From Paramicrobacterium fandaimingii (GTDB lineage: Bacteria > Actinomycetota > Actinomycetes > Actinomycetales > Microbacteriaceae): a DNA stretch of 64,000 nt. The notes beneath the pieces are model-generated. The model saw nothing but the letters and a program-made list of their open reading frames with translations. It did not search any database and was not told the DNA's origin. The stretch covers positions 2,790,001 through 2,854,000 of the forward strand of contig NZ_CP061170.1 of NCBI RefSeq assembly GCF_011751745.2, written 5' to 3'. The stretch's first letter is position 1; the number at the start of each line of letters is the position of its first letter. Position numbers and translations under genes: made by a program. Below are positions 1 to 64,000 of the stretch, piece after piece.

Positions 1-2
1 AT

Positions 3-179
3 CTCGTGAAGGACAATCCGCTGCTCGGTGCGCTGATCGGCATTGTGCTTGCCCTGCTGATCGGCTTCGTGATCGACCGCGTCGCCTCTGCTCGACGCAA
101 GCGCCGTGAGCTGCGAGGGCTCTCACCCGAGCTCGACGCCGCGCGGGAGCCCGCCCGGGTTCCCGCGGATGCGCCGTGA
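3..179 (+). CDS. C-terminal end of a membrane protein (partial)
   Basis: This is the last 58 codons of a gene that begins before the window. It carries one long hydrophobic segment (LLGALIGIVLALLIGFVI), then a strongly basic patch (RRKRRELR) and a short tail ending VPADAP. That is the pattern of a final transmembrane helix with a positively charged cytoplasmic end. The family cannot be recognised from this fragment. Its end overlaps the convergent IclR gene by 57 bp. Confidence 0.55.
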   Translation, partial: LVKDNPLLGALIGIVLALLIGFVIDRVASARRKRRELRGLSPELDAAREPARVPADAP

Positions 180-905
180 CAGCTCTCGCGCAACAGCTGC
201 GATTCGCTCGACGTGGTCTCGCGGTTCGACCCTGCCTCGCTCGACGGTAACGGCGATGGATGCCGCTGGCCAGCCGACGTGGTCTGTGACAACCACTCCG
301 ATCGAGGCAAGGCCGCGCGTGATCTCACCGTCTTCGGAGGCAAAGCCGCTGCGCTGCGTCTCGTCGAGCAGCCGCCGCAGCTCCGAATAGCGGCGCGGGC
401 CGAGCCCGGTGCGATCGACAAACGCCGCCGCGTCGGGAAAGAGAGCGCGCACCTGGTGCTTGGGCAGCTGAGCGAGCATGGCACGACCCGTTGCCGCGAG
501 ATGAGCGGGAAGACGCACACCGACATCGCTCACGAGGTGCGGCCGGCGCGGCGCGCGCTCTTCCACGATGTACAGCACGTCACGGCCGTGCAGCACGGCG
601 AGGTGTGCGTTCTCGCCGATGTCATCGACGAGCGCCGCAAGCAAGGGCCGGCCGAGCCGACTTAGCGGCTCGTGCCGTGCGTAGCCGCTCGACAACTCGA
701 ATGCCGCGACGCCGAGGCCCCAGCGACGCTCTTCAGGAAGGTGCACGACGTAACCCTGCCTCTGCATCTCGGCGAGCAGCTGGTAGACGCTGGAGCGCGG
801 CAGCCCCACACTCGACGCGATGCGGGCCGCGGCGACGGGCCCACGCTGCCTCGCAAGGTAGGTCAGAATGCGCAGCGTCTGGTCGGCTGCGGGAGCTTTG
901 CTCAT
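123..905 (-). CDS. IclR-family regulator, probable hut repressor (HutR)
   Basis: A 260-aa transcription regulator of IclR size. An N-terminal winged helix-turn-helix (about residues 8-70, including SVGLPRSSVYQLLAEMQRQGY) is followed by the IclR effector-binding domain (LARLVDDIGENAHLAVLHGRD-like region to the C terminus). The chosen start has GGAGG 7 nt upstream; an upstream in-frame start would add ten poorly supported residues. The gene diverges from hutHUI, and the shared 114-bp interval holds a perfect dyad typical of an IclR site. Control of histidine catabolism, with histidine or urocanate as effector, is inferred from position. Confidence 0.85.
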   Translation of the reverse strand: MSKAPAADQTLRILTYLARQRGPVAAARIASSVGLPRSSVYQLLAEMQRQGYVVHLPEERRWGLGVAAFELSSGYARHEPLSRLGRPLLAALVDDIGENAHLAVLHGRDVLYIVEERAPRRPHLVSDVGVRLPAHLAATGRAMLAQLPKHQVRALFPDAAAFVDRTGLGPRRYSELRRLLDETQRSGFASEDGEITRGLASIGVVVTDHVGWPAASIAVTVERGRVEPRDHVERIAAVARELSRRIRGNPGGLPRGVELG

Positions 906-948
906 GCGGCATCCTCCACTCCGTGCGCTAACCACGATACAGGGAACG

Positions 949-966
949 TGTCCGGCATACCGGACA
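949..966. promoter_or_regulatory. Probable HutR operator dyad
   Basis: TGTCCGG-CATA-CCGGACA is a perfect 7-bp inverted repeat with a 4-nt spacer. It lies in the divergent hutR/hutH interval, 44 bp from the hutR start and 53 bp from the hutH start. IclR-family proteins usually bind short dyads of this size in such intervals. Binding is inferred. Confidence 0.6.
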
Positions 967-1019
967 GTGCCGCAATGATTCCTGTTCTCGCGTGCCCCGC
1001 CGTGATGTGGAATCGAGAT

Positions 1020-2594
1020 ATGAGCACAACTCTCACCCGCGATGGCGCCGTCACGCTCGGCGCCGACCCTGACATCTCCGCCCTACTCGCTCCCGAACAG
1101 GTGGTGCGGGTCGCCCGCGACGGTGCTCGCGTCGAACTCTCGCCCGACGCCGCAGAGGCCATCGCCAGCTCACGTCGCACCATCGAGAATCTCGCGCAGA
1201 CCGGCGAGCCCCACTATGGAATCTCCACGGGCTTCGGCGCCCTGGCTACCACGTTCATCGACCCGGAACAGCGCACACAGCTGCAGCAGGGCCTCATCCG
1301 CTCGCACGCCGCGGGTTCCGGCCCCGAGGTGGAGCGCGAGGTGATTCGTGCGCTCATGCTTCTGCGGCTGAAGACCCTCGCCACCGGCCGCACCGGCGTT
1401 CGCCTCGAGACCGCGCAGGCCTACGCCAACGTTCTGAACGCCGGCATCACACCCGTTGTGCGCGAATACGGCTCACTCGGATGTTCGGGCGATCTTGCGC
1501 CGCTGTCGCACTGCGCCCTCGCCGTGATGGGCGAAGGGCGTGTGCGCGATGCCGAGGGACGGCTTCGCGACGCTGCTGACGCACTCAAAGATGCTGGGCT
1601 CGAGCCCGTCGTTCTCGCCGAGAAGGAGGGCCTCGCGCTCATCAACGGCACGGACGGCATGCTCGGGATGCTGCTGCTCGCACTTCATGACATCCGGATG
1701 CTGCTGCGCACCGCAGACATCGCGGCGGCGCTCAGCGTCGAGTCGCTGCTGGGCACGGATCGCGTGTTCGCCGACGACCTGCAGCGGCTGCGCCCTCAGG
1801 AGGGGCAGGGGCGCTCTGCCGCAAATCTGCGCGCGCTGCTGGGCGGCTCACCCATCGTCGCCTCGCACCGCGGCCCAGACGACCCCAGTGTGCAAGACGC
1901 GTACTCGCTGCGCTGCGCGCCGCAGGTGCACGGCGCCGCCCGAGACACCGCCACCCACGCAGCATCCGTCGCCGAGGCCGAGCTCGCGAGCGCCGTCGAC
2001 AACCCTGTGGTGACGCTCGACGGCCGCGTCGAGTCAAATGGAAACTTCCACGGCGCCCCCGTCGGCTACGTTCTCGACTTTCTCGCGATCGCCGCCGCCG
2101 ATGTCGCCTCGATGTCGGAGCGTCGCACCGACCGCCACCTCGACCCGAGCCGCAGCAGAGGGCTCCCGGCCTTTCTCGCGCACGATGCCGGCGTCGACTC
2201 CGGGCTCATGATCGCGCAGTACACCGCAGCGGGCATTGTGAGCGAACTGAAGCGACTCGCTGTTCCGGCATCCGTCGATTCGATTCCCTCGTCGGCGATG
2301 CAGGAAGACCACGTGTCGATGGGCTGGGCCGCCGCGCGAAAGCTGCGGCGCGCAGTCGACGGCCTCACCAGGGTGCTCGCCATCGAGGTGATGACCGGAT
2401 GCCGCTCGCTCGACCTTCGCACGCCGCTGCAGCCGGGTGCCGCGACGGGCGCCGTTCTCGCGTGCGTGCGCGAGCACGCCTCCGGGCCGGGGCCCGACCG
2501 CGTGGTTTCAGACGAGATCGAGGCAGTTGTCGAACTGGTGCGCACGGGCCGCATTGTCGCCGCAGCCGAGAACGAGACAGGAGAACTGCAATGA
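1020..2594 (+). CDS. hutH: Histidine ammonia-lyase
   Basis: HutH deaminates L-histidine to urocanate, the first step of histidine degradation, in the cytosol. The 524-aa product matches the family length. It shows the N-terminal YGISTGFG motif and the region that forms the electrophilic MIO cofactor, here [14 protein letters not shown] with Cys155-Ser156-Gly157 instead of the more common Ala-Ser-Gly. A Cys-Ser-Gly triad is, to my knowledge, normal for actinobacterial HutH. The later [15 protein letters not shown] segment is also family-typical. Start chosen at MSTTLT because homology begins there. The stop overlaps the hutU start by 4 bp (ATGA), so translation is probably coupled. Confidence 0.96.
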
Positions 2595-4324
2595 CGCACG
2601 ACACGGCAGACAGCGCGCAGCACACCCAGCACGCACAGCACGCACAGCACGCTCCACGCGTGGTTCGTGCGGCGCGGGGCACGACGCTCACCGCCAAGAG
2701 CTGGCAGACCGAGGCGCCGCTTCGAATGCTCATGAACAACCTCGACCCCGACGTCGCCGAGCGGCCAGACGACCTCGTCGTCTACGGCGGCACCGGGCGG
2801 GCGGCGCGCAGCTGGGAGGCGTTCGACGCCATCTGCCGCACGCTCGAAGATCTCGAGGCGGACGAGACTCTTCTCGTGCAGTCGGGCAAGCCCGTCGGCG
2901 TGTTTCGCACGCACGAGTGGGCGCCGCGCGTGCTCATCGCCAACTCGAACCTCGTTCCCGACTGGGCGACGTGGCCCGAGTTTCGTCGACTCGAGGCTGA
3001 GGGTCTCACCATGTACGGGCAGATGACGGCTGGCAGCTGGATCTACATTGGCACCCAGGGCATTCTGCAGGGAACGTACGAGACGTTCGCCGCGGTGGCG
3101 AAATCGCTGCAGGTGCGCGGTCGCGGCGACGGAACGCTTGCCGGAACGCTCACCCTCACGGCGGGTTGCGGCGGCATGGGCGGCGCGCAGCCTCTCGCCG
3201 TCACCATGAACGACGGCGTCTGCCTCATCGTCGACGTCGATGGCGACCGTTTGGCCCGCAGGCAGGCTCACGGGTACCTCGACGAAATCGCCGACAATCT
3301 GGATGCCGCGCTTGAGCGCACTCGTCAGGCGAAGCGCGACAGCGAGGCCGTCTCTGTGGGCGTCGTCGGCAACGCGGCATCCGTCTTCACCGAGATTCTT
3401 GCCCGCGGCATCGACGTTGATGTCGTCACAGACCAGACGAGCGCACACGACCCCCTCAACTATCTGCCCGAGGGCGTCGACCTCGCGCAGTGGCATGAGC
3501 TGGCGGCATCCGATCCCGACGATTTCACCGTGCGGGCACGGGCGTCGATGGCGAAGCACTGCGACGCGATGGTGGGGTTTCAGGATGCTGGCGCCGAAGT
3601 GTTCGACTACGGCAACTCGCTGCGAGCCGAAGCCCGCGAAGGAGGCTGTGAGCGTGCCTTCGAGTACCCGGGTTTCGTTCCCGCGTACATTCGTCCGCTG
3701 TTCTGCGAAGGCAAGGGGCCGTTTCGGTGGGCGGCGCTCTCGGGCGACCCTGCAGACATCGCCGCAACTGACCGCGCGATTCTCGAGCTGTTCCCCGACG
3801 ACGAGAACCTGCGCCGGTGGATCGAGCGTGCGAGCGACAAAGTGCACTTCGAAGGGCTGCCGGCGCGCATCTGCTGGCTCGGCTACGGCGAGCGCCACCG
3901 CGCCGGGTTGAAGTTCAACGAGATGGTTGCCTCGGGCGAACTTTCGGCGCCTGTGGCGATCGGGAGAGATCACCTCGATTCGGGCTCCGTCGCCTCGCCG
4001 TACCGCGAGACCGAAGCGATGGCAGACGGCTCAGACGCAATCGCCGACTGGCCGCTTCTGAACGCCCTGCTCAACACAGCATCGGGAGCCACGTGGGTGT
4101 CACTTCACCACGGCGGCGGGGTGGGAATCGGCCGGTCGATTCATGCCGGCCAGGTGATCGTCGCCGACGGAACGGATCTTGCCGCGCAGAAGATCGAGCG
4201 CGTGCTCACGAACGACCCGGGCACCGGAGTGATGCGGCACGTCGATGCCGGCTACGAGCGCGCCGCCGACGTTGCCCGTGAGCGCGGCGTGCGCATTCCC
4301 CTCATCTCGGTGCACGAGGAGTAG
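2591..4324 (+). CDS. hutU: Urocanate hydratase (urocanase)
   Basis: HutU hydrates urocanate to 4-imidazolone-5-propionate using tightly bound NAD+. The 577-aa product carries the family landmarks: [11 protein letters not shown] (dinucleotide binding), [13 protein letters not shown], the catalytic-cysteine region [12 protein letters not shown], and [17 protein letters not shown]. It is about 20 residues longer than typical urocanases because of a His/Gln/Ala-rich N-terminal tail encoded by a short tandem repeat. It overlaps hutH by 4 bp and is followed after 2 nt by hutI, so hutHUI is one operon. Confidence 0.97.
2618..2653 (+). repeat. 9-bp in-frame tandem repeat encoding a Gln-His-Ala tail
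   Basis: Four tandem copies of the 9-bp unit CAGCACRCN encode [12 protein letters not shown] at residues 10-21 of HutU, ahead of the conserved urocanase domain. The unit length keeps the frame, so copy number could vary between strains without breaking the enzyme. Confidence 0.8.
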
Positions 4325-4326
4325 TC

Positions 4327-5559
4327 ATGCGTACGCTCATCACCAACATCGGCGAACTGGTCACCAACAACCAGTCGGCCACGAACACCCAGCAGATTCA
4401 GGATGCCGCCGGCCAGCGCGCCGCAGACTCTGCGCTCGGCATCATCCACGACGCCACTGTGCTGCTGGATGGCGACCGCATCGCGTGGGTCGGACCCGCG
4501 GCTTCCGCTCCGCACTCTGACGACGTCGACGAAGTCGTGGATGCTGCAGGGCAGGCGGTCATCCCGGGATTCGTCGACAGCCACACCCACCTTGTCTTCG
4601 GCGGCGACCGTTCAGCGGAGTTCGCCGCGCGCATGAGTGGGCAGCCGTACTCGGCGGGCGGCATCCAGTCGACTGTCGAGGCGACGCGCGCGGCAAGTGA
4701 TGACGAACTGCGCGCGCGGCTCGCGGGCTTCGTCGCCGAACTGCACGCGCAAGGCACAACGACGTTCGAGGTGAAGACCGGCTACGGGCTCAGCGTGGCC
4801 GACGAGGAGCGGCTCGCGCGCCTCGCCAGGGAACTCACCGATGAGGTGACGTTCTTGGGTGCTCACGTCGTTCCGCCCGAGTTCGACAACGGAATGGGCA
4901 GTGACGGCGACCCTGATGACTATGTCACCCTAGTCTGCGGTGCCATGCTCGACGCCTGCGCACCGTATGCGCGCTGGATCGACGCCTTCTGCGAGCGCGG
5001 CGCGTTCTCTGCTGAGCAGTCGCGCCGTGTTCTCGAGGCCGGCGCCGAACGCGGGCTCGGCGTGCGCGTACACGGCAACCAGCTCGGCCCGGGCGACGGC
5101 GTGCAGCTCGCTGTCGAACTCGGCGCCGCGAGCGTCGACCACTGCACGTATCTCAGTGACGAAGACGTCGCCGCTCTAGCGGCATCCGACACCGTCTGCA
5201 CGCTGCTGCCCGGCGTCGAGTTCTCGACGAAGCAGCCGTACCCCGAGGCGCGCAGGCTGTTGGATGCCGGTGCAGTTCTCGCGCTCGCGAGTGACTGTAA
5301 CCCGGGGTCGAGCTTCACATCGAGCATGGCGTTCTGCATCGCTGTCGCCGTGCGCGACATGGGGTTCACGCCGGCCGAGGCGCTGTGGGCGTCAACGGCC
5401 GGAGGCGCACGGGCTCTCAGGCGTGACGATGTGGGGCGCATTGCTCCCGGCGCCCGCGGCGACCTCGTGCTGCTGAACGCTCCCAGCTACGTGCACCTTG
5501 CCTACCGCCCGGGTGTCCCCCTCGTTGAGCAGACCTGGGTGGCTGGCAGCACCCTCTGA
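4327..5559 (+). CDS. hutI: Imidazolonepropionase
   Basis: HutI opens the imidazolone ring to give N-formimidoyl-L-glutamate. The 410-aa amidohydrolase-fold protein has the first metal-binding pair in [10 protein letters not shown], the substrate-binding KTGYGLS, HVVPPEF, the metal histidine in [12 protein letters not shown], and the C-terminal aspartate in SDCNPGSS. The start lies 2 nt after the hutU stop. It is the last gene of the hutHUI operon and is followed by the long inverted repeat at 5588-5633. Confidence 0.96.
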
Positions 5560-5580
5560 CCTGCCGGGACCTGCCCAGAA

Positions 5581-5640
5581 GTTCATGTGTCAAAGTTGGC
5601 GGCCAGACCGCCTCTGAGATGCAAACTTTGACATCTGAAC
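5581..5640. repeat. Compound inverted repeat between hutI and the DUF559 gene
   Basis: TGTCAAAGTT (5588-5597) pairs perfectly with AACTTTGACA (5624-5633). Nested inside, GGCGG (5598-5602) pairs with CCGCC (5608-5612) around a 5-nt loop. Either strand could fold into a long hairpin, so it can serve as a bidirectional terminator between the convergent hutI and DUF559 genes. No clear T tract is seen. Related sequence recurs at 6694-6715 on the other side of the DUF559 gene, so this is more than a plain terminator. Confidence 0.75.
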
Positions 5641-5678
5641 GCCCAGGCACCAGCTTGCACTGCCAGCCCAGAGACCCT

Positions 5679-6638
5679 TCAGCCCGGCCAACCCTGCCAA
5701 CCCCGTGCGCAGAGAGCACCACGAACGCGTCGAATGAGTTCGCCCGGCTCGATGAAGAGCTCAGATGACACCTGCACGACGATCCACCCGTCGGCGCGCA
5801 GACTTTCAATGCGTTCGATGTCGCGGGAGTACTGCACACCGTGAACGCGACCCTGATATTCGACGGCCACCTTGTATTCGGGATAGGCCATGTCGATGCA
5901 CGCAAGGTGGCACCCGTTCTCATCGTAGAAATCATTATTGAGCACTGGCTCGGGCAGCCCGTTCGTGACCAGAAGATGGCGCGTCAGCGACTCACGAGGC
6001 GACCATGAATCGCAGCGCACGAAATGAAGCGCCTCGCGCAGCTTTACAGCGCCCACCCTGCGGCAGCTGTTCACAGCATCCGCAAGCTGCGACGGCGTCG
6101 CCAACGGCGCTCGCCCCGCATTCGGACGGCCGTAACCCTCACGCCACGCCCGGCAGAAGTAGTCCCCGACGGCGACGAGCCACGGCACATCGAGACTTTC
6201 GCCGAGCATTGCCCACGTCGCAGCAGGGTCTGAAACACGCATCCCTGACACCATGACGACAGGTACCGCCTGCGAAGCGCTGTGTCCGATGACGCCGCGA
6301 GTTCGCGGCGCTCGAGCCGGGCGCACCGTCGACACGTGGACTCGGGGGTCCGTTGCGAACGGCAACGGCGCGTTGTGAACAGCAGCAGCCGTGCTGTGAC
6401 TGAGAAAGTCCACGTCACGCATACGCGGCGCATAAGCGTGTGCGTGACGACGCATTATCTCCTCGGGGCCCGGCTCGTCGTCATCTGCGACGGCACCCAC
6501 AAGCATCCTCACTCCGTAAAAGGGAGTCTCGAGGTCTGCTGCGCGGAGCCTGCCCTGTTTAACACCTCGACCCGCTGCCGCCGCGACCGAGAAGTGAGTG
6601 CCAAGCGCCGTGGGAAGCGGTGTGAGCGAGCGAGTCAT
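5679..6638 (-). CDS. DUF559-type protein with Vsr/PD-(D/E)XK-like C-terminal domain
   Basis: A 319-aa protein. The C-terminal ~110 residues resemble the DUF559/Vsr-like endonuclease fold: a conserved aspartate in the CIDMAYPEYKVAVEYQG stretch, the E-x-Q motif in VEYQGRVHG, then YSRDIERIESLRADGW and a final helix. The N-terminal two thirds resemble the long actinobacterial DUF559 proteins of unknown role, with an AbiEi-like helical start. No cellular role is established for these proteins; nuclease activity is inferred from the fold. The gene stands alone between hutI and hutG and is flanked on both sides by copies of one repeat motif. It contains the GGATGC/GCATCC hexamer at native density, so it does not look newly acquired. 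Confidence 0.75.
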   Translation of the reverse strand: MTRSLTPLPTALGTHFSVAAAAGRGVKQGRLRAADLETPFYGVRMLVGAVADDDEPGPEEIMRRHAHAYAPRMRDVDFLSHSTAAAVHNAPLPFATDPRVHVSTVRPARAPRTRGVIGHSASQAVPVVMVSGMRVSDPAATWAMLGESLDVPWLVAVGDYFCRAWREGYGRPNAGRAPLATPSQLADAVNSCRRVGAVKLREALHFVRCDSWSPRESLTRHLLVTNGLPEPVLNNDFYDENGCHLACIDMAYPEYKVAVEYQGRVHGVQYSRDIERIESLRADGWIVVQVSSELFIEPGELIRRVRGALCARGWQGWPG

Positions 6639-6693
6639 GACCGATACTTTGCCAAAAGCGGTGCCGGGCCGCAGGTGTTCTCCACAGGGCCCA

Positions 6694-6715
6694 GTTCAGA
6701 TGTCAAAGCTGGTGG
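6694..6715. repeat. Repeat copy upstream of the DUF559 gene
   Basis: GTTCAGATGTCAAAG (6694-6708) is an exact 15-nt inverted copy of 5626-5640. The 22-nt block 6694-6715 is also a direct copy of 5581-5602 with 18 of 22 positions matching. The copy lies 56 bp upstream of the DUF559 start codon, so the gene is bracketed by this motif. Confidence 0.75.
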
Positions 6716-6801
6716 ATATGCGCTCGGATTCCTGCCGATTTCGCCACATGAATGTGCGGCTCGGCTGGAGTGCCCAGAGATTGGAGTGCTCAGGGCCGGG
6801 C

Positions 6802-7710
6802 TCAGCGCAGGGCGAGGCCCGCGGCGGCCTCCAGCACGCAGAGGGCCGCCAGGCGAACCGTTCTGCCGTCAGCGGCATCCATAGTTGCGTCGATCTCGGT
6901 GATGTCGAGTGAACGCACGAGAGGATGCTGCGCCACGACGCGCGCCGCATGACGGAGCTCATGCGCGGCGATGCCTCCTGGGGTCGACGCCGGGCACGCG
7001 GGTGCGACCGAGCGATCGCACACGTCGACGTCGAGATCCACGTGGATGGGGCCCCCGGCGCTGCCCGCGACCTCGAGCGCTTGAGCCATGACGTCGTCGA
7101 TCGGGCGACGCCCCAACTCATCACGTGTGATGACCGTGATGCCCACGTCACGAGCACGTTCGGCATAGAAGCGTGAATTGGCGAAGTCCTGAATGCCGAT
7201 CTGCACAACGCGTCTGCCGTCGAGACCTGCCTCGATGAGCCTGCGCACGGGTGACCCGTTCGAGCGGCCGTCGCGCAGGTCGTAGTGGGCGTCGAGCGTG
7301 ATGAGGCCTGCTGCGGGCAGGTCGCTCCCCCACGTGCCGAGAGCTGCGGGGACGGTCGCTGCATTATCACCGCCGAGGGCAACGACGAGGCGACTGCGGG
7401 ATGCGATGTCGGCGACGCGTTGCGTTGCTGCCTCCTCGTCGCCGTCTGGGTCGCGAATGTCACCGGCATCCGCGAGAGTCAGCACGTCGAGGTCGGCCTC
7501 AGGATCGTGCGCGAACGGGCTATAGCGTCGGAGGGCCTCGCGCACGGCTGCGGGTGTCGCGTCAGCGTGTGTCGGCGACAGCGACGTGCGCGCCGTGGGA
7601 ATGCCGATGAGCGCGAGATCGAGATCGCCGTTGATGCTCTCAGAGCTCGGCCAGTCGCCGGCTCTCGGCCAGAGGTCGTCGTGGGAAAGTGACGCGATGT
7701 TGCCAGCCAT
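6802..7710 (-). CDS. hutG: Formimidoylglutamase, arginase superfamily
   Basis: Predicted to hydrolyse N-formimidoylglutamate to glutamate and formamide, the last hut step. The 302-aa product has ureohydrolase metal motifs DAHYDLRDG and DLDVDVCDRSVAPACPAS. The first ligand motif is GGDNA with Asn116 where arginases and agmatinases have His. An Asn at this position is known in some formiminoglutamases (Trypanosoma cruzi), which supports HutG over agmatinase. The gene is transcribed toward hutI, separated from it by the DUF559 gene, and so has its own promoter. Together with hutHUI it completes the route from histidine to glutamate. Confidence 0.85.
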   Translation of the reverse strand: MAGNIASLSHDDLWPRAGDWPSSESINGDLDLALIGIPTARTSLSPTHADATPAAVREALRRYSPFAHDPEADLDVLTLADAGDIRDPDGDEEAATQRVADIASRSRLVVALGGDNAATVPAALGTWGSDLPAAGLITLDAHYDLRDGRSNGSPVRRLIEAGLDGRRVVQIGIQDFANSRFYAERARDVGITVITRDELGRRPIDDVMAQALEVAGSAGGPIHVDLDVDVCDRSVAPACPASTPGGIAAHELRHAARVVAQHPLVRSLDITEIDATMDAADGRTVRLAALCVLEAAAGLALR

Positions 7711-7816
7711 GCATCGACGCTAACACCGCGGCACCGCCACCGGGCCGTGGGCGAGGCCACGAGCACTAAGATCGGTTCATGGCACCCATTGAGCGAACGG
7801 CACACGGGCAGGTGCA

Positions 7817-9202
7817 GTGAACCTCCCGAACGATGCCACAGGGCCGATCGGCGTCTCGCGTGCGCGACTGCCGCGCGCCACGCTGTGGCGCTATGGCATC
7901 GGCTCGCTCGGCACCGGCGGCTTCGCCACGCTCCCCGGCCTCGTTCTCGTCTACTACCTCACAGACACCCTCGGTGTGACGGCGCTCGTCGCCGGTCTGA
8001 TTCTCACCGTCTCGAAGATCTGGGACGTCGTGATCGACCCCGTCATCGGCGGGCGCAGCGACTTCAGCCTCGCGCGCAGCGGGTCACGTCGCCGATTCAT
8101 GGTGCTGGGCGGCATCTTCCTCCCCATTTTCTTCGTCGTGACGTTCGCCGTTACACCGGGGCTCCCGCCCGCAGTGTCTGCCATCTGGGTGACGCTCGCG
8201 TTCATTCTGTGCGCCACCGCCTTCAGTCTGTTCCAGGTGCCTTACATCGCTCTGCCGGCCGAGCTCACCAGGAGTTACGACGAGCGCACGCGCCTGCTCA
8301 CGTGGCGCGTCGTTGTGCTGACCGTCGCGATTCTGCTGTTCGGCGCGGGCGGCCCGCTGCTGCGCGACCTCTTTCCGAACGACCCATACATGGGCTATCT
8401 CGTCATGGCCCTCGTCGCGGCGGTAATTCTCGGTGCGGGGATGCTGACATCATCGGGTGTGGCGCCGCAGAATGTGCCGGAACCGGAGTCCCGGCCGACG
8501 GCGTCACTCGTGCAGAACTACCGTGGCGGCATCCGAGCCCTCATTCGCAGCCAGCCCTTCCGCGCGCTTCTCGCCACCTACATGCTGCAGGGCCTCGCCA
8601 CCGGCATGATGCTCGCCGGCGCGCAGTATGTTGCCACCTGGGTGCTGCGTTCCGAAACCGCCGTGACCCTGCTGTTCGTCGCGCTCATTGCCCCTGCCCT
8701 TCTGCTCACGCCGGCCTGGGGCGGCATCGCCAAGCGCATCGGCAAAGAGCGCAGCTACTGGTTCGCGAGCATCATTTTTCTCATCGCGTCGGCATCCCTG
8801 GTCATGCTGATGTGGTCGCCGGGGTGGTGGGTGTTCGTTCCCGTCGCTGTTGCGGGTGCAGCATACGCGGGAATGCAGACTCTGCCCATGGCCATGCTCC
8901 CCGACGTGATTTCGCACGACGCCGCGCGACACGGTGAGGGCCGCGCCGGCATCTTCGGCGGACTCTGGACGGCAGGCGAGACCGCAGGAATGGCCTTCGG
9001 CGCAACGGCGCTCACCGTGATGCTCGCCATCACCGGATACCAGGAGTCCATTGGCGTCGCCGTGGAGACCCAATCGGATGCTGCCGTGAACGGCATCGTG
9101 CTGAGCTTCAGCATCGTTCCCGCTGCAGCCATGCTGCTGAGCCTCGTCGCCCTGAGCCGCTACCGGCTGCGTCGCGCCGACATCGAGCCAGAGGGAGCGT
9201 GA
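7817..9202 (+). CDS. GPH/MFS-type cation symporter
   Basis: A 461-aa membrane protein with about 12 hydrophobic segments. The N-terminal half has the pattern of glycoside-pentoside-hexuronide symporters (MelB type): YLTDTLGV, then WDVVIDPVIGGRSD, the site of the cation-binding Asp residues, then RSGSRRRFM. Substrate cannot be read from sequence. It starts with GTG behind a GGCAGG ribosome site. The stop is 1 nt before the PLP-enzyme gene, so the two are co-translated and the carrier may import that enzyme's substrate or export its product. Upstream it diverges from hutG. Confidence 0.8.
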   Translation: MNLPNDATGPIGVSRARLPRATLWRYGIGSLGTGGFATLPGLVLVYYLTDTLGVTALVAGLILTVSKIWDVVIDPVIGGRSDFSLARSGSRRRFMVLGGIFLPIFFVVTFAVTPGLPPAVSAIWVTLAFILCATAFSLFQVPYIALPAELTRSYDERTRLLTWRVVVLTVAILLFGAGGPLLRDLFPNDPYMGYLVMALVAAVILGAGMLTSSGVAPQNVPEPESRPTASLVQNYRGGIRALIRSQPFRALLATYMLQGLATGMMLAGAQYVATWVLRSETAVTLLFVALIAPALLLTPAWGGIAKRIGKERSYWFASIIFLIASASLVMLMWSPGWWVFVPVAVAGAAYAGMQTLPMAMLPDVISHDAARHGEGRAGIFGGLWTAGETAGMAFGATALTVMLAITGYQESIGVAVETQSDAAVNGIVLSFSIVPAAAMLLSLVALSRYRLRRADIEPEGA

Positions 9203-9203
9203 C

Positions 9204-10730
9204 GTGGCTGAACTGAGCGACGTGTCACGGGAGATTCTTGAGCGCCTGCGGCGACTGCGCGAGGCCGATGCCGCAACCCACGGTGGCCGCGTTCTGTCGT
9301 ATGTGTACGACTCGGGGCTGGCCGAGCTCGACGAACTTTCCGCCGAGGCGATGCGTCTCGTGCAGCCGGTGAATGGGCTCGACCCCACGGCATTCCCGTC
9401 CGTTGCTGCACTCGAGCGCGATGTCGTCGGCTTTGCCAGGCAGATGCTGCACGGCGACGCCGACACGGTCGGGTCGATCACGAGCGGAGGCACAGAGAGC
9501 TGCATGCTCGCCGTCAAGACGGCGCGCGATGTCTGGGCGGCGGCGCAGGTCTCGGGTGACCCGGCCACGCAGCCGATGCTCGCGCTGCGCCCGCGCATCA
9601 TCGCGCCGGCCACCGTGCACGCCGCGTTCCACAAGGCTGCGCACTACTTCGGGCTCGACCTCGACCTTGTGCCCGTCGACGCCACGGGCCAGGTCGACGT
9701 CAACGACCTTCGCGCGCGATTCGGGCCCGACGTGGCGCTCGTCGTTGTGTCTGCTCCCAGTTACCCGTTCGGCGTTCTCGATCCCATTGCCGACGTGGCA
9801 AGCGCGGCTGCGCACCACGGCATCCCGTGTCACGTCGACGCGTGCATCGGGGGCTTCGCCCTCGCCTGGTGGGGTGACGACCTACCGCCGTGGGATCTCG
9901 CGGTGCCCGGGGTCACGAGCATCTCGGCCGACCTGCACAAGTACGGCTACGCCCCGAAGGGTGCCTCTGTGCTGCTGCAGCGAGATCGCGACAGGCAGCG
10001 TCAGCAGTTCTTCGCAACGGCACGGTGGCCTGGGTACCCCGTTGTCAACGCGACGCTGCTCGGGTCAAAGTCGGCGGGCGCTCTCGCCGCGGCGTGGGCG
10101 ATCGTGCAGCGACTCGGAGGCGAGGGCTTCGCCGAGCTCGTCTCCTCGTGCCGCCGATCGACGGAGAAGCTGCACACTCGCATCGATGACATCGTCGGAC
10201 TGCGCGTCGTCGGCTCCCCGACTGGCCCTCTTCTTGCGGTGGAGACCGATGCGACAGTGCCCAAGCGCTCGCGAGTCGACCCGCATCACTGGGCAGACCG
10301 CGTCTCGGAGCTCGGCTTCACCCTGCAGCTGCAGCCGGGATTCACCCAGTCAAACGGTCTCACGCTTCCCCACACAACGCACCTGACGATCACGCCGGTC
10401 ACCGAACGGATGCTGCCCGAACTGACCGCCGCGCTCACGCAGGCGGCCGACGATGTGCGGGGGAAAGCCAGGGCAACCCCGCGGTTCGCCGTGCAGGCAC
10501 TCCGCATGTCGGGCGCCCTTGGCCGGGAGCTCACCGCCGACAGGGCGCAGGCCTTGCTGTCACGCTTCGGCGTTGGCGCCAATCCGGGCAACGCAGGCAG
10601 CGCGTCAACTCCGCTTCCGGCAAAGATGGCGCCGCTCATCGCCCTCGTCGAGCAGCTGCCTTCCGAGTTCGCTGAGCGCCTCTTGATCGAGGTGCTCGCC
10701 CGCCAGGTCGAGCCGCCCACTGCCCCGTAA
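9204..10730 (+). CDS. PLP-dependent lyase/decarboxylase, sphingosine-1-phosphate-lyase-like
   Basis: A 508-aa fold-type I PLP enzyme of the group II decarboxylase superfamily. Visible motifs are SITSGGTESCMLAVKTAR (phosphate binding), HAAFHKAAHYFG (ring-stacking His), HVDACIGGF (PLP-pairing Asp) and SADLHKYGYAPKGASVLL with the Schiff-base lysine. The last motif is closest to sphingosine-1-phosphate lyases and related bacterial proteins rather than glutamate decarboxylase. About 90 extra C-terminal residues carry no motif I know. GTG start, 1 nt after the symporter stop. The true substrate is unknown; a long-chain base phosphate, amino acid or amine is possible. Confidence 0.8.
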   Translation: MAELSDVSREILERLRRLREADAATHGGRVLSYVYDSGLAELDELSAEAMRLVQPVNGLDPTAFPSVAALERDVVGFARQMLHGDADTVGSITSGGTESCMLAVKTARDVWAAAQVSGDPATQPMLALRPRIIAPATVHAAFHKAAHYFGLDLDLVPVDATGQVDVNDLRARFGPDVALVVVSAPSYPFGVLDPIADVASAAAHHGIPCHVDACIGGFALAWWGDDLPPWDLAVPGVTSISADLHKYGYAPKGASVLLQRDRDRQRQQFFATARWPGYPVVNATLLGSKSAGALAAAWAIVQRLGGEGFAELVSSCRRSTEKLHTRIDDIVGLRVVGSPTGPLLAVETDATVPKRSRVDPHHWADRVSELGFTLQLQPGFTQSNGLTLPHTTHLTITPVTERMLPELTAALTQAADDVRGKARATPRFAVQALRMSGALGRELTADRAQALLSRFGVGANPGNAGSASTPLPAKMAPLIALVEQLPSEFAERLLIEVLARQVEPPTAP

Positions 10731-10739
10731 GCAGCCTGC

Positions 10740-11219
10740 TCAGCGCTCAAACTTCGCCTCGGGGCCGCCATGCAGCGCAGCGTCGATGCGCTCCAGCTGT
10801 GTCATGCGCATCTGCGGCATCTCGGCGAGGGTGAACCACCGAGCATCCGTGTTCTCTCCGTCGGCAGGCTCAGGCTCGCCCGAAACGTAGCGACAGGCGA
10901 AGACGATGTCGAGAAACCGGGCCTTGTCGCCGTTGGGCCACGCCATCGACGGCTGCGCGTTCACCAACGCGAGGCGCTCGGCGACGGCAACGACGCCGGC
11001 CTCTTCGAGCACTTCACGCTCGGCGGCGACGGCCGGCTGCTCACCAGGATCGATGATGCCCGACACCGAGGTCCACTCGTCGGTGTCGGCGCGGCGCACA
11101 AGCAGCACCTCGGTGCCCGAGGCTGCCCGCCGCGTCACCACGGCCGTGACTCCACTCAGCCACAGCTCATCATGCCCGATCTTGCGTCGAAGGGCGGTGA
11201 TGAACTCGGGCGTTGCCAT
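10740..11219 (-). CDS. Nudix hydrolase
   Basis: A 159-aa protein with a complete Nudix box (G-x5-E-x7-REVLEEAGV, in the GIIDPGEQPAV region), the Mg-binding signature of nucleoside-diphosphate-X hydrolases. Substrate is not predictable; the surrounding RRADTDEWTSVSG is common in ADP-ribose- or NADH-type housecleaning Nudix proteins. It starts 3 nt after the RND transporter stop on the same strand, so it is probably translated from that mRNA. It is convergent with the PLP enzyme, 9 bp apart. Confidence 0.9.
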   Translation of the reverse strand: MATPEFITALRRKIGHDELWLSGVTAVVTRRAASGTEVLLVRRADTDEWTSVSGIIDPGEQPAVAAEREVLEEAGVVAVAERLALVNAQPSMAWPNGDKARFLDIVFACRYVSGEPEPADGENTDARWFTLAEMPQMRMTQLERIDAALHGGPEAKFER

Positions 11220-11222
11220 GCC

Positions 11223-14200
11223 TTACCGTACCCCGGCCGACTCCGATTCTGTCGGCACAGCGTCGGCGCTGTCACGCTCTGCCGCCGCCTCGGCTTTTCG
11301 CGCACGCTTTGCCGCCCGGCGATCCTTAGCGCCTTCGACAAGGTTGTACAAGGTGGGCAGCACAATGAGAGTCAGCACCGTCGACGAGACGAGACCGCCG
11401 ATCACGACGATCGCGAGCGGCTGCGAGATGAAGCCGCCGTGCCCGGTGATACCGAGCGCCATCGGGGTGAGCGCGAAGATCGTCGCCAAAGCCGTCATGA
11501 GAATGGGGCGCAGCCTTCGCACGGAACCGTGTTCGACGGCGTCCGCAACGGACAGTCCCCTGTCGCGGTATTGGTTCACAAGATCGACGAGCACGATGGC
11601 GTTCGTCACAACGATTCCAATGAGCATGAGCACGCCGATGAGCGACGGAACACCAAGCGGAACGCCCGTCGCCAGCTGCAGGCCAATGCCGCCCGTTGCC
11701 GCGAACGGCACTGACACGAGAAGAAGCAGCGGCTGGCGCAGCGACCGGAACGTGGCGACCATGACGATGTACACGATCAGGATCGCGGCGAGCATCGCGA
11801 GGCCGAGCTGCTGGAACGCGGTGTCTTGGTCGGCACTCACGCCGCCGAGCTCCGCAGACGCGCCTGCGGGCAGATCGACAGTGTCAACCGCTTCCTGCAC
11901 CTCAACGCTCGCGGCGCCGATGTTATCGCCCGCGGGGGTCGCGCTCACTGTCGCCGAGCGATCTCCGTTTACTGTTGTCACGCTCTGCGGCCCGTCGGTG
12001 ACCTCGACGCTCGCGAGCGTCGAGAGCGCCACGACGCCGGTCGGGGTCGGAACCTCAAGGGCGCGAAGCTCATCGAGCGTTGCCGGTTCGTCAGCGGTCT
12101 CAACGTAGATCGTGAGCGTCGTGTCGTCGATCACGACAGTTCCCGACTGCTGCGGCTTTGTCGCGCCGGCGACGAACGAGCTGAGGGCGATCTCGCTGTA
12201 CCCGGCCTCCGCCGCTTCCTGCCTGTCGACCGCAACTTCAATGTACGGGCGCGACTCGGCGAGGTTGTCGCTGACCTCGGCCACCGAACCAAGGTCGCTG
12301 ACCGCGTCGTGCACCGCCTTGGTGGCCTTCTCGAGATCATCAGACGACGTCGCCGTGATGTCGACCTCGATGTCAGACGATGCTCCGAACCCGCTCGACG
12401 CCGCGACTTCGATCGTTCCCGCGTCGTCGATCGTTGCGAGCTTGTCGCGCACCGACTGCTGCAGTGCCGTCTGGTCGGCGTCGACGTCTGTCGTGATCGA
12501 GAACGTGACCGCTCCCTCTCCGCCACCGCCGAACGCGGACGTCAGCGAGTTTCCGCTCGAGCCGATCGACACCTGCACCGTTTCGATTCCGTCGATGTCG
12601 AGCAGAGCATCTTCGACCTTCGACGCCGCCTGATCTTGCGCGTCGAGGCTCGCACCCGGCTGCAGGGTCTGCGTCACCGAGAGCGTGTTCTGGCCGCTGT
12701 CGCCGAGGAAGTTTGTCTTCATGAAGGGCGCCGCTGCGAGCGTCACGCCCATGACAAGCAGCGCGAGAATGATCGTTGTCGCCGAGTGCTTCAGCGTCCA
12801 CCGAATGATCGGAAGGTAGGAGCGCTGCAGGCGCGTGGGGTGCTTGAGCTCGTCTTCGTGATCGGTCTGCGCCTGGCGGCGCCCACGGCGAGTGCGGGCG
12901 GATGCCGTTGACTCACGCGCGGCGTCAGCTGCGGTGTGCTCCTCAGAGACCGTCGCCGATTCCTCGGCATCCGTCTGTTCCCGTGCGGAGTCGTCTGCAG
13001 AAACACCCGGAGTTTTCGCCTGACGCACGTATGACGCAGACACGATCGCCGGCATCGGTGCGATCGATGGCTTCGCCGTGCTGGCGGCGTCGGGCTCAGC
13101 AGATTCGCTCGCTTCAGCGGATGCCGCGACAGCATCCTGTGCCGGCTTCGCCGACGTCGTGTCGCGACGCTCTGCCTTCGCTGCTTGCTTCTGCTGCCGT
13201 TTGGCAACGCGGGCCGCGTCGGCTTCTTCGCGAGCCCGGTTCTTGGCGCTGACGGCATCCGCCTGCTTCTGCTGACGTGCCTCGATCTTCGCCTGCTGCT
13301 TCTCCGTCGGCGCGCGCAAGAACCAGTACGCCAGAACGGGAACGATCGTCAGCGAGACAAGCAGCGATGCGAGCAGCGCGATCGTGACGGTGAGGGCGAA
13401 CGGCCGGAACAGCTCGCCTGTCATGTCGCCGACGAGGGCAAGCGGAAGGAACACGGCGACAGTCGTGATGGTGGATGCCGTGATCGCCCCGGCGACCTCG
13501 CGCACAGCTGTGGCGATCGCCTGAAGGCGGGATGCTCCGGTGCGTTCGACACTGAGACCCAGGTGCCTCTTGATGTTCTCGATGACCACGATGGAGTCGT
13601 CGACGACGCGACCGATCGCGATCGTCAGAGCGCCCAGAGTCAGAATGTTGAGCGTGTAGTCGGATACCTGGAGGCCGATGAAGGTGATCAGCACCGACGT
13701 GGGGATCGAGATTGCTGTGACGAGTGTGGCACGCACGTCGAGCAAGAAGAGCAGAATCACCAGAACGGCGAACACGAGACCGAGCAGACCCTCTGTTGAG
13801 AGGGACTCGATTGACTGCTCGATGTACGGCGCCTGGTCGAAGACGATCGTGAGGGTGACGTCGCTGCCCAGCGACTCTTCAAGTTCGGGCAGCGCGTCGG
13901 TGATGCCGTGAGAGACATCAACGGTGTTTGCATCGGGCAGCTTGGTGATCGACACCGTGAGGGCGTCTTCGCCATTCACACGCGAGTGCGTCGTCTGCGG
14001 GTTCTCCGTGAGCTCAACCGATGCGACGTCGCCGAGGGTGACGACCTCGCCGTCTGGCGGGGTAACTCCCGTCAGCGGAAGCGCCGTGAGATCATCGACG
14101 GAGCCGAGCTTCGTGCCGGACTGTACCGAATACGTGCTGCCGTCTTCGGTGATCTCCCCCGCGCCGATGAGCGTTCCGTTTTGCTGCAGAGCATCGTTGA

Positions 14201-14801
14201 TGGCCTGCGTTGTCGCCCCGACCTTTGCCAGTTCCTCGACGTCGGGGGTGATCGTCACCCGCTGCCCAGCCGCACCGACGATCGCCGCCTCGCGCACGCC
14301 CTCGACATCTTCGAGCTTCGGAACAGCGACGCGCTCGAGCAGGTCGTTCAGCTCGGCGTTGTCACCACCCGTGACGGCAACCTGAATAATCGGGAGATCA
14401 TCGAGGCTTCCCGCCATCACCTGCGGATCGGCGTCGCTCGGCAGCGTCGAGGAGATGCGCTCGATCGCCTGATTGATCTTCTGCTCGGCCGTGTCGAGAT
14501 CTGTGCCGTACGTAAACGTCGCCGACACCAGGCTGAGGTTCGTGCTCGATGTGGCGCTCGTCGACTCGAGCCCGGGAACACCGCTGATCGCCTTCTCGAT
14601 GGGCGTCGACAGGTCATCGTTGACGACGTTGGGTGACGCCCCAGGGTAATTTGTCACGATCGCGAGCTGGGGGAACGTGATGTTCGGCGCCAACTCCTGT
14701 TTGAGTCCGGTGAGTGAGATCACCCCGAACACGGCGACGACGACGGTGACAAGCGCGATGAGCGCACGGTTCTTCAGGCTGGCGACGCTGAGAAGATGCA
14801 C
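11223..14801 (-). CDS. RND-family efflux transporter (HAE1/AcrB-like, Gram-positive type)
   Basis: A 1192-aa proton-driven transporter. It begins with the typical LKNRALIALVTVVVAVFG helix. Each half has a first helix, a large extracytoplasmic domain (pore motif FPQLAIVTNYPGASPNVV in the first half) and a helix bundle with GRVVDDSIVVIENI and IGIVVTNAIVLVDLVNQ. It is longer than the usual ~1040 aa because of a ~160-residue Lys/Ala/Glu-rich loop (about residues 495-655) between the halves on the cytoplasmic side. GTG start with AGGAG 4 nt upstream. No adaptor gene is adjacent. The Nudix gene follows after 3 nt. Likely exports drugs, lipids or peptides; substrate unknown. Confidence 0.9.
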   Translation of the reverse strand: MHLLSVASLKNRALIALVTVVVAVFGVISLTGLKQELAPNITFPQLAIVTNYPGASPNVVNDDLSTPIEKAISGVPGLESTSATSSTNLSLVSATFTYGTDLDTAEQKINQAIERISSTLPSDADPQVMAGSLDDLPIIQVAVTGGDNAELNDLLERVAVPKLEDVEGVREAAIVGAAGQRVTITPDVEELAKVGATTQAINDALQQNGTLIGAGEITEDGSTYSVQSGTKLGSVDDLTALPLTGVTPPDGEVVTLGDVASVELTENPQTTHSRVNGEDALTVSITKLPDANTVDVSHGITDALPELEESLGSDVTLTIVFDQAPYIEQSIESLSTEGLLGLVFAVLVILLFLLDVRATLVTAISIPTSVLITFIGLQVSDYTLNILTLGALTIAIGRVVDDSIVVIENIKRHLGLSVERTGASRLQAIATAVREVAGAITASTITTVAVFLPLALVGDMTGELFRPFALTVTIALLASLLVSLTIVPVLAYWFLRAPTEKQQAKIEARQQKQADAVSAKNRAREEADAARVAKRQQKQAAKAERRDTTSAKPAQDAVAASAEASESAEPDAASTAKPSIAPMPAIVSASYVRQAKTPGVSADDSAREQTDAEESATVSEEHTAADAARESTASARTRRGRRQAQTDHEDELKHPTRLQRSYLPIIRWTLKHSATTIILALLVMGVTLAAAPFMKTNFLGDSGQNTLSVTQTLQPGASLDAQDQAASKVEDALLDIDGIETVQVSIGSSGNSLTSAFGGGGEGAVTFSITTDVDADQTALQQSVRDKLATIDDAGTIEVAASSGFGASSDIEVDITATSSDDLEKATKAVHDAVSDLGSVAEVSDNLAESRPYIEVAVDRQEAAEAGYSEIALSSFVAGATKPQQSGTVVIDDTTLTIYVETADEPATLDELRALEVPTPTGVVALSTLASVEVTDGPQSVTTVNGDRSATVSATPAGDNIGAASVEVQEAVDTVDLPAGASAELGGVSADQDTAFQQLGLAMLAAILIVYIVMVATFRSLRQPLLLLVSVPFAATGGIGLQLATGVPLGVPSLIGVLMLIGIVVTNAIVLVDLVNQYRDRGLSVADAVEHGSVRRLRPILMTALATIFALTPMALGITGHGGFISQPLAIVVIGGLVSSTVLTLIVLPTLYNLVEGAKDRRAAKRARKAEAAAERDSADAVPTESESAGVR

Positions 14802-14919
14802 AATTCTCCTGCGAAAAGTTTGAGGTGGGAGCGAATGCGTGCGCAGCTGCTGTCGCGCACGCCACTAATCCGCGCCTGCATTCTTTCACACAGACCTGTG
14901 GTGTTTACCGGCGAATGCA

Positions 14920-14952
14920 ACCGGCGGATGCTGTCACAGCATCCGCCGGTTA
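14920..14952 (-). terminator. Strong hairpin after the MerR gene
   Basis: AACCGGCGGATGCTG and its exact complement form a 15-bp perfect stem around a 3-nt loop (TCA), 4 nt past the MerR stop codon. The following bases are not T-rich, so efficiency is uncertain. The arms contain GGATGC/GCATCC, the over-represented hexamer of this window. Confidence 0.7.
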
Positions 14953-14956
14953 CGCG

Positions 14957-15721
14957 CTACGCACCGCGTCGGTTCTCGACGTAGGTCGCGAGCGCGTTGC
15001 GCACAAACGCAGCTCCACCCTGACCGCCGTAGTTCTTCGCAAAACGCGGATCAGCGACGTACATCTCCCCGAGCCCCAGCAGGTACTCGTCTGTCGAACG
15101 ACCATGCTCGCTGCCCGGTGTGCCGGGGATGCTGCTGAGCCATTCGGCATGACGTCTGGCGAGGCTCTGCGCTTCGTCGCTGTCAGGGTGAACGCCGCGC
15201 TCTGCGGCATCCGCCCAGTCCGACGCGAGAGTGTGCTGGCGCTGCTGCCACTCCGAACGCTCGGCATCGCTCATACCGCGCCACCATTCGTCTGAACGCG
15301 CATACGCGTTCTTTCCCCAACGCTCCTCGACTTCGTCCTTGTACTGGGTGTGGTCGAAACCGTCGAACATGTTCTCTGCCATGACACCCTCTCCTTTCTC
15401 TAACGTGCTGATGGTGTTTTCGACAGACGAGATCTGTCTCGAAATGCGGTCGTGTTCGCGTCGCAGCCACGTGAGGTGCGTGCGAAGTGCCGTCGGCGCA
15501 TCTGCCTCACGATCGATGACGTCGGCGATCGCGGAAAGTCCGAGCCCGAGCTCACGCAGCAGCAGAATGCGCTGCAGCCGCACAAGCGACTGATCGTCGT
15601 AATACCGATAGCCATTCGGTCCAATGCGGCTCGGCTCGAGAATCCCGATGTGGTCGTAGTGCCTCAGCGTGCGGCTCGTCGTGCCCGCGTGCTGGGCAAT
15701 CTCGTGAATTGACCAGTGCAT
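14957..15721 (-). CDS. MerR-family regulator with TipAS-like effector domain
   Basis: A 254-aa regulator. Residues 1-70 are a MerR winged helix (SIHEIAQHAGTTSRTLRHYDHIG...GYRYYDD), followed by the dimerisation helix and a C-terminal TipAS-like domain (about residues 135-254: MFDGFDHTQYKDEVEERWG, WADAAERG, LGEMYVADPRF). TipA-type proteins bind antibiotics or other amphipathic ligands there and activate transcription. The start has AAGGAGA 6 nt upstream, and homology begins at MHWSIHEIA. The promoter in front has the MerR architecture, so it probably regulates itself. It could also control the downstream RND-Nudix pair, but a strong hairpin separates them. Confidence 0.9.
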   Translation of the reverse strand: MHWSIHEIAQHAGTTSRTLRHYDHIGILEPSRIGPNGYRYYDDQSLVRLQRILLLRELGLGLSAIADVIDREADAPTALRTHLTWLRREHDRISRQISSVENTISTLEKGEGVMAENMFDGFDHTQYKDEVEERWGKNAYARSDEWWRGMSDAERSEWQQRQHTLASDWADAAERGVHPDSDEAQSLARRHAEWLSSIPGTPGSEHGRSTDEYLLGLGEMYVADPRFAKNYGGQGGAAFVRNALATYVENRRGA

Positions 15722-15752
15722 CTCGTCTCCTTTTTGCTGTGCAACGGTGTCC

Positions 15753-15784
15753 ACGATAGAAGTTGACGTTGCGTCAATGTCAAC
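15753..15784 (-). promoter_or_regulatory. MerR-type promoter with 19-bp spacer and internal dyad
   Basis: On the minus strand TTGACA (15783-15778) is separated from TATCGT (15758-15753) by exactly 19 bp. The spacer contains TTGACG-CAA-CGTCAA, a perfect dyad, and an overlapping wider dyad GTTGAC...GTCAAC spans 15762-15784. A 19-20 bp spacer with the dyad inside is the hallmark of promoters that MerR proteins untwist. It lies 32 bp upstream of the TipA-like gene. Confidence 0.8.
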
Positions 15785-15818
15785 CCCGAGTTTCCTGCAC
15801 ACCGTTGCCAATCGGTGA

Positions 15819-15860
15819 AACGCGATATATCGTGTTTGAGGAACACGCGATATATCGCGT
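15819..15860. promoter_or_regulatory. Tandem ATATAT palindromes, probable PadR operator
   Basis: Two palindromes stand in tandem: AACGCGATATATCGTGTT (15819-15836, imperfect) and ACGCGATATATCGCGT (15845-15860, perfect), centred about 25 bp apart. The second ends 26 bp before the DUF4097 start. PadR-type repressors commonly bind AT-centred palindromes at their own operons, and a PadR gene is the second gene here. Confidence 0.7.
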
Positions 15861-15886
15861 TTACGATGCGAAGAGAAGGGCATCCC

Positions 15887-16738
15887 ATGAGCAGAGAGAA
15901 ATGGTTCATCCAGCCGGGTGAATCGCGGGTGATCGACACCGGCATCATTAGAGCGCTCAAGGTAGCCCTCATCGCCGGCACCATCGACGTCATCGGACAC
16001 GACGAAGACACTGCGCGCATCGAGGTGAACGACGTCACCGGACGAGACCTCAAAGTGACAATCGACGGTGACTCCCTCGAGATCGACCACCCTCAGCTGC
16101 GTTGGGAGAACTTCATCGACACGTTCCGAGCATTCGGCCCCAGCCGGGCCTCTGCCGCGGTGAGCGTTCTCGTTCCCCGCAGCATCGACCTGTCGTTCGG
16201 CGTGGTGAGCGCCACAGCTCTCGTATCCGGGCTCGAAACCGACGCCCGCCTCAGCACGGTCAGCGGCGAGATCGGAGCCGACAGCCTGACGGGCGATGTC
16301 GAGCTCAACGCCGTGTCGGGCGCACTCAACGTCAGCAATCACTCGGGCACGGTCTCGGTTCACACCGTGTCAGGCGATGTCACGGCGCAGGGCGAACTCA
16401 CGAAGATCACGGGCGACACCGTCTCGGGCGATGTCTTCATCGACGCGACCGGGGCGTGCGACCGCATCCGGGTCAATTCGATGTCGGGAAACGTCACAGC
16501 CCGCGTCGACGGCGATCTCGGCACTCGCTGTGTACTCAACACCGTGAGCGGACGCATGCACGTCGATGGCAGAACGGTCGACGGCACGTTTGGTCGCGGC
16601 TATTCGATGACGAGGCAGGGAACAGGCAACTTCACCGTCGAGGTGACGGCGAACACGGTTTCCGGCGACATCTCGGTGATCAAGCGCTCACCCGCACCCT
16701 CGCCCGACAGCGTCGACGCGGACGGAGCAGTGCAATGA
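15887..16738 (+). CDS. DUF4097-family beta-repeat protein
   Basis: A 283-aa protein made largely of repeating short beta-strand units with a recurrent TVSG-[DE] motif (STVSGEIGADS, AVSGALNVS, TVSGDVTAQ, TVSGDVFID, SMSGNVTAR, TVSGRMHVD, TVSGDISVI), the signature of the DUF4097 right-handed beta-helix-like family. There is no signal peptide, so it is probably cytoplasmic or peripheral. The start has AGAAGGG upstream; a further in-frame ATG at 15866 is less likely. It overlaps padR by 4 bp. Role unknown; the family often sits with PadR regulators and envelope-stress genes. Confidence 0.85.
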   Translation: MSREKWFIQPGESRVIDTGIIRALKVALIAGTIDVIGHDEDTARIEVNDVTGRDLKVTIDGDSLEIDHPQLRWENFIDTFRAFGPSRASAAVSVLVPRSIDLSFGVVSATALVSGLETDARLSTVSGEIGADSLTGDVELNAVSGALNVSNHSGTVSVHTVSGDVTAQGELTKITGDTVSGDVFIDATGACDRIRVNSMSGNVTARVDGDLGTRCVLNTVSGRMHVDGRTVDGTFGRGYSMTRQGTGNFTVEVTANTVSGDISVIKRSPAPSPDSVDADGAVQ

Positions 16739-17346
16739 CCCCGGTTTTCGCGCACGGCAGTCTGCGCCTCTACGTGCTGAAGCTTCTCGCCGAGAGCTCT
16801 CGAAACGGGTACGAGATTATTCAGGCGCTCAGCGAACGTTTCGGCGGAACGTACAGCCCGAGCGCCGGCACGGTGTACCCCCGACTGGCGAAGCTCGCCG
16901 AAGACGGGCTCGTCGCCAAGAACAGCGATGGGCGTAAGAGCGTCTATGAGATAACGGATGCCGGTCGAGCCGAACTCGAGCGTCGCGCGGACGAGCTCGA
17001 TGCCATCGAAGACGATGTGAGCGACTCCGTGCGCCGTCTCGCCGACGAAGTGCGAACGGGCGTGAACGACGCAATGCGTTCGCTGCGTGCCGAGCTCGCG
17101 TCGGCATCTCGCGACGCACGGGCACGAGCGCAAGACGACCCCGTCTCGACGCCTCGCGATACGGATGCGCGCACTCAGAGCCGGGTCGCGGTCTACGAGA
17201 TCGAAACCGCCGTGTCGGAGTTTCGCCGCGATCTGCGCTCAGACCTGCGCACGGCCATCGCGTCGGGCAAGGTCGTCGACGATGAGCTCATCGTGACCGC
17301 GCGAGCCGAGCTTGCTCGCGTTCGCGAGCTGCTCCGTCCGCGCTAA
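16735..17346 (+). CDS. PadR-family transcriptional regulator
   Basis: A 203-aa repressor-type protein. Residues 1-80 form the PadR winged helix (LRLYVLKLLAESSRNGYEIIQALSERFGGTYSPSAGTVYPRLAKLAEDGLV). A long, charged C-terminal coiled region (residues ~90-200, rich in R/D/E/A) is larger than in short PadR proteins and probably mediates dimerisation. Translation is coupled to DUF4097 through an ATGA overlap. Autoregulation through the palindromes at 15819-15860 is inferred. Confidence 0.92.
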   Translation: MTPVFAHGSLRLYVLKLLAESSRNGYEIIQALSERFGGTYSPSAGTVYPRLAKLAEDGLVAKNSDGRKSVYEITDAGRAELERRADELDAIEDDVSDSVRRLADEVRTGVNDAMRSLRAELASASRDARARAQDDPVSTPRDTDARTQSRVAVYEIETAVSEFRRDLRSDLRTAIASGKVVDDELIVTARAELARVRELLRPR

Positions 17347-17383
17347 CTCGTCTCGCCCCGCAGCATCCTGTGGGAGTTCGAGG

Positions 17384-17893
17384 CTAGGCCTCGGGCTCCC
17401 ATGGCACCCGGCCGCCCTCATCCGCAGGAAGCAGCGGCACGACGACAACGGGCCGGGATTGCGTGTGCGCCAGATGCGCGGCGACCGAACCTCCGAGAAA
17501 CTCCTGGAGCCCGGCAATGAACCCGGGCTCTCGCGTTCCGACAACGATCATGCTGGCGCCGATTTCGTCGGCCATCGCACCGAGAACGGCAGAGGGCTGA
17601 CCTGCACCGACTCTCGTGGTCCACGTGACGCCCGCGTTCTGGGCTGCGGCCTTCGCGCGCTCCTCAAGCCATTCGATGTCCGGATTGCTCTCGGCAGACG
17701 GATCAGGATCAAACGTCGTAAAGGCGACGGTGCCGTCAGACATGAATCCCGAGGTGTATTGCGTGGTATCAACCCACGCGAACACCACGTCACGACCGAA
17801 GGCCTTCGCAAACGCGACACCTCGCTCGGGAACGCTCTCGGGCTGCTCTCCTGTGACTCCGACAAGCACCGGGCCATTTTCGGGGTTCTGCAT
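17384..17893 (-). CDS. Universal stress protein (UspA family)
   Basis: A 169-aa single-domain Usp. It starts GPVLVGVTGEQPES and ends with VVGTREPGFIAGLQEFLGGSVAAHLAHTQSRPVVVVP, which fits the ATP-binding G-x2-G-x9-G-[ST] pattern of the nucleotide-binding subgroup. The start at MQNPENG has GAGAGGAG 9 nt upstream; an upstream in-frame ATG would add an unlikely basic stretch. It stands alone and is convergent with padR. Ligand and trigger are unknown. Confidence 0.9.
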   Translation of the reverse strand: MQNPENGPVLVGVTGEQPESVPERGVAFAKAFGRDVVFAWVDTTQYTSGFMSDGTVAFTTFDPDPSAESNPDIEWLEERAKAAAQNAGVTWTTRVGAGQPSAVLGAMADEIGASMIVVGTREPGFIAGLQEFLGGSVAAHLAHTQSRPVVVVPLLPADEGGRVPWEPEA

Positions 17894-18151
17894 AATCTCG
17901 AACTCCTCTCGCCACTGCGAACGGCTTCTCTGCCTCGGTTCCAGCGTATCGCTGATTGAGCGTTTCGGCGCCATATTCCGTCCGTCGCATGTGATGTCAC
18001 GCTTCGACAGGTCAGCACCGGCCGGACCGTCTCACAGGAGAGATCAAGGCACCATCATGCTAAACTCAGGGTTAGTCTTATCGTTCCCTGGTTGGTACAA
18101 CCGCGGGTAGCTAGACAGCTATCCGAATACTGATTTGTGAGGGGGTCTCGC

Positions 18152-18343
18152 ATGGGGCGTGGCCGTCAAAAGGCAAAGCACACGAAGATCGCACGTGAGC
18201 TCAAGTCGTTCAGCCCAGAAGTGGACTACGACCAGCTCCAGCGTGAGCTCGGTGGCAGCACTCCTGACCCGTATGAAGACGAGGTCTCGAAGTGGTCTGA
18301 GTATGCAGACGACTTCTCGTCAGACCAACAGAAGCGGGCCTGA
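18152..18343 (+). CDS. DUF3073 small conserved protein
   Basis: A 63-aa protein beginning MGRGRQKAKHTKIARELK and ending in an acidic tail. This basic N terminus with an acidic C terminus is characteristic of the actinobacterial DUF3073 family, usually found next to purF-purM, as here, where purF is convergent just downstream. Function is unknown; the charge pattern suggests nucleic acid or ribosome association. The 258 bp upstream (17894-18151) hold its promoter and the Usp promoter, but I could not place the elements with confidence. A hairpin terminator follows. Confidence 0.88.
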   Translation: MGRGRQKAKHTKIARELKSFSPEVDYDQLQRELGGSTPDPYEDEVSKWSEYADDFSSDQQKRA

Positions 18344-18378
18344 CCCGTTACCCGAGTGCTCGTAGCGCCACGAGAGAA

Positions 18379-18406
18379 AGCCGGGCAGGCCAAGCCATGC
18401 CCGGCT
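18379..18406 (+). terminator. Terminator hairpin after DUF3073
   Basis: AGCCGGGCA (18379-18387) pairs perfectly with TGCCCGGCT (18398-18406) around a 10-nt loop, 35 bp past the DUF3073 stop and before the convergent purF end. The T tract is weak (CTGTCGTTTG). Confidence 0.7.
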
Positions 18407-18408
18407 CT

Positions 18409-18444
18409 GTCGTTTGCGCAGATCGCGTCGTTTGCGCAGATCGC
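18409..18444. repeat. Perfect 18-bp tandem duplication
   Basis: The 18-mer GTCGTTTGCGCAGATCGC occurs twice head to tail with no mismatch, immediately after the DUF3073 terminator and 41 bp before the purF stop. It is noncoding. The unit contains a TTTGCGCA core. A recent slippage duplication or a tandem binding site are both possible. Confidence 0.85.
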
Positions 18445-18485
18445 CAGCGCAGATTCTCATCTGCCCGCAGAGGCGACCCGCACTG

Positions 18486-19943
18486 TCACGACAACTGGGT
18501 TCGCTCAATCCACTCGAGATACTCCGGCGTGACGGATCCGGTGACATAGTCGCCGGTGAAGCAGCTCATCTCGAGATCGGTGACGTCCGACCCTTCAATG
18601 ATGGCGTCGCGCATATCGTCGACTTCCTGAAAGATCATGTGGTCGGCGTTGAGCACGGCACCGATCTCTGGGATCTTGCGATTATGCGCAATCAGTTCGG
18701 CACGTGTGGGCATGTTGATTCCGTAGACATGCGGATGCCGCACCGGAGGCGCCGCTGAGGTGAATGTCACCTTGTTCGCACCGGCAGCGCGCGCCATCTC
18801 CACGATCTCTTTCGAGGTGGTTCCCCGAACGATCGAATCATCGACGATCAGAATGTTCTTACCCTTGAACTCGCTGCCCATGGCGTTGAGCTTCTGGCGC
18901 ACGCTCTTCTTGCGCTGCGCCTGCCCCGGCATGATGAAGGTGCGCCCAACGTAGCGATTCTTATAGAAACCCTCGCGGTACTCGATGCCGAGCTTCCGCG
19001 CCACCTGCATTGCCGCGGGTCTCGACGAGTCCGGAATCGGCATCACCACGTCCACGTCGCCGAGAGGCATGTGCGTGGTGATGGTGTCGGCGAGACGATT
19101 GCCGAGCCGCAGCCGGGCGTCATACACCGAGATGCCGTTCATAATCGAATCGGGGCGAGCAAGGTACACGTATTCAAACGAGCACGGAACGAGTCGCGGC
19201 GAACGCGCGCACTGCCGGGAGAACAGCTCACCGTCTGGCGTGATGAAAACCGCTTCGCCCGGTGCAATGTCGCGCACGACGTCGTAGCCAGCAGCCTCGA
19301 GCACGAGCGACTCCGACGCGACGACCCAATCATCGCCGATGATGCCCGCCTGGCGACGCCCGAGCACGAGCGGCCGGATGCCGTAGGGGTCTCTGAAGGC
19401 AAGCAACCCGTGCCCGGCGATCATCGCGATCGCCGCATACGAGCCTTCAACACGTTCGTGCACCTGCGACACGGCGGTGAAGATCTGGTCGGGGTCAAGT
19501 TCCATTCCCGAGATCTGCCCCTGAAGCTCGTTCGCGAGCACGTTGAGCAGCATCTCGGTGTCGCTCGTCGAGTTCACGTGTCGGCGATCCACATGAAAGA
19601 GGTCTTTGGCGAGCTCACGCGTGTTCGTCAGATTGCCGTTGTGCACGAGAATGATGCCATACGGCGCGTTCACGTAGAAAGGCTGGGCCTCCTGCTCGTT
19701 TGCCGCATCGCCCTTTGTGACGTACCGCACGTGACCGAGCCCGACATTGCCAACGAGCGAGCGCATGTCGCGGGTGCGAAAAGCCTCCCGCACCTGACCT
19801 TTGGCCTTCGTCATGTGAAAGGTCGGCCCCTCGGCCGTCGCGATTCCCGTGGAATCTTGGCCGCGGTGCTGCAAAAGCAACAACGCATCGTAAACCTGCT
19901 GGTTGACGGGCTCGTGTGAGACGATTCCGACGATTCCGCACAT
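18486..19943 (-). CDS. purF: Amidophosphoribosyltransferase
   Basis: PurF makes 5-phosphoribosylamine from PRPP and glutamine, the committed step of purine synthesis. The 485-aa product starts MCGIVGI, so Cys2 becomes the N-terminal glutaminase nucleophile without a propeptide. HRGQDSTGI and HVRYVTKGD belong to the Ntn-glutaminase domain, and the PRPP-binding motif ILIVDDSIVRGTTSKEIV lies in the C-terminal transferase domain. It is the last gene of a minus-strand group (SCP2-like, membrane protein, purM, purF), 44 bp after purM. Confidence 0.97.
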   Translation of the reverse strand: MCGIVGIVSHEPVNQQVYDALLLLQHRGQDSTGIATAEGPTFHMTKAKGQVREAFRTRDMRSLVGNVGLGHVRYVTKGDAANEQEAQPFYVNAPYGIILVHNGNLTNTRELAKDLFHVDRRHVNSTSDTEMLLNVLANELQGQISGMELDPDQIFTAVSQVHERVEGSYAAIAMIAGHGLLAFRDPYGIRPLVLGRRQAGIIGDDWVVASESLVLEAAGYDVVRDIAPGEAVFITPDGELFSRQCARSPRLVPCSFEYVYLARPDSIMNGISVYDARLRLGNRLADTITTHMPLGDVDVVMPIPDSSRPAAMQVARKLGIEYREGFYKNRYVGRTFIMPGQAQRKKSVRQKLNAMGSEFKGKNILIVDDSIVRGTTSKEIVEMARAAGANKVTFTSAAPPVRHPHVYGINMPTRAELIAHNRKIPEIGAVLNADHMIFQEVDDMRDAIIEGSDVTDLEMSCFTGDYVTGSVTPEYLEWIERTQLS

Positions 19944-19987
19944 GTCAGTGGGCTCCCGAAGGGTTCAGTTGTTCTGCGGTTGGGCTG

Positions 19988-21088
19988 TCAGCTCGCATGA
20001 GTTCCAACGAGTCGCACGGCACCGCCGTCGACACCCTTGGCACCCTGCTCGAAGCCGGTGAAGTCTCGTGTTCCCGTGTGCACCTCGCCGACCTGCCACG
20101 AGGGGATTCCCGCGGATTCGCAGAGCGAGATGACGGATGCTGCCTGAGCGGCGTCAACGACGGCGAAGAACCCGATTCCGAGGTTCCAGGTGCCTTCGCT
20201 AGCTTCAAGCGGTGTTCCCGCCATGTCGCTGAGCACGCGGAACACGGGGGAAGGCGACCACGTCGAACGGTCAACCTCGACCCACGATCCGGCGGGAAGC
20301 ACGCGTGCGAGGTTGGCGGCGATGCCGCCGCCCGTCACGTGCGACAGCGAGTGGAGTGCTCCCGGTGCGGCAGCCATGACGTCAAGCATTGGCTTGGTGT
20401 ACAGCCGAGTAGGCTCGAGCAGCACTTCGCCGACAACACCGCCGAGTTCGGCTGAAGTGTCGGTGTAGCTGATCTTCTGCTGCGCAAGAATATGTCGCAC
20501 GAGCGAGTATCCGTTTGAATGCAGCCCGCTCGAGGCGAGAGCGATGACGGCGTCGCCGTCTTTCACCAGGTGTGCTCCCAGAACAGCATCCGCTTCGACG
20601 GCCCCCGTCGCTGCTCCAGCGACGTCGTACTCGTCTTCGGCGATGAGCCCGGGGTGCTCGGCGGTCTCCCCTCCGACAAGCGCCGTTCCCGTTGCGGAGC
20701 ACGCCTCGGCGATGCCGCGCACGATATCGGCGATGCGCTCGGGAACCACCTTGCCGCAGGCGATGTAGTCCGTCATGAACAGCGGTGTGGCTCCCACGAC
20801 GACGATGTCGTCGACGACCATTCCGACGAGATCTTGACCGATTGAATCGTGCTTGTCGATTGCCTGGGCAATCGCGACTTTCGTGCCGACGCCGTCGGTC
20901 GATGTTGCGAGAAGGGGCTTGCGGAATCTCGTGAGGTACGAGACGTCGAAGAGCCCGGCGAATCCGCCGAAGCCGCCCTGCACTTGTGGTCCGTGTGTGG
21001 CTGAGACAGCCGATTTCATGAGTTCGACGGCGAGGTCGCCCGCTGCGGTGTCGACTCCTGCTTCGCGATATGTCGCGGAACTGCTCAC
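19988..21088 (-). CDS. purM: Phosphoribosylformylglycinamidine cyclo-ligase (AIR synthetase)
   Basis: PurM closes the imidazole ring to give aminoimidazole ribotide, using ATP. The 366-aa product has the family motifs STDGVGTKVAIA, DDIVVVGATPLFMTDYIACGK, ALVGGETAEHPG and ASSGLHSNGYSLVR. It follows the small membrane-protein gene with a 4-bp overlap and precedes purF, so the three are one transcript. Confidence 0.97.
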   Translation of the reverse strand: MSSSATYREAGVDTAAGDLAVELMKSAVSATHGPQVQGGFGGFAGLFDVSYLTRFRKPLLATSTDGVGTKVAIAQAIDKHDSIGQDLVGMVVDDIVVVGATPLFMTDYIACGKVVPERIADIVRGIAEACSATGTALVGGETAEHPGLIAEDEYDVAGAATGAVEADAVLGAHLVKDGDAVIALASSGLHSNGYSLVRHILAQQKISYTDTSAELGGVVGEVLLEPTRLYTKPMLDVMAAAPGALHSLSHVTGGGIAANLARVLPAGSWVEVDRSTWSPSPVFRVLSDMAGTPLEASEGTWNLGIGFFAVVDAAQAASVISLCESAGIPSWQVGEVHTGTRDFTGFEQGAKGVDGGAVRLVGTHAS

Positions 21089-21615
21089 AGATTGTCCTCG
21101 TGATCGGCTGACGTTGTTGCTGCTGGTGGCGCCTCAGCTTCCGGCTCGCTGACGCGCACGTTAACCTTATCGACTCGCACCGTGTGTGTTTTCTTGCGGG
21201 CTCTCACGTCGAGAATCCAGGCAAGGAGTCCGAAGACCGCGATCCCAATGGGAATGCAGACAAGCAGAAGAAATCCGAACACCGCGCCTGGCGAGAAGTA
21301 CACCTCGCCGCGAGCTGCGTCGATCTCATTCGGCGTGCGCTGAAAGGCGAAGGTGAGAATCATCGCCGCAATCAGTCCGACGATGACGCCGATCAGAATG
21401 AACGTCTGGTACTTCGGTGCTCGACGCACCGCCACCTCATGCGAGGTGGATGTCGCAGCGGGCACTGTTGTGGCGGGCACTGTTGTGGCGGGCACTGTCG
21501 CGGCAGGCTCCGTCGTGGCCGACTCGGCCGCGGTTGGCTCAGCGCCCGCTGCTCGATCGCGCGCGGACGGGTCGGAGACGGGGCGCTCAGACGCGGCGCC
21601 CGGAGTGGTGCTCAT
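21085..21615 (-). CDS. Two-pass membrane protein upstream of purM
   Basis: A 176-aa protein. The first ~80 residues are low-complexity Ala/Thr/Pro/Glu-rich and presumably disordered, including three in-frame copies of a PATTV-like pentapeptide. Two hydrophobic segments follow (FILIGVIVGLIAAMILTFAF and FGFLLLVCIPIGIAVFGLLAW), then a basic, acidic-ended tail. Start at MSTTPGA has GGAAGG upstream. A small membrane protein linked to purM occurs in related actinomycetes; its function is unknown and I do not recognise a named family. Confidence 0.8.
   Translation of the reverse strand: MSTTPGAASERPVSDPSARDRAAGAEPTAAESATTEPAATVPATTVPATTVPAATSTSHEVAVRRAPKYQTFILIGVIVGLIAAMILTFAFQRTPNEIDAARGEVYFSPGAVFGFLLLVCIPIGIAVFGLLAWILDVRARKKTHTVRVDKVNVRVSEPEAEAPPAATTSADHEDNL
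21458..21502 (-). repeat. 15-bp tandem repeat inside the membrane-protein gene
   Basis: Three consecutive 15-bp units (GCGGGCACTGTTGTG twice, then a variant with two changes) encode repeated PATTV-type pentapeptides in the disordered N-terminal part of the purM-linked membrane protein. Unit length preserves the frame. Confidence 0.8.
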
Positions 21616-21692
21616 GCCTTCCATTGTCGCGCATGAAGCTGTGTGCGTTTCACACGGCGGCTGCGGCGGTGGGCGCCGGGCGGCGGCAGCTG

Positions 21693-22064
21693 TCAGGCGC
21701 GCAGTCTGAGAATGGGCAGCCGACCCGTGAGGTCGGCCCGGCTTCCGGATGCCGTCACAGACGCCGTCTCGACAGCATCCACCCACGCCACCGTGCCCGT
21801 TGCCAGCGCCAGCCAGGTCTCAGCGTCGGTCTCGATGACGTTGGGAGGTGTGCCGCGCGTGTGCTTCGGCCCTTCAATGCACTGGGTGGCGCCGAACGGC
21901 GGAACCCGAAGCTCCACTGTGTTGCCGGGGAATCGCTCGGCAAGCAGCTGAAGTGTGAACCGTACGGCCGTCGCCACGTCGTCTCGCACGGCGGCTTCTC
22001 GCACGGCTCGGTCGACCGCAGGAATTCCAATGTCATCGGTGATGCGCGCACGAGCCATGCCCAT
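21693..22064 (-). CDS. SCP2-like sterol carrier family protein
   Basis: A 123-aa protein resembling the small actinobacterial sterol-carrier-family proteins found beside purine genes: AVRFTLQLLAERFPGNTVELRVPPFGATQC, a GTPPNVIETDAETWLALATG block typical of the SCP2 fold, and a beta-rich C terminus. These proteins lack an enzymatic motif and may bind a hydrophobic ligand. The start is ambiguous between codons at 22064 and 22058 and no clear ribosome site is visible. It diverges from purD with 12 bp between start codons and heads the minus-strand purM-purF group. Confidence 0.75.
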   Translation of the reverse strand: MGMARARITDDIGIPAVDRAVREAAVRDDVATAVRFTLQLLAERFPGNTVELRVPPFGATQCIEGPKHTRGTPPNVIETDAETWLALATGTVAWVDAVETASVTASGSRADLTGRLPILRLRA

Positions 22065-22076
22065 AGGCTAGTACTC

Positions 22077-23366
22077 GTGAAGATTCTTGTGCTGGGGTCT
22101 GGCGCCCGGGAACACGCCATCATCCTCTCTCTTCGTGCCGAGACGGACAGTCACGACATCACAGCGGCGCCAGGCAATGCCGGCATTGCCCGCGACGTGA
22201 CGTGCGCGACGTTCGACATCACCGACCCCGTCATCGTGGCAAACGTCGCCATCGAGATGGCGGCGGACCTCGTGGTGATCGGCCCAGAGGCCCCCCTCGT
22301 CGCTGGCGTTGCAGACGAGCTGCGCGAGCAGGGCATCCCCGTTTTCGGGCCGGGCAAAGCCGCCGCTCAGCTCGAGGGGTCGAAGACCTTTGCAAAGCGC
22401 GTGATGGATGCCGCTGGCGTGCCCTCCGGCCGCGCGACCCGAGCGACATCCCTCGCCGAGGTCGAATCCGCTCTCGACGCTTTCGGGTCGCCGTATGTCG
22501 TGAAGGCGGATGGCCTCGCTGCGGGAAAGGGTGTGCTCGTCACCCACGATCGAGATGCCGCCCGCGACCACGCACGCGCATATCTTCCCCATGGCAGCAT
22601 CCTCGTTGAAGAGTTTCTTGAGGGGCAGGAAGTCTCACTGTTTCTGCTGAGCGACGGCCACCGTGTTCTGCCGCTCTCCCCCGCCCAGGATTACAAGCGA
22701 CTTGGCGACGGCGACGCCGGGCCGAACACCGGCGGCATGGGCGCGTATTCGCCCCTGCCGTGGCTCGATGAGACGTTCGGAAGCGAGGAGGCCTTCGTTG
22801 ACGAGGTGATTCGCACGGTGGCGCAGCCGGTCATCACTCAGCTTGCCGAAGATCAGACGCCGTTCATCGGTCTGCTCTACGCCGGGCTCATCTTGACGAG
22901 CAAGCGGGACAACGCCGACGACAGCGGCATTCGCGTCATCGAGTTCAATGCCCGGTTCGGCGACCCCGAGACGCAGGTTGTTCTTCCGAGGCTCGCGACA
23001 CCGCTCTCGCAGTTGCTCCTCGCCGCAGCGACCGGCACACTCGATGATTCCGACAGGCCGGAGTTCAGCATGACAACGGCCGTGACCGTCGTTCTCGCGA
23101 GTGAGAACTACCCGGCGAAGCCCATAACGGGTCGGCAGATCACGGGTCTCGATGCGGCCGAAGCGATCGAGGGTGTGCACATTGCCCACGCAGCGACAAC
23201 GGACGCGGGCGGACGCCTGACGGCATCCGGAGGCCGGGTGCTGAACGTGGTCGCGCTGGGCACCACGTTCAGCGAGGCACGCGAACGGGCATATGACGCA
23301 ATCGGGCTGATCGAACTCGAGGGCGCGCAGTACCGATCAGACATCGCACGGTGCGTCGCCGACTAG
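22077..23366 (+). CDS. purD: Phosphoribosylamine-glycine ligase (GAR synthetase)
   Basis: PurD joins glycine to 5-phosphoribosylamine using ATP. The 429-aa ATP-grasp protein begins [15 protein letters not shown] (GTG start) and contains [15 protein letters not shown] (ATP loop), [10 protein letters not shown] and the metal-binding [14 protein letters not shown]. It is divergent from the SCP2-like gene with almost no intergenic space, so its promoter must overlap the beginning of that gene. It is convergent with the LapA-like gene. Confidence 0.97.
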
Positions 23367-23380
23367 CGTTCGCGCTTCGG

Positions 23381-23629
23381 CTACCGCGCTGAACGCCGGC
23401 GCTTGTCACGCCGCCCGCGAAAGAGATATCCGGCGGCGAACGACAGAACGAGAACGATCCCGATGGCGAGCCAGAGCGGCCAACGCACCGTCATCCACAG
23501 AATCGTCAGATTCGCATCGTGCGAGTTCTGCGCCATGAACACAATGACGAGCACCACGAGCACAAGCGCTATCCAGTTGGTGCTTGAAAGCAATCGTTTG
23601 AAACCACCTGCGTTGTTGCTGTCGCTCAT
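23381..23629 (-). CDS. LapA/DUF1049-like small membrane protein
   Basis: An 82-aa protein with two hydrophobic helices (NWIALVLVVLVIVFMAQNS and WPLWLAIGIVLVLSFAAGYL) and a very basic tail (FRGRRDKRRRSAR). The VFMAQN-x-LTILW pattern between helices is typical of the LapA domain family. Function in Gram-positive bacteria is unknown. Start at MSDSNNAGG. It lies between the purD end and the DHA2 transporter end, 56 bp upstream of the latter's stop codon. Confidence 0.8.
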   Translation of the reverse strand: MSDSNNAGGFKRLLSSTNWIALVLVVLVIVFMAQNSHDANLTILWMTVRWPLWLAIGIVLVLSFAAGYLFRGRRDKRRRSAR

Positions 23630-23685
23630 CGCGAGTGCTCCTGTCCCTGACCGTGCTCTGACGCTATCCAGCCACGGGGCGACGG

Positions 23686-25164
23686 TCAAGAGCTCTGCGC
23701 GCTCCACTCGGCGGCAATCGGCTTCGGCTTTGCAAAGAAGAGCGTCGCGATAGCTCCGACAACGGCAAGTGCGGCGGGAAGCAGCAGAGCCTGCCCCATT
23801 GCTGCACTGAATCCCGCATGGAGAAACTCCGGAAGCACTCCAGAGAGGGCGGCAGCGTCCGGGCCCGCTGCGTGCCCGCCCGCAGGCAGCTCCACTGCGA
23901 GGCGCGCCTGCATCAGCATTGAGATTGACGCGCTCCCCAGCACCGCGCCCACCTGCCGAGTCGTGTTGTAGACGCCAGAGCCGGCACCAGCGAGCGCGGG
24001 AGGAAGATTGCGCGTTGTCATTGTCGCGAGCGGCCCCCACATGGCAGAATTCGCCAGCCCCATCACCGCGCTCGGCAGCAGCAGAATCCAGATCGGCTGG
24101 TCTGGAGTGAGAACGGCGGCGTACCACGCCAAGGAAACCGCGCAGCAGGCCATGCCCGCCGTTGCGACGAGCCGCGGGTTGATGTGGTCGATGAGACGGC
24201 CGACGAAGGGTGCGAGCACGCCGGAGATCACGGCCATCGGCACAAGCATGAGGGCTGACTCCGTTGGGGTGAGCCCTCGCACCATCTGCAGATAGAAGAT
24301 GAGCGGCAGCGACATACTGATGATCGCAAAGCCGACGGTGGTGATCACGGTGTTGCCGAGCGAGAAATTGCGATCGCGGAACAGCCGAAGGGGAACAAGC
24401 GGTTCGCTGCGCGTAAAGCGCTGCCACACGACGAACGCGGCGAGGATGACGACACCAGAGATGATGAGCGACCACACGGAGATCGGTCCCCAGATCTGAC
24501 CCCAGTCGTAGCTTTGGCCCTCTTGAATTCCGAAGACGAGAAGAAACATGCCGACGGCGCTGAGGATGACGCCGACGATGTCAAAGCGATGCCGGTGCGT
24601 CGTCAGCGCTGGAACGTAGCGCACGGCGGCGACGAAGGCGATGATGCCCACGGGGACGTTGATGAAGAAGATCCATTCCCAGCCGAACCCGTCGACGAGA
24701 ACGCCACCGAGAATCGGTCCGACAAGCGAGGCGACTCCCGCTGTTGCTCCCCACAGACCCATGGCGGCTCCGCGCTTATCGGGTGCGAAGATGCGTGTGA
24801 TGACGGCCATCGTCTGCGGCGTCATCATTGATGCCCCGAAGCCCTGCACGACGCGTGCGACGATGAGCATGGTGATGTCGCTGGAGAGACCGCACGCGGC
24901 TGACGCGACCGTGAATAGGGCGAGACCGATGAGGTAGAGCTTCTTTGGTCCGAAGCGGTCGCCGAGGCGGCCCGTGATGAGCAGCGGAACAGCATACGCG
25001 AGCAAGTAGGCGCTCGTCACCCAGAGCACGCTCTCGATCGTGGTGTCGAGACCCGTGATGATCGCGGGGTTGGCAACGGACACGATCGTCGTGTCGACGA
25101 GGATCATGAAGAAGCCGATGACGAGTGCCCAGAGTGCTGGCCATGGGCGGAGGGTGCGATCCAT
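23686..25164 (-). CDS. DHA2-family (EmrB/QacA-like) multidrug MFS transporter
   Basis: A 492-aa proton antiporter with 14 expected helices. Visible motifs are the first-helix segment FFMILVDTTIVSVANPAI (DHA2 motif LDxTIVNVALP-like), GRLGDRFGPKKLYLIG (motif A) and ARVVQGFGASMMTPQTMAVI (motif C region). Start at MDRTLRPW with AGGAAC upstream. The 232 bp between it and the DUF222 gene contain no credible coding region or clear dyad. It probably exports drugs or toxic metabolites; no regulator gene is adjacent. Confidence 0.9.
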   Translation of the reverse strand: MDRTLRPWPALWALVIGFFMILVDTTIVSVANPAIITGLDTTIESVLWVTSAYLLAYAVPLLITGRLGDRFGPKKLYLIGLALFTVASAACGLSSDITMLIVARVVQGFGASMMTPQTMAVITRIFAPDKRGAAMGLWGATAGVASLVGPILGGVLVDGFGWEWIFFINVPVGIIAFVAAVRYVPALTTHRHRFDIVGVILSAVGMFLLVFGIQEGQSYDWGQIWGPISVWSLIISGVVILAAFVVWQRFTRSEPLVPLRLFRDRNFSLGNTVITTVGFAIISMSLPLIFYLQMVRGLTPTESALMLVPMAVISGVLAPFVGRLIDHINPRLVATAGMACCAVSLAWYAAVLTPDQPIWILLLPSAVMGLANSAMWGPLATMTTRNLPPALAGAGSGVYNTTRQVGAVLGSASISMLMQARLAVELPAGGHAAGPDAAALSGVLPEFLHAGFSAAMGQALLLPAALAVVGAIATLFFAKPKPIAAEWSAQSS

Positions 25165-25396
25165 GAGTGTTCCTGCCTCGATCTTTCTGTGCGGAGGAAC
25201 GCCGTCATTCACCGCATGTACATCCAGGAGACTACTCCTTGGAACCGACATGGAAGCATCCAGCAGGGACGCAGATCCGGCATCTGGACAGCGCTCAGCA
25301 CTGGGGGAGCCCTCCGCGACTGAACAGGAGAAAGCATCCGGTCAACCCTCGGCTGGTCAGCAGCCACGACTCCGTGTAGCGAAACTCATCGCCACA

Positions 25397-26851
25397 TCAG
25401 AATGGTGGTGTGTTGGGAAGCTCCATTCGCTCGTTGTTGTTCGCCGCGTCGGCCTGGGCAAATTGGACATTTGACGTTCGGGGCACCCGGTAGGTCTTCC
25501 CGAGTGGTGAGACCCATTCGATTTCATTATCGTCGGTGACGGTAACGTCCCATTGGGTGTGGTGTCGGATCATGTGGTGTTGTTCGCATGCTGCTTGGAG
25601 ATTGCTGAGGCTGGTTTCGCCGCCGCGCTGCCATTCTTTCCGATGATCGAGGTCACAGGTGGTGGCAGGTCTGTCGCAGCCGATGCCGATGCAGGTTTCG
25701 TCCCGTAACTGCACGGCCCGTTTCAGATCCGCCGGGACAGCGTAGCTGTGCCGGCCGACGGAGAGCACAGCCCCGGTCTCCGGGTGCGTCAGCAGCCGGG
25801 TGAAACTCGGCGCCTGCGCCGCCAACTCGCGTGCCATTTCCGGTGCGATGGGCCCGTACCCGTCCAAATGCGCGGGCTCCTCGGAGTGTCCGAGCAGTGT
25901 CATGACGGGGACGGTGACATACACGGTGGGTCGGATGCTGCCGAGCCGGTCAGCGCCGACACCAGATGCGCCGACACCGGGCTTGTCACCGGAATCGGCG
26001 GTGAACCCGATCATGAGTGCATCGATGATGGCGTCGGTCTCGATCTGCGCCACCGTGCGCTCATCCCCGGCAGCCTTCAACGCCCGCGCTGTCAGACGGG
26101 CAGCATTGCGCAGGCTCTGCACCACCTCGATCGGAGCACTCACACTGAGCACCCCCATACCGTCCTGGGTGCCGTAACACTCCACACGACGGTTCGTGAC
26201 CGCCTCGGTGCGCCGTTCACTGATCGAGTCGGGAAACAACCCCTCCCGGATCTTCACTACAGCCCGAGAGAACTGCGTCGGCGACTGCTGGATGGCTTTC
26301 GGCAACGCTTTCGCCTCAAACGCCGCGACCTCGTCGGCGCTCAAGCCGACAGACTGGCGGATCATCGCATCAGCATGCTGCCGGGTGACCTCGCCGGCAT
26401 CTAACGCGTCGAGTGTTGCCGGGAGCGTCTCGCACAGCGTCTCAGCATCGTTGATGAGTCCGGCAGCCTGGCTCTTCGTGATACCGAGTGCAGCACCGAT
26501 CTCCTGCGCCAATGACGAACGAACCCACCCCTGCGACTCGCCCGTCAGATCGGCACGGACGAGCCCGTGAGCGTTCGGGATGAACACCCCCGGGTGCTCA
26601 AGGGCATCCTGCAACATCGCATACATGCCACGCAACCGGGACGCCTCCGCCGCCGCAATCAGCTGCGAATCATCAACAACACCGCCCAAACGAAAACGCA
26701 AAGCACCAACGACAGCATCGTCGCCAACATCGCCTTCGCGAGACTTCGGAGAGTCCGCTGGCGGCGTCGGTGGCGGCTGATGGGATCTCTCATGGTCCTC
26801 CGAAGGCACCCACTCCTCGGGCCCATCCGGAGGTTCTCTGTAATCATCCAT
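25397..26851 (-). CDS. DUF222/13E12-family protein with HNH endonuclease domain
   Basis: A 484-aa protein of the actinobacterial DUF222-HNH type. After a proline-rich N terminus (~45 residues), DUF222 occupies roughly residues 50-340. The HNH motif follows at about residues 395-435: CIGIGCDRPATTCDLDHRKEW, then ETSLSNLQAACEQHHMIRH, with the DH-x-N-x-H catalytic set and cysteine pairs for Zn. DUF222-HNH genes are multi-copy in many actinobacteria and their biological role is not settled. The gene has an SOS-like box 67 bp upstream of its start, shares an AT-rich intergenic region with purC, and is poorer in GGATGC hexamers than its neighbours. Confidence 0.88.
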   Translation of the reverse strand: MDDYREPPDGPEEWVPSEDHERSHQPPPTPPADSPKSREGDVGDDAVVGALRFRLGGVVDDSQLIAAAEASRLRGMYAMLQDALEHPGVFIPNAHGLVRADLTGESQGWVRSSLAQEIGAALGITKSQAAGLINDAETLCETLPATLDALDAGEVTRQHADAMIRQSVGLSADEVAAFEAKALPKAIQQSPTQFSRAVVKIREGLFPDSISERRTEAVTNRRVECYGTQDGMGVLSVSAPIEVVQSLRNAARLTARALKAAGDERTVAQIETDAIIDALMIGFTADSGDKPGVGASGVGADRLGSIRPTVYVTVPVMTLLGHSEEPAHLDGYGPIAPEMARELAAQAPSFTRLLTHPETGAVLSVGRHSYAVPADLKRAVQLRDETCIGIGCDRPATTCDLDHRKEWQRGGETSLSNLQAACEQHHMIRHHTQWDVTVTDDNEIEWVSPLGKTYRVPRTSNVQFAQADAANNNERMELPNTPPF

Positions 26852-26917
26852 GCACCAATTTTGCCATCATGCACAGACACAGATTCGAATAACCTGCCAT
26901 CTGTGGATAACTTAGAT

Positions 26918-26933
26918 TCGAAGTTATATTCGA
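26918..26933. promoter_or_regulatory. SOS-box-like dyad upstream of the DUF222-HNH gene
   Basis: TCGAAG-TTAT-ATTCGA resembles the actinobacterial LexA box TCGAAC-N4-GTTCGA, with 10 of the 12 arm positions matching and correct spacing. A further TTCGAA lies at 26884-26889. It is placed for control of the DUF222-HNH gene (67 bp upstream) and is 81 bp from the purC start. Confidence 0.6.
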
Positions 26934-27013
26934 CCTTGTTCTGTGGAGAACAGGCACGACGAGCACAGCATCCACGAAAATAATCGCCCGTTACAGAAAG
27001 GCCCGATAATGGA

Positions 27014-27928
27014 GTGGTGAGCACAAACCTGACACCCGCCGGCTGGAACCACCTCTATTCGGGAAAGGTGCGTGATCTTTTCGAGCCCGCCTCCCCCGCT
27101 ACAGATGTAGCCGGAGCAGGCGACGCCATGCTGCTTGTCGCCAGCGACCGCGTGAGCGCCTATGACTACGTGCTCTCCCCCGGCATCCCCGGAAAGGGCG
27201 AAGTGCTCACACGCCTGAGCCTCTGGTGGTTCGATCAGCTCGATGTTGCCAACCACCTCGTCGCCAGCCACAGGGACGGCGAGCGCGGCCACACCGCACT
27301 TCCCGTCGAGGTTGCCGAGCGGGCGATGCTCGTGAAGAAGCTCGACATGTTTCCCGTTGAAGCCGTCGTGCGCGGCTACCTGACGGGATCGGGCTGGAAG
27401 GAGTACGAGCAGAACGGCACAGTCTGCGGCATCTCCCTCCCCGACGGCCTGCAGAATGGCGATCGCCTTCCCGAGCCGATCTACACACCGGCGTGGAAGG
27501 CCCCGCTTGGCGAGCACGACGAGAACATCTCATTCGCGCGCACCGTCGAACTCGTCGGCGACGAGGATGCCGCGGCGATCCGCAACCTCGCCCTCACAAT
27601 CTATGCGACAGCGGCGAAGACCGCTGAGTCGCACGGGCTGATTCTCGCCGACACCAAATTCGAGTTCGGTCGCGATCCCGAGACGGGCGATATCGCCCTC
27701 GCCGACGAAGTGCTCACTCCGGACTCCTCGCGCTACTGGGACGCCAAGGCATGGGCATCGGGCGAAACCCCCGAACAGCGCATGGCCAGCTTCGACAAGC
27801 AGATCGTGCGCGACTGGCTCACCGAGAACTGGAACATGGCCGGCACTCCCCCGGAGCTGCCAGCAGAGATCATCGAGCGCACGGCGGACCGCTACAGCGA
27901 ACTCCTGGAGCGCATGACGGCGAGCTAG
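27014..27928 (+). CDS. purC: SAICAR synthetase
   Basis: PurC condenses carboxyaminoimidazole ribotide with aspartate using ATP. The 304-aa product has the family opening LYSGKVRDLFE, the core KLDMFPVEAVVRGYLTGSGWKEY, and LADTKFEFG...LADEVLTPDSSRYWD. Two adjacent GTG codons (27014, 27017) can serve as start; the choice is arbitrary. It is monocistronic and its stop overlaps the convergent DoxX stop by 4 bp. Confidence 0.96.
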   Translation: MVSTNLTPAGWNHLYSGKVRDLFEPASPATDVAGAGDAMLLVASDRVSAYDYVLSPGIPGKGEVLTRLSLWWFDQLDVANHLVASHRDGERGHTALPVEVAERAMLVKKLDMFPVEAVVRGYLTGSGWKEYEQNGTVCGISLPDGLQNGDRLPEPIYTPAWKAPLGEHDENISFARTVELVGDEDAAAIRNLALTIYATAAKTAESHGLILADTKFEFGRDPETGDIALADEVLTPDSSRYWDAKAWASGETPEQRMASFDKQIVRDWLTENWNMAGTPPELPAEIIERTADRYSELLERMTAS

Positions 27929-28449
27929 ACCTCGCCCGCGCCATCGACGAGGCGCTTCTGCTCGGCGGCGCGCTTGCCCATCTCGACGGCGGCGAACGAC
28001 GAACCGACGCCGAGAAGCAGGGCGAACAGTCCGCCACCGCCGCCCCAGCGCGATTTTCCAAACGCCGCGTCAATGGACGCACGTCCCGGCCCGTCGCTGG
28101 CGATGGCGACGAGGGCCGAGATGAGCACGAGGTTGTATTCGAACCCGCCGTTCGAGTTCCACACGCCGTTCTTGCCGTGCACCTTTCGAATCGCCGTCAC
28201 CATCGACGCGATGAGCCCACCGGCCGCGACCGGCGTTGCCGCGCCGGCGATGATCGCCGCGCCTGCACCCGTCTCAGCAAGAGATACGGCAAGCGCATTC
28301 TCCTTCGCCGGTTCCATGTCGAGGCTCTCCATCATCTTCTCTGTGCCGTCGAGGCCAGGACCGTCGAACGATCCCTTCAGCTTCTGCAGCCCGTGCCCGA
28401 CGAAGAGCCCGCCAACGACCACCCTGACCAGAACACGTCCCCAACTCAT
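27925..28449 (-). CDS. DoxX-family membrane protein (CatD-like)
   Basis: A 174-aa protein with four hydrophobic segments and the DoxX opening RVVVGGLFVGHGLQKLKGSFDGPG, followed by KMMESLDMEPAKENALAVSLAETGAGAAIIAG. The start has AGGAGGGG upstream. It is divergent from a CatE-like VOC dioxygenase gene. In Bacillus subtilis the DoxX protein CatD is encoded with the catechol dioxygenase CatE and serves against quinones and catechols; a similar partnership here is inference. Confidence 0.85.
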   Translation of the reverse strand: MSWGRVLVRVVVGGLFVGHGLQKLKGSFDGPGLDGTEKMMESLDMEPAKENALAVSLAETGAGAAIIAGAATPVAAGGLIASMVTAIRKVHGKNGVWNSNGGFEYNLVLISALVAIASDGPGRASIDAAFGKSRWGGGGGLFALLLGVGSSFAAVEMGKRAAEQKRLVDGAGEV

Positions 28450-28543
28450 AAGAGCCCCTCCTCTGACTTCGCTGTTCAGAACCACTGTTTCGAAGCGTAC
28501 GGCGGAAAAGTGCAGAAGCCAAGGGACATGAGCTTGCAGGAAT

Positions 28544-28557
28544 GTTGTCGCTACAAC
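28544..28557. promoter_or_regulatory. Small dyad between the DoxX and CatE-like genes
   Basis: GTTGT-CGCT-ACAAC is a 5-bp-arm dyad 16 bp upstream of the CatE-like start, in the 124-bp divergent interval. Placement suits a repressor acting on the VOC gene. No adjacent regulator gene is present, so this is tentative. Confidence 0.4.
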
Positions 28558-28573
28558 TATCGTTATACCCATC

Positions 28574-29461
28574 ATGACCACTGCACCCGATACCTCCACA
28601 AAGCTTGCGGCCGACACGTCCATGGGCGCCGTCACCCTTCTCGTCTCCGACCTCGACGGCATGACGGCGTACTACCGCGACGCCGTCACCCTGCAGGTTC
28701 TGTCTGCGACCGAGAGCACCGTCACCCTCGGCCGCGGGCGCGAGCCCCTCGTTGTGCTCGAGCACTCTCCCGCGCTCGCCCACGCTCCTGTCGGTGCGGC
28801 TGGCCTGTTTCACACGGCAATCCTCTTCGAATCGCAGTCGGCTCTCGCCGCGGCGCTCTATTCGGTGGCGCGGGCCCAGCCCGGCACCTTCACCGGCAGT
28901 GCAGACCACCTCGTGAGCCAGGCGTTCTACTTCACAGACCCCGAGGGCAACGGAATCGAACTCTACTGGGATCGAGACCGCACCGAGTGGAGCTGGGTTC
29001 ACGGCCAGGTCGAGATGGCGACGCTCTACCTCGATCCGAATGAATACCTGCGCGAGCATCTCACAGAGCAGGGAGCGACGACACCGGATGCTTCCGAACT
29101 CGGCGGGGCCGTGATCGGCCACGTGCACCTTTCCGTCGGCGACACGGCGACCGCCCGCAAGTTCTACGTTGACACCCTGGGCTTCGACGCAACAGCATCC
29201 CTCGGCAATCAGGCTCTCTTCGTCTCGGCGGGCGGATACCACCACCACATGGCGATGAACGTCTGGAACAGTCGCGGGGCCGGGCCCCGCATGCCGGCGC
29301 TCGGCCTCGGGCGCATCGGCATCGAGCTGCCCACGCGAGACGGGCTCGGCGAGCTCGACGAACGCCTGCGCCACCACAAACTCCAGACACGAGACGACGG
29401 GAAGACGCTCAGCTTCGACGACCCGTGGAACAACCTGATCACCGTCAACGCCGCCGAATAA
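28574..29461 (+). CDS. VOC-fold ring-cleavage dioxygenase (CatE-like)
   Basis: A 295-aa protein with two vicinal-oxygen-chelate domains. The first (residues ~15-135) begins GAVTLLVSDLDGMTAYYRDA and ends FTDPEGNGIELYWDRD; the second (~175-290) begins GHVHLSVGDTATARKFYVDTLGF and includes SAGGYHHHMAMNVW. The metal ligands of CatE-like catechol 2,3-dioxygenases are His (VIGHVHLS), His (GGYHHHMA) and a C-terminal acidic residue. Length and order match CatE. The likely role is opening catechol rings or removing quinone precursors. Divergent from the DoxX gene. Confidence 0.83.
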   Translation: MTTAPDTSTKLAADTSMGAVTLLVSDLDGMTAYYRDAVTLQVLSATESTVTLGRGREPLVVLEHSPALAHAPVGAAGLFHTAILFESQSALAAALYSVARAQPGTFTGSADHLVSQAFYFTDPEGNGIELYWDRDRTEWSWVHGQVEMATLYLDPNEYLREHLTEQGATTPDASELGGAVIGHVHLSVGDTATARKFYVDTLGFDATASLGNQALFVSAGGYHHHMAMNVWNSRGAGPRMPALGLGRIGIELPTRDGLGELDERLRHHKLQTRDDGKTLSFDDPWNNLITVNAAE

Positions 29462-29514
29462 GATCGCCGGCACGGGCCTCTCAACGGCATAATTGAGGAT
29501 GCTGGAGGTTGCCC

Positions 29515-30633
29515 GTGCCACTCGATCCCTACTTCGCTGCCATGCATCGATCGCACCTGCGTGATCTCGCTCACCAGTTTCGACGCAGAACGTTTCTGTC
29601 GACTCGGCGCTTCTTTGCGCGATTCGGTCCGCGAACGGCGAGGCAGCAAGCGCGCAAAGCGTCACGCGCACAGGCTGCGTCTTCGGCGAGAAAGTCGACG
29701 TCGGAGTGGAAGCGGAAGAATGCGCATGCGTGGGACACCAAGTTCTTCGATCGCATCGGGGTCTACGGCCCCACCGTCCCCACCGAAGACCGCACGATCG
29801 CCGTTGACGGGTACCCCGACGTGCGCGTGCGCCTCTACCGACCGACGACGGATGGCGGTGGACCGCTACCCGCAGTGATCATGTTCTTCGGAGGGTCCTT
29901 TCAACTCGGCGGCATCGACTGGGCAAGTGAAGACGCTCTCTTTCGCTCACGCACCGCAGACGCCGAGGTCATCACGATTGCCGTCGATTACGCGCTCGCC
30001 CCCGAGCACCGCTTTCCCACTCCCGTCCGACAGGGGTACGCCGTTCTCGACTGGGTGCACGGGAACGCCGCCGACCTGGGCATCGACCCGACGCGAGTCG
30101 CCATCGGCGGCATCTCCTCTGGCGCAAACATCGCGGCGGCGGTGACGCTCGCCAATCGGCAGCGAGCGCGGCATCCGATCTGCCTGCAGATTCTCGAGGT
30201 GCCCGCTCTCGATCTGACGGGCAAGCACATCGACTTCACGCCGCTGTGGACCCTGCACGTTCCCTATTTTCTCGCACGGCGCGAGCTCGTTCAGGTGGCG
30301 AACGCCTACCTCGGCGATCGCTCACGCGCTCGCGATCCGCTCGCCTCGCCGCTGCTCGCCCCCGATCTGCGCGGGCTGCCGCCCGCCGTCATTCTCACGG
30401 CTGAGTTCGACGTTCTGCGCGGCGATGGCAGGGCGTATGCTCACGCTCTGCGTGCGGCTGGCGTTGCGGCGTCGGCCGTTGAGTACGAGGGTGGTGTGCA
30501 CGACACCGTCGACTACCGTGCCGTCGTTCCTCTCGCAGAGCGCTGGCATCGCGACGTCGTGACAGCGCTGCGCACGCTGCACGACCCGTCGACGCTCCGG
30601 AGCGGGCGGCCCGACGTCACACCTCCGGGCTGA
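29515..30633 (+). CDS. Alpha/beta hydrolase, HSL-like esterase family
   Basis: A 372-aa hydrolase. Catalytic residues are visible as Ser in GISSGANIAA (G-x-S-x-G), Asp in TAEFDVLRGDG and His in YEGGVHDT. The oxyanion motif, normally HGGG, reads FFGGSFQLGG, so the first His is lost. The first ~75 residues are a strongly basic extension (LRDLAHQFRRRTF, RQQARKASRAQ) not usual for the family. GTG start chosen because GGAGG lies 6 nt upstream; a TTG 6 nt earlier abuts that site. It follows the CatE-like gene by 53 bp and overlaps the convergent HAD gene by 17 bp. Substrate unknown. Confidence 0.82.
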   Translation: MPLDPYFAAMHRSHLRDLAHQFRRRTFLSTRRFFARFGPRTARQQARKASRAQAASSARKSTSEWKRKNAHAWDTKFFDRIGVYGPTVPTEDRTIAVDGYPDVRVRLYRPTTDGGGPLPAVIMFFGGSFQLGGIDWASEDALFRSRTADAEVITIAVDYALAPEHRFPTPVRQGYAVLDWVHGNAADLGIDPTRVAIGGISSGANIAAAVTLANRQRARHPICLQILEVPALDLTGKHIDFTPLWTLHVPYFLARRELVQVANAYLGDRSRARDPLASPLLAPDLRGLPPAVILTAEFDVLRGDGRAYAHALRAAGVAASAVEYEGGVHDTVDYRAVVPLAERWHRDVVTALRTLHDPSTLRSGRPDVTPPG

Positions 30634-31201
30634 CTCCGAGCATTGCGGGAAGCGCGGCAATCGACTCCAGCACCTCGTCTGCGCCGGCCTGATGCAGCTG
30701 CTCGGCGTCGGTTGCTCCCGTGAGCACTCCGACGTTCAGCCCAGCACCCGCCGCGAGCCCGGTGCGCATGGCATCTACCGTGTCGCCGACGATGACCATC
30801 GAGTCGACTGACGCCGCGCCCGTGCGCATCAGCGCGGTGAGGGGCAGATCGGGAAACGGCATGCCCCGCCCCGCATCCTCGGCGCACAGTGCAACATCGA
30901 TGACGTCACGCCAGCCGAGCATGTCGATAATCGCTTTCATTGTCTCGCGCGAACGACCGGTGGTGAGCGCAATCGAGACCCCCGCGTCCCGCAGCAGTCG
31001 AAACATGCGCTCGGCGCCCTCGACGGCCTCAACACCCTCGGCACTCTCAACCACCTCGGGCGCGGCATCGACTAATTCTGTGCCGCGCACCGTTGCTGCG
31101 GACAGGTCAAGAACGACCAACTCAACGGCGACGTCGGAGAACTCCACGGCGTCGATGCGCCGCGCCGGTTCGACAGTCAGCGTTTCTGCGTGCATTGTCA
31201 T
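30617..31201 (-). CDS. HAD-like hydrolase, phosphonatase-related
   Basis: A 194-aa haloacid-dehalogenase-fold protein. The nucleophile motif is LVVLDLSAATV (family consensus D-x-[DAS]-G-T), so the invariant Gly-Thr is replaced by Ala-Ala. Motif II is LTTGRSRET, and the late acidic motif is VIVGDTVDAMRTG. The phosphonatase-like GRGMPFPDLPLTALM is present, but the helical cap between motifs I and II is nearly absent. Activity may be altered or lost. The start is ambiguous (31201 or 31195). Substrate unknown. Confidence 0.7.
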   Translation of the reverse strand: MTMHAETLTVEPARRIDAVEFSDVAVELVVLDLSAATVRGTELVDAAPEVVESAEGVEAVEGAERMFRLLRDAGVSIALTTGRSRETMKAIIDMLGWRDVIDVALCAEDAGRGMPFPDLPLTALMRTGAASVDSMVIVGDTVDAMRTGLAAGAGLNVGVLTGATDAEQLHQAGADEVLESIAALPAMLGVSPEV

Positions 31202-31317
31202 GGTGGCGAGCAGCCCTTTCTCTGCGGTGACGACTCGAACGTACGAGTCCGACTCGAACCGCAGGAGTCACGCGCGTGGCCTGCGGGTGAACGATGCGCG
31301 AGGGGCAGGTGTCGCCG

Positions 31318-31944
31318 TCACCGCGCTTGCGACCGGATCAGTCCTCGCTCGCGCGCCGCGGCAACAGCCTGCGTGCGACTCGAAACGCCGAGCTTCGTGA
31401 AGATGTGAACCAGGTGCGACTTGACCGTCGCCTCCGACAGAAAGAGCTGCCGTGCAATCGTGCGATTCGACTGGCCATTCGCGACGAGATCGAGCACCTC
31501 GGCCTCGCGCAGGCTGAGGGCGACGGACGCGGCATCCTTTCGCGCCTCGAGGCGACCGGCGACGCTCGGGGCGAGCGCGGTCTCCCCCGCCGCAGCCGCC
31601 CGCACCGCAGCGAGCAGCTCGGCCGGAGGGGCATCCTTGAGCAGGTAGCCGGCTGCTCCCGCTTCGACGGCGCCGAGAATGTCTGCATCGGTGTCGTAGT
31701 TGGTGAGCACGAGCACGCGCGGCCCGCCCGCCTCGCGAATGCGCCGCGTCGCCTCGACGCCCTGAGTGCCGCCGCCGAACTGCAGGTCCATGAGCACGAG
31801 GTCGACGTCGATGCCTGCCCTCTGCACGGCGTCGGCGCCCGTCGCCGCCTCGGCGATGACCGTCATGTCACTCTCTGTCTCGAACAGTGCGCGCAGCCCT
31901 GCGCGCACGACGGGGTGGTCGTCAGCGATCAACAGGCGAATCAT
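31318..31944 (-). CDS. NarL/LuxR-type response regulator
   Basis: A 208-aa regulator. The receiver domain (1-120) has the acidic pair in IADDHPVV, the phospho-acceptor Asp in LVLMDLQF and the Lys in LLKDAPP. The C-terminal LuxR helix-turn-helix (~145-205) reads LSLREAEVLDLVANGQSNRTIARQLFLSEATVKSHLVHIFTKLGV. It overlaps the histidine-kinase gene by 4 bp, so the pair is one two-component system. The target genes are not shown. Confidence 0.95.
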   Translation of the reverse strand: MIRLLIADDHPVVRAGLRALFETESDMTVIAEAATGADAVQRAGIDVDLVLMDLQFGGGTQGVEATRRIREAGGPRVLVLTNYDTDADILGAVEAGAAGYLLKDAPPAELLAAVRAAAAGETALAPSVAGRLEARKDAASVALSLREAEVLDLVANGQSNRTIARQLFLSEATVKSHLVHIFTKLGVSSRTQAVAAARERGLIRSQAR

Positions 31945-33149
31945 GCTGCCTCCTCTGTGAGCGGTATCGTCGCGGCGAGAGCGGTGCCTTCACCGGGAAC
32001 CGACTCGATTGACATGCTTCCGCCAAGCTCGATCACTCGACGGCGAATCGCCGTGAGACCGAAAGACGTGCTGTTTCGTTTGTCGAGCGTCGCCGTGTCA
32101 AAGCCCGTTCCGTCATCGACGACGTCGAGAGTGACGGCATCCTCATCGAACGTCAGGGTGATGTCGAGGGCCGTTGCCTTCGCGTGCTGCTGCACATTGG
32201 CAATGGCGCTCTGCGCGACCCTCAGCAAGGTTGTCTCGGTGATCATAGGCAGCGGCTGCGCCTCGCCGACGAGGTGAAATCGCACACGGGTTGCTCGCCC
32301 GCTCGTGCGCAGGGTGTGCTCTGCCGACGCGGCGAGCCGACTGAGCGCTCCGGCGAGAGTCTGCTCATCGAGCACGGGAGGCGTGAGCTCTCTGATGATG
32401 CGTCGCGTGTCAACGAGCGCGTCTGCGGCGGTCTGCCTCGCCAGCTGAAGCTGCTCGATGCCCGGCCTGTCCGGATCGACGCGCTCCGTCGCGTGCAGCA
32501 GAATCTGAATGCTCGAGAGACCCTGCGCGACAGTGTCGTGAATCTCTCTCGCGAGCCGTTCGCGCTCGGCGAGCACACCGGCTTCGCGCTCGGCGATGGC
32601 GAGCTCGCCCCGGGTTGCCGTCAGCTCGTCGATGAGCTTCTCGCGCTCGCGCGCCTCACGGTAGAGCGCCGAGTACCCGCCCGAGATCGCCAGGGCGACC
32701 GAGGCGCCGATGACGGGGCCCACGACACCGCCGACGCTGATGCCCGAGTGGTAGCCGAGCATCGCGATCGTCAGCGTCGTCGACACAACGACGCTGACGA
32801 TGCCCGCGGTCATGGGCAGAAGGTGAAGAAAGAGGAAGAAGAGCGGAAAGACGATGTACGCGGCGTCCATCGTCACCATGAGCATGCCAAGCCAGACGAG
32901 ACCGAGAAGTCCGATCCACACATACGAGAAGAGCGAGAGACGCTTTCCGGTGAACACGCTCAGATGCGCTGCCCCGGCCCCGCCGAAGTAGACGACGAGC
33001 ATCGCTCCGCCCAGCACCTGCACGGCACGAGCATGCTCGGACTGCAGAACCTCAGCATGCACGCTCGCGAAAACGATCAGCGCGACGAGCAGAGCGTGCA
33101 GCGCCCAGCGCAGCCCCGTGAACACGGGGGCAAGGGCAGAGTGTCTCAT
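31941..33149 (-). CDS. Sensor histidine kinase, DesK/NarX class
   Basis: A 402-aa kinase. About six transmembrane helices fill the first ~160 residues. A short coiled linker leads to the HisKA_3 dimerisation box with the phospho-acceptor His in REIHDTVAQGLSSIQ (near residue 200), then the ATPase domain with VAQSAIANVQQHAKA (N box) and DDGTGFD (G1 box). No large extracellular loop is visible, so it probably senses a membrane property or a lipophilic signal. Co-transcribed with the response regulator. Confidence 0.94.
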   Translation of the reverse strand: MRHSALAPVFTGLRWALHALLVALIVFASVHAEVLQSEHARAVQVLGGAMLVVYFGGAGAAHLSVFTGKRLSLFSYVWIGLLGLVWLGMLMVTMDAAYIVFPLFFLFLHLLPMTAGIVSVVVSTTLTIAMLGYHSGISVGGVVGPVIGASVALAISGGYSALYREAREREKLIDELTATRGELAIAEREAGVLAERERLAREIHDTVAQGLSSIQILLHATERVDPDRPGIEQLQLARQTAADALVDTRRIIRELTPPVLDEQTLAGALSRLAASAEHTLRTSGRATRVRFHLVGEAQPLPMITETTLLRVAQSAIANVQQHAKATALDITLTFDEDAVTLDVVDDGTGFDTATLDKRNSTSFGLTAIRRRVIELGGSMSIESVPGEGTALAATIPLTEEAA

Positions 33150-33262
33150 GAGACCGAGCCTATTCCGTGCGGCATCCGGACGTCATCCGTCGAAAGTTTG
33201 CTGCGCACCGACACAGTAGACTGGAAGCATCCTTGCCGTCAGTGTTTCGTTCGGAGTCACAC

Positions 33263-33514
33263 GTGCCCATTCTTGTTGTTGATGTCATGCCGAAGGCCGA
33301 GCTGCTCGACCCCCAGGGGAAGGCAGTGCACGGCGCGCTCTCGCGTCTCGGCCACGCAGCCGTCTCTGGCGTGCGTGTCGGAAAGCGCTTCGAGATTACC
33401 GTTGACGAGGTGACGCCTGAGGTCATCAACGACGTTACGACGGTGGCAGGCGAGATTCTCTCGAACTCCGTCATCGAAGACGTCGTCTCGGTGCGCGAGG
33501 CAGACGCACGATGA
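33263..33514 (+). CDS. purS: FGAM synthase subunit PurS
   Basis: An 83-aa scaffold protein that joins PurQ and PurL in the formylglycinamidine ribotide synthase complex. [22 protein letters not shown] and the following VRVGKRFEI are family-typical. The GTG start has GGAG 6 nt upstream. It overlaps purQ by 4 bp. Confidence 0.95.
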
Positions 33515-34206
33515 GAATCGGCGTCATCACTTTTCCGGGCTCCCTCGACGATCGCGACGCACAGCGGGCGATTCGATTCGCGGATGCTGAGCCCGTCGCG
33601 CTCTGGCACGGCGAACACGATCTCAAGGGCGTCGACGCGATCGTGCTTCCGGGAGGCTTCAGCTACGGCGACTATCTGCGCGCCGGCGCGATCGCCTCGG
33701 TATCGCCGATCATGGCCGAGGTGATCGACGCCGCGAAGAGGGGAATGCCCGTTCTCGGCATCTGCAACGGCTTTCAAATGCTCACCGAGGCGCACCTGCT
33801 GCCCGGAGGCCTCATTCGCAATGAGCTCGGCACGTTCGTGCGCCGCGACCAGACGCTGCGCGTCGAGAACGCCGACACCGCGTGGACGAACGATTTCTCG
33901 GCTGACGAGGAGATCGTCATTCCGTTGAAGAACGGCGAGGGCGGGTTCATCGCCAGCAACGACGAGCTCGACAGGCTCGAGGGTGAAGGCCGCGTTGCCT
34001 TCCGCTACGTCGGCGTCAACCCCAATGGCTCACTGCGCGACATCGCGGGCGTCACGAACGAGCGCGGCAACGTCGTCGGGCTCATGCCGCACCCCGAACA
34101 CGCGATCGAGGCGGGGTTCGGGCCCGACACGGATGCCGCGATGCGCAGCGGCGTCGACGGGCTGCGTTTCTTCACCTCGGCGATCACAGCACTCCAAGCT
34201 GTGTAG
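33511..34206 (+). CDS. purQ: FGAM synthase glutaminase subunit PurQ
   Basis: A 231-aa class I glutamine amidotransferase that supplies ammonia to PurL. It opens [17 protein letters not shown]; the nucleophile Cys is in [20 protein letters not shown], and the His-Glu pair is near MPHPEHAIE. It is translationally coupled to purS. purL lies 4.3 kb downstream on the same strand but is separated by six other genes, so it is not co-transcribed. Confidence 0.96.
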
Positions 34207-34251
34207 CGCGTTAGCAGCGGCGCATTCGTCGGGAGTGAGGGGCCAGCCTGC

Positions 34252-35037
34252 CTAGATTGTCTTCGAGACACCGGCGTCGACTACCCAATTGGCGCCGTGG
34301 ACGCTGTCCGCAAGTGGTGAGACGAGGTAGGCGATCGTGGTCGCAATCTCACGTGGTTCGATGAAGCGGTTGGTGAGCATCCCCATCTGCGACGGAAGGG
34401 CGGCGATCAGTTCTTCCTGGGTGACGTTCATTGCCTGCGCGAGGTCGGCGCCGAAGCTCTGTTTGCCCTCCCAGAGGGCAGTGCGAGTCGACGACGGCGA
34501 CACCGTGTTAAATCGCACACCCCTTGGGCCGAATTCCTCCGACAATCCCTTCGTTACCGCGTTGAGCGCTGCCTTCGCCGCGCCATACGGCAAAGGTGCG
34601 GTCTGCGGTCGACGGGCACTGTCGGACGAGACGTTCACGACGGCTCCGCGCGAATCCAGCAGGGCGGGCAGGGCTGCACGCGTCGTGCGAACGGCCGCGT
34701 AGAGGTTCAGATCGACGGTGGACGACCAGGCTTCGTCGCCGAAATCGAGGAAGCCCGCCCCAGGAGCACCGGTGTCGCCACCGCCGACATTGTTCACAAG
34801 GATGTCCAGAGTGCCCGTGACGCCAAGGGCGTCTGTCACGATCCGCGCTGGCACATCCGGTAGCGACAGATCGCCGGTGAGGGTCACGGCTCCGGTTTCA
34901 GCGAGGGCGGGCGAGATCGTGCGCGAGGCTGTCACTACCCTGACCCCCTCCTCGTGAAGGACACGCACGACCTCCAAACCCATTCCCTTGCTCGCGCCGG
35001 TGACGAGTGCAGTTTTGCCCGATAGCTGGAGGTCCAT
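34252..35037 (-). CDS. Short-chain dehydrogenase/reductase
   Basis: A 261-aa classical SDR. It has the NAD(P) motif TGASKGMG, the NNVGG motif (family NNAG), the catalytic Ser in VNVSSDSARR, YGAAKAALNAV (Tyr-x3-Lys), and a PG-like site replaced by VSPSSTRT. The start at MDLQLSG has GGAAGAAG upstream. It is divergent from a TetR gene, with a long perfect dyad between them, so it is probably the regulator's target. Substrate unknown. Confidence 0.88.
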   Translation of the reverse strand: MDLQLSGKTALVTGASKGMGLEVVRVLHEEGVRVVTASRTISPALAETGAVTLTGDLSLPDVPARIVTDALGVTGTLDILVNNVGGGDTGAPGAGFLDFGDEAWSSTVDLNLYAAVRTTRAALPALLDSRGAVVNVSSDSARRPQTAPLPYGAAKAALNAVTKGLSEEFGPRGVRFNTVSPSSTRTALWEGKQSFGADLAQAMNVTQEELIAALPSQMGMLTNRFIEPREIATTIAYLVSPLADSVHGANWVVDAGVSKTI

Positions 35038-35076
35038 AATGTCTTCTTCCATTCAGGTCGACCCTGTGTCAACACA

Positions 35077-35104
35077 TTAACTGCAACACAGATGATGCAG
35101 TTAA
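35077..35104. promoter_or_regulatory. Operator dyad between SDR and TetR genes
   Basis: TTAACTGCA-N10-TGCAGTTAA is a perfect 9-bp inverted repeat in the 96-bp divergent interval, 39 bp from the SDR start and 29 bp from the TetR start. Size and place fit a TetR operator that controls both genes. Confidence 0.75.
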
Positions 35105-35133
35105 GTCAATAGTTGTGACGGTATGATCCTCTT

Positions 35134-35745
35134 ATGGCAGAAATTTCTCACCAACCCCCGCGCCCACTTCGCGCCGACGCCGAGAACTCGATCGCGCGCA
35201 TCCTCGAAGCGGCCGAGAGAGTGTTCGCCGCCGATCCGTCGGCAAGTCTCGAAGCTGTGGCCAAAGCTGCCGGTGTCGCGCGCACGACCGTGCACCGTCG
35301 CTTCTCCTCGAGGGACGACCTGCGCGATGCCCTCGTCGACGTCGTCAACGCAAAGCTGCGTGAAGCTGTGGCCGGTGCGAACGTAGATACGGCGCCTCCT
35401 TTGGTGGCGCTGTACCAACTGACCGTGGCGACGCTCGATCTCAAGGTCGACTGGCGAGCATCCTGGCAGTTCATCGACCTCGGCAGCGCGGGCGCTCGAG
35501 GTATCGACCCCGACAACATTGCGCAGCTCGATTCTCTCTTACAACGCTCCCTCGCGGTCGGGCTCCTGCGCGCCGAGGTCGACGTGCAGTGGGCACGCAA
35601 CGTGTACATGGCGCTGATCCATGAGGCGGCAGTCGCCCGGCCCGACGACGAGTCCGCCTCCGAATGGGCGAGGCTCATCATGCAGACCTTGCTCGGCGGC
35701 ATCGGAAACACCGAGCACGACCTCGAAGCGCTCCTCACCCAGTGA
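35134..35745 (+). CDS. TetR-family regulator
   Basis: A 203-aa regulator. The N-terminal helix-turn-helix reads SIARILEAAERVFAADPSASLEAVAKAAGVARTTVHRRFSSRDDL. The rest is the helical ligand-binding domain. It sits divergent from the SDR gene with a 28-bp dyad between them, which suggests a local repressor responding to the SDR's substrate or product. Confidence 0.92.
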   Translation: MAEISHQPPRPLRADAENSIARILEAAERVFAADPSASLEAVAKAAGVARTTVHRRFSSRDDLRDALVDVVNAKLREAVAGANVDTAPPLVALYQLTVATLDLKVDWRASWQFIDLGSAGARGIDPDNIAQLDSLLQRSLAVGLLRAEVDVQWARNVYMALIHEAAVARPDDESASEWARLIMQTLLGGIGNTEHDLEALLTQ

Positions 35746-35830
35746 CTCGAGTAGAACGTATATTGATCGCCCTAGCCACCCGCATTCCATCTTTTGGACG
35801 ATGCTCTGCTCAGCTCCGTAAGAGACGATA

Positions 35831-36352
35831 GTGAGCATGGCCCCATCTGAGACTTCATCCGCGATAGCATCCACGTCGTCGAAGGCATTGACACCTCGAC
35901 GTCTCTACGGCATCCTCGCGATCGCCGAGACGATCACGTGGACCCTGTTGATTATCGGAATGCTCCTCAAATACGTGGCGCAGATCGGCGACTGGCCCGT
36001 CACCATCGGCGGCGGCACGCACGGTGTCATCTTCGTCGCCTACGCCTTCACAGCCGGTCTTGTCGGCGTGAACCAGCGGTGGACGCCACTGCAGATCGTG
36101 GGCGCCGTCGCCACGGCGATCGTCCCATATGCGACGATTCCGTTTGACCGCAGCCTCGAGCGTCGGGGCATGCTCGAGGGCGGTTGGCGCCGCGAGAAGA
36201 CAGACGATCCGCGCGATGCAACGTGGGTGAGTGCGTGGCTCCGATTCTTCCTCCGGCATCCGGCCCTGCTCAGCATCCTCCTTGTGGTAGCCGTCGGCGT
36301 CGTCTTCGGCACGCTCCTCACGCTCGGCCCGCCCACCGAGTGGGGTTCCTGA
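35831..36352 (+). CDS. DUF3817 membrane protein
   Basis: A 173-aa integral membrane protein. The core RRLYGILAIAETITWTLLIIGMLLKYV, then GGGTHGVIFVAYAFTAGLVGVNQRW, is the DUF3817 signature. A final hydrophobic helix (LSILLVVAVGVVFGTLLTLG) lies near the C terminus. Either a GTG at 35831 or an ATG at 35837 may be the start. Function unknown. Followed by the TRIC-type gene 74 bp downstream. Confidence 0.85.
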   Translation: MSMAPSETSSAIASTSSKALTPRRLYGILAIAETITWTLLIIGMLLKYVAQIGDWPVTIGGGTHGVIFVAYAFTAGLVGVNQRWTPLQIVGAVATAIVPYATIPFDRSLERRGMLEGGWRREKTDDPRDATWVSAWLRFFLRHPALLSILLVVAVGVVFGTLLTLGPPTEWGS

Positions 36353-36426
36353 GTCGTCGCGCGCCGGTTGCCACTCACGGGCAACCGCGGCAAGAATGGT
36401 CGTATGCGCCATGAGTTGAGTTGTTG

Positions 36427-37077
36427 ATGGATCAGCAACTGCTTCTGCTCATCCTCGACCTCACGGGCACGTTTGCGTTCGCACTCAATGGAGCCCTCAC
36501 AGCGATCCGGGCCGTTCGCGTCGACATCGTCGGAGTGATCGCTCTGGGCATGATCACCGCGATGGGCGGCGGAGTCATCCGCGATGTGATGCTCAACCTC
36601 TCGCCCGCCACCTTTCAGGATTGGCGATACCTCGCTGTCGCGGCGGTCGGGGCGCTCATCGCCTTCGCCTTCGGAAACAGTCTCGTTCGACTGTCCACGC
36701 CGATTGAGGTGCTGGATGCTGTCGGGCTGAGCTTCTTCGCGATCACCGGAGCGATCAAAGCCATTGAGTTCGGGCTCGGACCGGCCCAGGCCATCATTCT
36801 CGGCACCATCACCGCTGTCGGCGGAGGCACGCTTCGCGATGCGCTGCTCGGACGTGTGCCCTCCGTGCTGAGTGACGGGCTCTACGCTGTGCCGGCCTTC
36901 ATCGGCGCCGGCCTCGCCGTCATCGCGTCGCTATTCGGGCTCTACGGCCCCGTCACCGCGGTCGTCGCAGCTGCCGTGTGCTTTCTCATCCGCATCCTGG
37001 GACTGCACTTCGGCTGGAACGCGCCAGTGCCGCGCGAGTGGAAGCGGCGTGGCACCGGCAGCTCACGTCGGGACTAA
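36427..37077 (+). CDS. TRIC-type cation channel family protein (UPF0126)
   Basis: A 216-aa protein with seven hydrophobic segments and two glycine-rich repeats, MGGGVIRDVML and GGGTLRDALLG, the internal-duplication signature of prokaryotic trimeric intracellular cation channels. These form K+-permeable homotrimers in the membrane. TTG codons at 36421 and 36424 are alternatives, but the ATG is preferred. The gene is convergent with the M20 amidohydrolase, 6 bp apart. Confidence 0.9.
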   Translation: MDQQLLLLILDLTGTFAFALNGALTAIRAVRVDIVGVIALGMITAMGGGVIRDVMLNLSPATFQDWRYLAVAAVGALIAFAFGNSLVRLSTPIEVLDAVGLSFFAITGAIKAIEFGLGPAQAIILGTITAVGGGTLRDALLGRVPSVLSDGLYAVPAFIGAGLAVIASLFGLYGPVTAVVAAAVCFLIRILGLHFGWNAPVPREWKRRGTGSSRRD

Positions 37078-37083
37078 CGATGG

Positions 37084-38337
37084 CTATTTCGCAAGCCACT
37101 CGAGCGCCGCGACGACGAGCGCACGAGTGCCCGTGTCGAGTGTCGGCTGGATCACGGGTGCGAACGCGGGCGAGTGATTCACGGGAATGTCCTGCGCCAC
37201 TCGCCCTGCTGCCTCGGCAGCGGCATACTGCTCTGCGTCGATTCCCCCGATGCCCCAGTACACATACGGCACTCCGAGAGCGTTCGGAACGTCGCTGAAG
37301 TCTTCGCTCGCTGACTGCTGCTCAATGGGTCTGTTCTGCTCACCAAAGTGCGTGGTGAATGCAGCGGCGACGCGTTCGCTTGCCTCCGTGTCGTTGTCTG
37401 TGAGCGGAAAACTGTCGAAGACGTCGTATTCCGCTGGTTTCGGCGACTGCGAGGCGACACACTCGGCATCGACGATGCGCCGGATCGCCTCAAACAGCGC
37501 GGAGCGCGTCTGCTCGCTGTAGGTGCGCATGTTGAGCTGCAGCACGGCTGACTCGGGAATGACGTTGCTCTTCGTGCCGGCCTGGATGCTGCCGACCGTG
37601 AGCACGGCGGTCTCCGCCGGCGCAATCTCACGGGAGACGATGGTCTGCAGCCTCACGACGATGTGCGCAGCGAGCACGACCGGGTCGATGCTCGCCTGCG
37701 GCATCGAACCGTGGGCGCCACGGCCGTGAACGGTGATCCGGATGCTGTCTGCCGCCGTGAGGAACGGGCCAGGTCGCACCCCAAGCGTTCCGGCCGGTAG
37801 CGCCAGCACATGTTGCGCGAGGGCGATGTCTGGTGTCGGAATCAGCTCGGCGAGCCCGTCGTCGAGCATGCCCGCTGCACCGTCAGCCGTCTCTTCGGCG
37901 GGCTGCAGAAGCGCAACGACAGTGCCGCTCCACTGTTCCGGCGATCTGCTCAGCAGCTCCACGGCAGCCACAAGCGACGCCACATGCACGTCGTGCCCGC
38001 ACGCGTGGGCGACAGACACTGTGTGACCGTTCTCGTCCGGTGCCGTAGCCTCGCTCGCGTAGTCGACGCCGCTTTGTTCCGTGACGGGGAGCGCATCCAT
38101 GTCCGCACGCAGCAGTACGACAGGCCCGTCGCCATTGCGCAGAATTCCGACGGCGCCAGTGCCGCCGATTCCGTCATGCACATCAAGGCCAAGCCCGCGC
38201 AGCCATTGCGCCGCCTTCGTCGCAGTTTCGTGCTCGTGATGCGATAGTTCGGGGTTTCTGTGCAGATCTCTGTAGAACTCCTCCTGCCGCTCGCGAAGCT
38301 CATCGAGCCCGGCCAAAACTTTCGACACCACCGTCAT
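37084..38337 (-). CDS. M20-family amidohydrolase (aminoacylase/hippurate-hydrolase-like)
   Basis: A 417-aa metal-dependent amidohydrolase of the M20D type. Motifs are [19 protein letters not shown] (metal ligands), [19 protein letters not shown] and [16 protein letters not shown] (dimerisation domain), with the C-terminal His in [10 protein letters not shown]. Members cleave N-acyl amino acids or related amides. Start at MTVVSKV with GGAGG 5 nt upstream. It is divergent from purL. Substrate unknown. Confidence 0.9.
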
Positions 38338-38501
38338 GCAGTCCTCCACCACCGTCTCTTTTCGCAAGCTTTCCACTGCTCGGATGCCGAGGCAAGCACG
38401 ATTCTGCGCACGCACACCTCATGCTCTGCACCCGGGTAGGATTGACTACGGTCCGGCGTGATGAGCCACGCCCCTCTTTCGTCCCCAGGAGCGAGTATTT
38501 C

Positions 38502-40805
38502 GTGAGCATCCCAGCAGACACCGGCGCCGACACCGTCGCGAACGCAGCAGCGACTCCCGAGAAAGAGCAGCCCTACGCGGCACTCGGTCTGAAGCCAGAC
38601 GAATACGCGGCGATCCGCGACATTCTCGGACGGCGCCCCACCTCGGGAGAGCTCGCCATGTACTCGGTGATGTGGAGCGAGCACTGCTCGTACAAGAGCT
38701 CGAAGAAGTACCTCCGCCAGTTCGGCCAGAAGGTGTCGCCAGAGATGACGAAGAACCTCATGGTGGGCATGGGCGAGAACGCCGGCGTCGTCGACATCGG
38801 CGAAGGCTGGGCCGTGACCTTCAAGGTCGAGAGCCACAACCACCCGAGCTACATCGAGCCGTTCCAGGGTGCAGCGACAGGCGTCGGCGGCATCGTGCGC
38901 GACATCATCTCCATGGGCGCTCGTCCCGTCGCCGTCATGGACCAGTTGCGCTTCGGCACGATCGACGACCCCGACACCGCACGCGTCGTGCACGGGGTCA
39001 CGAGCGGCATCTCGTTCTACGGCAACTGCCTCGGCCTTCCCAACATCGGCGGCGAAACATACTTCGACCCGGTGTACCAGGGAAACCCGCTCGTCAATGC
39101 GCTCTCCGTCGGAGTGCTCCGCCACGAAGATCTTCACCTGGCCAATGCCTCGGGCGTCGGCAACAAGGTTGTGCTGTTCGGCGCACGCACGGGAGGCGAC
39201 GGCATCGGCGGAGCATCCATTCTGGCCTCTGACTCCTTTGATGACGGCGGGCCGACAAAGCGACCCGCCGTGCAGGTTGGCGACCCGTTTGCCGAGAAGG
39301 TGCTCATCGAGTGCTGCCTCGAGATGTACCGCGATGAGCTCGTCGAGGGAATTCAAGACCTCGGCGCAGCCGGCATCTCGTGCGCAACGAGCGAGCTCGC
39401 CGCAAATGGCGACGGCGGCATGTTCATCGAGCTCGATGGCGTGCTGCTTCGCGATCCCTCGCTCACGGCAGAAGAGATTCTCATGTCGGAGTCGCAGGAG
39501 CGCATGATGGCCGTTGTGGCGCCAGAGAAGCTCGACGAGTTTCTCGCCGTCGCCGCGAAGTGGGATGTCGAAACGAGCGTGCTCGGTGAAGTCACCGACA
39601 CGGGACGACTGGTCATCAACTGGCACGGCGAAGAGATCGTCAACGTCGATCCGTCGACGGTGGCCGTCGACGGCCCCGTGTACGACCGCCCGGTTGCATA
39701 CCCGACTTGGATCGATGCGCTGCAGGCAGACACCGCGAGCGCTCTCGAGCGCAGCGATGACCCGGCCGTGCTGAAAGAGCAGACGCTGAAGCTTCTTGGT
39801 TCGGCGAACCTGGCAGACAAGAGCTGGATCACGGACCAGTACGACTACTACGTGCTGGGCAACACGGCGCTGTCGTTCCCCGATGACGCGGGAATGATCC
39901 GCGTCGACGAGGAGTCGGGGCTCGGCTTCTCGATCGCCACCGATGCCAACGGCCGTTACTGCCAGCTCGACCCGCGCGCAGGAGCGCAGCTTGCCCTCGC
40001 GGAGGCCTACCGCAACGTCGCCGCAACCGGGGCCGTCCCCGCCGCGGTCACCGACTGCCTCAACTTCGGCAGCCCCGAGAACCCCGAGGTGATGTGGCAG
40101 TTCTCTGAAGCCGTTGAAGGGCTCTCCGATGCCTGCCTCGAGATGGGCGTTCCCGTCACGGGCGGCAATGTCTCGTTCTACAACCAGACGGGCGACACCC
40201 CCATCTACCCGACGCCGGTCGTCGGCGTTCTCGGCGTCATCGACGATGTCGCCAAGCGCGTTCCGAGCGGCTGGCAGGACGAGGGCGACAACATCTACCT
40301 TCTCGGCACGACCCGCACGGAGCTCTCAGGATCGGCGTGGGCTGGAACGGTGCACGGGCACCTCGGCGGCCGTCCGCCGAAGGTCGATCTTCAGCGCGAG
40401 AAGGATCTTGCTGCGCTGCTGCACGCCGGGTCGCAGCAATCGCTTCTCGCCTCGGCGCACGATCTGTCAGACGGCGGTCTCGCGCAGGCGCTCATCGAGT
40501 CTGTGCTGCGCTTCGGCGTCGGAGCGCGCGTGTGGCTCGGCGAGATCATGGAGCGTGACGGCGTCGACGCGGCATCCGCCCTCTTCTCGGAGTCGACAGG
40601 ACGTGTGGTTGTCTCGGTTCCTCGCGAAGACGATGTGAAGTTTCGCGGACTGTGCGAGGGGCGCGGGTACCCCGTGCTGCGCATCGGCGTCACCGACAGC
40701 GCGGCTTCTGCCGACGCGACGCTCGAGGTTCAGGACTACTTCACGGTCTCGGTCGATGACCTGCGGAAGACGCACGAGAGCACCCTGCGCGAGCATTTCG
40801 CCTAG
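38502..40805 (+). CDS. purL: FGAM synthase large subunit PurL
   Basis: A 767-aa protein, the size of the small-type PurL that works with PurS and PurQ. It forms formylglycinamidine ribotide from FGAR, ATP and ammonia. Visible family blocks are [68 protein letters not shown] and [13 protein letters not shown] start with AGGAG 10 nt upstream. It is separated from purSQ by six genes and transcribed alone. Confidence 0.97.
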
Positions 40806-40823
40806 AGATCGGCGGCCGTCGCG

Positions 40824-41387
40824 TCAGTCGGATTCCGACTGCACGCTGTAACAGAGGTGCGCGAATCCGCCATAGCGCTTGACCTCAGTCAACTCGAGGT
40901 CGCCGGGCTCCGTTGCACGAGGAAAAAGCGGCGCCCCACCGGCGAGCGCCGAGGGCGCGATCGACACCTGAATCTCGTCGAGAGCGCCAATGTCGTAGAA
41001 CTGGCCGACAAGCTCCCCTCCGCCGACAAGCCACACATCAAGACCGGATGCCGCCCGAACGATGTCATCGAGGTGGTCACCGACGTCGCCGTCGACGAGG
41101 CGAACGTCGGCGCCCTCGGGAATCGGCAGGTTGCGACTCGTGAAGACGTACGTTGGATGATCGCCGAAGAACGACGTCCACTTCTCAGGATGCTCCATGA
41201 GCTTCGTTGAGCTCAGCACCCACTCGTACGTCGTTGCGCCCTCGACGATGACGCCGACCTCGCGCATGAATGCTCCGTGGTCGGGAGCCTCGCCCGACTC
41301 GACGGCGAAAAGCCAATCGAGCGAGTTCTGCTCATCGGCGATGAACCCGTTCAGCGACGTCGCCGTGTTGTAGACAATGCGTGTCAT
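40824..41387 (-). CDS. DHFR-fold reductase, RibD C-terminal-like
   Basis: A 187-aa protein of the RibD C-terminal/dihydrofolate-reductase-like family: YNTATSLNGFIADEQNSLDWLF at the start, VIVEGATTYEWV, and the nucleotide-binding DVWLVGGGELVGQFYDIGALDEIQVSIAP. Such stand-alone proteins are common and mostly uncharacterised; NADPH-dependent reduction is inferred from the fold. Start at MTRIVYN with GAAGGGC upstream. It is convergent with purL, 18 bp apart. Confidence 0.87.
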   Translation of the reverse strand: MTRIVYNTATSLNGFIADEQNSLDWLFAVESGEAPDHGAFMREVGVIVEGATTYEWVLSSTKLMEHPEKWTSFFGDHPTYVFTSRNLPIPEGADVRLVDGDVGDHLDDIVRAASGLDVWLVGGGELVGQFYDIGALDEIQVSIAPSALAGGAPLFPRATEPGDLELTEVKRYGGFAHLCYSVQSESD

Positions 41388-41573
41388 GCCCTTCACGGTA
41401 TTGCAGCATTGCCATTCGCGTTGGAGACACGCGTCCGATCGCCGCATCCTGCTCGCTTTGCTTGCATTCGCTCCCCGTAGCGGATGTAGGCTCGTGACGT
41501 CGGACGGCATCTGCCGCCCATCGAGTCGTCAGGGGAACGGCCGGTCGATCGTTCTCTGAGGGGAGCGATACCG

Positions 41574-42980
41574 ATGTCACAACGATCCACTCCGTATACG
41601 AAAAAGGCCTACGGGCTCTCCATCGCCGCTGCGGTCGGCGGATTTCTCTTCGGCTTCGACTCGTCCGTCATCAACGGCGCCGTCGATTCGATTGACAAAG
41701 CGTTCTCACTGGGGCCCGCGCTCACCGGATTCATCGTCGCCGTCGCCCTTCTCGGCTGCGCCGTCGGCGCCTGGTTCGGCGGCGCCCTCGCCGACCGCTA
41801 CGGTCGGCTCCGGGTCATCTTCATCGGCGGCATCCTCTTTCTGATCAGCTCGATCGGGGCCGGTCTCACCATCGGGCCATGGGACCTGCTCGTCTGGCGC
41901 GTTCTCGGCGGCATCGGCATCGGCATCGCCTCTGTCGTCACGCCGGCATACATCGCCGAGATCTCGCCGCGGCAGATTCGCGGCACCCTCGCCTCATTTC
42001 AGCAGCTCGCCATCACCCTCGGAATCTTCGCAGCGCTCTTGAGCGATGCGGTGCTCGCAACGTCGGCCGGCGGCGCAAGCGAGCAGCTGTGGATCGGCAT
42101 GGAGGCGTGGCGCTGGATGTTCCTCGTCGGCGCCGTGCCCGCCATCGTCTACATCGTGCTGGCCTTCACCCTTCCCGAATCGCCCCGCTACCTGCTCGCG
42201 AAGGGGCGTGAAGACGAAGCGCGCGACATCTTCAAGACGCTCGTCATCGAGTCTGAGGTCGAGCGCAACATCCGCGACATCACCAAGGCGATCAAGACAG
42301 ACGAGAAGCACTCCGGTGCGTCACTTCGGGGCTCGAGGTTCGGCCTGCAGGGCGTCGTCTGGGTGGGCATCATCCTGTCGGTGTTCCAGCAATTCGTGGG
42401 AATCAACGTCATCTTCTACTACTCGACGAGCCTGTGGAAGGCCGTCGGCTTCACCGAGGAGTCGTCACTGCTCGTCAGCGTCATCACCGCGTTGACGAAC
42501 GTCGTGCTCACCTTCGTCGCGATCTTCCTTGTCGACCGTGTCGGACGGCGCCCGATTCTGCTGAGCGGCTCGGTGCTCATGGCGATCTCACTCGGCACCA
42601 TGGCTCTCGCCTTCAGCTTCGCGGCGAAGAGCGGTGAAGACGTGAGCCTTCCCGGCGCATGGGGACCGATCGCGCTTATCGCCGCGAACCTCTTCGTCAT
42701 CGGATTCGCCGCATCGTGGGGCCCGCTTGTCTGGGTTCTGCTTGGCGAGATCTTCCCGCCGAAGATCCGCGGAAAGGCGCTGGGCGTCGCCGCGGCAGCT
42801 CAGTGGCTCGCCAACTTCGCAGTCACCGTCACGTTCCCGAGCATGTCGTCGTGGTCGCTTCCACTCACCTACGGCATGTACGCCGTGTTCGCGGCGCTCT
42901 CGTTTATCTTCGTGTTCTGGAAGGTTCCCGAGACCAAGGGGATGGAACTCGAGCAGGCAGAGACCCTGTTTACGAAGTAG
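41574..42980 (+). CDS. Sugar-porter MFS transporter (glucose/xylose:H+ symporter type)
   Basis: A 468-aa, 12-helix carrier of the sugar-porter family. Signature elements are GGFLFGFDSSVINGA, GALADRYGRLR (motif A), PAYIAEISPRQIRGTLASFQQLAIT, PESPRYLLAKG, QQFVGINVIFYYS and VPETKGMELEQAE at the end. The Gln-Gln-x-x-Gly-x-Asn set lines the sugar site in related proteins. GGGGAG precedes the ATG. It is monocistronic, and its end overlaps the convergent TetR gene by 11 bp. A hexose or pentose is the likely substrate. Confidence 0.92.
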   Translation: MSQRSTPYTKKAYGLSIAAAVGGFLFGFDSSVINGAVDSIDKAFSLGPALTGFIVAVALLGCAVGAWFGGALADRYGRLRVIFIGGILFLISSIGAGLTIGPWDLLVWRVLGGIGIGIASVVTPAYIAEISPRQIRGTLASFQQLAITLGIFAALLSDAVLATSAGGASEQLWIGMEAWRWMFLVGAVPAIVYIVLAFTLPESPRYLLAKGREDEARDIFKTLVIESEVERNIRDITKAIKTDEKHSGASLRGSRFGLQGVVWVGIILSVFQQFVGINVIFYYSTSLWKAVGFTEESSLLVSVITALTNVVLTFVAIFLVDRVGRRPILLSGSVLMAISLGTMALAFSFAAKSGEDVSLPGAWGPIALIAANLFVIGFAASWGPLVWVLLGEIFPPKIRGKALGVAAAAQWLANFAVTVTFPSMSSWSLPLTYGMYAVFAALSFIFVFWKVPETKGMELEQAETLFTK

Positions 42981-43659
42981 CGTGCGTCGGCGCCGTCGGC
43001 TCCGTGAAGAGGGCGACGACGCTGGCGATCACGTTGTGCAGTTCAGAGTCTGACTGCGCGGGAATGCCCGTTCCCGCGAGCAGGCCGCGCACCGTGACGT
43101 CTTTGTAGGCCGTCGTGATGATGCGCACGGCGACCAGCGGGTCGACGACGAAGCGCTGCCCAAAATTGAGCAGGGTCGTCTCAAGAACCTGCGCGAGCTG
43201 GCGCTGCATCTCGGTCTCGTGCTCTACGAGATAGCGGCCAAAGTCGGCATTGCGCAGTGCGTGCACGCGAAATTCCGACTCGATGACGCACCATTGCTTG
43301 TCATCGCCCTGCAGCTTCAGAAAGTCAGCGACGAGCCCGGTGATGACGTCGACGCGCTCCGTCATTGTCAGCCTCGACAGCGCCTCGCCGTCGAGGCCGG
43401 GAAGTACGGTATCGAGGCCAACCTGCACCTGCGCCATTCGTCGATCGTTCTCGCGCTCGGCGAGCGCGACGAAGAGCTCGTTCTTGCTCTCGAAGTTTGA
43501 ATAGAACGCGCCCCGCGTGAAGCCCGCGCGCTCGACAACGAGCTCGACGGGCGCGGCATCCACGCCAACCTCCGCAAACACGTCATACGCGGCATCGAGC
43601 AGGCGATCTCGCGTCTTCTGCCGACGCGCAGACCCTGCATCGGGCGTTGAGCTGACCAT
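42970..43659 (-). CDS. TetR-family regulator of the MMPL-YhgE operon
   Basis: A 229-aa regulator. The N-terminal helix-turn-helix reads TRDRLLDAAYDVFAEVGVDAAPVELVVERAGFTRGAFYSNFESKNEL, followed by a helical ligand domain. It diverges from the MMPL-YhgE pair with a 92-bp interval packed with three ATACA-N4-TGTAT palindromes, so it most likely represses that export operon and itself. The inducer would be a substrate of the pump, inferred by analogy with TetR-RND systems. Confidence 0.92.
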   Translation of the reverse strand: MVSSTPDAGSARRQKTRDRLLDAAYDVFAEVGVDAAPVELVVERAGFTRGAFYSNFESKNELFVALAERENDRRMAQVQVGLDTVLPGLDGEALSRLTMTERVDVITGLVADFLKLQGDDKQWCVIESEFRVHALRNADFGRYLVEHETEMQRQLAQVLETTLLNFGQRFVVDPLVAVRIITTAYKDVTVRGLLAGTGIPAQSDSELHNVIASVVALFTEPTAPTHATS

Positions 43660-43687
43660 CCTGACACCTTCCTGAATTCACTTTGCA

Positions 43688-43735
43688 ATACACGATTGTA
43701 TCGAATACATTCGTGTATTGGATACATTCCTGTAT
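43688..43735. promoter_or_regulatory. Three phased ATACA-N4-TGTAT palindromes (TetR operator)
   Basis: The 14-bp palindrome ATACA-N4-TGTAT occurs at 43688-43701, 43705-43718 and 43722-43735, exactly 17 bp apart each time, with different N4 (CGAT, TTCG, TTCC). The array lies 28 bp from the TetR start and 16 bp before the MMPL GTG start, so bound repressor would cover the promoters and the MMPL ribosome-binding region. Confidence 0.85.
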
Positions 43736-43751
43736 CGAGTTCTGGAGAACC

Positions 43752-46469
43752 GTGTCTTCCTTCCTCTATTCCCTCGGCCGCGCTATGCACCGCACCCGTA
43801 AAACGGTGATCGGCGTGTGGATCCTCCTTTTGGCAATGCTGGGCGCCGGCGCCCTTCTGTTCAGCCAAGACATGGATAACAGCATCTCAATTCCGGGCAC
43901 CGAATCACAGCAGGCGCTCGATTCGCTCAGCGCGACATTCCCCCAGGTGAGCGGATCCAGCGCGCAGATCATCATCGTCGCCCCCGACGGCGAGACAGTG
44001 ACCGATGCCGACGTCGAGACGCCCGTCACCGACGCCGTCGATACTCTGGCCGACATCGACCACGTCGATGCCGTGACCTCGCCCTACGACGACACCGTCT
44101 CCGGCTCCATCAACGACGACGAGACAGCCGCACTCATTCAGGTGCAGCTCGATGGCAGCACATTCGAGATTCCAGATTCGACAAAGACAGAACTCGAGGA
44201 TGCCGTCGAGGCACTCGGCTCCGACCTCCCCGACGGCTCCGAGGCCTCCCTCGGCGGCGAGCTGTTCAGCCAGGAGATGCCCGAGATCAGTTTGGTTGAG
44301 GGCATCGGCGTTGTCGTCGCGCTCGTGGTTCTCGTGCTGACATTCGGGTCGTTCCTCGCGGCGGGTATGCCTCTCATCACGGCGATGGTCGCCGTTGGGG
44401 CGTCCATGTCGCTCATTCTCGGCGCAACGGCATTCACGTCGATCACGTCGACGACGCCCATGCTTGCGCTCATGCTCGGTCTCGCCGTCGGAATCGACTA
44501 CGCCCTCTTCGTCATCTCGCGGCACCGCGATCAGCTTCGCGACGGACTCGACGTCGACGAATCGATTGCTCGTTCTGTGGCGACGGCGGGATCTGCCGTC
44601 GTCTTCGCGGGTCTCACCGTGATCATCGCCCTTCTCGGCCTCGGGGTCGCCGGCATCCCCTTCCTCACCGTCATGGGCGTTGCAGCGGCACTCGGCGTCG
44701 GCATCGCCGTCGTCGTGTCGCTCACGCTGCTTCCCGCGCTGCTCGCTGTGTCGGGCGAACGGCTGCGCCCTAAGCGCACGAAGTCGCAGATCGATGAAGG
44801 CACGGCCACTGCGAAGCCCAATCGGTTCTTCCTCGGCTGGGTACGCACCGTCACCAGGCGGCCTCTCGTGACCATTGTCGCCGTCGTCGCTGTGCTCGGC
44901 ATTGCATCGATTCCCGCGCTCGGGCTCAAGCTCGCCCTTCCCGATGCAGGGGGTCTTCCCGAAGACAACCAGGCGCGCCACACCTACGATCTCGTCTCCG
45001 AGAACTTCGGCGAGGGCTACAACGGCATGCTCATCGTCACCGGCCCGATCATCACCAGCACGGACCCACTCGGTCTGATGCAAGACATCGGCGATGAGAT
45101 CGAGCAACTCGACGGCGTCGCCACGGTGCCGCTTGCAGTCCCCAATGAGACAGCAGATACCGGAATCGTGCAGGTCGTGCCCGAGCACGGACCCGATTCC
45201 GATGAGACGAAGGCGCTCGTTCACGAGATCCGTGCGCTGCACGACCATTTTCTCGATGAGTACGATGTCGACCTTTCCGTCACGGGCTTCACCGCCGTCG
45301 GCATCGACGTCTCGGCAAAGCTCGGTCAGGCCCTGCTTCCCTTCGGACTTCTCGTTGTCGGACTGTCGCTCGTGCTTCTGACGATGGTCTTCCGCTCTGT
45401 CTGGGTGCCCATCAAGGCAACCTTGGGCTATCTGCTCTCGGTCGGCGCTTCGTTTGGAGCCGTGACTCTCGTGTTCGGCAACGGAGTCTTCGCCGAAGCG
45501 CTCGGCGTCGCACGCACGGGCCCCGTGATCAGCTTTCTCCCGATCATTCTTATGGGTGTGCTCTTCGGCCTCGCCATGGACTACGAGGTATTTCTCGTCT
45601 CGCGCATTCGCGAGGATTACGTGCACGGCAAGAGCGCACGTCGCGCGATCGAGACCGGCTTCACCTCGTCTGCAAAGGTCGTGACGGCGGCAGGCGTGAT
45701 CATGATCGCCGTGTTCGCCGCGTTCGTGCCAAGCGAAGATGTGAATATCAAACCCATTGCGCTCGGGCTCGCGGTAGGCGTGTTCGTCGACGCCTTCATC
45801 GTGCGCATGACCCTTGTGCCCGCGGTTCTCGCCCTACTCGGGGACAAGGCGTGGTGGATGCCGAAATGGCTCGACCGCGTTCTTCCCTCGTTCGACGTGG
45901 AGGGTGAGGGGCTCGCACGAGAGCTCGAGCTCGCCGAGTGGCCCGCCCCGGGCGCGAACCTCGCCGTCGCAGCCGATGATCTGTCGCTCACGGTCAAGGG
46001 CGAGGAGGTGCTCGCCCCGACGAGCATGCGCATCGCACCGGGATCCGTGCACGCTGTTCGCGGAGACAGCGCTCGTGCCGTCACCGCGGCTCTGCTCGCG
46101 ATCACCGGCAGGCTCCCGGGCGCGGTCGGCACGCTGAAAGTCAACGGCCTGGTTATTCCGTCGCGTGCGTCGGCGGTGCGCCGCACCGCGGGCTACGTGA
46201 CTCTTGCCTCGTCGACCCAGCCCATCGCCGATGTGAGAGCCGCACTGGCTGAGCAGCCGAGACTGCTTGCCATCGACGGGGTCGACCATGTCACCGAGCC
46301 GGCGCAGCGCGAACGGCTGATCGCCGAGATCGCGAAGGCGCGTTCCCATCGCACAGCGCCGACCATCGTGCTGGGCTGCGGCGCAGCATCCGACGTCGAC
46401 ATCGCCGATGACGAAACGCTCGTCGACGAACTCACCTCTCGCTCACTCGTCACGGAGGCATCCGCATGA
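43752..46469 (+). CDS. MMPL/RND-family transporter with C-terminal degenerate ABC-ATPase-like domain
   Basis: A 905-aa membrane protein. Residues 1-~715 form an MMPL-type RND transporter: helix 1 (TVIGVWILLLAMLGAGALLF), an extracellular domain, two helix bundles with GLAVGIDYALFVISRHRDQ and GLAMDYEVFLVSRIRE (proton-relay Asp). Residues ~737-905 resemble an ABC nucleotide-binding domain: LAVAADDLSLTVKGEEVL, VRGDSARAVTAALLAITG in the Walker A position, and LLAIDGVDHVTEPAQRERL in the Walker B position. The Walker A Lys and following Gly-rich loop are lost (G771-x4-A-V777), so ATP hydrolysis is unlikely. GTG start after GGAG. It overlaps yhgE by 4 bp, so the two act together. Confidence 0.88.
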   Translation: MSSFLYSLGRAMHRTRKTVIGVWILLLAMLGAGALLFSQDMDNSISIPGTESQQALDSLSATFPQVSGSSAQIIIVAPDGETVTDADVETPVTDAVDTLADIDHVDAVTSPYDDTVSGSINDDETAALIQVQLDGSTFEIPDSTKTELEDAVEALGSDLPDGSEASLGGELFSQEMPEISLVEGIGVVVALVVLVLTFGSFLAAGMPLITAMVAVGASMSLILGATAFTSITSTTPMLALMLGLAVGIDYALFVISRHRDQLRDGLDVDESIARSVATAGSAVVFAGLTVIIALLGLGVAGIPFLTVMGVAAALGVGIAVVVSLTLLPALLAVSGERLRPKRTKSQIDEGTATAKPNRFFLGWVRTVTRRPLVTIVAVVAVLGIASIPALGLKLALPDAGGLPEDNQARHTYDLVSENFGEGYNGMLIVTGPIITSTDPLGLMQDIGDEIEQLDGVATVPLAVPNETADTGIVQVVPEHGPDSDETKALVHEIRALHDHFLDEYDVDLSVTGFTAVGIDVSAKLGQALLPFGLLVVGLSLVLLTMVFRSVWVPIKATLGYLLSVGASFGAVTLVFGNGVFAEALGVARTGPVISFLPIILMGVLFGLAMDYEVFLVSRIREDYVHGKSARRAIETGFTSSAKVVTAAGVIMIAVFAAFVPSEDVNIKPIALGLAVGVFVDAFIVRMTLVPAVLALLGDKAWWMPKWLDRVLPSFDVEGEGLARELELAEWPAPGANLAVAADDLSLTVKGEEVLAPTSMRIAPGSVHAVRGDSARAVTAALLAITGRLPGAVGTLKVNGLVIPSRASAVRRTAGYVTLASSTQPIADVRAALAEQPRLLAIDGVDHVTEPAQRERLIAEIAKARSHRTAPTIVLGCGAASDVDIADDETLVDELTSRSLVTEASA

Positions 46470-48592
46470 GCAACAGCTTCTCTTTCATCGAACGAACCGA
46501 CAACGCGAAGCGTGTGCGGCCACTGACCCTCGTGGGGCTGCTACTCGTGCCGTTCGTCATCGCCGGAATGCTGGTGTGGGCGCTCTGGGACCCGAGCGAC
46601 CGCCTCGACTCTGTGAAAGCTGCCATCGTCAACAACGACGAGCCCGTGGAGATCAACGGCCAGACCGTGCCGCTCGGCAGGCAGCTCGGAGCGGGGCTCG
46701 TTGGCAGCGACGACGAGGAGACCAACTACACCTGGGAGGTGACCGACTCCGACGGCGCAAGCGAGGGTCTCCAGGACGGCACATACGCTGCTGTCGTGAC
46801 GATCCCCGAGAACTTCTCAGAGGCCGCAACGTCTACGGCTGGCGATGCCGACGATGCCGAGCAGGCCGTGATCGACGTCACGACAAGCGAGAAGTCGCGG
46901 CTGATTGACGACGCGGTGAGCCAGGTCGTTACGACGACGGCGGCAAACATTCTGGGCACCAACCTCACCACGAACTATCTCGACAACGTGTTTCTCGGCT
47001 TCAACACGCTGCATGACCAGCTTGGGGATGCTGCCGACGGTGCGAACGAACTCGCAGACGGCACAACAGAGCTGTCTGACGGAATGACCAAAGCCGCGGA
47101 CGGCGCGGGTGAGCTGGCCGACAGCTCAGACGGCCTCGTCACGGGTGCGCAGGGCCTCGCCGATGGTGCATCCGGCATCGCCGATGGCGCGGGCGACCTG
47201 ACGACGGGTGCGCAGGGCCTCGCAGACGGAGCATCGCAGTCGGCGGCCGGCGCGTCCGCGCTTGCGGGCGGCGCAAGCCAGCTCGGTGCGGGGCTGCAGC
47301 GCCTCGTCGATGGACTGAATGAGCTTAAGACGCAGACCGCGGCATTGCCTGGTCAAGCACAGGGTCTCGCGGATGGCGCAGCCGGCGTCTCCACCGGAGT
47401 CGACAGTATCGCGACGGCGTTGGAGGACGATATCCAACCGCTTGCGGATGCATGTGCAGCTGGTGAAACGGAGAAGTGCGAGCAACTCACGAAAACCGTC
47501 GCGAGTGTGACTACGTCCGCCAAAACTGTCGGCGATACTGCCTCCGAGGTCTCAGCTGGCATGACCAAATTTAGCGCAGGAATGCAGCCCCTCGCCGATG
47601 GCATCGCGTCTGCAGCATCCGGGGCGGCTGCTGTTCAGACAGGCGCCAACGACCTCTCCTCGGGCGCAACGAGTCTGTCCGCCGGTCTCGAAAAGCTCTC
47701 CGGCGGTGCCTCACAGCTGGCGGGCGGCGCAGGGCAGCTCGGCTCTGGTGCCGAGCAGCTGTCGACCGGTGCGTCCCAGTACGCGACAGGCATCGAGACG
47801 TACACAGGCGGCGTCGTCTCGCTCAGCGAGGCGATGACAAAGCTCGGCGACGGCACGTCCGAGCTCAGCGACGGTGCCGGCTCGCTCGCCGACGGCCTCG
47901 ACCAGGCCGTCGAGCAGATACCCAACTACAGCGAGTCAGAGCGCAGCTCGCTCTCTGAAGTCGTCGCCGATCCGGTTTCGGCCAGCGACGAGGAGAGCTC
48001 AGCGTTCTCGTTCGGCTCCGGCGGCATTCCGCTTTACGCCGTGATCGCACTGTGGCTCGGAGCTCTCGCCACGTTCTTCATGCTTCGTGCGACACCACGA
48101 GCCGCACTCGGCTCCACGCGCTCAGCATTCATGCTGACGCTGCGCTCGGCGGTGCCCGGACTCGTTCTCGGGGTCGTGCAGGGTGTGCTCGTGTCGATCA
48201 TCGTGAGCATCGCGCAGGGAATGAACTTCGCCGAAGGCCTCGGCTTTGCCTGCATCGCCGCCCTCATCGGAGCATCCTTCTCTGCCGTCAACCAGGCACT
48301 CGTCGCCGTGCTGGGAGGTGCCGGACGCTTTATTTCGATGATCGTCGGCATTCTCGCCCTCGCCACCGGTGTGATCTCGACGGTGCCCGGCGTGCTCGAT
48401 CAGTTATTCGGGATGCTGCCGGTCAGCCCGGCCCGTGATGCGTTGAGCGCCGTGATCATCGGCACTCCGGGCATCGGAGCGGCAATCGTCGCCCTCGCTG
48501 TGTGGCTGATCGGAGCGATCGCTGCGACAACGCTCAGCGTCGCGCTGAGACGCACGGTCTCAGCCCGAAAGCTGACTACGGCCCCGGCCTGA
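46466..48592 (+). CDS. YhgE/Pip-family membrane protein
   Basis: A 708-aa protein of the YhgE/Pip family, related to ABC-2 type membrane subunits and to the T7SS protein EsaA. One N-terminal helix (LVGLLLVPFVIAGMLVWALW) anchors a large extracellular region. Its middle (~residues 185-480) is a long chain of helical repeats built on x-LADGA / GAxxLxxGA, and the C-terminal ~180 residues hold five helices. A patch at about 47320-47560 is less GC-rich and contains a Cys pair. Translation is coupled to the MMPL gene. It probably forms an exporter or envelope complex with MMPL under TetR control. Confidence 0.9.
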   Translation: MSNSFSFIERTDNAKRVRPLTLVGLLLVPFVIAGMLVWALWDPSDRLDSVKAAIVNNDEPVEINGQTVPLGRQLGAGLVGSDDEETNYTWEVTDSDGASEGLQDGTYAAVVTIPENFSEAATSTAGDADDAEQAVIDVTTSEKSRLIDDAVSQVVTTTAANILGTNLTTNYLDNVFLGFNTLHDQLGDAADGANELADGTTELSDGMTKAADGAGELADSSDGLVTGAQGLADGASGIADGAGDLTTGAQGLADGASQSAAGASALAGGASQLGAGLQRLVDGLNELKTQTAALPGQAQGLADGAAGVSTGVDSIATALEDDIQPLADACAAGETEKCEQLTKTVASVTTSAKTVGDTASEVSAGMTKFSAGMQPLADGIASAASGAAAVQTGANDLSSGATSLSAGLEKLSGGASQLAGGAGQLGSGAEQLSTGASQYATGIETYTGGVVSLSEAMTKLGDGTSELSDGAGSLADGLDQAVEQIPNYSESERSSLSEVVADPVSASDEESSAFSFGSGGIPLYAVIALWLGALATFFMLRATPRAALGSTRSAFMLTLRSAVPGLVLGVVQGVLVSIIVSIAQGMNFAEGLGFACIAALIGASFSAVNQALVAVLGGAGRFISMIVGILALATGVISTVPGVLDQLFGMLPVSPARDALSAVIIGTPGIGAAIVALAVWLIGAIAATTLSVALRRTVSARKLTTAPA

Positions 48593-48619
48593 CACGATGC
48601 TGGTCTCCGAGTTCGAGCT

Positions 48620-49240
48620 CTACTCCGCGCGCTCGTAGACCGGCTCGTCGTCTGCGCCGAGAATCACCTCGATCTCGTCACCGTCAAACGCAGCGAGGTA
48701 GCCCTCGGGCAGCGCAAAGACCTTCAGAAGGGCAGCTCGTGAACGCACGAGCTGCCCGACGCTCACCACCGTCAGTGTGCGTTCATCGGGTTCCTCGCCT
48801 GGAAACCCGAGAAACCACCCCGAGTCGCGCTTGTCTGTCGGCGTCGTATGGTGCGCGACCAGAGCGTGCGATTCGAGCACGCCTTCTGCGCACACCACTT
48901 TCTGGGTAAAAACGGCGGGTGCGGCACTCTTAAGCCCCGCGAGGCGCGAAACGGCGGACTGTTCGGCCTCAACGGCGAGAGCGAGCGTGACGTTCGAAAC
49001 CCAGTCGTGCAGGTCGCCCGCGAAGTCCGGGCAGTGCACGACGAGGGTCTCCGCATCGGCAACGAGCTTGAATGCACTCCAGCCGGCGCGCAGCACGAAC
49101 CCGTCAACGATGAGCTCGGCTGGTGCCGCTTGGATGACGTCGAAGAACGCCTCGACCTGCGGGCCGAGCACCGGGTCTGCCGTGCACGAAATGGTTTGTC
49201 CTGCGATTTGTCGTGAGTACGTCTCAGCCACGCTTCTCAT
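48620..49240 (-). CDS. DUF2185/Imm33-like protein at the end of the T7SS locus
   Basis: A 206-aa protein. The N-terminal ~115 residues are an uncharacterised beta-rich region (YSRQIAGQTISCTADPVLG, LHDWVSNVTLALAVEAEQ). The C-terminal part carries VAHHTTPTDKRDSGWFLGFPGEEPDE, which resembles the DSGW...G-E core of the DUF2185/Imm33 immunity-protein family. Such proteins are predicted to neutralise secreted toxins. It is downstream of the terminator at 49340-49374, so it is probably transcribed separately. No obvious cognate toxin lies in the window. Confidence 0.65.
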   Translation of the reverse strand: MRSVAETYSRQIAGQTISCTADPVLGPQVEAFFDVIQAAPAELIVDGFVLRAGWSAFKLVADAETLVVHCPDFAGDLHDWVSNVTLALAVEAEQSAVSRLAGLKSAAPAVFTQKVVCAEGVLESHALVAHHTTPTDKRDSGWFLGFPGEEPDERTLTVVSVGQLVRSRAALLKVFALPEGYLAAFDGDEIEVILGADDEPVYERAE

Positions 49241-49339
49241 CGTATCGACGACCCTCCGCGTGTTCCGGAGCGACTACCGTGAAATTTCGGATGCCTCGAC
49301 AGCGGCCCCGCTGAAATCGAGGTGCCGCACACACAAGAA

Positions 49340-49374
49340 GGGCCCGAATCCGGTGTAGTACCGGACTCGGGCCC
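49340..49374 (-). terminator. Terminator after the second WXG100 gene
   Basis: A 14-bp stem (49340-49353 with 49361-49374) with a 7-nt loop. The one imperfect pair is G-U in the minus-strand RNA but A-C in the plus-strand RNA, and the minus-strand transcript continues TTCTTGTGTG. Both facts favour termination of the minus-strand T7SS transcript, 30 nt after the WXG100 stop. Confidence 0.8.
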
Positions 49375-49403
49375 CTCCAGCTCCGGCTTTCGCCGAGTGA
49401 TGC

Positions 49404-49679
49404 CTAAAGCGTCGAGTCGTGATCGTGCGTACGAGCCGACTTGTCGCGAAGCGATGTGGCCATCTCGTTGACGCCGTTGACCGCCTGGTCGATACCGGAG
49501 TTGAGCTCGCGGTAACCCTCGCCAAAGCGATCCGAAGCAACCTCGGTAACGAAACCCTCTCCGAGAAGGTCTTCGACCTTGCCCAGAAGCGTCGTCAGCT
49601 CGGTACGGAGCGTCTCCGCACCCGTGTCGAGTGCGCCGGCCGTAGCCTCAACCTGTTCGTGACTAAAGTGAAAAACCAT
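49404..49679 (-). CDS. WXG100-like secreted protein, paralog B
   Basis: A 91-aa helical protein of ESAT-6/WXG100 size. It is a clear paralog of the 94-aa protein at 53474-53758; both start MVFH and share the block LLG-x-GFVTEV-x-S-x-RFG-x-GYR. The turn that is W-x-G in standard members reads GEGF, so the tryptophan is absent. Predicted to be a helical-hairpin substrate of the EssC-like ATPase. A GGGGA-N4-TCCCC dyad stands 71 bp upstream, and a terminator follows. Confidence 0.75.
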   Translation of the reverse strand: MVFHFSHEQVEATAGALDTGAETLRTELTTLLGKVEDLLGEGFVTEVASDRFGEGYRELNSGIDQAVNGVNEMATSLRDKSARTHDHDSTL

Positions 49680-49747
49680 TCTGGCAACCCCTTCTCGTTA
49701 CTTTCAACGTCTGGAACCCAGTTAACCGTGCGAATGTATCTCTGCCA

Positions 49748-49765
49748 ATGGGGAGGAGTCCCCAT
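49748..49765. promoter_or_regulatory. Shared dyad upstream of WXG100 paralog B
   Basis: ATGGGGA-GGAG-TCCCCAT is a perfect 7-bp-arm dyad. Its core GGGGA-N4-TCCCC is repeated upstream of paralog A at 53834-53847. On the minus strand it is followed about 20 nt later by GGTTAAC, which corresponds to GGTTAGC in the other copy. It overlaps the 3' end region of the membrane-protein gene by position only, since that gene ends at 49772. Confidence 0.7.
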
Positions 49766-49771
49766 CTGCTG

Positions 49772-50626
49772 CTACGTGAGTGGTGTGGCGATCTCTCGCA
49801 TCATCGAGACCGCAGTCTCTGTTGAGACTCGCCCACTTTCGTGCAGCTGTCTCACGCCGTCAGCGGTACGTCGACGGAGGTCGTCTTCATTGAGGTCATC
49901 CCGCTTTCGAAGGATCTTCGCAATGTGCTCGCCCAGCGCAGCGTCGAGATCTCGTCCTTCCGCGGTGTCTCCATGCAGTGCTTGGAGCATTGTCTGTCTC
50001 TTCCTCACCCACAAGAACAGGGCGATGTAGCCGACTGCGGTGACCGCAACGCAGACGGCTCCGACCGTTGCTCCCGGCAGAAACCAGTAACCGTAGTTCG
50101 AAACATGCATACTGAACATCACGGTGCCGAGCGCAAACAAGGCCCCGTAGACGATGAGCAGCGGCGGCGAATATGGAAGAGATCGGGGCAGGCTTCGCTT
50201 CTCGATCACAAGAGACGCGACGAGCGATGCGACGCCGAGAAGTCCGGTGATCGCGCTTGGCACCCCGATATCAATGAAGTAGTCGTCGAAATTGGTCGGG
50301 GAATTAGGCAGGAACAAGACGCCGACCGTCACGGTGAGCAGGATGATCACCAAGACCATAACGATCTTCTTTGGCTTGTTTGCGTCTTTGCGCGCAATCG
50401 ACATCCGCCGATCACGATCAGACTGAAGCACGTTGATGATCTTTTTTCCAGATCCCCCTGCCACGGATGCGCGGAGCGCCGTGAGAAGTTGCGTCGGTGA
50501 CGACCAGGTTGGCAACTCCTGCGCGTGCGCCAGCGAGATCTGTTCATCGCCTGAGGAGGGAGTCAGGTAATCGCGCTCCGGCACCTGCCGAAGGACTTCC
50601 TGCCAGTTCGAACGCGCGTCGGTCAT
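49772..50626 (-). CDS. T7SS-linked multipass membrane protein
   Basis: A 284-aa protein with a ~90-residue cytoplasmic N terminus (QEVLRQVPERDYLTPSS, then a basic RDRRMSIARKDANKPKK), about five hydrophobic segments (IVMVLVIILLTVTVGVLFL, VPSAITGLLGVASLVASLVI, PPLLIVYGALFALGTVMF, FLPGATVGAVCVAVTAVGYIALFLW) and a charged C-terminal helical tail. I recognise no family. It sits in the T7SS gene row and is a candidate membrane component in place of the missing EccD/EssB-type subunits; that is inference from position. GC is visibly lower than in flanking regions. Confidence 0.75.
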   Translation of the reverse strand: MTDARSNWQEVLRQVPERDYLTPSSGDEQISLAHAQELPTWSSPTQLLTALRASVAGGSGKKIINVLQSDRDRRMSIARKDANKPKKIVMVLVIILLTVTVGVLFLPNSPTNFDDYFIDIGVPSAITGLLGVASLVASLVIEKRSLPRSLPYSPPLLIVYGALFALGTVMFSMHVSNYGYWFLPGATVGAVCVAVTAVGYIALFLWVRKRQTMLQALHGDTAEGRDLDAALGEHIAKILRKRDDLNEDDLRRRTADGVRQLHESGRVSTETAVSMMREIATPLT

Positions 50627-50635
50627 AGGCCCCTT

Positions 50636-51208
50636 CTAATCGACGCTCAGACTACCAGCCAGTGCGACTGCATCGTCGAAAACCACACCGATCATTTGAG
50701 CCTGCATATCGACGATGTCCACAATCACGAGCACGTACTTTTCCACTCGCGCGAGACGCAGACTTCCCGCGACGAGCGCATCTTCACCGTCGATTTCGAC
50801 AGGGATCGTATGAGCCACGCTGACAATGCGCTTGCCGTCGACGGGCTCGTGTTCGACGACCTGCGGGAACGAGTATGTAGCAGCATCACCAGTGAGCAAA
50901 TCTGCAACCGGGGTCACTCCGTCGTACTCCATGATGTAGCTGTGAGCCACAGTTTCCGTACCGAACTCGCGAGGAAAATACCAGAACTTGCGTGACGCGA
51001 TCTCGTGACGAACGTCAGTGATAACGCGCGCCGCCCTCTCGGTGCGGTCGCGCAGGTCAGCTTCACCAGGTAGACCGTCTGTCGTTTGGAAGGCAACAGC
51101 CTTTGCCCACTGCTCGGTCGACTCGTACGGACCCGAGGGAAATTGAGTGGGAACTTCGATCCATGTCTCAGTGTCGAAATCGACGTCTGTCGTGGACTGT
51201 GACTTCAT
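50636..51208 (-). CDS. Unknown T7SS-linked protein (190 aa)
   Basis: A soluble, acidic protein with no signal peptide or transmembrane helix. Notable segments are TWIEVPTQFPSGPYESTEQWAKAV, FWYFPREFGTETVAHSYIMEYDG and a beta-rich C terminus (KRIVSVAHTIPVEIDGED, RVEKYVLVIVDIVDMQAQMIGVVFDDAV). It resembles in length and layout the 208-aa neighbour with which it overlaps by 4 bp; both may derive from one fold. No known family. Chaperone, adaptor or immunity roles are possible, none is shown. Confidence 0.7.
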   Translation of the reverse strand: MKSQSTTDVDFDTETWIEVPTQFPSGPYESTEQWAKAVAFQTTDGLPGEADLRDRTERAARVITDVRHEIASRKFWYFPREFGTETVAHSYIMEYDGVTPVADLLTGDAATYSFPQVVEHEPVDGKRIVSVAHTIPVEIDGEDALVAGSLRLARVEKYVLVIVDIVDMQAQMIGVVFDDAVALAGSLSVD

Positions 51209-51831
51209 GGTCTCCGCATCCAGTTGAAGGTCCCGGCGATGGCATCGAAGAGGTCGCTGACAATGCCGATGAGGTCGCTCTTCTCTTCGCCTGGCGGCAC
51301 GAGCAACGTTGCGCTGAGCATCAGCGGCGCACGCCCGGTTGATTTCGGCGCCTCAAAAAGATGGTGAACGGTCAACGCGCCGACCCCGGCATCACCGTCG
51401 GGCAACGTCGGCTGTCGTTCTTCCCAGCGCCAGACGGCGAGCCCGTTCACGAGGCTCTCCTCGAGCTCATGGCTCGCCATCAGACGATTCCGAAAGTCAT
51501 CGAGCTGGTGCGCACCACCGATCGGTGCCGGCAGAACCACAAGAGAAGCGGGAAGCAGAGCATTGTCGATGGCCTTCACGGGAAGGTAGATCGACGATGC
51601 ACGCCGCTTCTTCATATCTACGAACAGCCCATGCGTCAGCGCTCGGTAGTACATGTAATCTTTCGCCTGCCCGCGAGGCTGAAACACCTTCTTCAGGCTG
51701 TCGACGAATACCTTCTCCGCTTCGTCGTTGACGGCGAAACGCTTCCACCCCGGCGGAAGGAGAAGTGAGTAGGTGACAGACGGGCGACTCGCCTCGGGAG
51801 CCTCACCCGTCAACTCCGACTTCAGATCCAT
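51205..51831 (-). CDS. Unknown T7SS-linked protein (208 aa)
   Basis: A soluble protein opening SVTYSLLLPPGWKRFAVNDEAEKVFVDSLKKVF, with a middle DYMYYRALTHGLFVDMKKRRASSIYLP and a C terminus ending AIAGTFNWMRRP. No motif of a known enzyme. It is translationally coupled to the 190-aa gene (ATGA overlap) and follows the 407-aa LXG-like gene by 30 bp. The position next to a candidate secreted protein allows an immunity or targeting-chaperone role, but sequence alone does not decide. Confidence 0.7.
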   Translation of the reverse strand: MDLKSELTGEAPEASRPSVTYSLLLPPGWKRFAVNDEAEKVFVDSLKKVFQPRGQAKDYMYYRALTHGLFVDMKKRRASSIYLPVKAIDNALLPASLVVLPAPIGGAHQLDDFRNRLMASHELEESLVNGLAVWRWEERQPTLPDGDAGVGALTVHHLFEAPKSTGRAPLMLSATLLVPPGEEKSDLIGIVSDLFDAIAGTFNWMRRP

Positions 51832-51861
51832 ACAGGCCCCATCCCCGCCGTAAAACCCACG

Positions 51862-53085
51862 CTAGTAACCGGCATTTGCCTCGTTGTATGGCGGGTTGGT
51901 GATGTACGGTGACACCACGTTGTCCCTGGTGCCTGTGTAGAGCCCATTCAGCGACGACGCGTTGTTGATCGCGTCCATATAACTCTGCGGGTGGGTGAGC
52001 CCATACACGTTGTGGGACAAATTGTTCATCGGCGTCGACGGTACCGGAGTCCGGGGCGGCGTCAGACCAAACTCATTGCGCACGGGGACACTTCTCGGGC
52101 CGGCCGCTGCATTGCGCCACGCGCCGCTCACCTCCTGAACCGTCTGCCTACCAGAACCTCTCCCCGCTGCACGCATGCCACCGAGGACATCGTCACCGTG
52201 CCTCACGGAATTCACAAGCCCTCGACCGCCGCGCCCGACGATCCGGGTAACACCTCCGCCGAATGGAATGAGGCCGACGCCTCCGATGATGACGTCAGAC
52301 CACGACCCCTCACCTTGAGACAGGGCATAAATGTCACTAGCCAGCTGGACTACCGCGACAACAGTCGTGATGATCAGAATCGCACCGGCGATCGGGCCGG
52401 AAACGAAGAGCGCGACGACAGCGAGGACAAAGCAGATCTTGTTCAAGATCTTCATCAGGTCGGCAAACCAACCATCGTTGTTGTCCGCCTCGGTGATCGC
52501 CGAATCGATACCCGTTACGGCGTCATCGTATCCCTGTTCCCACACGACGAAGTGAGCATCGTAATCTTCCCACAGCCCCTCAAGCGTCGATCGCGCTGTC
52601 GTGAGAGTTGACTCGGCATCATCGAGGTCGCCCTGTGCAGCTGCCTTCTGTTCGTCAGACGCTTCGTCTTCCCAGATCCAGGTGGTGCTGTTGTCCGAAA
52701 CAGCGCCTTGGGCATCGTTGCGCGTCTCTACTGCGTTCGACACACTCGTCTGGGCAGTCTGAATTTCTTCGATGAGCGGATCCATGTTGCGCTTCGCCGC
52801 TCGCAGAACCTCTGCGTACCCGACAAGCGCGTCACCTGTCCCGCTGTATCGTGTCGCCGCTTTGCTGAGCTCACCATGAATCTTGGCCGCGGACTCGCGA
52901 ACCTTGTCAACGGCTTCGCTAATCTGTGTCGTTCCTTCGCCGATCTCCTTAAGGGAGGTCGCCGTCTTATCCATGCTTTCGCCAAGATCACGGAGGTAGG
53001 CACCGCGCGAGTCGATGCTCTCAGCGTTACCTTCCGAAGGCATGAGCTCATTGCCCTTCGGGGAGAGGCTGCCCAAGTAGTCCAT
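51862..53085 (-). CDS. LXG/WXG-like putative T7SS-secreted protein (407 aa)
   Basis: The first ~200 residues are long amphipathic helices like an LXG or T7SS-signal domain (SIDSRGAYLRDLGESMDKTATSLKEIGEG, YSGTGDALVGYAEVLRAAKRNMDPLIEEIQTAQ, STLEGLWEDYDAHFVVWEQGYDDAV). Then two hydrophobic stretches (ICFVLAVVALFVSGPIAGAILIITTVVAVV), a Gly-rich hinge (GLIPFGGGVTRIVGRGGRGLV) seen in many polymorphic toxins, and a ~110-residue C terminus rich in Pro/Asn with no toxin motif that I recognise. It could be a toxin with an unknown tip, a structural protein, or one that lost its toxin. A second in-frame ATG lies at residue 15. Confidence 0.75.
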   Translation of the reverse strand: MDYLGSLSPKGNELMPSEGNAESIDSRGAYLRDLGESMDKTATSLKEIGEGTTQISEAVDKVRESAAKIHGELSKAATRYSGTGDALVGYAEVLRAAKRNMDPLIEEIQTAQTSVSNAVETRNDAQGAVSDNSTTWIWEDEASDEQKAAAQGDLDDAESTLTTARSTLEGLWEDYDAHFVVWEQGYDDAVTGIDSAITEADNNDGWFADLMKILNKICFVLAVVALFVSGPIAGAILIITTVVAVVQLASDIYALSQGEGSWSDVIIGGVGLIPFGGGVTRIVGRGGRGLVNSVRHGDDVLGGMRAAGRGSGRQTVQEVSGAWRNAAAGPRSVPVRNEFGLTPPRTPVPSTPMNNLSHNVYGLTHPQSYMDAINNASSLNGLYTGTRDNVVSPYITNPPYNEANAGY

Positions 53086-53112
53086 GAGGTGAGTTCACTT
53101 CCTTTTCGAAAA

Positions 53113-53466
53113 TCAGACGGAGGCGTACGGAGAGTTATTAGGTCCAGGCTGAGAAAGCGCCGTATGCTCGGTCGTCTCGAGTTGACTGGCGAGGTTTCCT
53201 TCGTACTCGTTGTACGCCTGGATGATGCCGTGGAGATGCTCTCTCAGCTTGCCGAGCCCATCCGAGAGCTCTTGCCGATTGTCGTTCCAGTCTTTCTCGA
53301 AGTCCCTCACCTTGTCCGTGAGATCCCGACGGTTATACGGCGTACCCACCTCATCAGCGACGTCTTGGTTCCGGTCTGCCACCGCGGCAAAGTCAGTGAT
53401 TGCTATTCTCAAGCCATTGTCAACAGCCTCGAGATCTTGCATGTTGAGCCAAATCTTGCCAGGCAT
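53113..53466 (-). CDS. Small helical T7SS partner protein (117 aa)
   Basis: A WXG100-sized helical protein: NMQDLEAVDNGLRIAITDFAAVADRNQDV, then DFEKDWNDNRQELSDGLGKLREHLHGIIQAYNEYEGNLAS. A tryptophan sits in the inter-helix region as W-N-D, and YNEYE gives a Y-x3-E-like tail. Start at MPGKIWLNM. It lies between WXG paralog A (7 bp away) and the 407-aa LXG-like gene (27 bp away). Two small helical proteins ahead of an LXG protein recalls the Lap partner proteins of Firmicutes T7SS effectors; that parallel is inference. Confidence 0.75.
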   Translation of the reverse strand: MPGKIWLNMQDLEAVDNGLRIAITDFAAVADRNQDVADEVGTPYNRRDLTDKVRDFEKDWNDNRQELSDGLGKLREHLHGIIQAYNEYEGNLASQLETTEHTALSQPGPNNSPYASV

Positions 53467-53473
53467 TACTGCA

Positions 53474-53758
53474 TCACCCTTCTGCCAGCTTGTGGTCGAA
53501 TTCGCCGGACTTCTCGCCAATTGTGCGGAGACCCGACGCCATGTCAGCAAGACCACCTACTGCCTGGGCAAGGCCATGCGACAACTGCCTGTAGCCATTT
53601 CCAAATCGTTCGGACGAAACTTCCGTGACGAATCCCACACCGAGGAGGTCTTCGACCTCGCGCAGTAGATCGTCGACCGTGATCACCATCGACTCACCGC
53701 CGTCCTCGAGCACTTTGGCGGTGGCGTTCATCTCGCCGAAGTCCATGTGAAACACCAT
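53474..53758 (-). CDS. WXG100-like secreted protein, paralog A
   Basis: A 94-aa helical-hairpin protein, paralog of the 91-aa protein at 49404. The turn reads LLGVGFVTEVSSERFGNGY, with no W-x-G. It is the first gene of the WXG-LXG group and is separated from the EssC-like gene by 101 bp that carry the GGGGA-N4-TCCCC dyad, so it starts a new transcript or a strongly regulated segment. Predicted substrate of the T7SS or dimer partner of the other small proteins. Confidence 0.78.
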   Translation of the reverse strand: MVFHMDFGEMNATAKVLEDGGESMVITVDDLLREVEDLLGVGFVTEVSSERFGNGYRQLSHGLAQAVGGLADMASGLRTIGEKSGEFDHKLAEG

Positions 53759-53833
53759 GACTTGACCGCTCCCCTCTCACATCCCGCGCACTTTACTGTC
53801 TATACGCTAACCAAAACTACCCACTTTGACGAT

Positions 53834-53847
53834 GGGGACTACTCCCC
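53834..53847. promoter_or_regulatory. Shared dyad upstream of WXG100 paralog A
   Basis: GGGGA-CTAC-TCCCC, the same dyad as upstream of paralog B, 76 bp before the start. On the minus strand both copies continue TCCCCAT and are followed 19-20 nt later by GGTTA[AG]C. This suggests one regulator for both WXG100 transcripts. Confidence 0.7.
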
Positions 53848-53859
53848 GAAATCCGTCCT

Positions 53860-56800
53860 TCACGGCACGACGAGCGGCACCTGCACCCGCAGTACCTGGC
53901 CGTTTTGCACCATGAATCCTCGCCCCTCCGGAGACTCGTGGCGGGCAACACGCGGGAACGGTGTCTTGAAGACGGCATCCCCATCGTGAGTATCCGGTTT
54001 CAGAACGATTCCTGCCCTGCCCGCCTTCATCTCACCGATCAGGCCGATTCCCGAGGACAGATTGGCGATGTCAGCCTCGGTGATCAGCACGTGATCGCTT
54101 CGATTGACCTTCTGGGCGAGTGTCGCCAGCGGTTTGTCTGCGGCCGACCCGCTGAATTGAGTGACGTTTTCGACAACGATAACCAGTTTGTCCGTAATCT
54201 CTTCGTCGCTGACGATCTCGGTCAACTCTTTCACAAGCTCGACCACATCGTCCGCCTTCACAGCACTTCGCGTCCACTCCATGTCGTCTGTGAGCTTCGC
54301 ACGACGCCCGGCAATGTGGAAGAGCTTTGCACCGGGATCCCACGCCTTGATCGTTCGCGACAGCGCTCGCAGCGTGTTCGTCCTGCCACTTCGTGGGGGC
54401 CCACCGATGAGGAAGGTTCCGATCGGCTCGAATCCACACGGCGCCAGCGTCTCCTCCGAGATCCCGACGACGGGGAGATCGTTCACAGCATCTGGCATGT
54501 CTTCGATCGGTGCTTCCTTCGGCAACGCGCCCACCTCAGGAGCCCGACCGACTCCCCGATCGACCAGCTCCGCGGCAAGCGACTCGGTCGCTCTCGTCTG
54601 CTCTGATACGTTCGACGTCCCGCCGATCACGGCCAATTGGGTCTCATAGCCATCGACGACAGCACGTCCTGGGGGTGAGCTTTCGTCGAGCACATCCTTC
54701 GGTGCTCCCAAAAGCTGATACGAGGCCGGGTCAGGCAACCGCAGAATGGTGCGCCGCTGTATCGCCGCTGTGACAGCGCTTGGGACGCTCCCGCTGCGGT
54801 CGGCCGTCAGCACGACGTGCATGCCCAGCGGTCGGCCTTCGCCGAGAAGCCGAATGAAGGCGTTGTAGAGCGGCGCGCGCGCGAGCGTGGTCTCGTACTC
54901 CGATCGGAAGCCGCCGAAACCGTCAAGCAGCACAAGAATCCGTGGCTCGCTGGGGGCACCGGCGAGTTCTCGGTATTCGGCGATGCTTCCCGCGTTGACC
55001 TTCGAGAAGTCCTCTGACCTCCGGTTGAGCTCACCGCGCAACGTTTTCAGGAGACGCGAGATACGTTCGTAATCGTCGCCAGGCACGACGGATCCGACGT
55101 GCGGAAGCGCCTCGATCGAACGCAGCGATCCGGTTCCGAAGTCCATCCCATACACGTGCACCGGGCCACCCTTGTCGCCAAGAACCGCGCTGATGGCCAG
55201 CGTGCGCAGCAACGCGGTCTTGCCCGTTCCTCCCGTGCCATAGATCGCCATGTGTCCATCGCGGTCTGGATAGAAGCAGCTCGGCTCCTGTGCCTGCTTC
55301 TCTGGTCTGTCGCTGACTCCCATGACGATCGCATCGTCGGAGCGATGTGGCAGCTGAGTGAGGTCGTAGGTCTCGGGCAGATCGTCGAGCCAGGGTCGGC
55401 GAGGTTCAGGTATCTGAGCGTCCATCGCTGCCGCGACGAATGAGGCGACCATTCGAGCCTGATCGTTCGGGCCCAGGTCTTCCTCCTCTTCGTGGGCGTC
55501 GCTCTCGACATCGGGTTCCCACGGTGTGAGCGTTCCGAAGTGGAACTCGGCGACGTCGACGGCGCTCTTCTCCGGCTCATCCGACGTCCACCCGCCGGCG
55601 TAGCCCGACTGGAATGGGATCAGTCGTCCCGGTCCGGTCTTCGCAATTCCTCGCCCGGGAATCGTCGGATCGAACGTTCCCGCGATCTTGTCGCCGACGA
55701 CGTCTTTCGAATCGCTCTCATCTGCCATGCGCAAGGCGACGCGCAGGTTTGTATTGGCCCGGAGGTTGTCTTTGATGACACCGGCGGGTCGCTGGGTCGC
55801 CATGATCAGGTGGATGCCGAGAGAGCGGCCTCGCTGCGCAATGTCGACGACGCCGTCAACAAACTCCGGAACCTCTCCAGCCAACGCGGCGAACTCGTCA
55901 ATGACCAGCACGAGAGCGGGTGGGCATTCTGGGTCGCCTCGCTTCTCGAGCTCCAGAAGGTCTTTGGCCTTCTTTCGATTCAGCACGTGCTCGCGGTAGT
56001 GCAGCTCGGCCCGAAGGCTCGTGAGGGCGCGGCGCACCAAGTGCGGGCTCAGATCAGTGACCAGTCCCACGCAATGAGGCAAATTGACGCACTCTGCGAA
56101 CGCGGAACCGCCCTTGTAATCGACGAAGAGGAACGTCACTCGATCGGGGCTGTATTCCGCCGCCATGCCGAGAACCCACGCCTGCAGAAACTCTGACTTA
56201 CCGGACCCGGTTGTTCCGCCGACCAGGGCGTGGGGGCCCTGAACCCGAAGATCGAGGTGCATCGCATCGGGAGAGCCCTGGCCGATCAGCGCACGCAGTG
56301 TGCCCGCGCGCTTGCGCCTCACCGGCGCTCCGCCGCTCCGGTCGATGATCGACGCGTTCTGGCTCCATCGCTCAAGCGCTGCCTGTGGGTCGTCTGCGAG
56401 GTCTGTGCCCGTGAGGGTCAACAGCGACACGCTTCGAGGTAGGTCGCTCGAATCGGCGATCACCGCTCCGGCATCGACAACAGGCGCGAGCCGTCGAGCG
56501 AGAACCGTCGCGTAATGCTGAGAGACGCCCTCAACATCCACGTTGTCAACCATGCGGCCCTGACGAACATAGCTGACCTGCGCATGCTCGAGCCCGGAGG
56601 CCACGTCAACGACTGTGCGGCAGGCCGCGGGCAACGCTTCGATGGTCGGTGCCATCCAGATCGCATAGATTCTCGCCTCTGCGGCTCGCTCAATCAGCTG
56701 CACGAGGCGCGCGCGGTCAACGTCAACATCGTTGTCGATGAACATGACGAGAACGGGAGTCTCCGGCTCGAAGTCAGACTCGAATCTGTCGTCGCCAACT

Positions 56801-58350
56801 TTTGTGCCGCGATGCGCGGCCGACGCGTCATCGGCGTGCGGGCCCCGCGCGATATCGCTTGATCGCAAATTTCCGATTCTTTCGGCGACAAGTCCCTCGA
56901 GTGCGTTGAGGAGAGCCGTTCCCGTAGCCGGATTGTCTGCGAGAGGAAAGTCACCCAACGGATTGTGTGGCGACGTCGTGTGCGGCATCCATTTGAGCCA
57001 TTCAAACTCGCTCGCGATCCCCGTGCTCGTCAATGCTGCAAACGTGACCTCGGATGGCGAATGCAGACCGGCGAGCTGAACGCCGAGTGCACGCACCGTG
57101 TCGCAGACGGCGCTTGTCGCTCCGCAGATGCCCAGCGCGCCAGCGATGTGTGGGTTCTCGACGACGGGCACATGTGCAATCTGCTCAAACCGAGATTGCA
57201 GGTCTTTGAGACGCACCCGATAATCTTCCAGACCACCCTCTTTTTCGAGGTTGCCCACCGTCAGACGTCGCGGCATCGACCCGATTCCGAGCCTCAGATC
57301 GAGAAAGTTCCAGTGCTCGGGACGCCGCGTCCAGAGCATCGGGCCAAGCTGCTGCGCCTCGTCGAAGATTTCGGCAACAGACGGGCTTTCACGCAAACGC
57401 GTCACGCGTTCCTGCGGCTCTTCGTTCACCATCCGATCTTCAATGGCCTCGAGCTGAAGCTCGAAGTCGAAGATCTCGCGTTGCTGCTTCTTCGATGTAC
57501 GGGAACTCTGCATCAAGAAATTCCCGATCATCATCATGGGCGCCATGGCGATGAATCCCAGACTCAGCGGATTCCGCGTCATTGCATACATGAAGCCGCC
57601 CATGAGCACCGGAGCGATCATCATGATCCACGGGAACGGGCGAGGTTCCTTATCCTTCGGTATTTCCGGTGCCGGAATCTCTTCGCCGACATAGCGCACT
57701 TCCACCCGAGGAGACCGGTTGAAGCCAAGAAGGCCTCCACGCTCGATGATCGAGCGTTCGCCTGCATCCGTATCGTTAAGCGGAGTCACGGTGATCACCG
57801 TGTCTCCCAGCGTCGCTCGACGCCCCTCCATCATGCGCAGACGGGGAACGAGCCCTCCATCGACGAGAATGCCATTCGCCGAGTTGAGGTCGACAATCTC
57901 GGTTCCTGCCGCCGTGATCTCTATGCGCGCGTGCTTCTTCGACACCATCGGATCGTTGATCGTGACAGTGGCCTCTGCGTCGCGCCCGATCGTTCCGCTG
58001 CCTTCAGCCAAAAGCGTCTCGCGACCGGCGTCCGGACCGCTCAGAATCGTGAGCACAGCGGCAGCGGTCTCGTCTGTGCGACTCGCTGCATCGACGACGG
58101 AGACGTCGAAACCGGAGCCCATCGCAGACTCTCCGATGGGGCTGTCGGGATCGAGAGTCACGCGCTGGCTGCCATCGGGAGATGTCACAGCCAGCGTCAC
58201 GTCGTCAGTGGCCCATGGCGCCAGCGAGAGGTTGGGGTCATCGTGCAGAAATGTGCGAGCAACGTCACCGACAGTCGCCGTCGAGTCGGCCGTCACGACG
58301 ACGTCTGATGTCGCACCGTTCTCTCGACGAAGGACGAGCTTCAGCTTCAT
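53860..58350 (-). CDS. EssC/EccC-like FtsK-SpoIIIE ATPase of a type VII secretion system
   Basis: A 1496-aa motor protein. A ubiquitin-like beta domain (1-85) precedes an FHA domain (~100-190, GRDAEATVTINDPMVSKKHARI...NSANGILVDGG). Two membrane helices follow (~237-280, WIMMIAPVLMGGFMYAM and LGFIAMAPMMMIGNFLM), then three FtsK-type ATPase modules. Module 1 has GGTTGSGKSE (near 717) and FLFVDYKGG. Module 2 has GTGGTGKT (near 1040) and LVLLDGFGGF. Module 3 has GGPPRSGRT (near 1318) with Arg in place of the Walker Lys, so it is probably catalytically weak. The N-terminal FHA and single chain resemble Firmicutes EssC more than split mycobacterial EccC. Coupled to the RDD-FHA gene by a 4-bp overlap. 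Confidence 0.9.
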   Translation of the reverse strand: MKLKLVLRRENGATSDVVVTADSTATVGDVARTFLHDDPNLSLAPWATDDVTLAVTSPDGSQRVTLDPDSPIGESAMGSGFDVSVVDAASRTDETAAAVLTILSGPDAGRETLLAEGSGTIGRDAEATVTINDPMVSKKHARIEITAAGTEIVDLNSANGILVDGGLVPRLRMMEGRRATLGDTVITVTPLNDTDAGERSIIERGGLLGFNRSPRVEVRYVGEEIPAPEIPKDKEPRPFPWIMMIAPVLMGGFMYAMTRNPLSLGFIAMAPMMMIGNFLMQSSRTSKKQQREIFDFELQLEAIEDRMVNEEPQERVTRLRESPSVAEIFDEAQQLGPMLWTRRPEHWNFLDLRLGIGSMPRRLTVGNLEKEGGLEDYRVRLKDLQSRFEQIAHVPVVENPHIAGALGICGATSAVCDTVRALGVQLAGLHSPSEVTFAALTSTGIASEFEWLKWMPHTTSPHNPLGDFPLADNPATGTALLNALEGLVAERIGNLRSSDIARGPHADDASAAHRGTKVGDDRFESDFEPETPVLVMFIDNDVDVDRARLVQLIERAAEARIYAIWMAPTIEALPAACRTVVDVASGLEHAQVSYVRQGRMVDNVDVEGVSQHYATVLARRLAPVVDAGAVIADSSDLPRSVSLLTLTGTDLADDPQAALERWSQNASIIDRSGGAPVRRKRAGTLRALIGQGSPDAMHLDLRVQGPHALVGGTTGSGKSEFLQAWVLGMAAEYSPDRVTFLFVDYKGGSAFAECVNLPHCVGLVTDLSPHLVRRALTSLRAELHYREHVLNRKKAKDLLELEKRGDPECPPALVLVIDEFAALAGEVPEFVDGVVDIAQRGRSLGIHLIMATQRPAGVIKDNLRANTNLRVALRMADESDSKDVVGDKIAGTFDPTIPGRGIAKTGPGRLIPFQSGYAGGWTSDEPEKSAVDVAEFHFGTLTPWEPDVESDAHEEEEDLGPNDQARMVASFVAAAMDAQIPEPRRPWLDDLPETYDLTQLPHRSDDAIVMGVSDRPEKQAQEPSCFYPDRDGHMAIYGTGGTGKTALLRTLAISAVLGDKGGPVHVYGMDFGTGSLRSIEALPHVGSVVPGDDYERISRLLKTLRGELNRRSEDFSKVNAGSIAEYRELAGAPSEPRILVLLDGFGGFRSEYETTLARAPLYNAFIRLLGEGRPLGMHVVLTADRSGSVPSAVTAAIQRRTILRLPDPASYQLLGAPKDVLDESSPPGRAVVDGYETQLAVIGGTSNVSEQTRATESLAAELVDRGVGRAPEVGALPKEAPIEDMPDAVNDLPVVGISEETLAPCGFEPIGTFLIGGPPRSGRTNTLRALSRTIKAWDPGAKLFHIAGRRAKLTDDMEWTRSAVKADDVVELVKELTEIVSDEEITDKLVIVVENVTQFSGSAADKPLATLAQKVNRSDHVLITEADIANLSSGIGLIGEMKAGRAGIVLKPDTHDGDAVFKTPFPRVARHESPEGRGFMVQNGQVLRVQVPLVVP

Positions 58351-59678
58351 GAACGCGCTCCCTTCATGAGAATTCGAAACTCACAGTCTCCGCATCGAAC
58401 GACGCTCCCCGTCAGCCAGGTCGGCACGAACGGCTCAAGTGCTCGTTCGCTGCCATCAGGCTGAACGATCACCGTTCCGTTTGACGACCCTCGGTCTTCC
58501 ACCCAGACCCCTCGGGCTTCGCCTCCGAAAAGGGCGTGGGTCTTCGACATCGAGTGCGACGGGTCGTTTACAGCGACAAGGTTGACGTGTTCACCGTCGC
58601 GTGCCTCGGGATTGCGCCCGACGACGACGGGCGCGTCGGTGAGCCCGATGGAGACTCCCCCGCCCTCGACAACGTATTCGACCGATTCTGTGTGGGGTGC
58701 GAGTTGCGCATCTGCACCACTGTCGGCGGATGCCGTGGCAGAGATCGTATCTTCAGAGGCGACGAGCGCAGAAGCTGCAGATGGTGGTGCAGGATCAGAC
58801 GCAGACGCCGGTGCCGCAGGAGTAGGCGCAGGTGCAGGCGGCACGCTGACGGCCCACTCGTCGCGGCTGTCACCGGGCGGAAGAATCGGATTCTCGCCGA
58901 CGACGCTCAGTCGGGAGCGCTCCCCCGGCGCAAAGTGGCTGTCGATTGCCGTCGAGTCTAATGCCGGCAAATCGGTCTCGACGATTCTCTCGGGGCGGGC
59001 AATCCGGCGCTCTGCTCGGCGCAGCGCCTTGAGGTCCATCGGGTTGATCCCGAGGCGAATGTCGATGACTCGGCTCTTCGACACTCTGTCGAGCCAGCCG
59101 ATGCCTCGCGCGCTCCACAGCGGCGAGCAGAGAATGAGTGCGGGTCCGAACAGCGGAAGCACAACGTTGGCTGCCTGCAGAATGAGAGCACGCAGCACGA
59201 TGCGCCAGAACCCCGGCTTTCGCATCTTCACGACGCTCACAGACCGGATACCGGTCAGTGCCCTGCCGACCGTCATCCCCTTCAGCCCATGCAGGGCGAC
59301 CTCGACGATGATGAAAATCCAGCCGAGAAGCATTCCGCCCAGCATGATGATGATCAGAAGCACGAAGTTCGGTTGCTTGATGAAGACCTCGATGCCCGGC
59401 CTCGCCCAGTTGGCGCCGGCGATCAGAAACCACGCGGCGGTCAGGCCGGGAGATGCAACGATCAGATAGCACACGATGTCCGAGAAGTACGCGAGGGAGC
59501 GTCGCCCAGATGACGCCGGGACGATGCCGAGTCGGTCAGCGCTGAGCAGCGCCTCCGCATACTCTTCACGATCATGAGCACGTGCTGCGGCTTTTTCTGC
59601 CGCGGGGTCCCTCACCGTCATCGCCTGCACCTGCTGCTCGGCTTCACGCCGGGCACGACGACCATCCGCAACCGTCAC
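58347..59678 (-). CDS. RDD-domain membrane protein with C-terminal FHA domain
   Basis: A 443-aa protein. Residues ~55-215 are an RDD-type membrane domain (RRSLAYFSDIVCYLIVASPGLTAAWFLIAG, LLIIIMLGGMLLGWIFIIVEVALHG, KGMTVGRALTGIRSV). A ~100-residue Ala/Pro/Ser-rich linker follows. The FHA domain fills ~345-440 (PVVVGRNPEARDGEHVNLVAVNDPSHSMSKTHALF, EDRGSSNGTVIV). FHA domains bind phosphothreonine, and the next gene's product also has one, so a Ser/Thr kinase may control the apparatus; no kinase gene is in the window. It is the first gene of the T7SS row. Confidence 0.87.
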   Translation of the reverse strand: MTVADGRRARREAEQQVQAMTVRDPAAEKAAARAHDREEYAEALLSADRLGIVPASSGRRSLAYFSDIVCYLIVASPGLTAAWFLIAGANWARPGIEVFIKQPNFVLLIIIMLGGMLLGWIFIIVEVALHGLKGMTVGRALTGIRSVSVVKMRKPGFWRIVLRALILQAANVVLPLFGPALILCSPLWSARGIGWLDRVSKSRVIDIRLGINPMDLKALRRAERRIARPERIVETDLPALDSTAIDSHFAPGERSRLSVVGENPILPPGDSRDEWAVSVPPAPAPTPAAPASASDPAPPSAASALVASEDTISATASADSGADAQLAPHTESVEYVVEGGGVSIGLTDAPVVVGRNPEARDGEHVNLVAVNDPSHSMSKTHALFGGEARGVWVEDRGSSNGTVIVQPDGSERALEPFVPTWLTGSVVRCGDCEFRILMKGARS

Positions 59679-59785
59679 TCATTCCTCCCCGAGCGACGCG
59701 CTCAAAACCGTCTGACGTCGCCCGCACACAGCTTAACGAACGACGTCGCCGCAGTCATGGTGGAGTTCTGCCCATGGGCGTGCTT

Positions 59786-60691
59786 CTAGAGGGAAAAGCT
59801 CACGCCCGTCGCGCGTTCTGCCTCGGCCCAGATCGCCGCCGCGACAGTGCGATTCGTCGTCTCTCGCGCGGGCGAGTTCAGCGCCGCGTCGCCCTTCAGC
59901 ATCCATTTCGGCCCATAGTAGGCCAGGCCCGCGGGCGGTGACGGGTCGGATGCCGCGAGCACGACGGGCATCGCTCCCCGATGCTTTCCCTGGGCAAATG
60001 GGGCCTGCAGGTTGTCGCGAAATCGCTTGCCGAGGCGCGGCTCGTTCACGGAGGGAACACGCGGCGTTCTGCCCGAGATGGAGTACCCGGGGTGGGCGAC
60101 GAGCGACCGCACGAGAATTCCGGATGCCGCAAGGCGACGATCGAGCTCGAAGCCGAACGACTGCAGCATGAGCTTCGATCGGGCGTAGGCGACAAACGCG
60201 TTATAGAAACGCTGCAGCTGCGGGTCGTCGAGACGCGGCCACGGCCACAGCGCAGTGAGGCTTCCGAGCGTCACGATGCGGGAGCCTGGCGTGCGCTCGA
60301 GCGGGGGCAGCAGCGCCGCGGTGAGCGCAAAGTGTCCGAAGAAGTTTGTGGCAGCCACCAGTTCAAAGCCGTCGACGCTCTGCTGCCGCGACGCCGGCGT
60401 ATGCACGATTCCGGCGTTCTCGATCAGCACGTCGATGCGCTCCAGCGTGCTCAGCTGCGCTGCCGCCTCGGCAACCGACGAGAGATCGGCCGTGTCGAGT
60501 CGCACGATCTCGAGCTCAGCACCGGGAACCCGACAGCGAATCGCCGCAGCTGCGGCATCCGCTCGCGCTGCGCTTCGACAGGCCATCACCACACGGTCGC
60601 CTGATTCGGCAAGGCGCAGCGTCGTCCAAAACCCGAGACCTGCGTTTGCGCCGGTCACGACGACGGTGCGGCGCTCTGCCCGCGAACCCAT
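59786..60691 (-). CDS. SDR oxidoreductase (retinol-dehydrogenase-like)
   Basis: A 301-aa extended-classical SDR: TGANAGLGFWTTLRLAESG (cofactor), MACRSAARA (NADP preference by the Arg), DVLIENAGIVHTP (usual NNAG is ENAG), LVAATNFFGHFALTAALLP, the catalytic Ser region IVTLGSLTAL and YARSKLMLQSFGFELDRRL (Tyr-x3-Lys). Substrate unknown. It begins 3 nt after the chorismate mutase stop, so the two are co-transcribed. It lies just outside the T7SS locus, with native hexamer density. Confidence 0.88.
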   Translation of the reverse strand: MGSRAERRTVVVTGANAGLGFWTTLRLAESGDRVVMACRSAARADAAAAAIRCRVPGAELEIVRLDTADLSSVAEAAAQLSTLERIDVLIENAGIVHTPASRQQSVDGFELVAATNFFGHFALTAALLPPLERTPGSRIVTLGSLTALWPWPRLDDPQLQRFYNAFVAYARSKLMLQSFGFELDRRLAASGILVRSLVAHPGYSISGRTPRVPSVNEPRLGKRFRDNLQAPFAQGKHRGAMPVVLAASDPSPPAGLAYYGPKWMLKGDAALNSPARETTNRTVAAAIWAEAERATGVSFSL

Positions 60692-60694
60692 GCG

Positions 60695-60991
60695 CTACTG
60701 CCCGCGGGCGATGCGTTCGTGGTGGTGGATGACCTCCGACACCACGAACGTGAACCACTTCTCGGCAAACTCCGGGTCGAGCTCTGAGTCTGCGGCAAGC
60801 TCGCGCAGCCGAGTGATCTGACGTGCTTCTCGGGATGGGTCAGACGGGGGCAGTCCGTGCGTCGCTTTGAGCGAACCAACCTCTTGCGTGCACTTAAAGC
60901 GTTCAGCCAGCAGGTGCACGAGCGCGGCGTCGATATTGTCGATGCTCTTGCGCAGTCGATTCAGTTCAGCTGTGGCGTCGGAGTCGGGCAT
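60695..60991 (-). CDS. Chorismate mutase (AroQ type)
   Basis: A 98-aa all-helical AroQ chorismate mutase: LNRLRKSIDNIDAALVHLLAERFKCTQEVGSLKATHGLPPSDPSREARQI, with the N-terminal Arg, central Arg and Lys of the active site in the expected order, and a C-terminal helix ending SEVIHHHERI. It converts chorismate to prephenate for Phe and Tyr synthesis. No signal peptide, so cytosolic. It lies 16 bp after the ABC permease and 3 bp before the SDR. Confidence 0.92.
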   Translation of the reverse strand: MPDSDATAELNRLRKSIDNIDAALVHLLAERFKCTQEVGSLKATHGLPPSDPSREARQITRLRELAADSELDPEFAEKWFTFVVSEVIHHHERIARGQ

Positions 60992-61007
60992 GCCCCAAGC
61001 CTAACCG

Positions 61008-62402
61008 TCACACGCGCTCCGGCTGTGCGAGCACGCGTGACAGCACAGGTTTGGTCGAGGCCACTGCCAATGCGACGAGCGCGAATCCGGCGACGAAGCA
61101 GACCGCGATCACGAGAAGCGATGCTGGTGCGAAGATCAGCGAGAGCCCGAGCAGCGGAAACACGAGAACCCCACCGACAATCGCCGAAAGCAGCGCAACA
61201 AACGTCAGCGGCACAAACACCTGCCGTGCACGCGTCGCCTCCATTGTGGAGCGAGCCATTCCGACGCGATCGAGATTCACCCAGGTCTCCCTTCGATCGA
61301 GAATCTCTGCCGCCTGGTTGACACCTGCTGAGCATGCCACCATGAGGAATGAAGCGATGAGAGTGATGAGGATTCCGGTGCGAATGTCGGTGATAAGCAC
61401 CATGTCCTGAGGCCGGGCATCGGCGGATGCTGTCACGGCGACTGCTGTGCCCGTGCCGCCGACGACGGCAATAAAGCTTGTCATCGCCACCCCGCATACC
61501 TGCCGCCACGCCGCCTTGGGGTTTTCGAGGATGCTGCGCGCGGCAATCAGCTTCTGAGGCGACTTCGCCGAGCGCAGCTGTGCCTTGGCGAGCAGGGCAA
61601 CGGCCCACGGACCGATGAGACCGAGAACGGCGACACCGGCGCCGAATGTCGCCGCGAGCACGACGATGATGACTCCCCAGTCGCCGAGTGCGCCGAGGCT
61701 CTGCAGCACGGTGAACCCGACAATCACCACGACGGCACCGATGAGCACGCGTGCCCAGTGCACGCGCTGCGGCTGCTGCTTTGTGCGCACGCCGAGAGGC
61801 GAGATCACAACCTGGCGCAGACCGATGACGCTGCTGATCGCGGCGATCACGGCAACGCCAGCGACGACGCCGAGAATCATCGGCACCCCCACCCACAGCG
61901 ACGCTGCGCCAATCGGCTCGCCGCCGAACGGAATGAGGCCGACAAACGGCATGGATGCTGCATAGAGCGCCACTCCGGCGAGCGCGCCGATGACAGCGAC
62001 AGCAGTCGATTCGAGAACCGTCATGCGCATCACTGACCCGGGCGTTGCGCCGAGCAGGCGAAGCGCGGCGAGACGGTCATCGCGACGGCGTGCAGACAGG
62101 CGAGCAGCGGAGCCTCCGAGCGAGGCGAGCGGCACAAGGAGCAGGGCAAGCGCGAGGACGCTGAGCATCTGGTAGAGGTCTGCGTCAACGCTCGTCCAGC
62201 GCCAGAACATCTGAACGCCGCCGGCGACGATCAGCAGAAGTGCCGTGGAGACGGCGAAGGCGATGGTCGGCAGCACGATCGTCGCTGGGCTCTGGGCACC
62301 GGGGCGTGCGAGCATCCAGGTGAGGCGCATGACGGGCATGCGGTCGCTGTGGCGGTCAGCTTGCTGAGTCGGATTCGCGGCGCGTGCGATGGCGGTGCTC
62401 AT
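61008..62402 (-). CDS. FtsX-type ABC transporter permease
   Basis: A 464-aa membrane protein with around eight to ten helices, including the FtsX-like block [48 protein letters not shown], typical of MacB/LolE-like permeases and the peptide-antibiotic exporters of Gram-positives. The start at MSTAIARA overlaps the ATPase gene by 4 bp. Together they form a full exporter, possibly for peptides or lipids. No adjacent two-component system is seen, although BceAB-type pairs often have one. Confidence 0.88.
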   Translation of the reverse strand: MSTAIARAANPTQQADRHSDRMPVMRLTWMLARPGAQSPATIVLPTIAFAVSTALLLIVAGGVQMFWRWTSVDADLYQMLSVLALALLLVPLASLGGSAARLSARRRDDRLAALRLLGATPGSVMRMTVLESTAVAVIGALAGVALYAASMPFVGLIPFGGEPIGAASLWVGVPMILGVVAGVAVIAAISSVIGLRQVVISPLGVRTKQQPQRVHWARVLIGAVVVIVGFTVLQSLGALGDWGVIIVVLAATFGAGVAVLGLIGPWAVALLAKAQLRSAKSPQKLIAARSILENPKAAWRQVCGVAMTSFIAVVGGTGTAVAVTASADARPQDMVLITDIRTGILITLIASFLMVACSAGVNQAAEILDRRETWVNLDRVGMARSTMEATRARQVFVPLTFVALLSAIVGGVLVFPLLGLSLIFAPASLLVIAVCFVAGFALVALAVASTKPVLSRVLAQPERV

Positions 62403-63247
62403 TGCTGGCTCCATCCGTCGCCGAGAAACTGGGTCTGCGCGTGCTGCGCACCGAGAGAGGTGTGTGGATGCTGCTGAGCTGCGCCCTGTGACGCCACACC
62501 CTGGGCGGGCGCGGGCTGCCGCAGCATCCCGTCTTGCATTCTGATTGTGCGCGAGCAGCGGGCCGCCACCGTCTCATCGTGCGTCACGACGACGAGCGTG
62601 TTGCCTTGGCCGACCGTCGAATCAAGAAGCGCCGACATGACCCCGTCTCCGGTTGTCGAGTCGAGAGCACCCGTCGGCTCGTCTGCAAAGGTCACCGTCG
62701 CACCCGTCACCTGAGCACGCGCGATGGCCACGCGCTGCGCCTGCCCGCCAGACAGCTCTCCGATGCGGCGCGCCTCCAGGCCACTGAGCCCCATCAGGTG
62801 AAGCCAATGTGTCGCGCGCCCCTCGGCCTCGCGGCGCGGGTATCCCGCCATCATGAGCGGCAGCGCCACGTTCTCATTGGCGGTGAGCTCGGGCAGCAGC
62901 AGCCCCTGCTGAAACACGAAGCCAAACGATTCGCGGCGCAGACGCGATCGCTCTTTCTCGCCCAGCTCGCTCACGCGAACGGCACCGGCGATCGATTGGA
63001 ACGTGACAGTGCCAGCGTCGGGAACGATGATGCCGGCGAGCACGTGCAGAAGCGTCGTCTTCCCCGATCCGGATGCCCCCATGATGGCGACGGACTCTCC
63101 CGGCAATGCGGCGAAGCTGACACCCGCGAGGGCGCGAGCCGGGCCGTAGCTCTTGTGCAGGTTCTCGGCCGCGAGCAGTGGTGGCACTGTCACTGGCGGA
63201 TTCGTCGTGGTTTGAGCACCGTATGCGGAGTCGTTGTTGTCGGTCAT
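62399..63247 (-). CDS. ABC transporter ATP-binding protein (MacB/LolD type)
   Basis: A 282-aa ATPase with GASGSGKTTLLHVLAG (Walker A), a Q loop in FVFQQGLLLPELT, LSGGQAQRVAIARA (signature) and VTFADEPTGALDS (Walker B and D loop). About 45 C-terminal residues are Gln/Ala-rich and unusual (VASQGAAQQHPHTSLGAQHAQTQ). An alternative start at 63307 would add 20 residues, but its GGAGG abuts the ATG, so 63247 is preferred. Coupled to the permease. Confidence 0.93.
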   Translation of the reverse strand: MTDNNDSAYGAQTTTNPPVTVPPLLAAENLHKSYGPARALAGVSFAALPGESVAIMGASGSGKTTLLHVLAGIIVPDAGTVTFQSIAGAVRVSELGEKERSRLRRESFGFVFQQGLLLPELTANENVALPLMMAGYPRREAEGRATHWLHLMGLSGLEARRIGELSGGQAQRVAIARAQVTGATVTFADEPTGALDSTTGDGVMSALLDSTVGQGNTLVVVTHDETVAARCSRTIRMQDGMLRQPAPAQGVASQGAAQQHPHTSLGAQHAQTQFLGDGWSQQ

Positions 63248-63350
63248 GATTCCATGCTCGTCATCCGCGGGAGCGAGCACATCGAGCGCTGGAGTGATCT
63301 GCGTCATCCTCCAGTCGCAGATCGTGCTGCCGTCAGGCGAACAGTCTGCG

Positions 63351-63989
63351 TTACGTGAACGGCGGAGCCGCTGCGTGCTCGAGGCGCTCCTGCAGCCGCG
63401 CACGAACGTCGGGCCATTCGCCCGCAAGCACCGAGTAGACGGCTGTGTCGCGCCAGGTTCCGTCAGCGCGGATCTTATGGTGCCGGAGGATTCCCTCAAA
63501 CGATGCCCCGAGCTTCGCAATGGCCGCCCGAGACCGGGCATTGACGGCATCCGTCTGAATCTTCACCCTTTCGAACCCGGCGTCAAACGCGAGCGTGAGC
63601 AGCAGCAGCTTGCACTCCGGATTGACCGCGGTTCCCCAGGCCGCGGGATGGTATGCCGTCCAGCCGATGTGCGCGCCGTGGTTGAGCACGTCGATGTCGC
63701 CGAGCGACGTCGTGCCGATGACGCGACCGCTGGCTGGGCCGGTCGCAGATCCCGACGCGTTGCGCACGGTGAACGGAATGCCCGTTGCAAACGGGTAGTG
63801 GCTCGCGAGCTCGCGTTCGAACGTCGCGGAATCCGACGGCATTCCGGCCACGCCGCCTCCGTAGCCGAACTCATACACCTCGGGCCGCGCGATTGCGCCG
63901 AAGAGATCTGCGGCATCGGTGCCGACGAGGGGGTCGAGGCGCACGAACCGTCCGATGAGCGGTGTCGGCTCGGGGCGGGTGGCTGTCAT
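63351..63989 (-). CDS. GNAT acetyltransferase, RimJ/RimL-like
   Basis: A 212-aa acetyltransferase of the RimJ/RimL type: FVRLDPLVGTDAADLFGAIA, GHIDVLN-like core seen as TTSLGDIDVLNHGAHIGWTAYHPAAWGTAVNPECKLLLLTLAFD (acetyl-CoA loop), RVKIQTDAVNARSRAAIAKLGASFEGILRHHKIRADGTWRDTAVYSV. It transfers acetyl groups to protein N termini or small amines; substrate unknown. It is upstream of the ABC pair by 103 bp, with no overlap, so operon membership is uncertain. Confidence 0.9.
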   Translation of the reverse strand: MTATRPEPTPLIGRFVRLDPLVGTDAADLFGAIARPEVYEFGYGGGVAGMPSDSATFERELASHYPFATGIPFTVRNASGSATGPASGRVIGTTSLGDIDVLNHGAHIGWTAYHPAAWGTAVNPECKLLLLTLAFDAGFERVKIQTDAVNARSRAAIAKLGASFEGILRHHKIRADGTWRDTAVYSVLAGEWPDVRARLQERLEHAAAPPFT

Positions 63990-64000
63990 GAATCGATATT

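What the first reader, a model, noticed from the sequence alone, without database searches (positions are those of the whole stretch)
48620..59678. Minimal T7SS locus of mixed type in an actinomycete
One row of minus-strand genes encodes an EssC-like ATPase with an N-terminal FHA domain, an RDD-FHA membrane protein, two WXG100-like paralogs, a small helical protein and an LXG-like 407-aa protein. None of EccB, EccD, EccE, MycP, EssA or EssB is visible in the window. The ATPase architecture resembles Firmicutes EssC. The set may be a reduced system, with the 284-aa five-helix protein and the two ~200-aa unknowns as lineage-specific parts.
Basis: partly seen in the sequence, partly recalled or inferred. 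Interest (0 to 1): 0.85.

Follow-up and report, generated by a model that had tools for sequence, protein, structure and literature searches.

The report
Half of a two-locus secretion system
This actinobacterium appears to keep the motor and cargo genes of a type VII protein secretion machine in one place and its likely sensor, switch and cell-wall parts two million bases away, so the machine looks split rather than minimal, and its motor protein seems to carry a built-in ubiquitin-like part that most such machines make separately.

Summary
The genes described are real and sit in one minus-strand row (48620-59678). They look like the motor/cargo half of a type VII secretion system (T7SS) of Microbacteriaceae. 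"Minimal" is not supported. In 9 of 27 related genomes the ATPase gene lies within 15 kb of a large Ig/fn3 protein gene (0.48 expected), in five of them in the order Ig/fn3 - MoxR - DUF58 - transglutaminase - ATPase. Here the corresponding module (PP2C, FHA, Ser/Thr kinase, Ig/fn3 of 1772 aa, MoxR, DUF58, transglutaminase) lies 2.05 Mb away.

EccB and EssB were not found; no YukD or mycosin hit passed cut-off. The closest described type is T7SSd. The module has the gene order of the bifidobacterial PFNA operon, read in print as a host-signal sensor; my searches found no paper tying it to T7SS. Verdict: new variant of a known kind. Secretion is inferred, not shown.

The parts
58347..59678 (-). 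RDD-FHA membrane protein, 443 aa; 4-bp overlap with the ATPase gene
   Evidence: four TM segments by hydropathy; same slot before the ATPase in 11 fetched loci
53860..58350 (-). EssC/EccC-type ATPase, 1496 aa, three NTPase modules (Walker A 712 GTTGSGKS, 1038 GTGGTGKT, 1317 GPPRSGRT with K replaced by R)
   Evidence: relatives in 168 of 299 family genomes at E<=1e-60
58084..58350 (-). N-terminal ubiquitin-like domain of the ATPase (residues 1-89), predicted
57763..58077 (-). FHA domain of the ATPase (residues 92-196) with intact phosphothreonine-binding residues
   Evidence: G122 R123 S137 H140 N159 G160 invariant in the 30 rows (13 of 43 family ATPases were left out of that alignment)
53474..53758 (-). 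WXG100-like protein a, 94 aa, lacks the W-x-G turn
53113..53466 (-). small helical protein, 117 aa from the ATG (147 aa from an upstream GTG); candidate partner (Lap-like) of the LXG protein
   Evidence: sits next to LXG genes in relatives
51862..53085 (-). LXG-like substrate, 407 aa: T7SS_signal domain, two hydrophobic segments, short C-terminal part
   Evidence: C-terminal parts vary between relatives and paralogues (output cut in the middle)
51205..51831 (-). U208, soluble unknown; 4-bp overlap with next gene
   Evidence: profile similar to U190 (hhalign 94.3%, E 1e-7)
50636..51208 (-). U190, unknown, paralogue of U208
49772..50626 (-). membrane protein, 284 aa, four TM segments by hydropathy (reader said five helices)
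49404..49679 (-). WXG100-like protein b, 91 aa, lacks the W-x-G turn
48620..49240 (-). Imm33-like protein, 206 aa, likely orphan immunity gene at the variable end of the row
   Evidence: not at this place in the close relative L035

Best explanation
The window holds the motor and cargo half of a T7SS that works like T7SSd. Shown by sequence: the genes, their order, the domains, the conserved row in relatives, and the repeated adjacency of this kind of ATPase with an Ig/fn3-MoxR-DUF58-transglutaminase module (often with kinase, PP2C and FHA genes) whose copy in this genome lies at G000:C1 784318-798878. Inferred: the ATPase is a membrane-anchored pump; its fused, predicted ubiquitin-like domain does the job of EsaB/YukD or of the EccD ubiquitin-like domain; its FHA domain reads a phosphothreonine written by the module's membrane kinase and erased by its PP2C, so that assembly or pumping is gated; the exported Ig/fn3 protein forms the part that spans or decorates the wall; WXG100-like and small helical proteins escort LXG substrates, of which the 407-aa protein is one, probably a membrane-active antibacterial effector.
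For: EssC-type ATPase and WXG100/LXG genes. Conserved row RDD-FHA, ATPase, WXG, small helical, LXG, U208 across genera. 9 of 27 genomes (8 genera) have Ig/fn3 and ATPase within 15 kb, 0.48 expected, 0 of 200,000 simulations reach 9 (uniform placement, species taken as independent). Loci that join both halves: L042 (Ig/fn3-MoxR-DUF58-TGL-RDD-FHA-ATPase-LXG-U208) and L048 (Ig/fn3-MoxR-DUF58-TGL-ATPase-WXG-small-LXG); 4-bp TGL/ATPase overlaps in L048, L053, L074, L160. Outside the family: L160 (other class) Ig/fn3-MoxR-DUF58-TGL-ATPase; L159 (other family of the order) TGL, RDD-FHA, FHA, kinase, ATPase, no Ig/fn3 in the stretch fetched. Ig/fn3 tree: the clade holding this genome's protein comes from 22 genomes, 21 with the long ATPase (most rows were picked from long-ATPase genomes). 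Kinase with one TM at 404-422, Ig/fn3 protein with N-terminal hydrophobic segment. Variable LXG C-termini, and toxin domains on large proteins beside divergent relatives of the ATPase.
Against: The two halves are 2.05 Mb apart here and unlinked in 18 of 27 genomes. 38 of 61 long-ATPase loci show none of the module's genes in the stretch fetched (at most 12 kb, usually 7-8 kb, each side). MoxR-DUF58-transglutaminase neighbourhoods are common in other bacteria (PMC6803598, passage), so part of the module is not special to T7SS. A second, shorter T7SS-like ATPase (932 aa, G000:C1 2136086-2138884) is in the genome without its own Ig/fn3 gene, and in 8 of the 12 Ig/fn3-bearing genomes that lack the long ATPase at 1e-60 a short ATPase follows the same module; so the module could serve it. 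G028, G103 and G294 have the long ATPase but only the other Ig/fn3 clade; the one G004 row seen is of that clade too. The FHA motif is degraded in the divergent ATPases L062-L072. No expression, secretion or phosphorylation data.
Confidence: 0.6

Rival explanations
1. The kinase-Ig/fn3-MoxR-DUF58-transglutaminase module belongs to the second, short ATPase (or to both), and the window's long ATPase works with only its own row: a truly small T7SS.
For: In 8 of the 12 Ig/fn3-bearing genomes without the long ATPase (20 such genomes searched), a short ATPase follows the module. G000 has such a short ATPase with no Ig/fn3 of its own. 18 of 27 long-ATPase genomes show no linkage.
Against: This genome's Ig/fn3 protein falls in the clade that comes almost only from long-ATPase genomes (21 of 22, biased by choice of genomes), and within that clade the module lies by the long ATPase in several genera.
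Confidence: 0.2
2. The row is mainly a polymorphic-toxin/immunity cargo island riding with a T7SS ATPase; U208/U190/TM284 are immunity proteins and the core machine is unknown.
For: G+C dips to 0.58-0.60 over 49-55 kb against 0.61-0.67 around it; Imm33-like gene at the variable end; LXG copies with different C-termini.
Against: RDD-FHA, ATPase, WXG, small helical, LXG and U208 stay in order across genera, which is more than cargo would be expected to do.
Confidence: 0.12
3. The ATPase is an EssC relative with two FHA domains as in T7SSb, and the ubiquitin-like call is a modelling error.
For: T7SSb EssC has N-terminal FHA domains (PMC11217815); the sequence profile gives only a weak hit to a designed ubiquitin (E 0.15); no YukD hit by Pfam; 12 of 19 ATPases outside the family and 9 of 12 divergent family ones are not hit by the profile of this domain.
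Against: Two separate models give the same strand-strand-helix-strand order; 45 PDB chains at E<=1e-3, mostly ubiquitin-like or FERM ubiquitin-like domains, with T7SS ubiquitin-like domains among the VIA rows.
Confidence: 0.08

Closest known systems
T7SSd (TsdA, C, D, H, I; Garrett et al. 2024, PMC11217815; abstract, section 9 and passages seen)
   Same: FHA-bearing EssC-type ATPase with intact phosphothreonine residues, WXG100 protein, Ser/Thr kinase, large Ig-like exported protein, actinobacterial, LXG-like candidate substrate
   Different: Predicted ubiquitin-like domain fused to the ATPase (T7SSd reported to lack any); kinase and Ig protein encoded far away; extra RDD-FHA, PP2C, FHA, MoxR, DUF58, transglutaminase; TsdH not sought; no C-terminal TM seen in the Ig/fn3 protein
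T7SSe (Garrett et al. 2024, same sections)
   Same: PP2C-type phosphatase and a separate FHA protein besides kinase and Ig protein
   Different: T7SSe is a Bacillota type with a free ubiquitin-like TseB and a DUF6382-FHA protein; no DUF6382 hit at E<=0.01 here
PFNA operon of bifidobacteria (PMC8430577, PMC6803598; passages seen)
   Same: Same gene order kinase - fn3 - MoxR ATPase - DUF58 - transglutaminase by domain, with phosphatase and FHA genes in some species
   Different: Described as unique to bifidobacteria and as a sensor of host immune signals; here in Microbacteriaceae and near T7SS ATPases in part of the relatives. Sequence homology to the bifidobacterial proteins was not tested
T7SSb (EssC/EsaB/EssB)
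   Same: ATPase with N-terminal FHA; LXG-like substrate with small helical partners
   Different: No EssB; no YukD hit over cut-off
T7SSa / ESX
   Same: EccC-type motor, WXG100 proteins, ubiquitin-like domain fused to another component (EccD there)
   Different: EccB not found in 12 of 12 genomes although the model rings in 42 of 148 class genomes

Membership tests
T7SS in general | EccC/EssC-type FtsK/SpoIIIE ATPase | tested here: met
   TIGR03928 541 bits, TIGR03924 328, TIGR03925 315, each below its curated cut-off; PF01580 192 bits over cut-off
T7SS in general | WXG100 protein encoded with it | tested here: met
   P0002 over PF06013 cut-off; P0009 paralogue below it; both lack the W-x-G turn
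T7SS in general | Export depends on the ATPase | not testable with these tools
   needs deletion and secretome
T7SSd | N-terminal FHA with conserved phosphothreonine residues on the ATPase | tested here: met
   G122 R123 S137 H140 N159 G160 invariant in 30 rows (13 of 43 left out, of which L062-L072 are degraded); role of these residues recalled
T7SSd | Ser/Thr kinase TsdD | tested here: inconclusive
   kinase of 536 aa with one TM present in the genome but 2.05 Mb away; homology to TsdD not tested
T7SSd | Large Ig-like TsdI with signal peptide and C-terminal TM | tested here: inconclusive
   1772-aa Ig/fn3 protein with N-terminal hydrophobic segment, no C-terminal TM by hydropathy; 2.05 Mb away
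T7SSd | TsdH, small single-TM protein | not tested
   no sequence of TsdH at hand
T7SSd | ATPase groups with TsdC in a tree | not testable with these tools
T7SSd | No ubiquitin-like component (as reported) | tested here: not met
   a ubiquitin-like domain is predicted at the ATPase N-terminus
T7SSa | EccB | tested here: not met
   0 of 12 genomes; model rings in 42 of 148 class genomes
T7SSa | Mycosin MycP | tested here: inconclusive
   subtilase 209 bits, cut-off 278.75, beside enolase and DivIC, not with T7SS genes
T7SSb | EssB/YukC | tested here: not met
   0 of 12 genomes; rings in the B. subtilis control
T7SSb | Free EsaB/YukD | tested here: inconclusive
   no match over cut-off in 12 genomes, weak ones in 6 (E 0.12-0.46); the same model does not see the fused domain, so a diverged free copy could be missed
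PFNA operon (784-kb module) | kinase-fn3-MoxR-DUF58-transglutaminase in this order | tested here: met
   by Pfam domain; a 262-aa gene lies between kinase and Ig/fn3
PFNA operon (784-kb module) | Orthology with the bifidobacterial proteins | not tested
   no named Bifidobacterium sequence was fetched

The most novel reading that the evidence does not exclude
The PFNA operon, read in print as a bifidobacterial sensor of host immune signals, is the regulatory and cell-wall module of an actinobacterial T7SS (T7SSd sense): its kinase and fn3 protein are TsdD and TsdI, and the 'missing' ubiquitin-like TsdB is the N-terminal domain of the ATPase.
Probability: 0.55. Interest if true: 0.82.

Novelty: new variant of a known kind. 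Interest (0 to 1): 0.62.

Why it matters
It would suggest where the ubiquitin-like part went in actinobacterial T7SSd (a puzzle stated in PMC11217815), and join two lines of work that, in the papers seen, do not mention each other's genes (PMC11217815 has no MoxR, DUF58 or transglutaminase; the two PFNA papers have no 'secretion'). It gives a directly testable phosphorylation switch (membrane kinase, PP2C, FHA on the motor) for T7SS export. It also warns that a locus that looks minimal may be one half of a split system.

Tried and rejected

Papers: PMC11217815 abstract, section 9 and passages; PMC8430577, PMC6803598, PMC1779556, PMC6106888, PMC5552033 passages; others only in search listings (TelE paper PMC10434224: listing and start of abstract). 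'No paper ties PFNA to T7SS' rests in this library only. For Microbacteriaceae, searches found no description of this system; two passing mentions exist: PMC5552033 lists T7SS proteins in Rathayibacter toxicus regions, PMC6106888 says Pontimonas salivibrio has none.

Selection told: of 168 family genomes with a match (which scored two candidates a genome) I fetched 40 regions by spread of identity, plus L002 and L003; L002 is the same contig as G085's. Alignment A1 holds 30 of 43 ATPases; L059, L061 and the divergent L062-L072 were left out. Of 41 phylum genomes I fetched 20; in L175 no ATPase was called, so 61 loci are counted. The 27 genomes were chosen from long-ATPase genomes, so clade counts lean that way; G082, G085 and G079 are not in the Ig tree (rows under 700 aa, or not fetched). 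In one search I dropped a duplicate row (L051_0), used only the first piece of G022's interrupted gene, and G005 could not be placed; of 12 Ig-bearing genomes without the long ATPase at 1e-60, 10 fall in the other clade and G020 in this one (it has a 1365-aa ATPase-like frame). Gene calls in scripts come from a simple G+C-by-codon-position rule that missed DUF58 in L081 and other genes; FHA-bearing families can cross-hit in the HMM labels. One search's printout was cut in the middle. G028, G103 and G294 were first counted together with G004 as having only the other clade; G004 was not searched with the Ig/fn3 protein, so that is now said of three.

Full report
What is there. On the minus strand from 59678 down to 48620 run: RDD-FHA protein (443 aa), ATPase (1496 aa, 4-bp overlap with the gene before), WXG100-like a, a 117-aa helical protein, an LXG-like 407-aa protein, U208, U190 (4-bp overlap), a 284-aa membrane protein, WXG100-like b, and an Imm33-like protein. 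The genome is one contig of 3.62 Mb; the ATPase is 92% identical to that of Microbacterium sp. MPKO10, so I take this to be a Microbacteriaceae. Neighbours on both sides are ordinary (MMPL and ABC-2 transporters, SDR, FtsX/ABC). The cargo part has lower G+C (0.58-0.60) than its surroundings (0.61-0.67).

How common. 168 of 299 family genomes have a match at E<=1e-60, and 41 of 396 phylum genomes at E<=1e-70. Of the loci fetched from the family, 11 have RDD-FHA directly before the ATPase and 10 have U208 after an LXG gene, in up to eight genera. LXG copies differ in their C-terminal parts, some loci carry two LXG units, and three of four divergent ATPase loci tested sit beside large proteins with TNT, Ntox15 or Gln_amidase domains (L067, L068, L069; not L071). 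This is the pattern of a polymorphic-effector exporter. The window's LXG protein has two hydrophobic segments, which makes a membrane-active effector the likeliest guess. U208 and U190 are diverged paralogues (hhalign probability 94.3, E 1e-7; small alignments).

The other half. Some relatives have MoxR, DUF58, transglutaminase and an Ig/fn3 protein directly before the ATPase. The 27 long-ATPase genomes searched all hold such an Ig/fn3 protein. In this genome it is at C1 788833-794151 in a run PP2C (784318), FHA, Ser/Thr kinase, 262-aa protein, Ig/fn3, MoxR, DUF58, transglutaminase (to 798878). In 9 of 27 genomes, of eight genera, Ig/fn3 and ATPase lie within 15 kb, against 0.48 expected; none of 200,000 simulations reached 9 (species are related, so the odds are only a guide). 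Five of the nine (G082, G236, G234, G136, G132) have the module before the ATPase in the order Ig/fn3 to transglutaminase (RDD-FHA between in G082; single members missed by the gene caller in some); in G264 and G140 other module genes lie between, and in G120 and G125 the module follows some 10 kb after it. L042 and L048 join the module to RDD-FHA and/or LXG genes in one row; L160, from another class, has Ig/fn3-MoxR-DUF58-transglutaminase-ATPase, with 4-bp overlaps at DUF58/transglutaminase and transglutaminase/ATPase. Against this, 38 of 61 long-ATPase loci have no module gene in the stretch fetched (usually 7-8 kb each side), and 18 of 27 genomes are unlinked.

A second motor. The genome also has a 932-aa ATPase (C1 2136086-2138884) without ubiquitin-like or FHA domains, beside a PP2C gene. 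In 8 of the 12 genomes that have the Ig/fn3 gene but lack the long ATPase at 1e-60, a short ATPase follows the same module. The Ig/fn3 tree splits in two: one clade from 22 genomes, 21 with the long ATPase, including this one; the other with the rows that are linked to short ATPases. So the 784-kb module more likely belongs to the window's ATPase, but sharing with the short one is not excluded. A canonical WXG100 (with W-T-G) is encoded alone beside a chaperonin gene at C1 2310861-2311151.

Known kinds. EccB and EssB were not found, YukD has no hit over cut-off (the model also misses the fused domain, so this is weak), and the only mycosin-like hit in this genome is a subtilase below cut-off beside enolase and DivIC. 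The nearest described type is T7SSd, defined by Garrett et al. (PMC11217815, section 9) by WXG100, FHA-ATPase, kinase, TsdH and Ig-like TsdI, and said to lack any ubiquitin-like protein. I do not file this as a T7SSd member: the ATPase could not be placed with TsdC, TsdH was not sought, and the 'no ubiquitin-like part' feature is not met; it looks as if it works like one. The 784-kb module has the domain order of the PFNA operon (PMC8430577, PMC6803598), which those papers call unique to bifidobacteria and tie to host immune signals; searches found no paper joining it to type VII secretion. Orthology with the bifidobacterial proteins was not tested.

Verdict. A real, widespread T7SS variant, split here in two places, with a predicted ubiquitin-like domain fused to its motor. 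The mechanism (kinase-FHA gate, wall-spanning Ig/fn3 part) is inferred from parts and order; nothing here shows export.

Noticed in passing
L112:9087-11885 (G000:C1 2136086-2138884): Second, shorter T7SS-like ATPase (932 aa) with PP2C next to it; in other genomes such ATPases follow a kinase-Ig/fn3-MoxR-DUF58-transglutaminase module.
   Followed up: partly
L100:7862-8152 (G000:C1 2310861-2311151): Lone canonical WXG100 protein (W-T-G turn) beside a Cpn60 chaperonin gene; a possible EsxA-like core substrate far from any ATPase.
   Followed up: partly
48620-49240: Imm33-like gene without an evident toxin partner nearby; not at this place in the close relative L035.
   Followed up: no
L067:14203-19899: Protein of at least 1899 aa beside a divergent ATPase with Ntox15, TNT and Gln_amidase domain hits together, cut by the locus end.
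   Followed up: no
L128:8236-9681 (G000:C1 ~1.2335 Mb): Subtilase with a mycosin-model score of 209 bits (below cut-off) between enolase/DivIC and a pyridine nucleotide oxidoreductase gene; hits to that model occur in all 12 genomes searched.
   Followed up: partly
L092 (G091:C1 2276000-2295900): Three tandem Ig/fn3 genes of 1763, 1777 and 1802 aa in one genome, a local amplification of the surface protein.
   Followed up: no
window 49000-55000: G+C dip to 0.58-0.60 over the cargo genes against 0.61-0.67 around, suggesting exchange of the cargo part.
   Followed up: no
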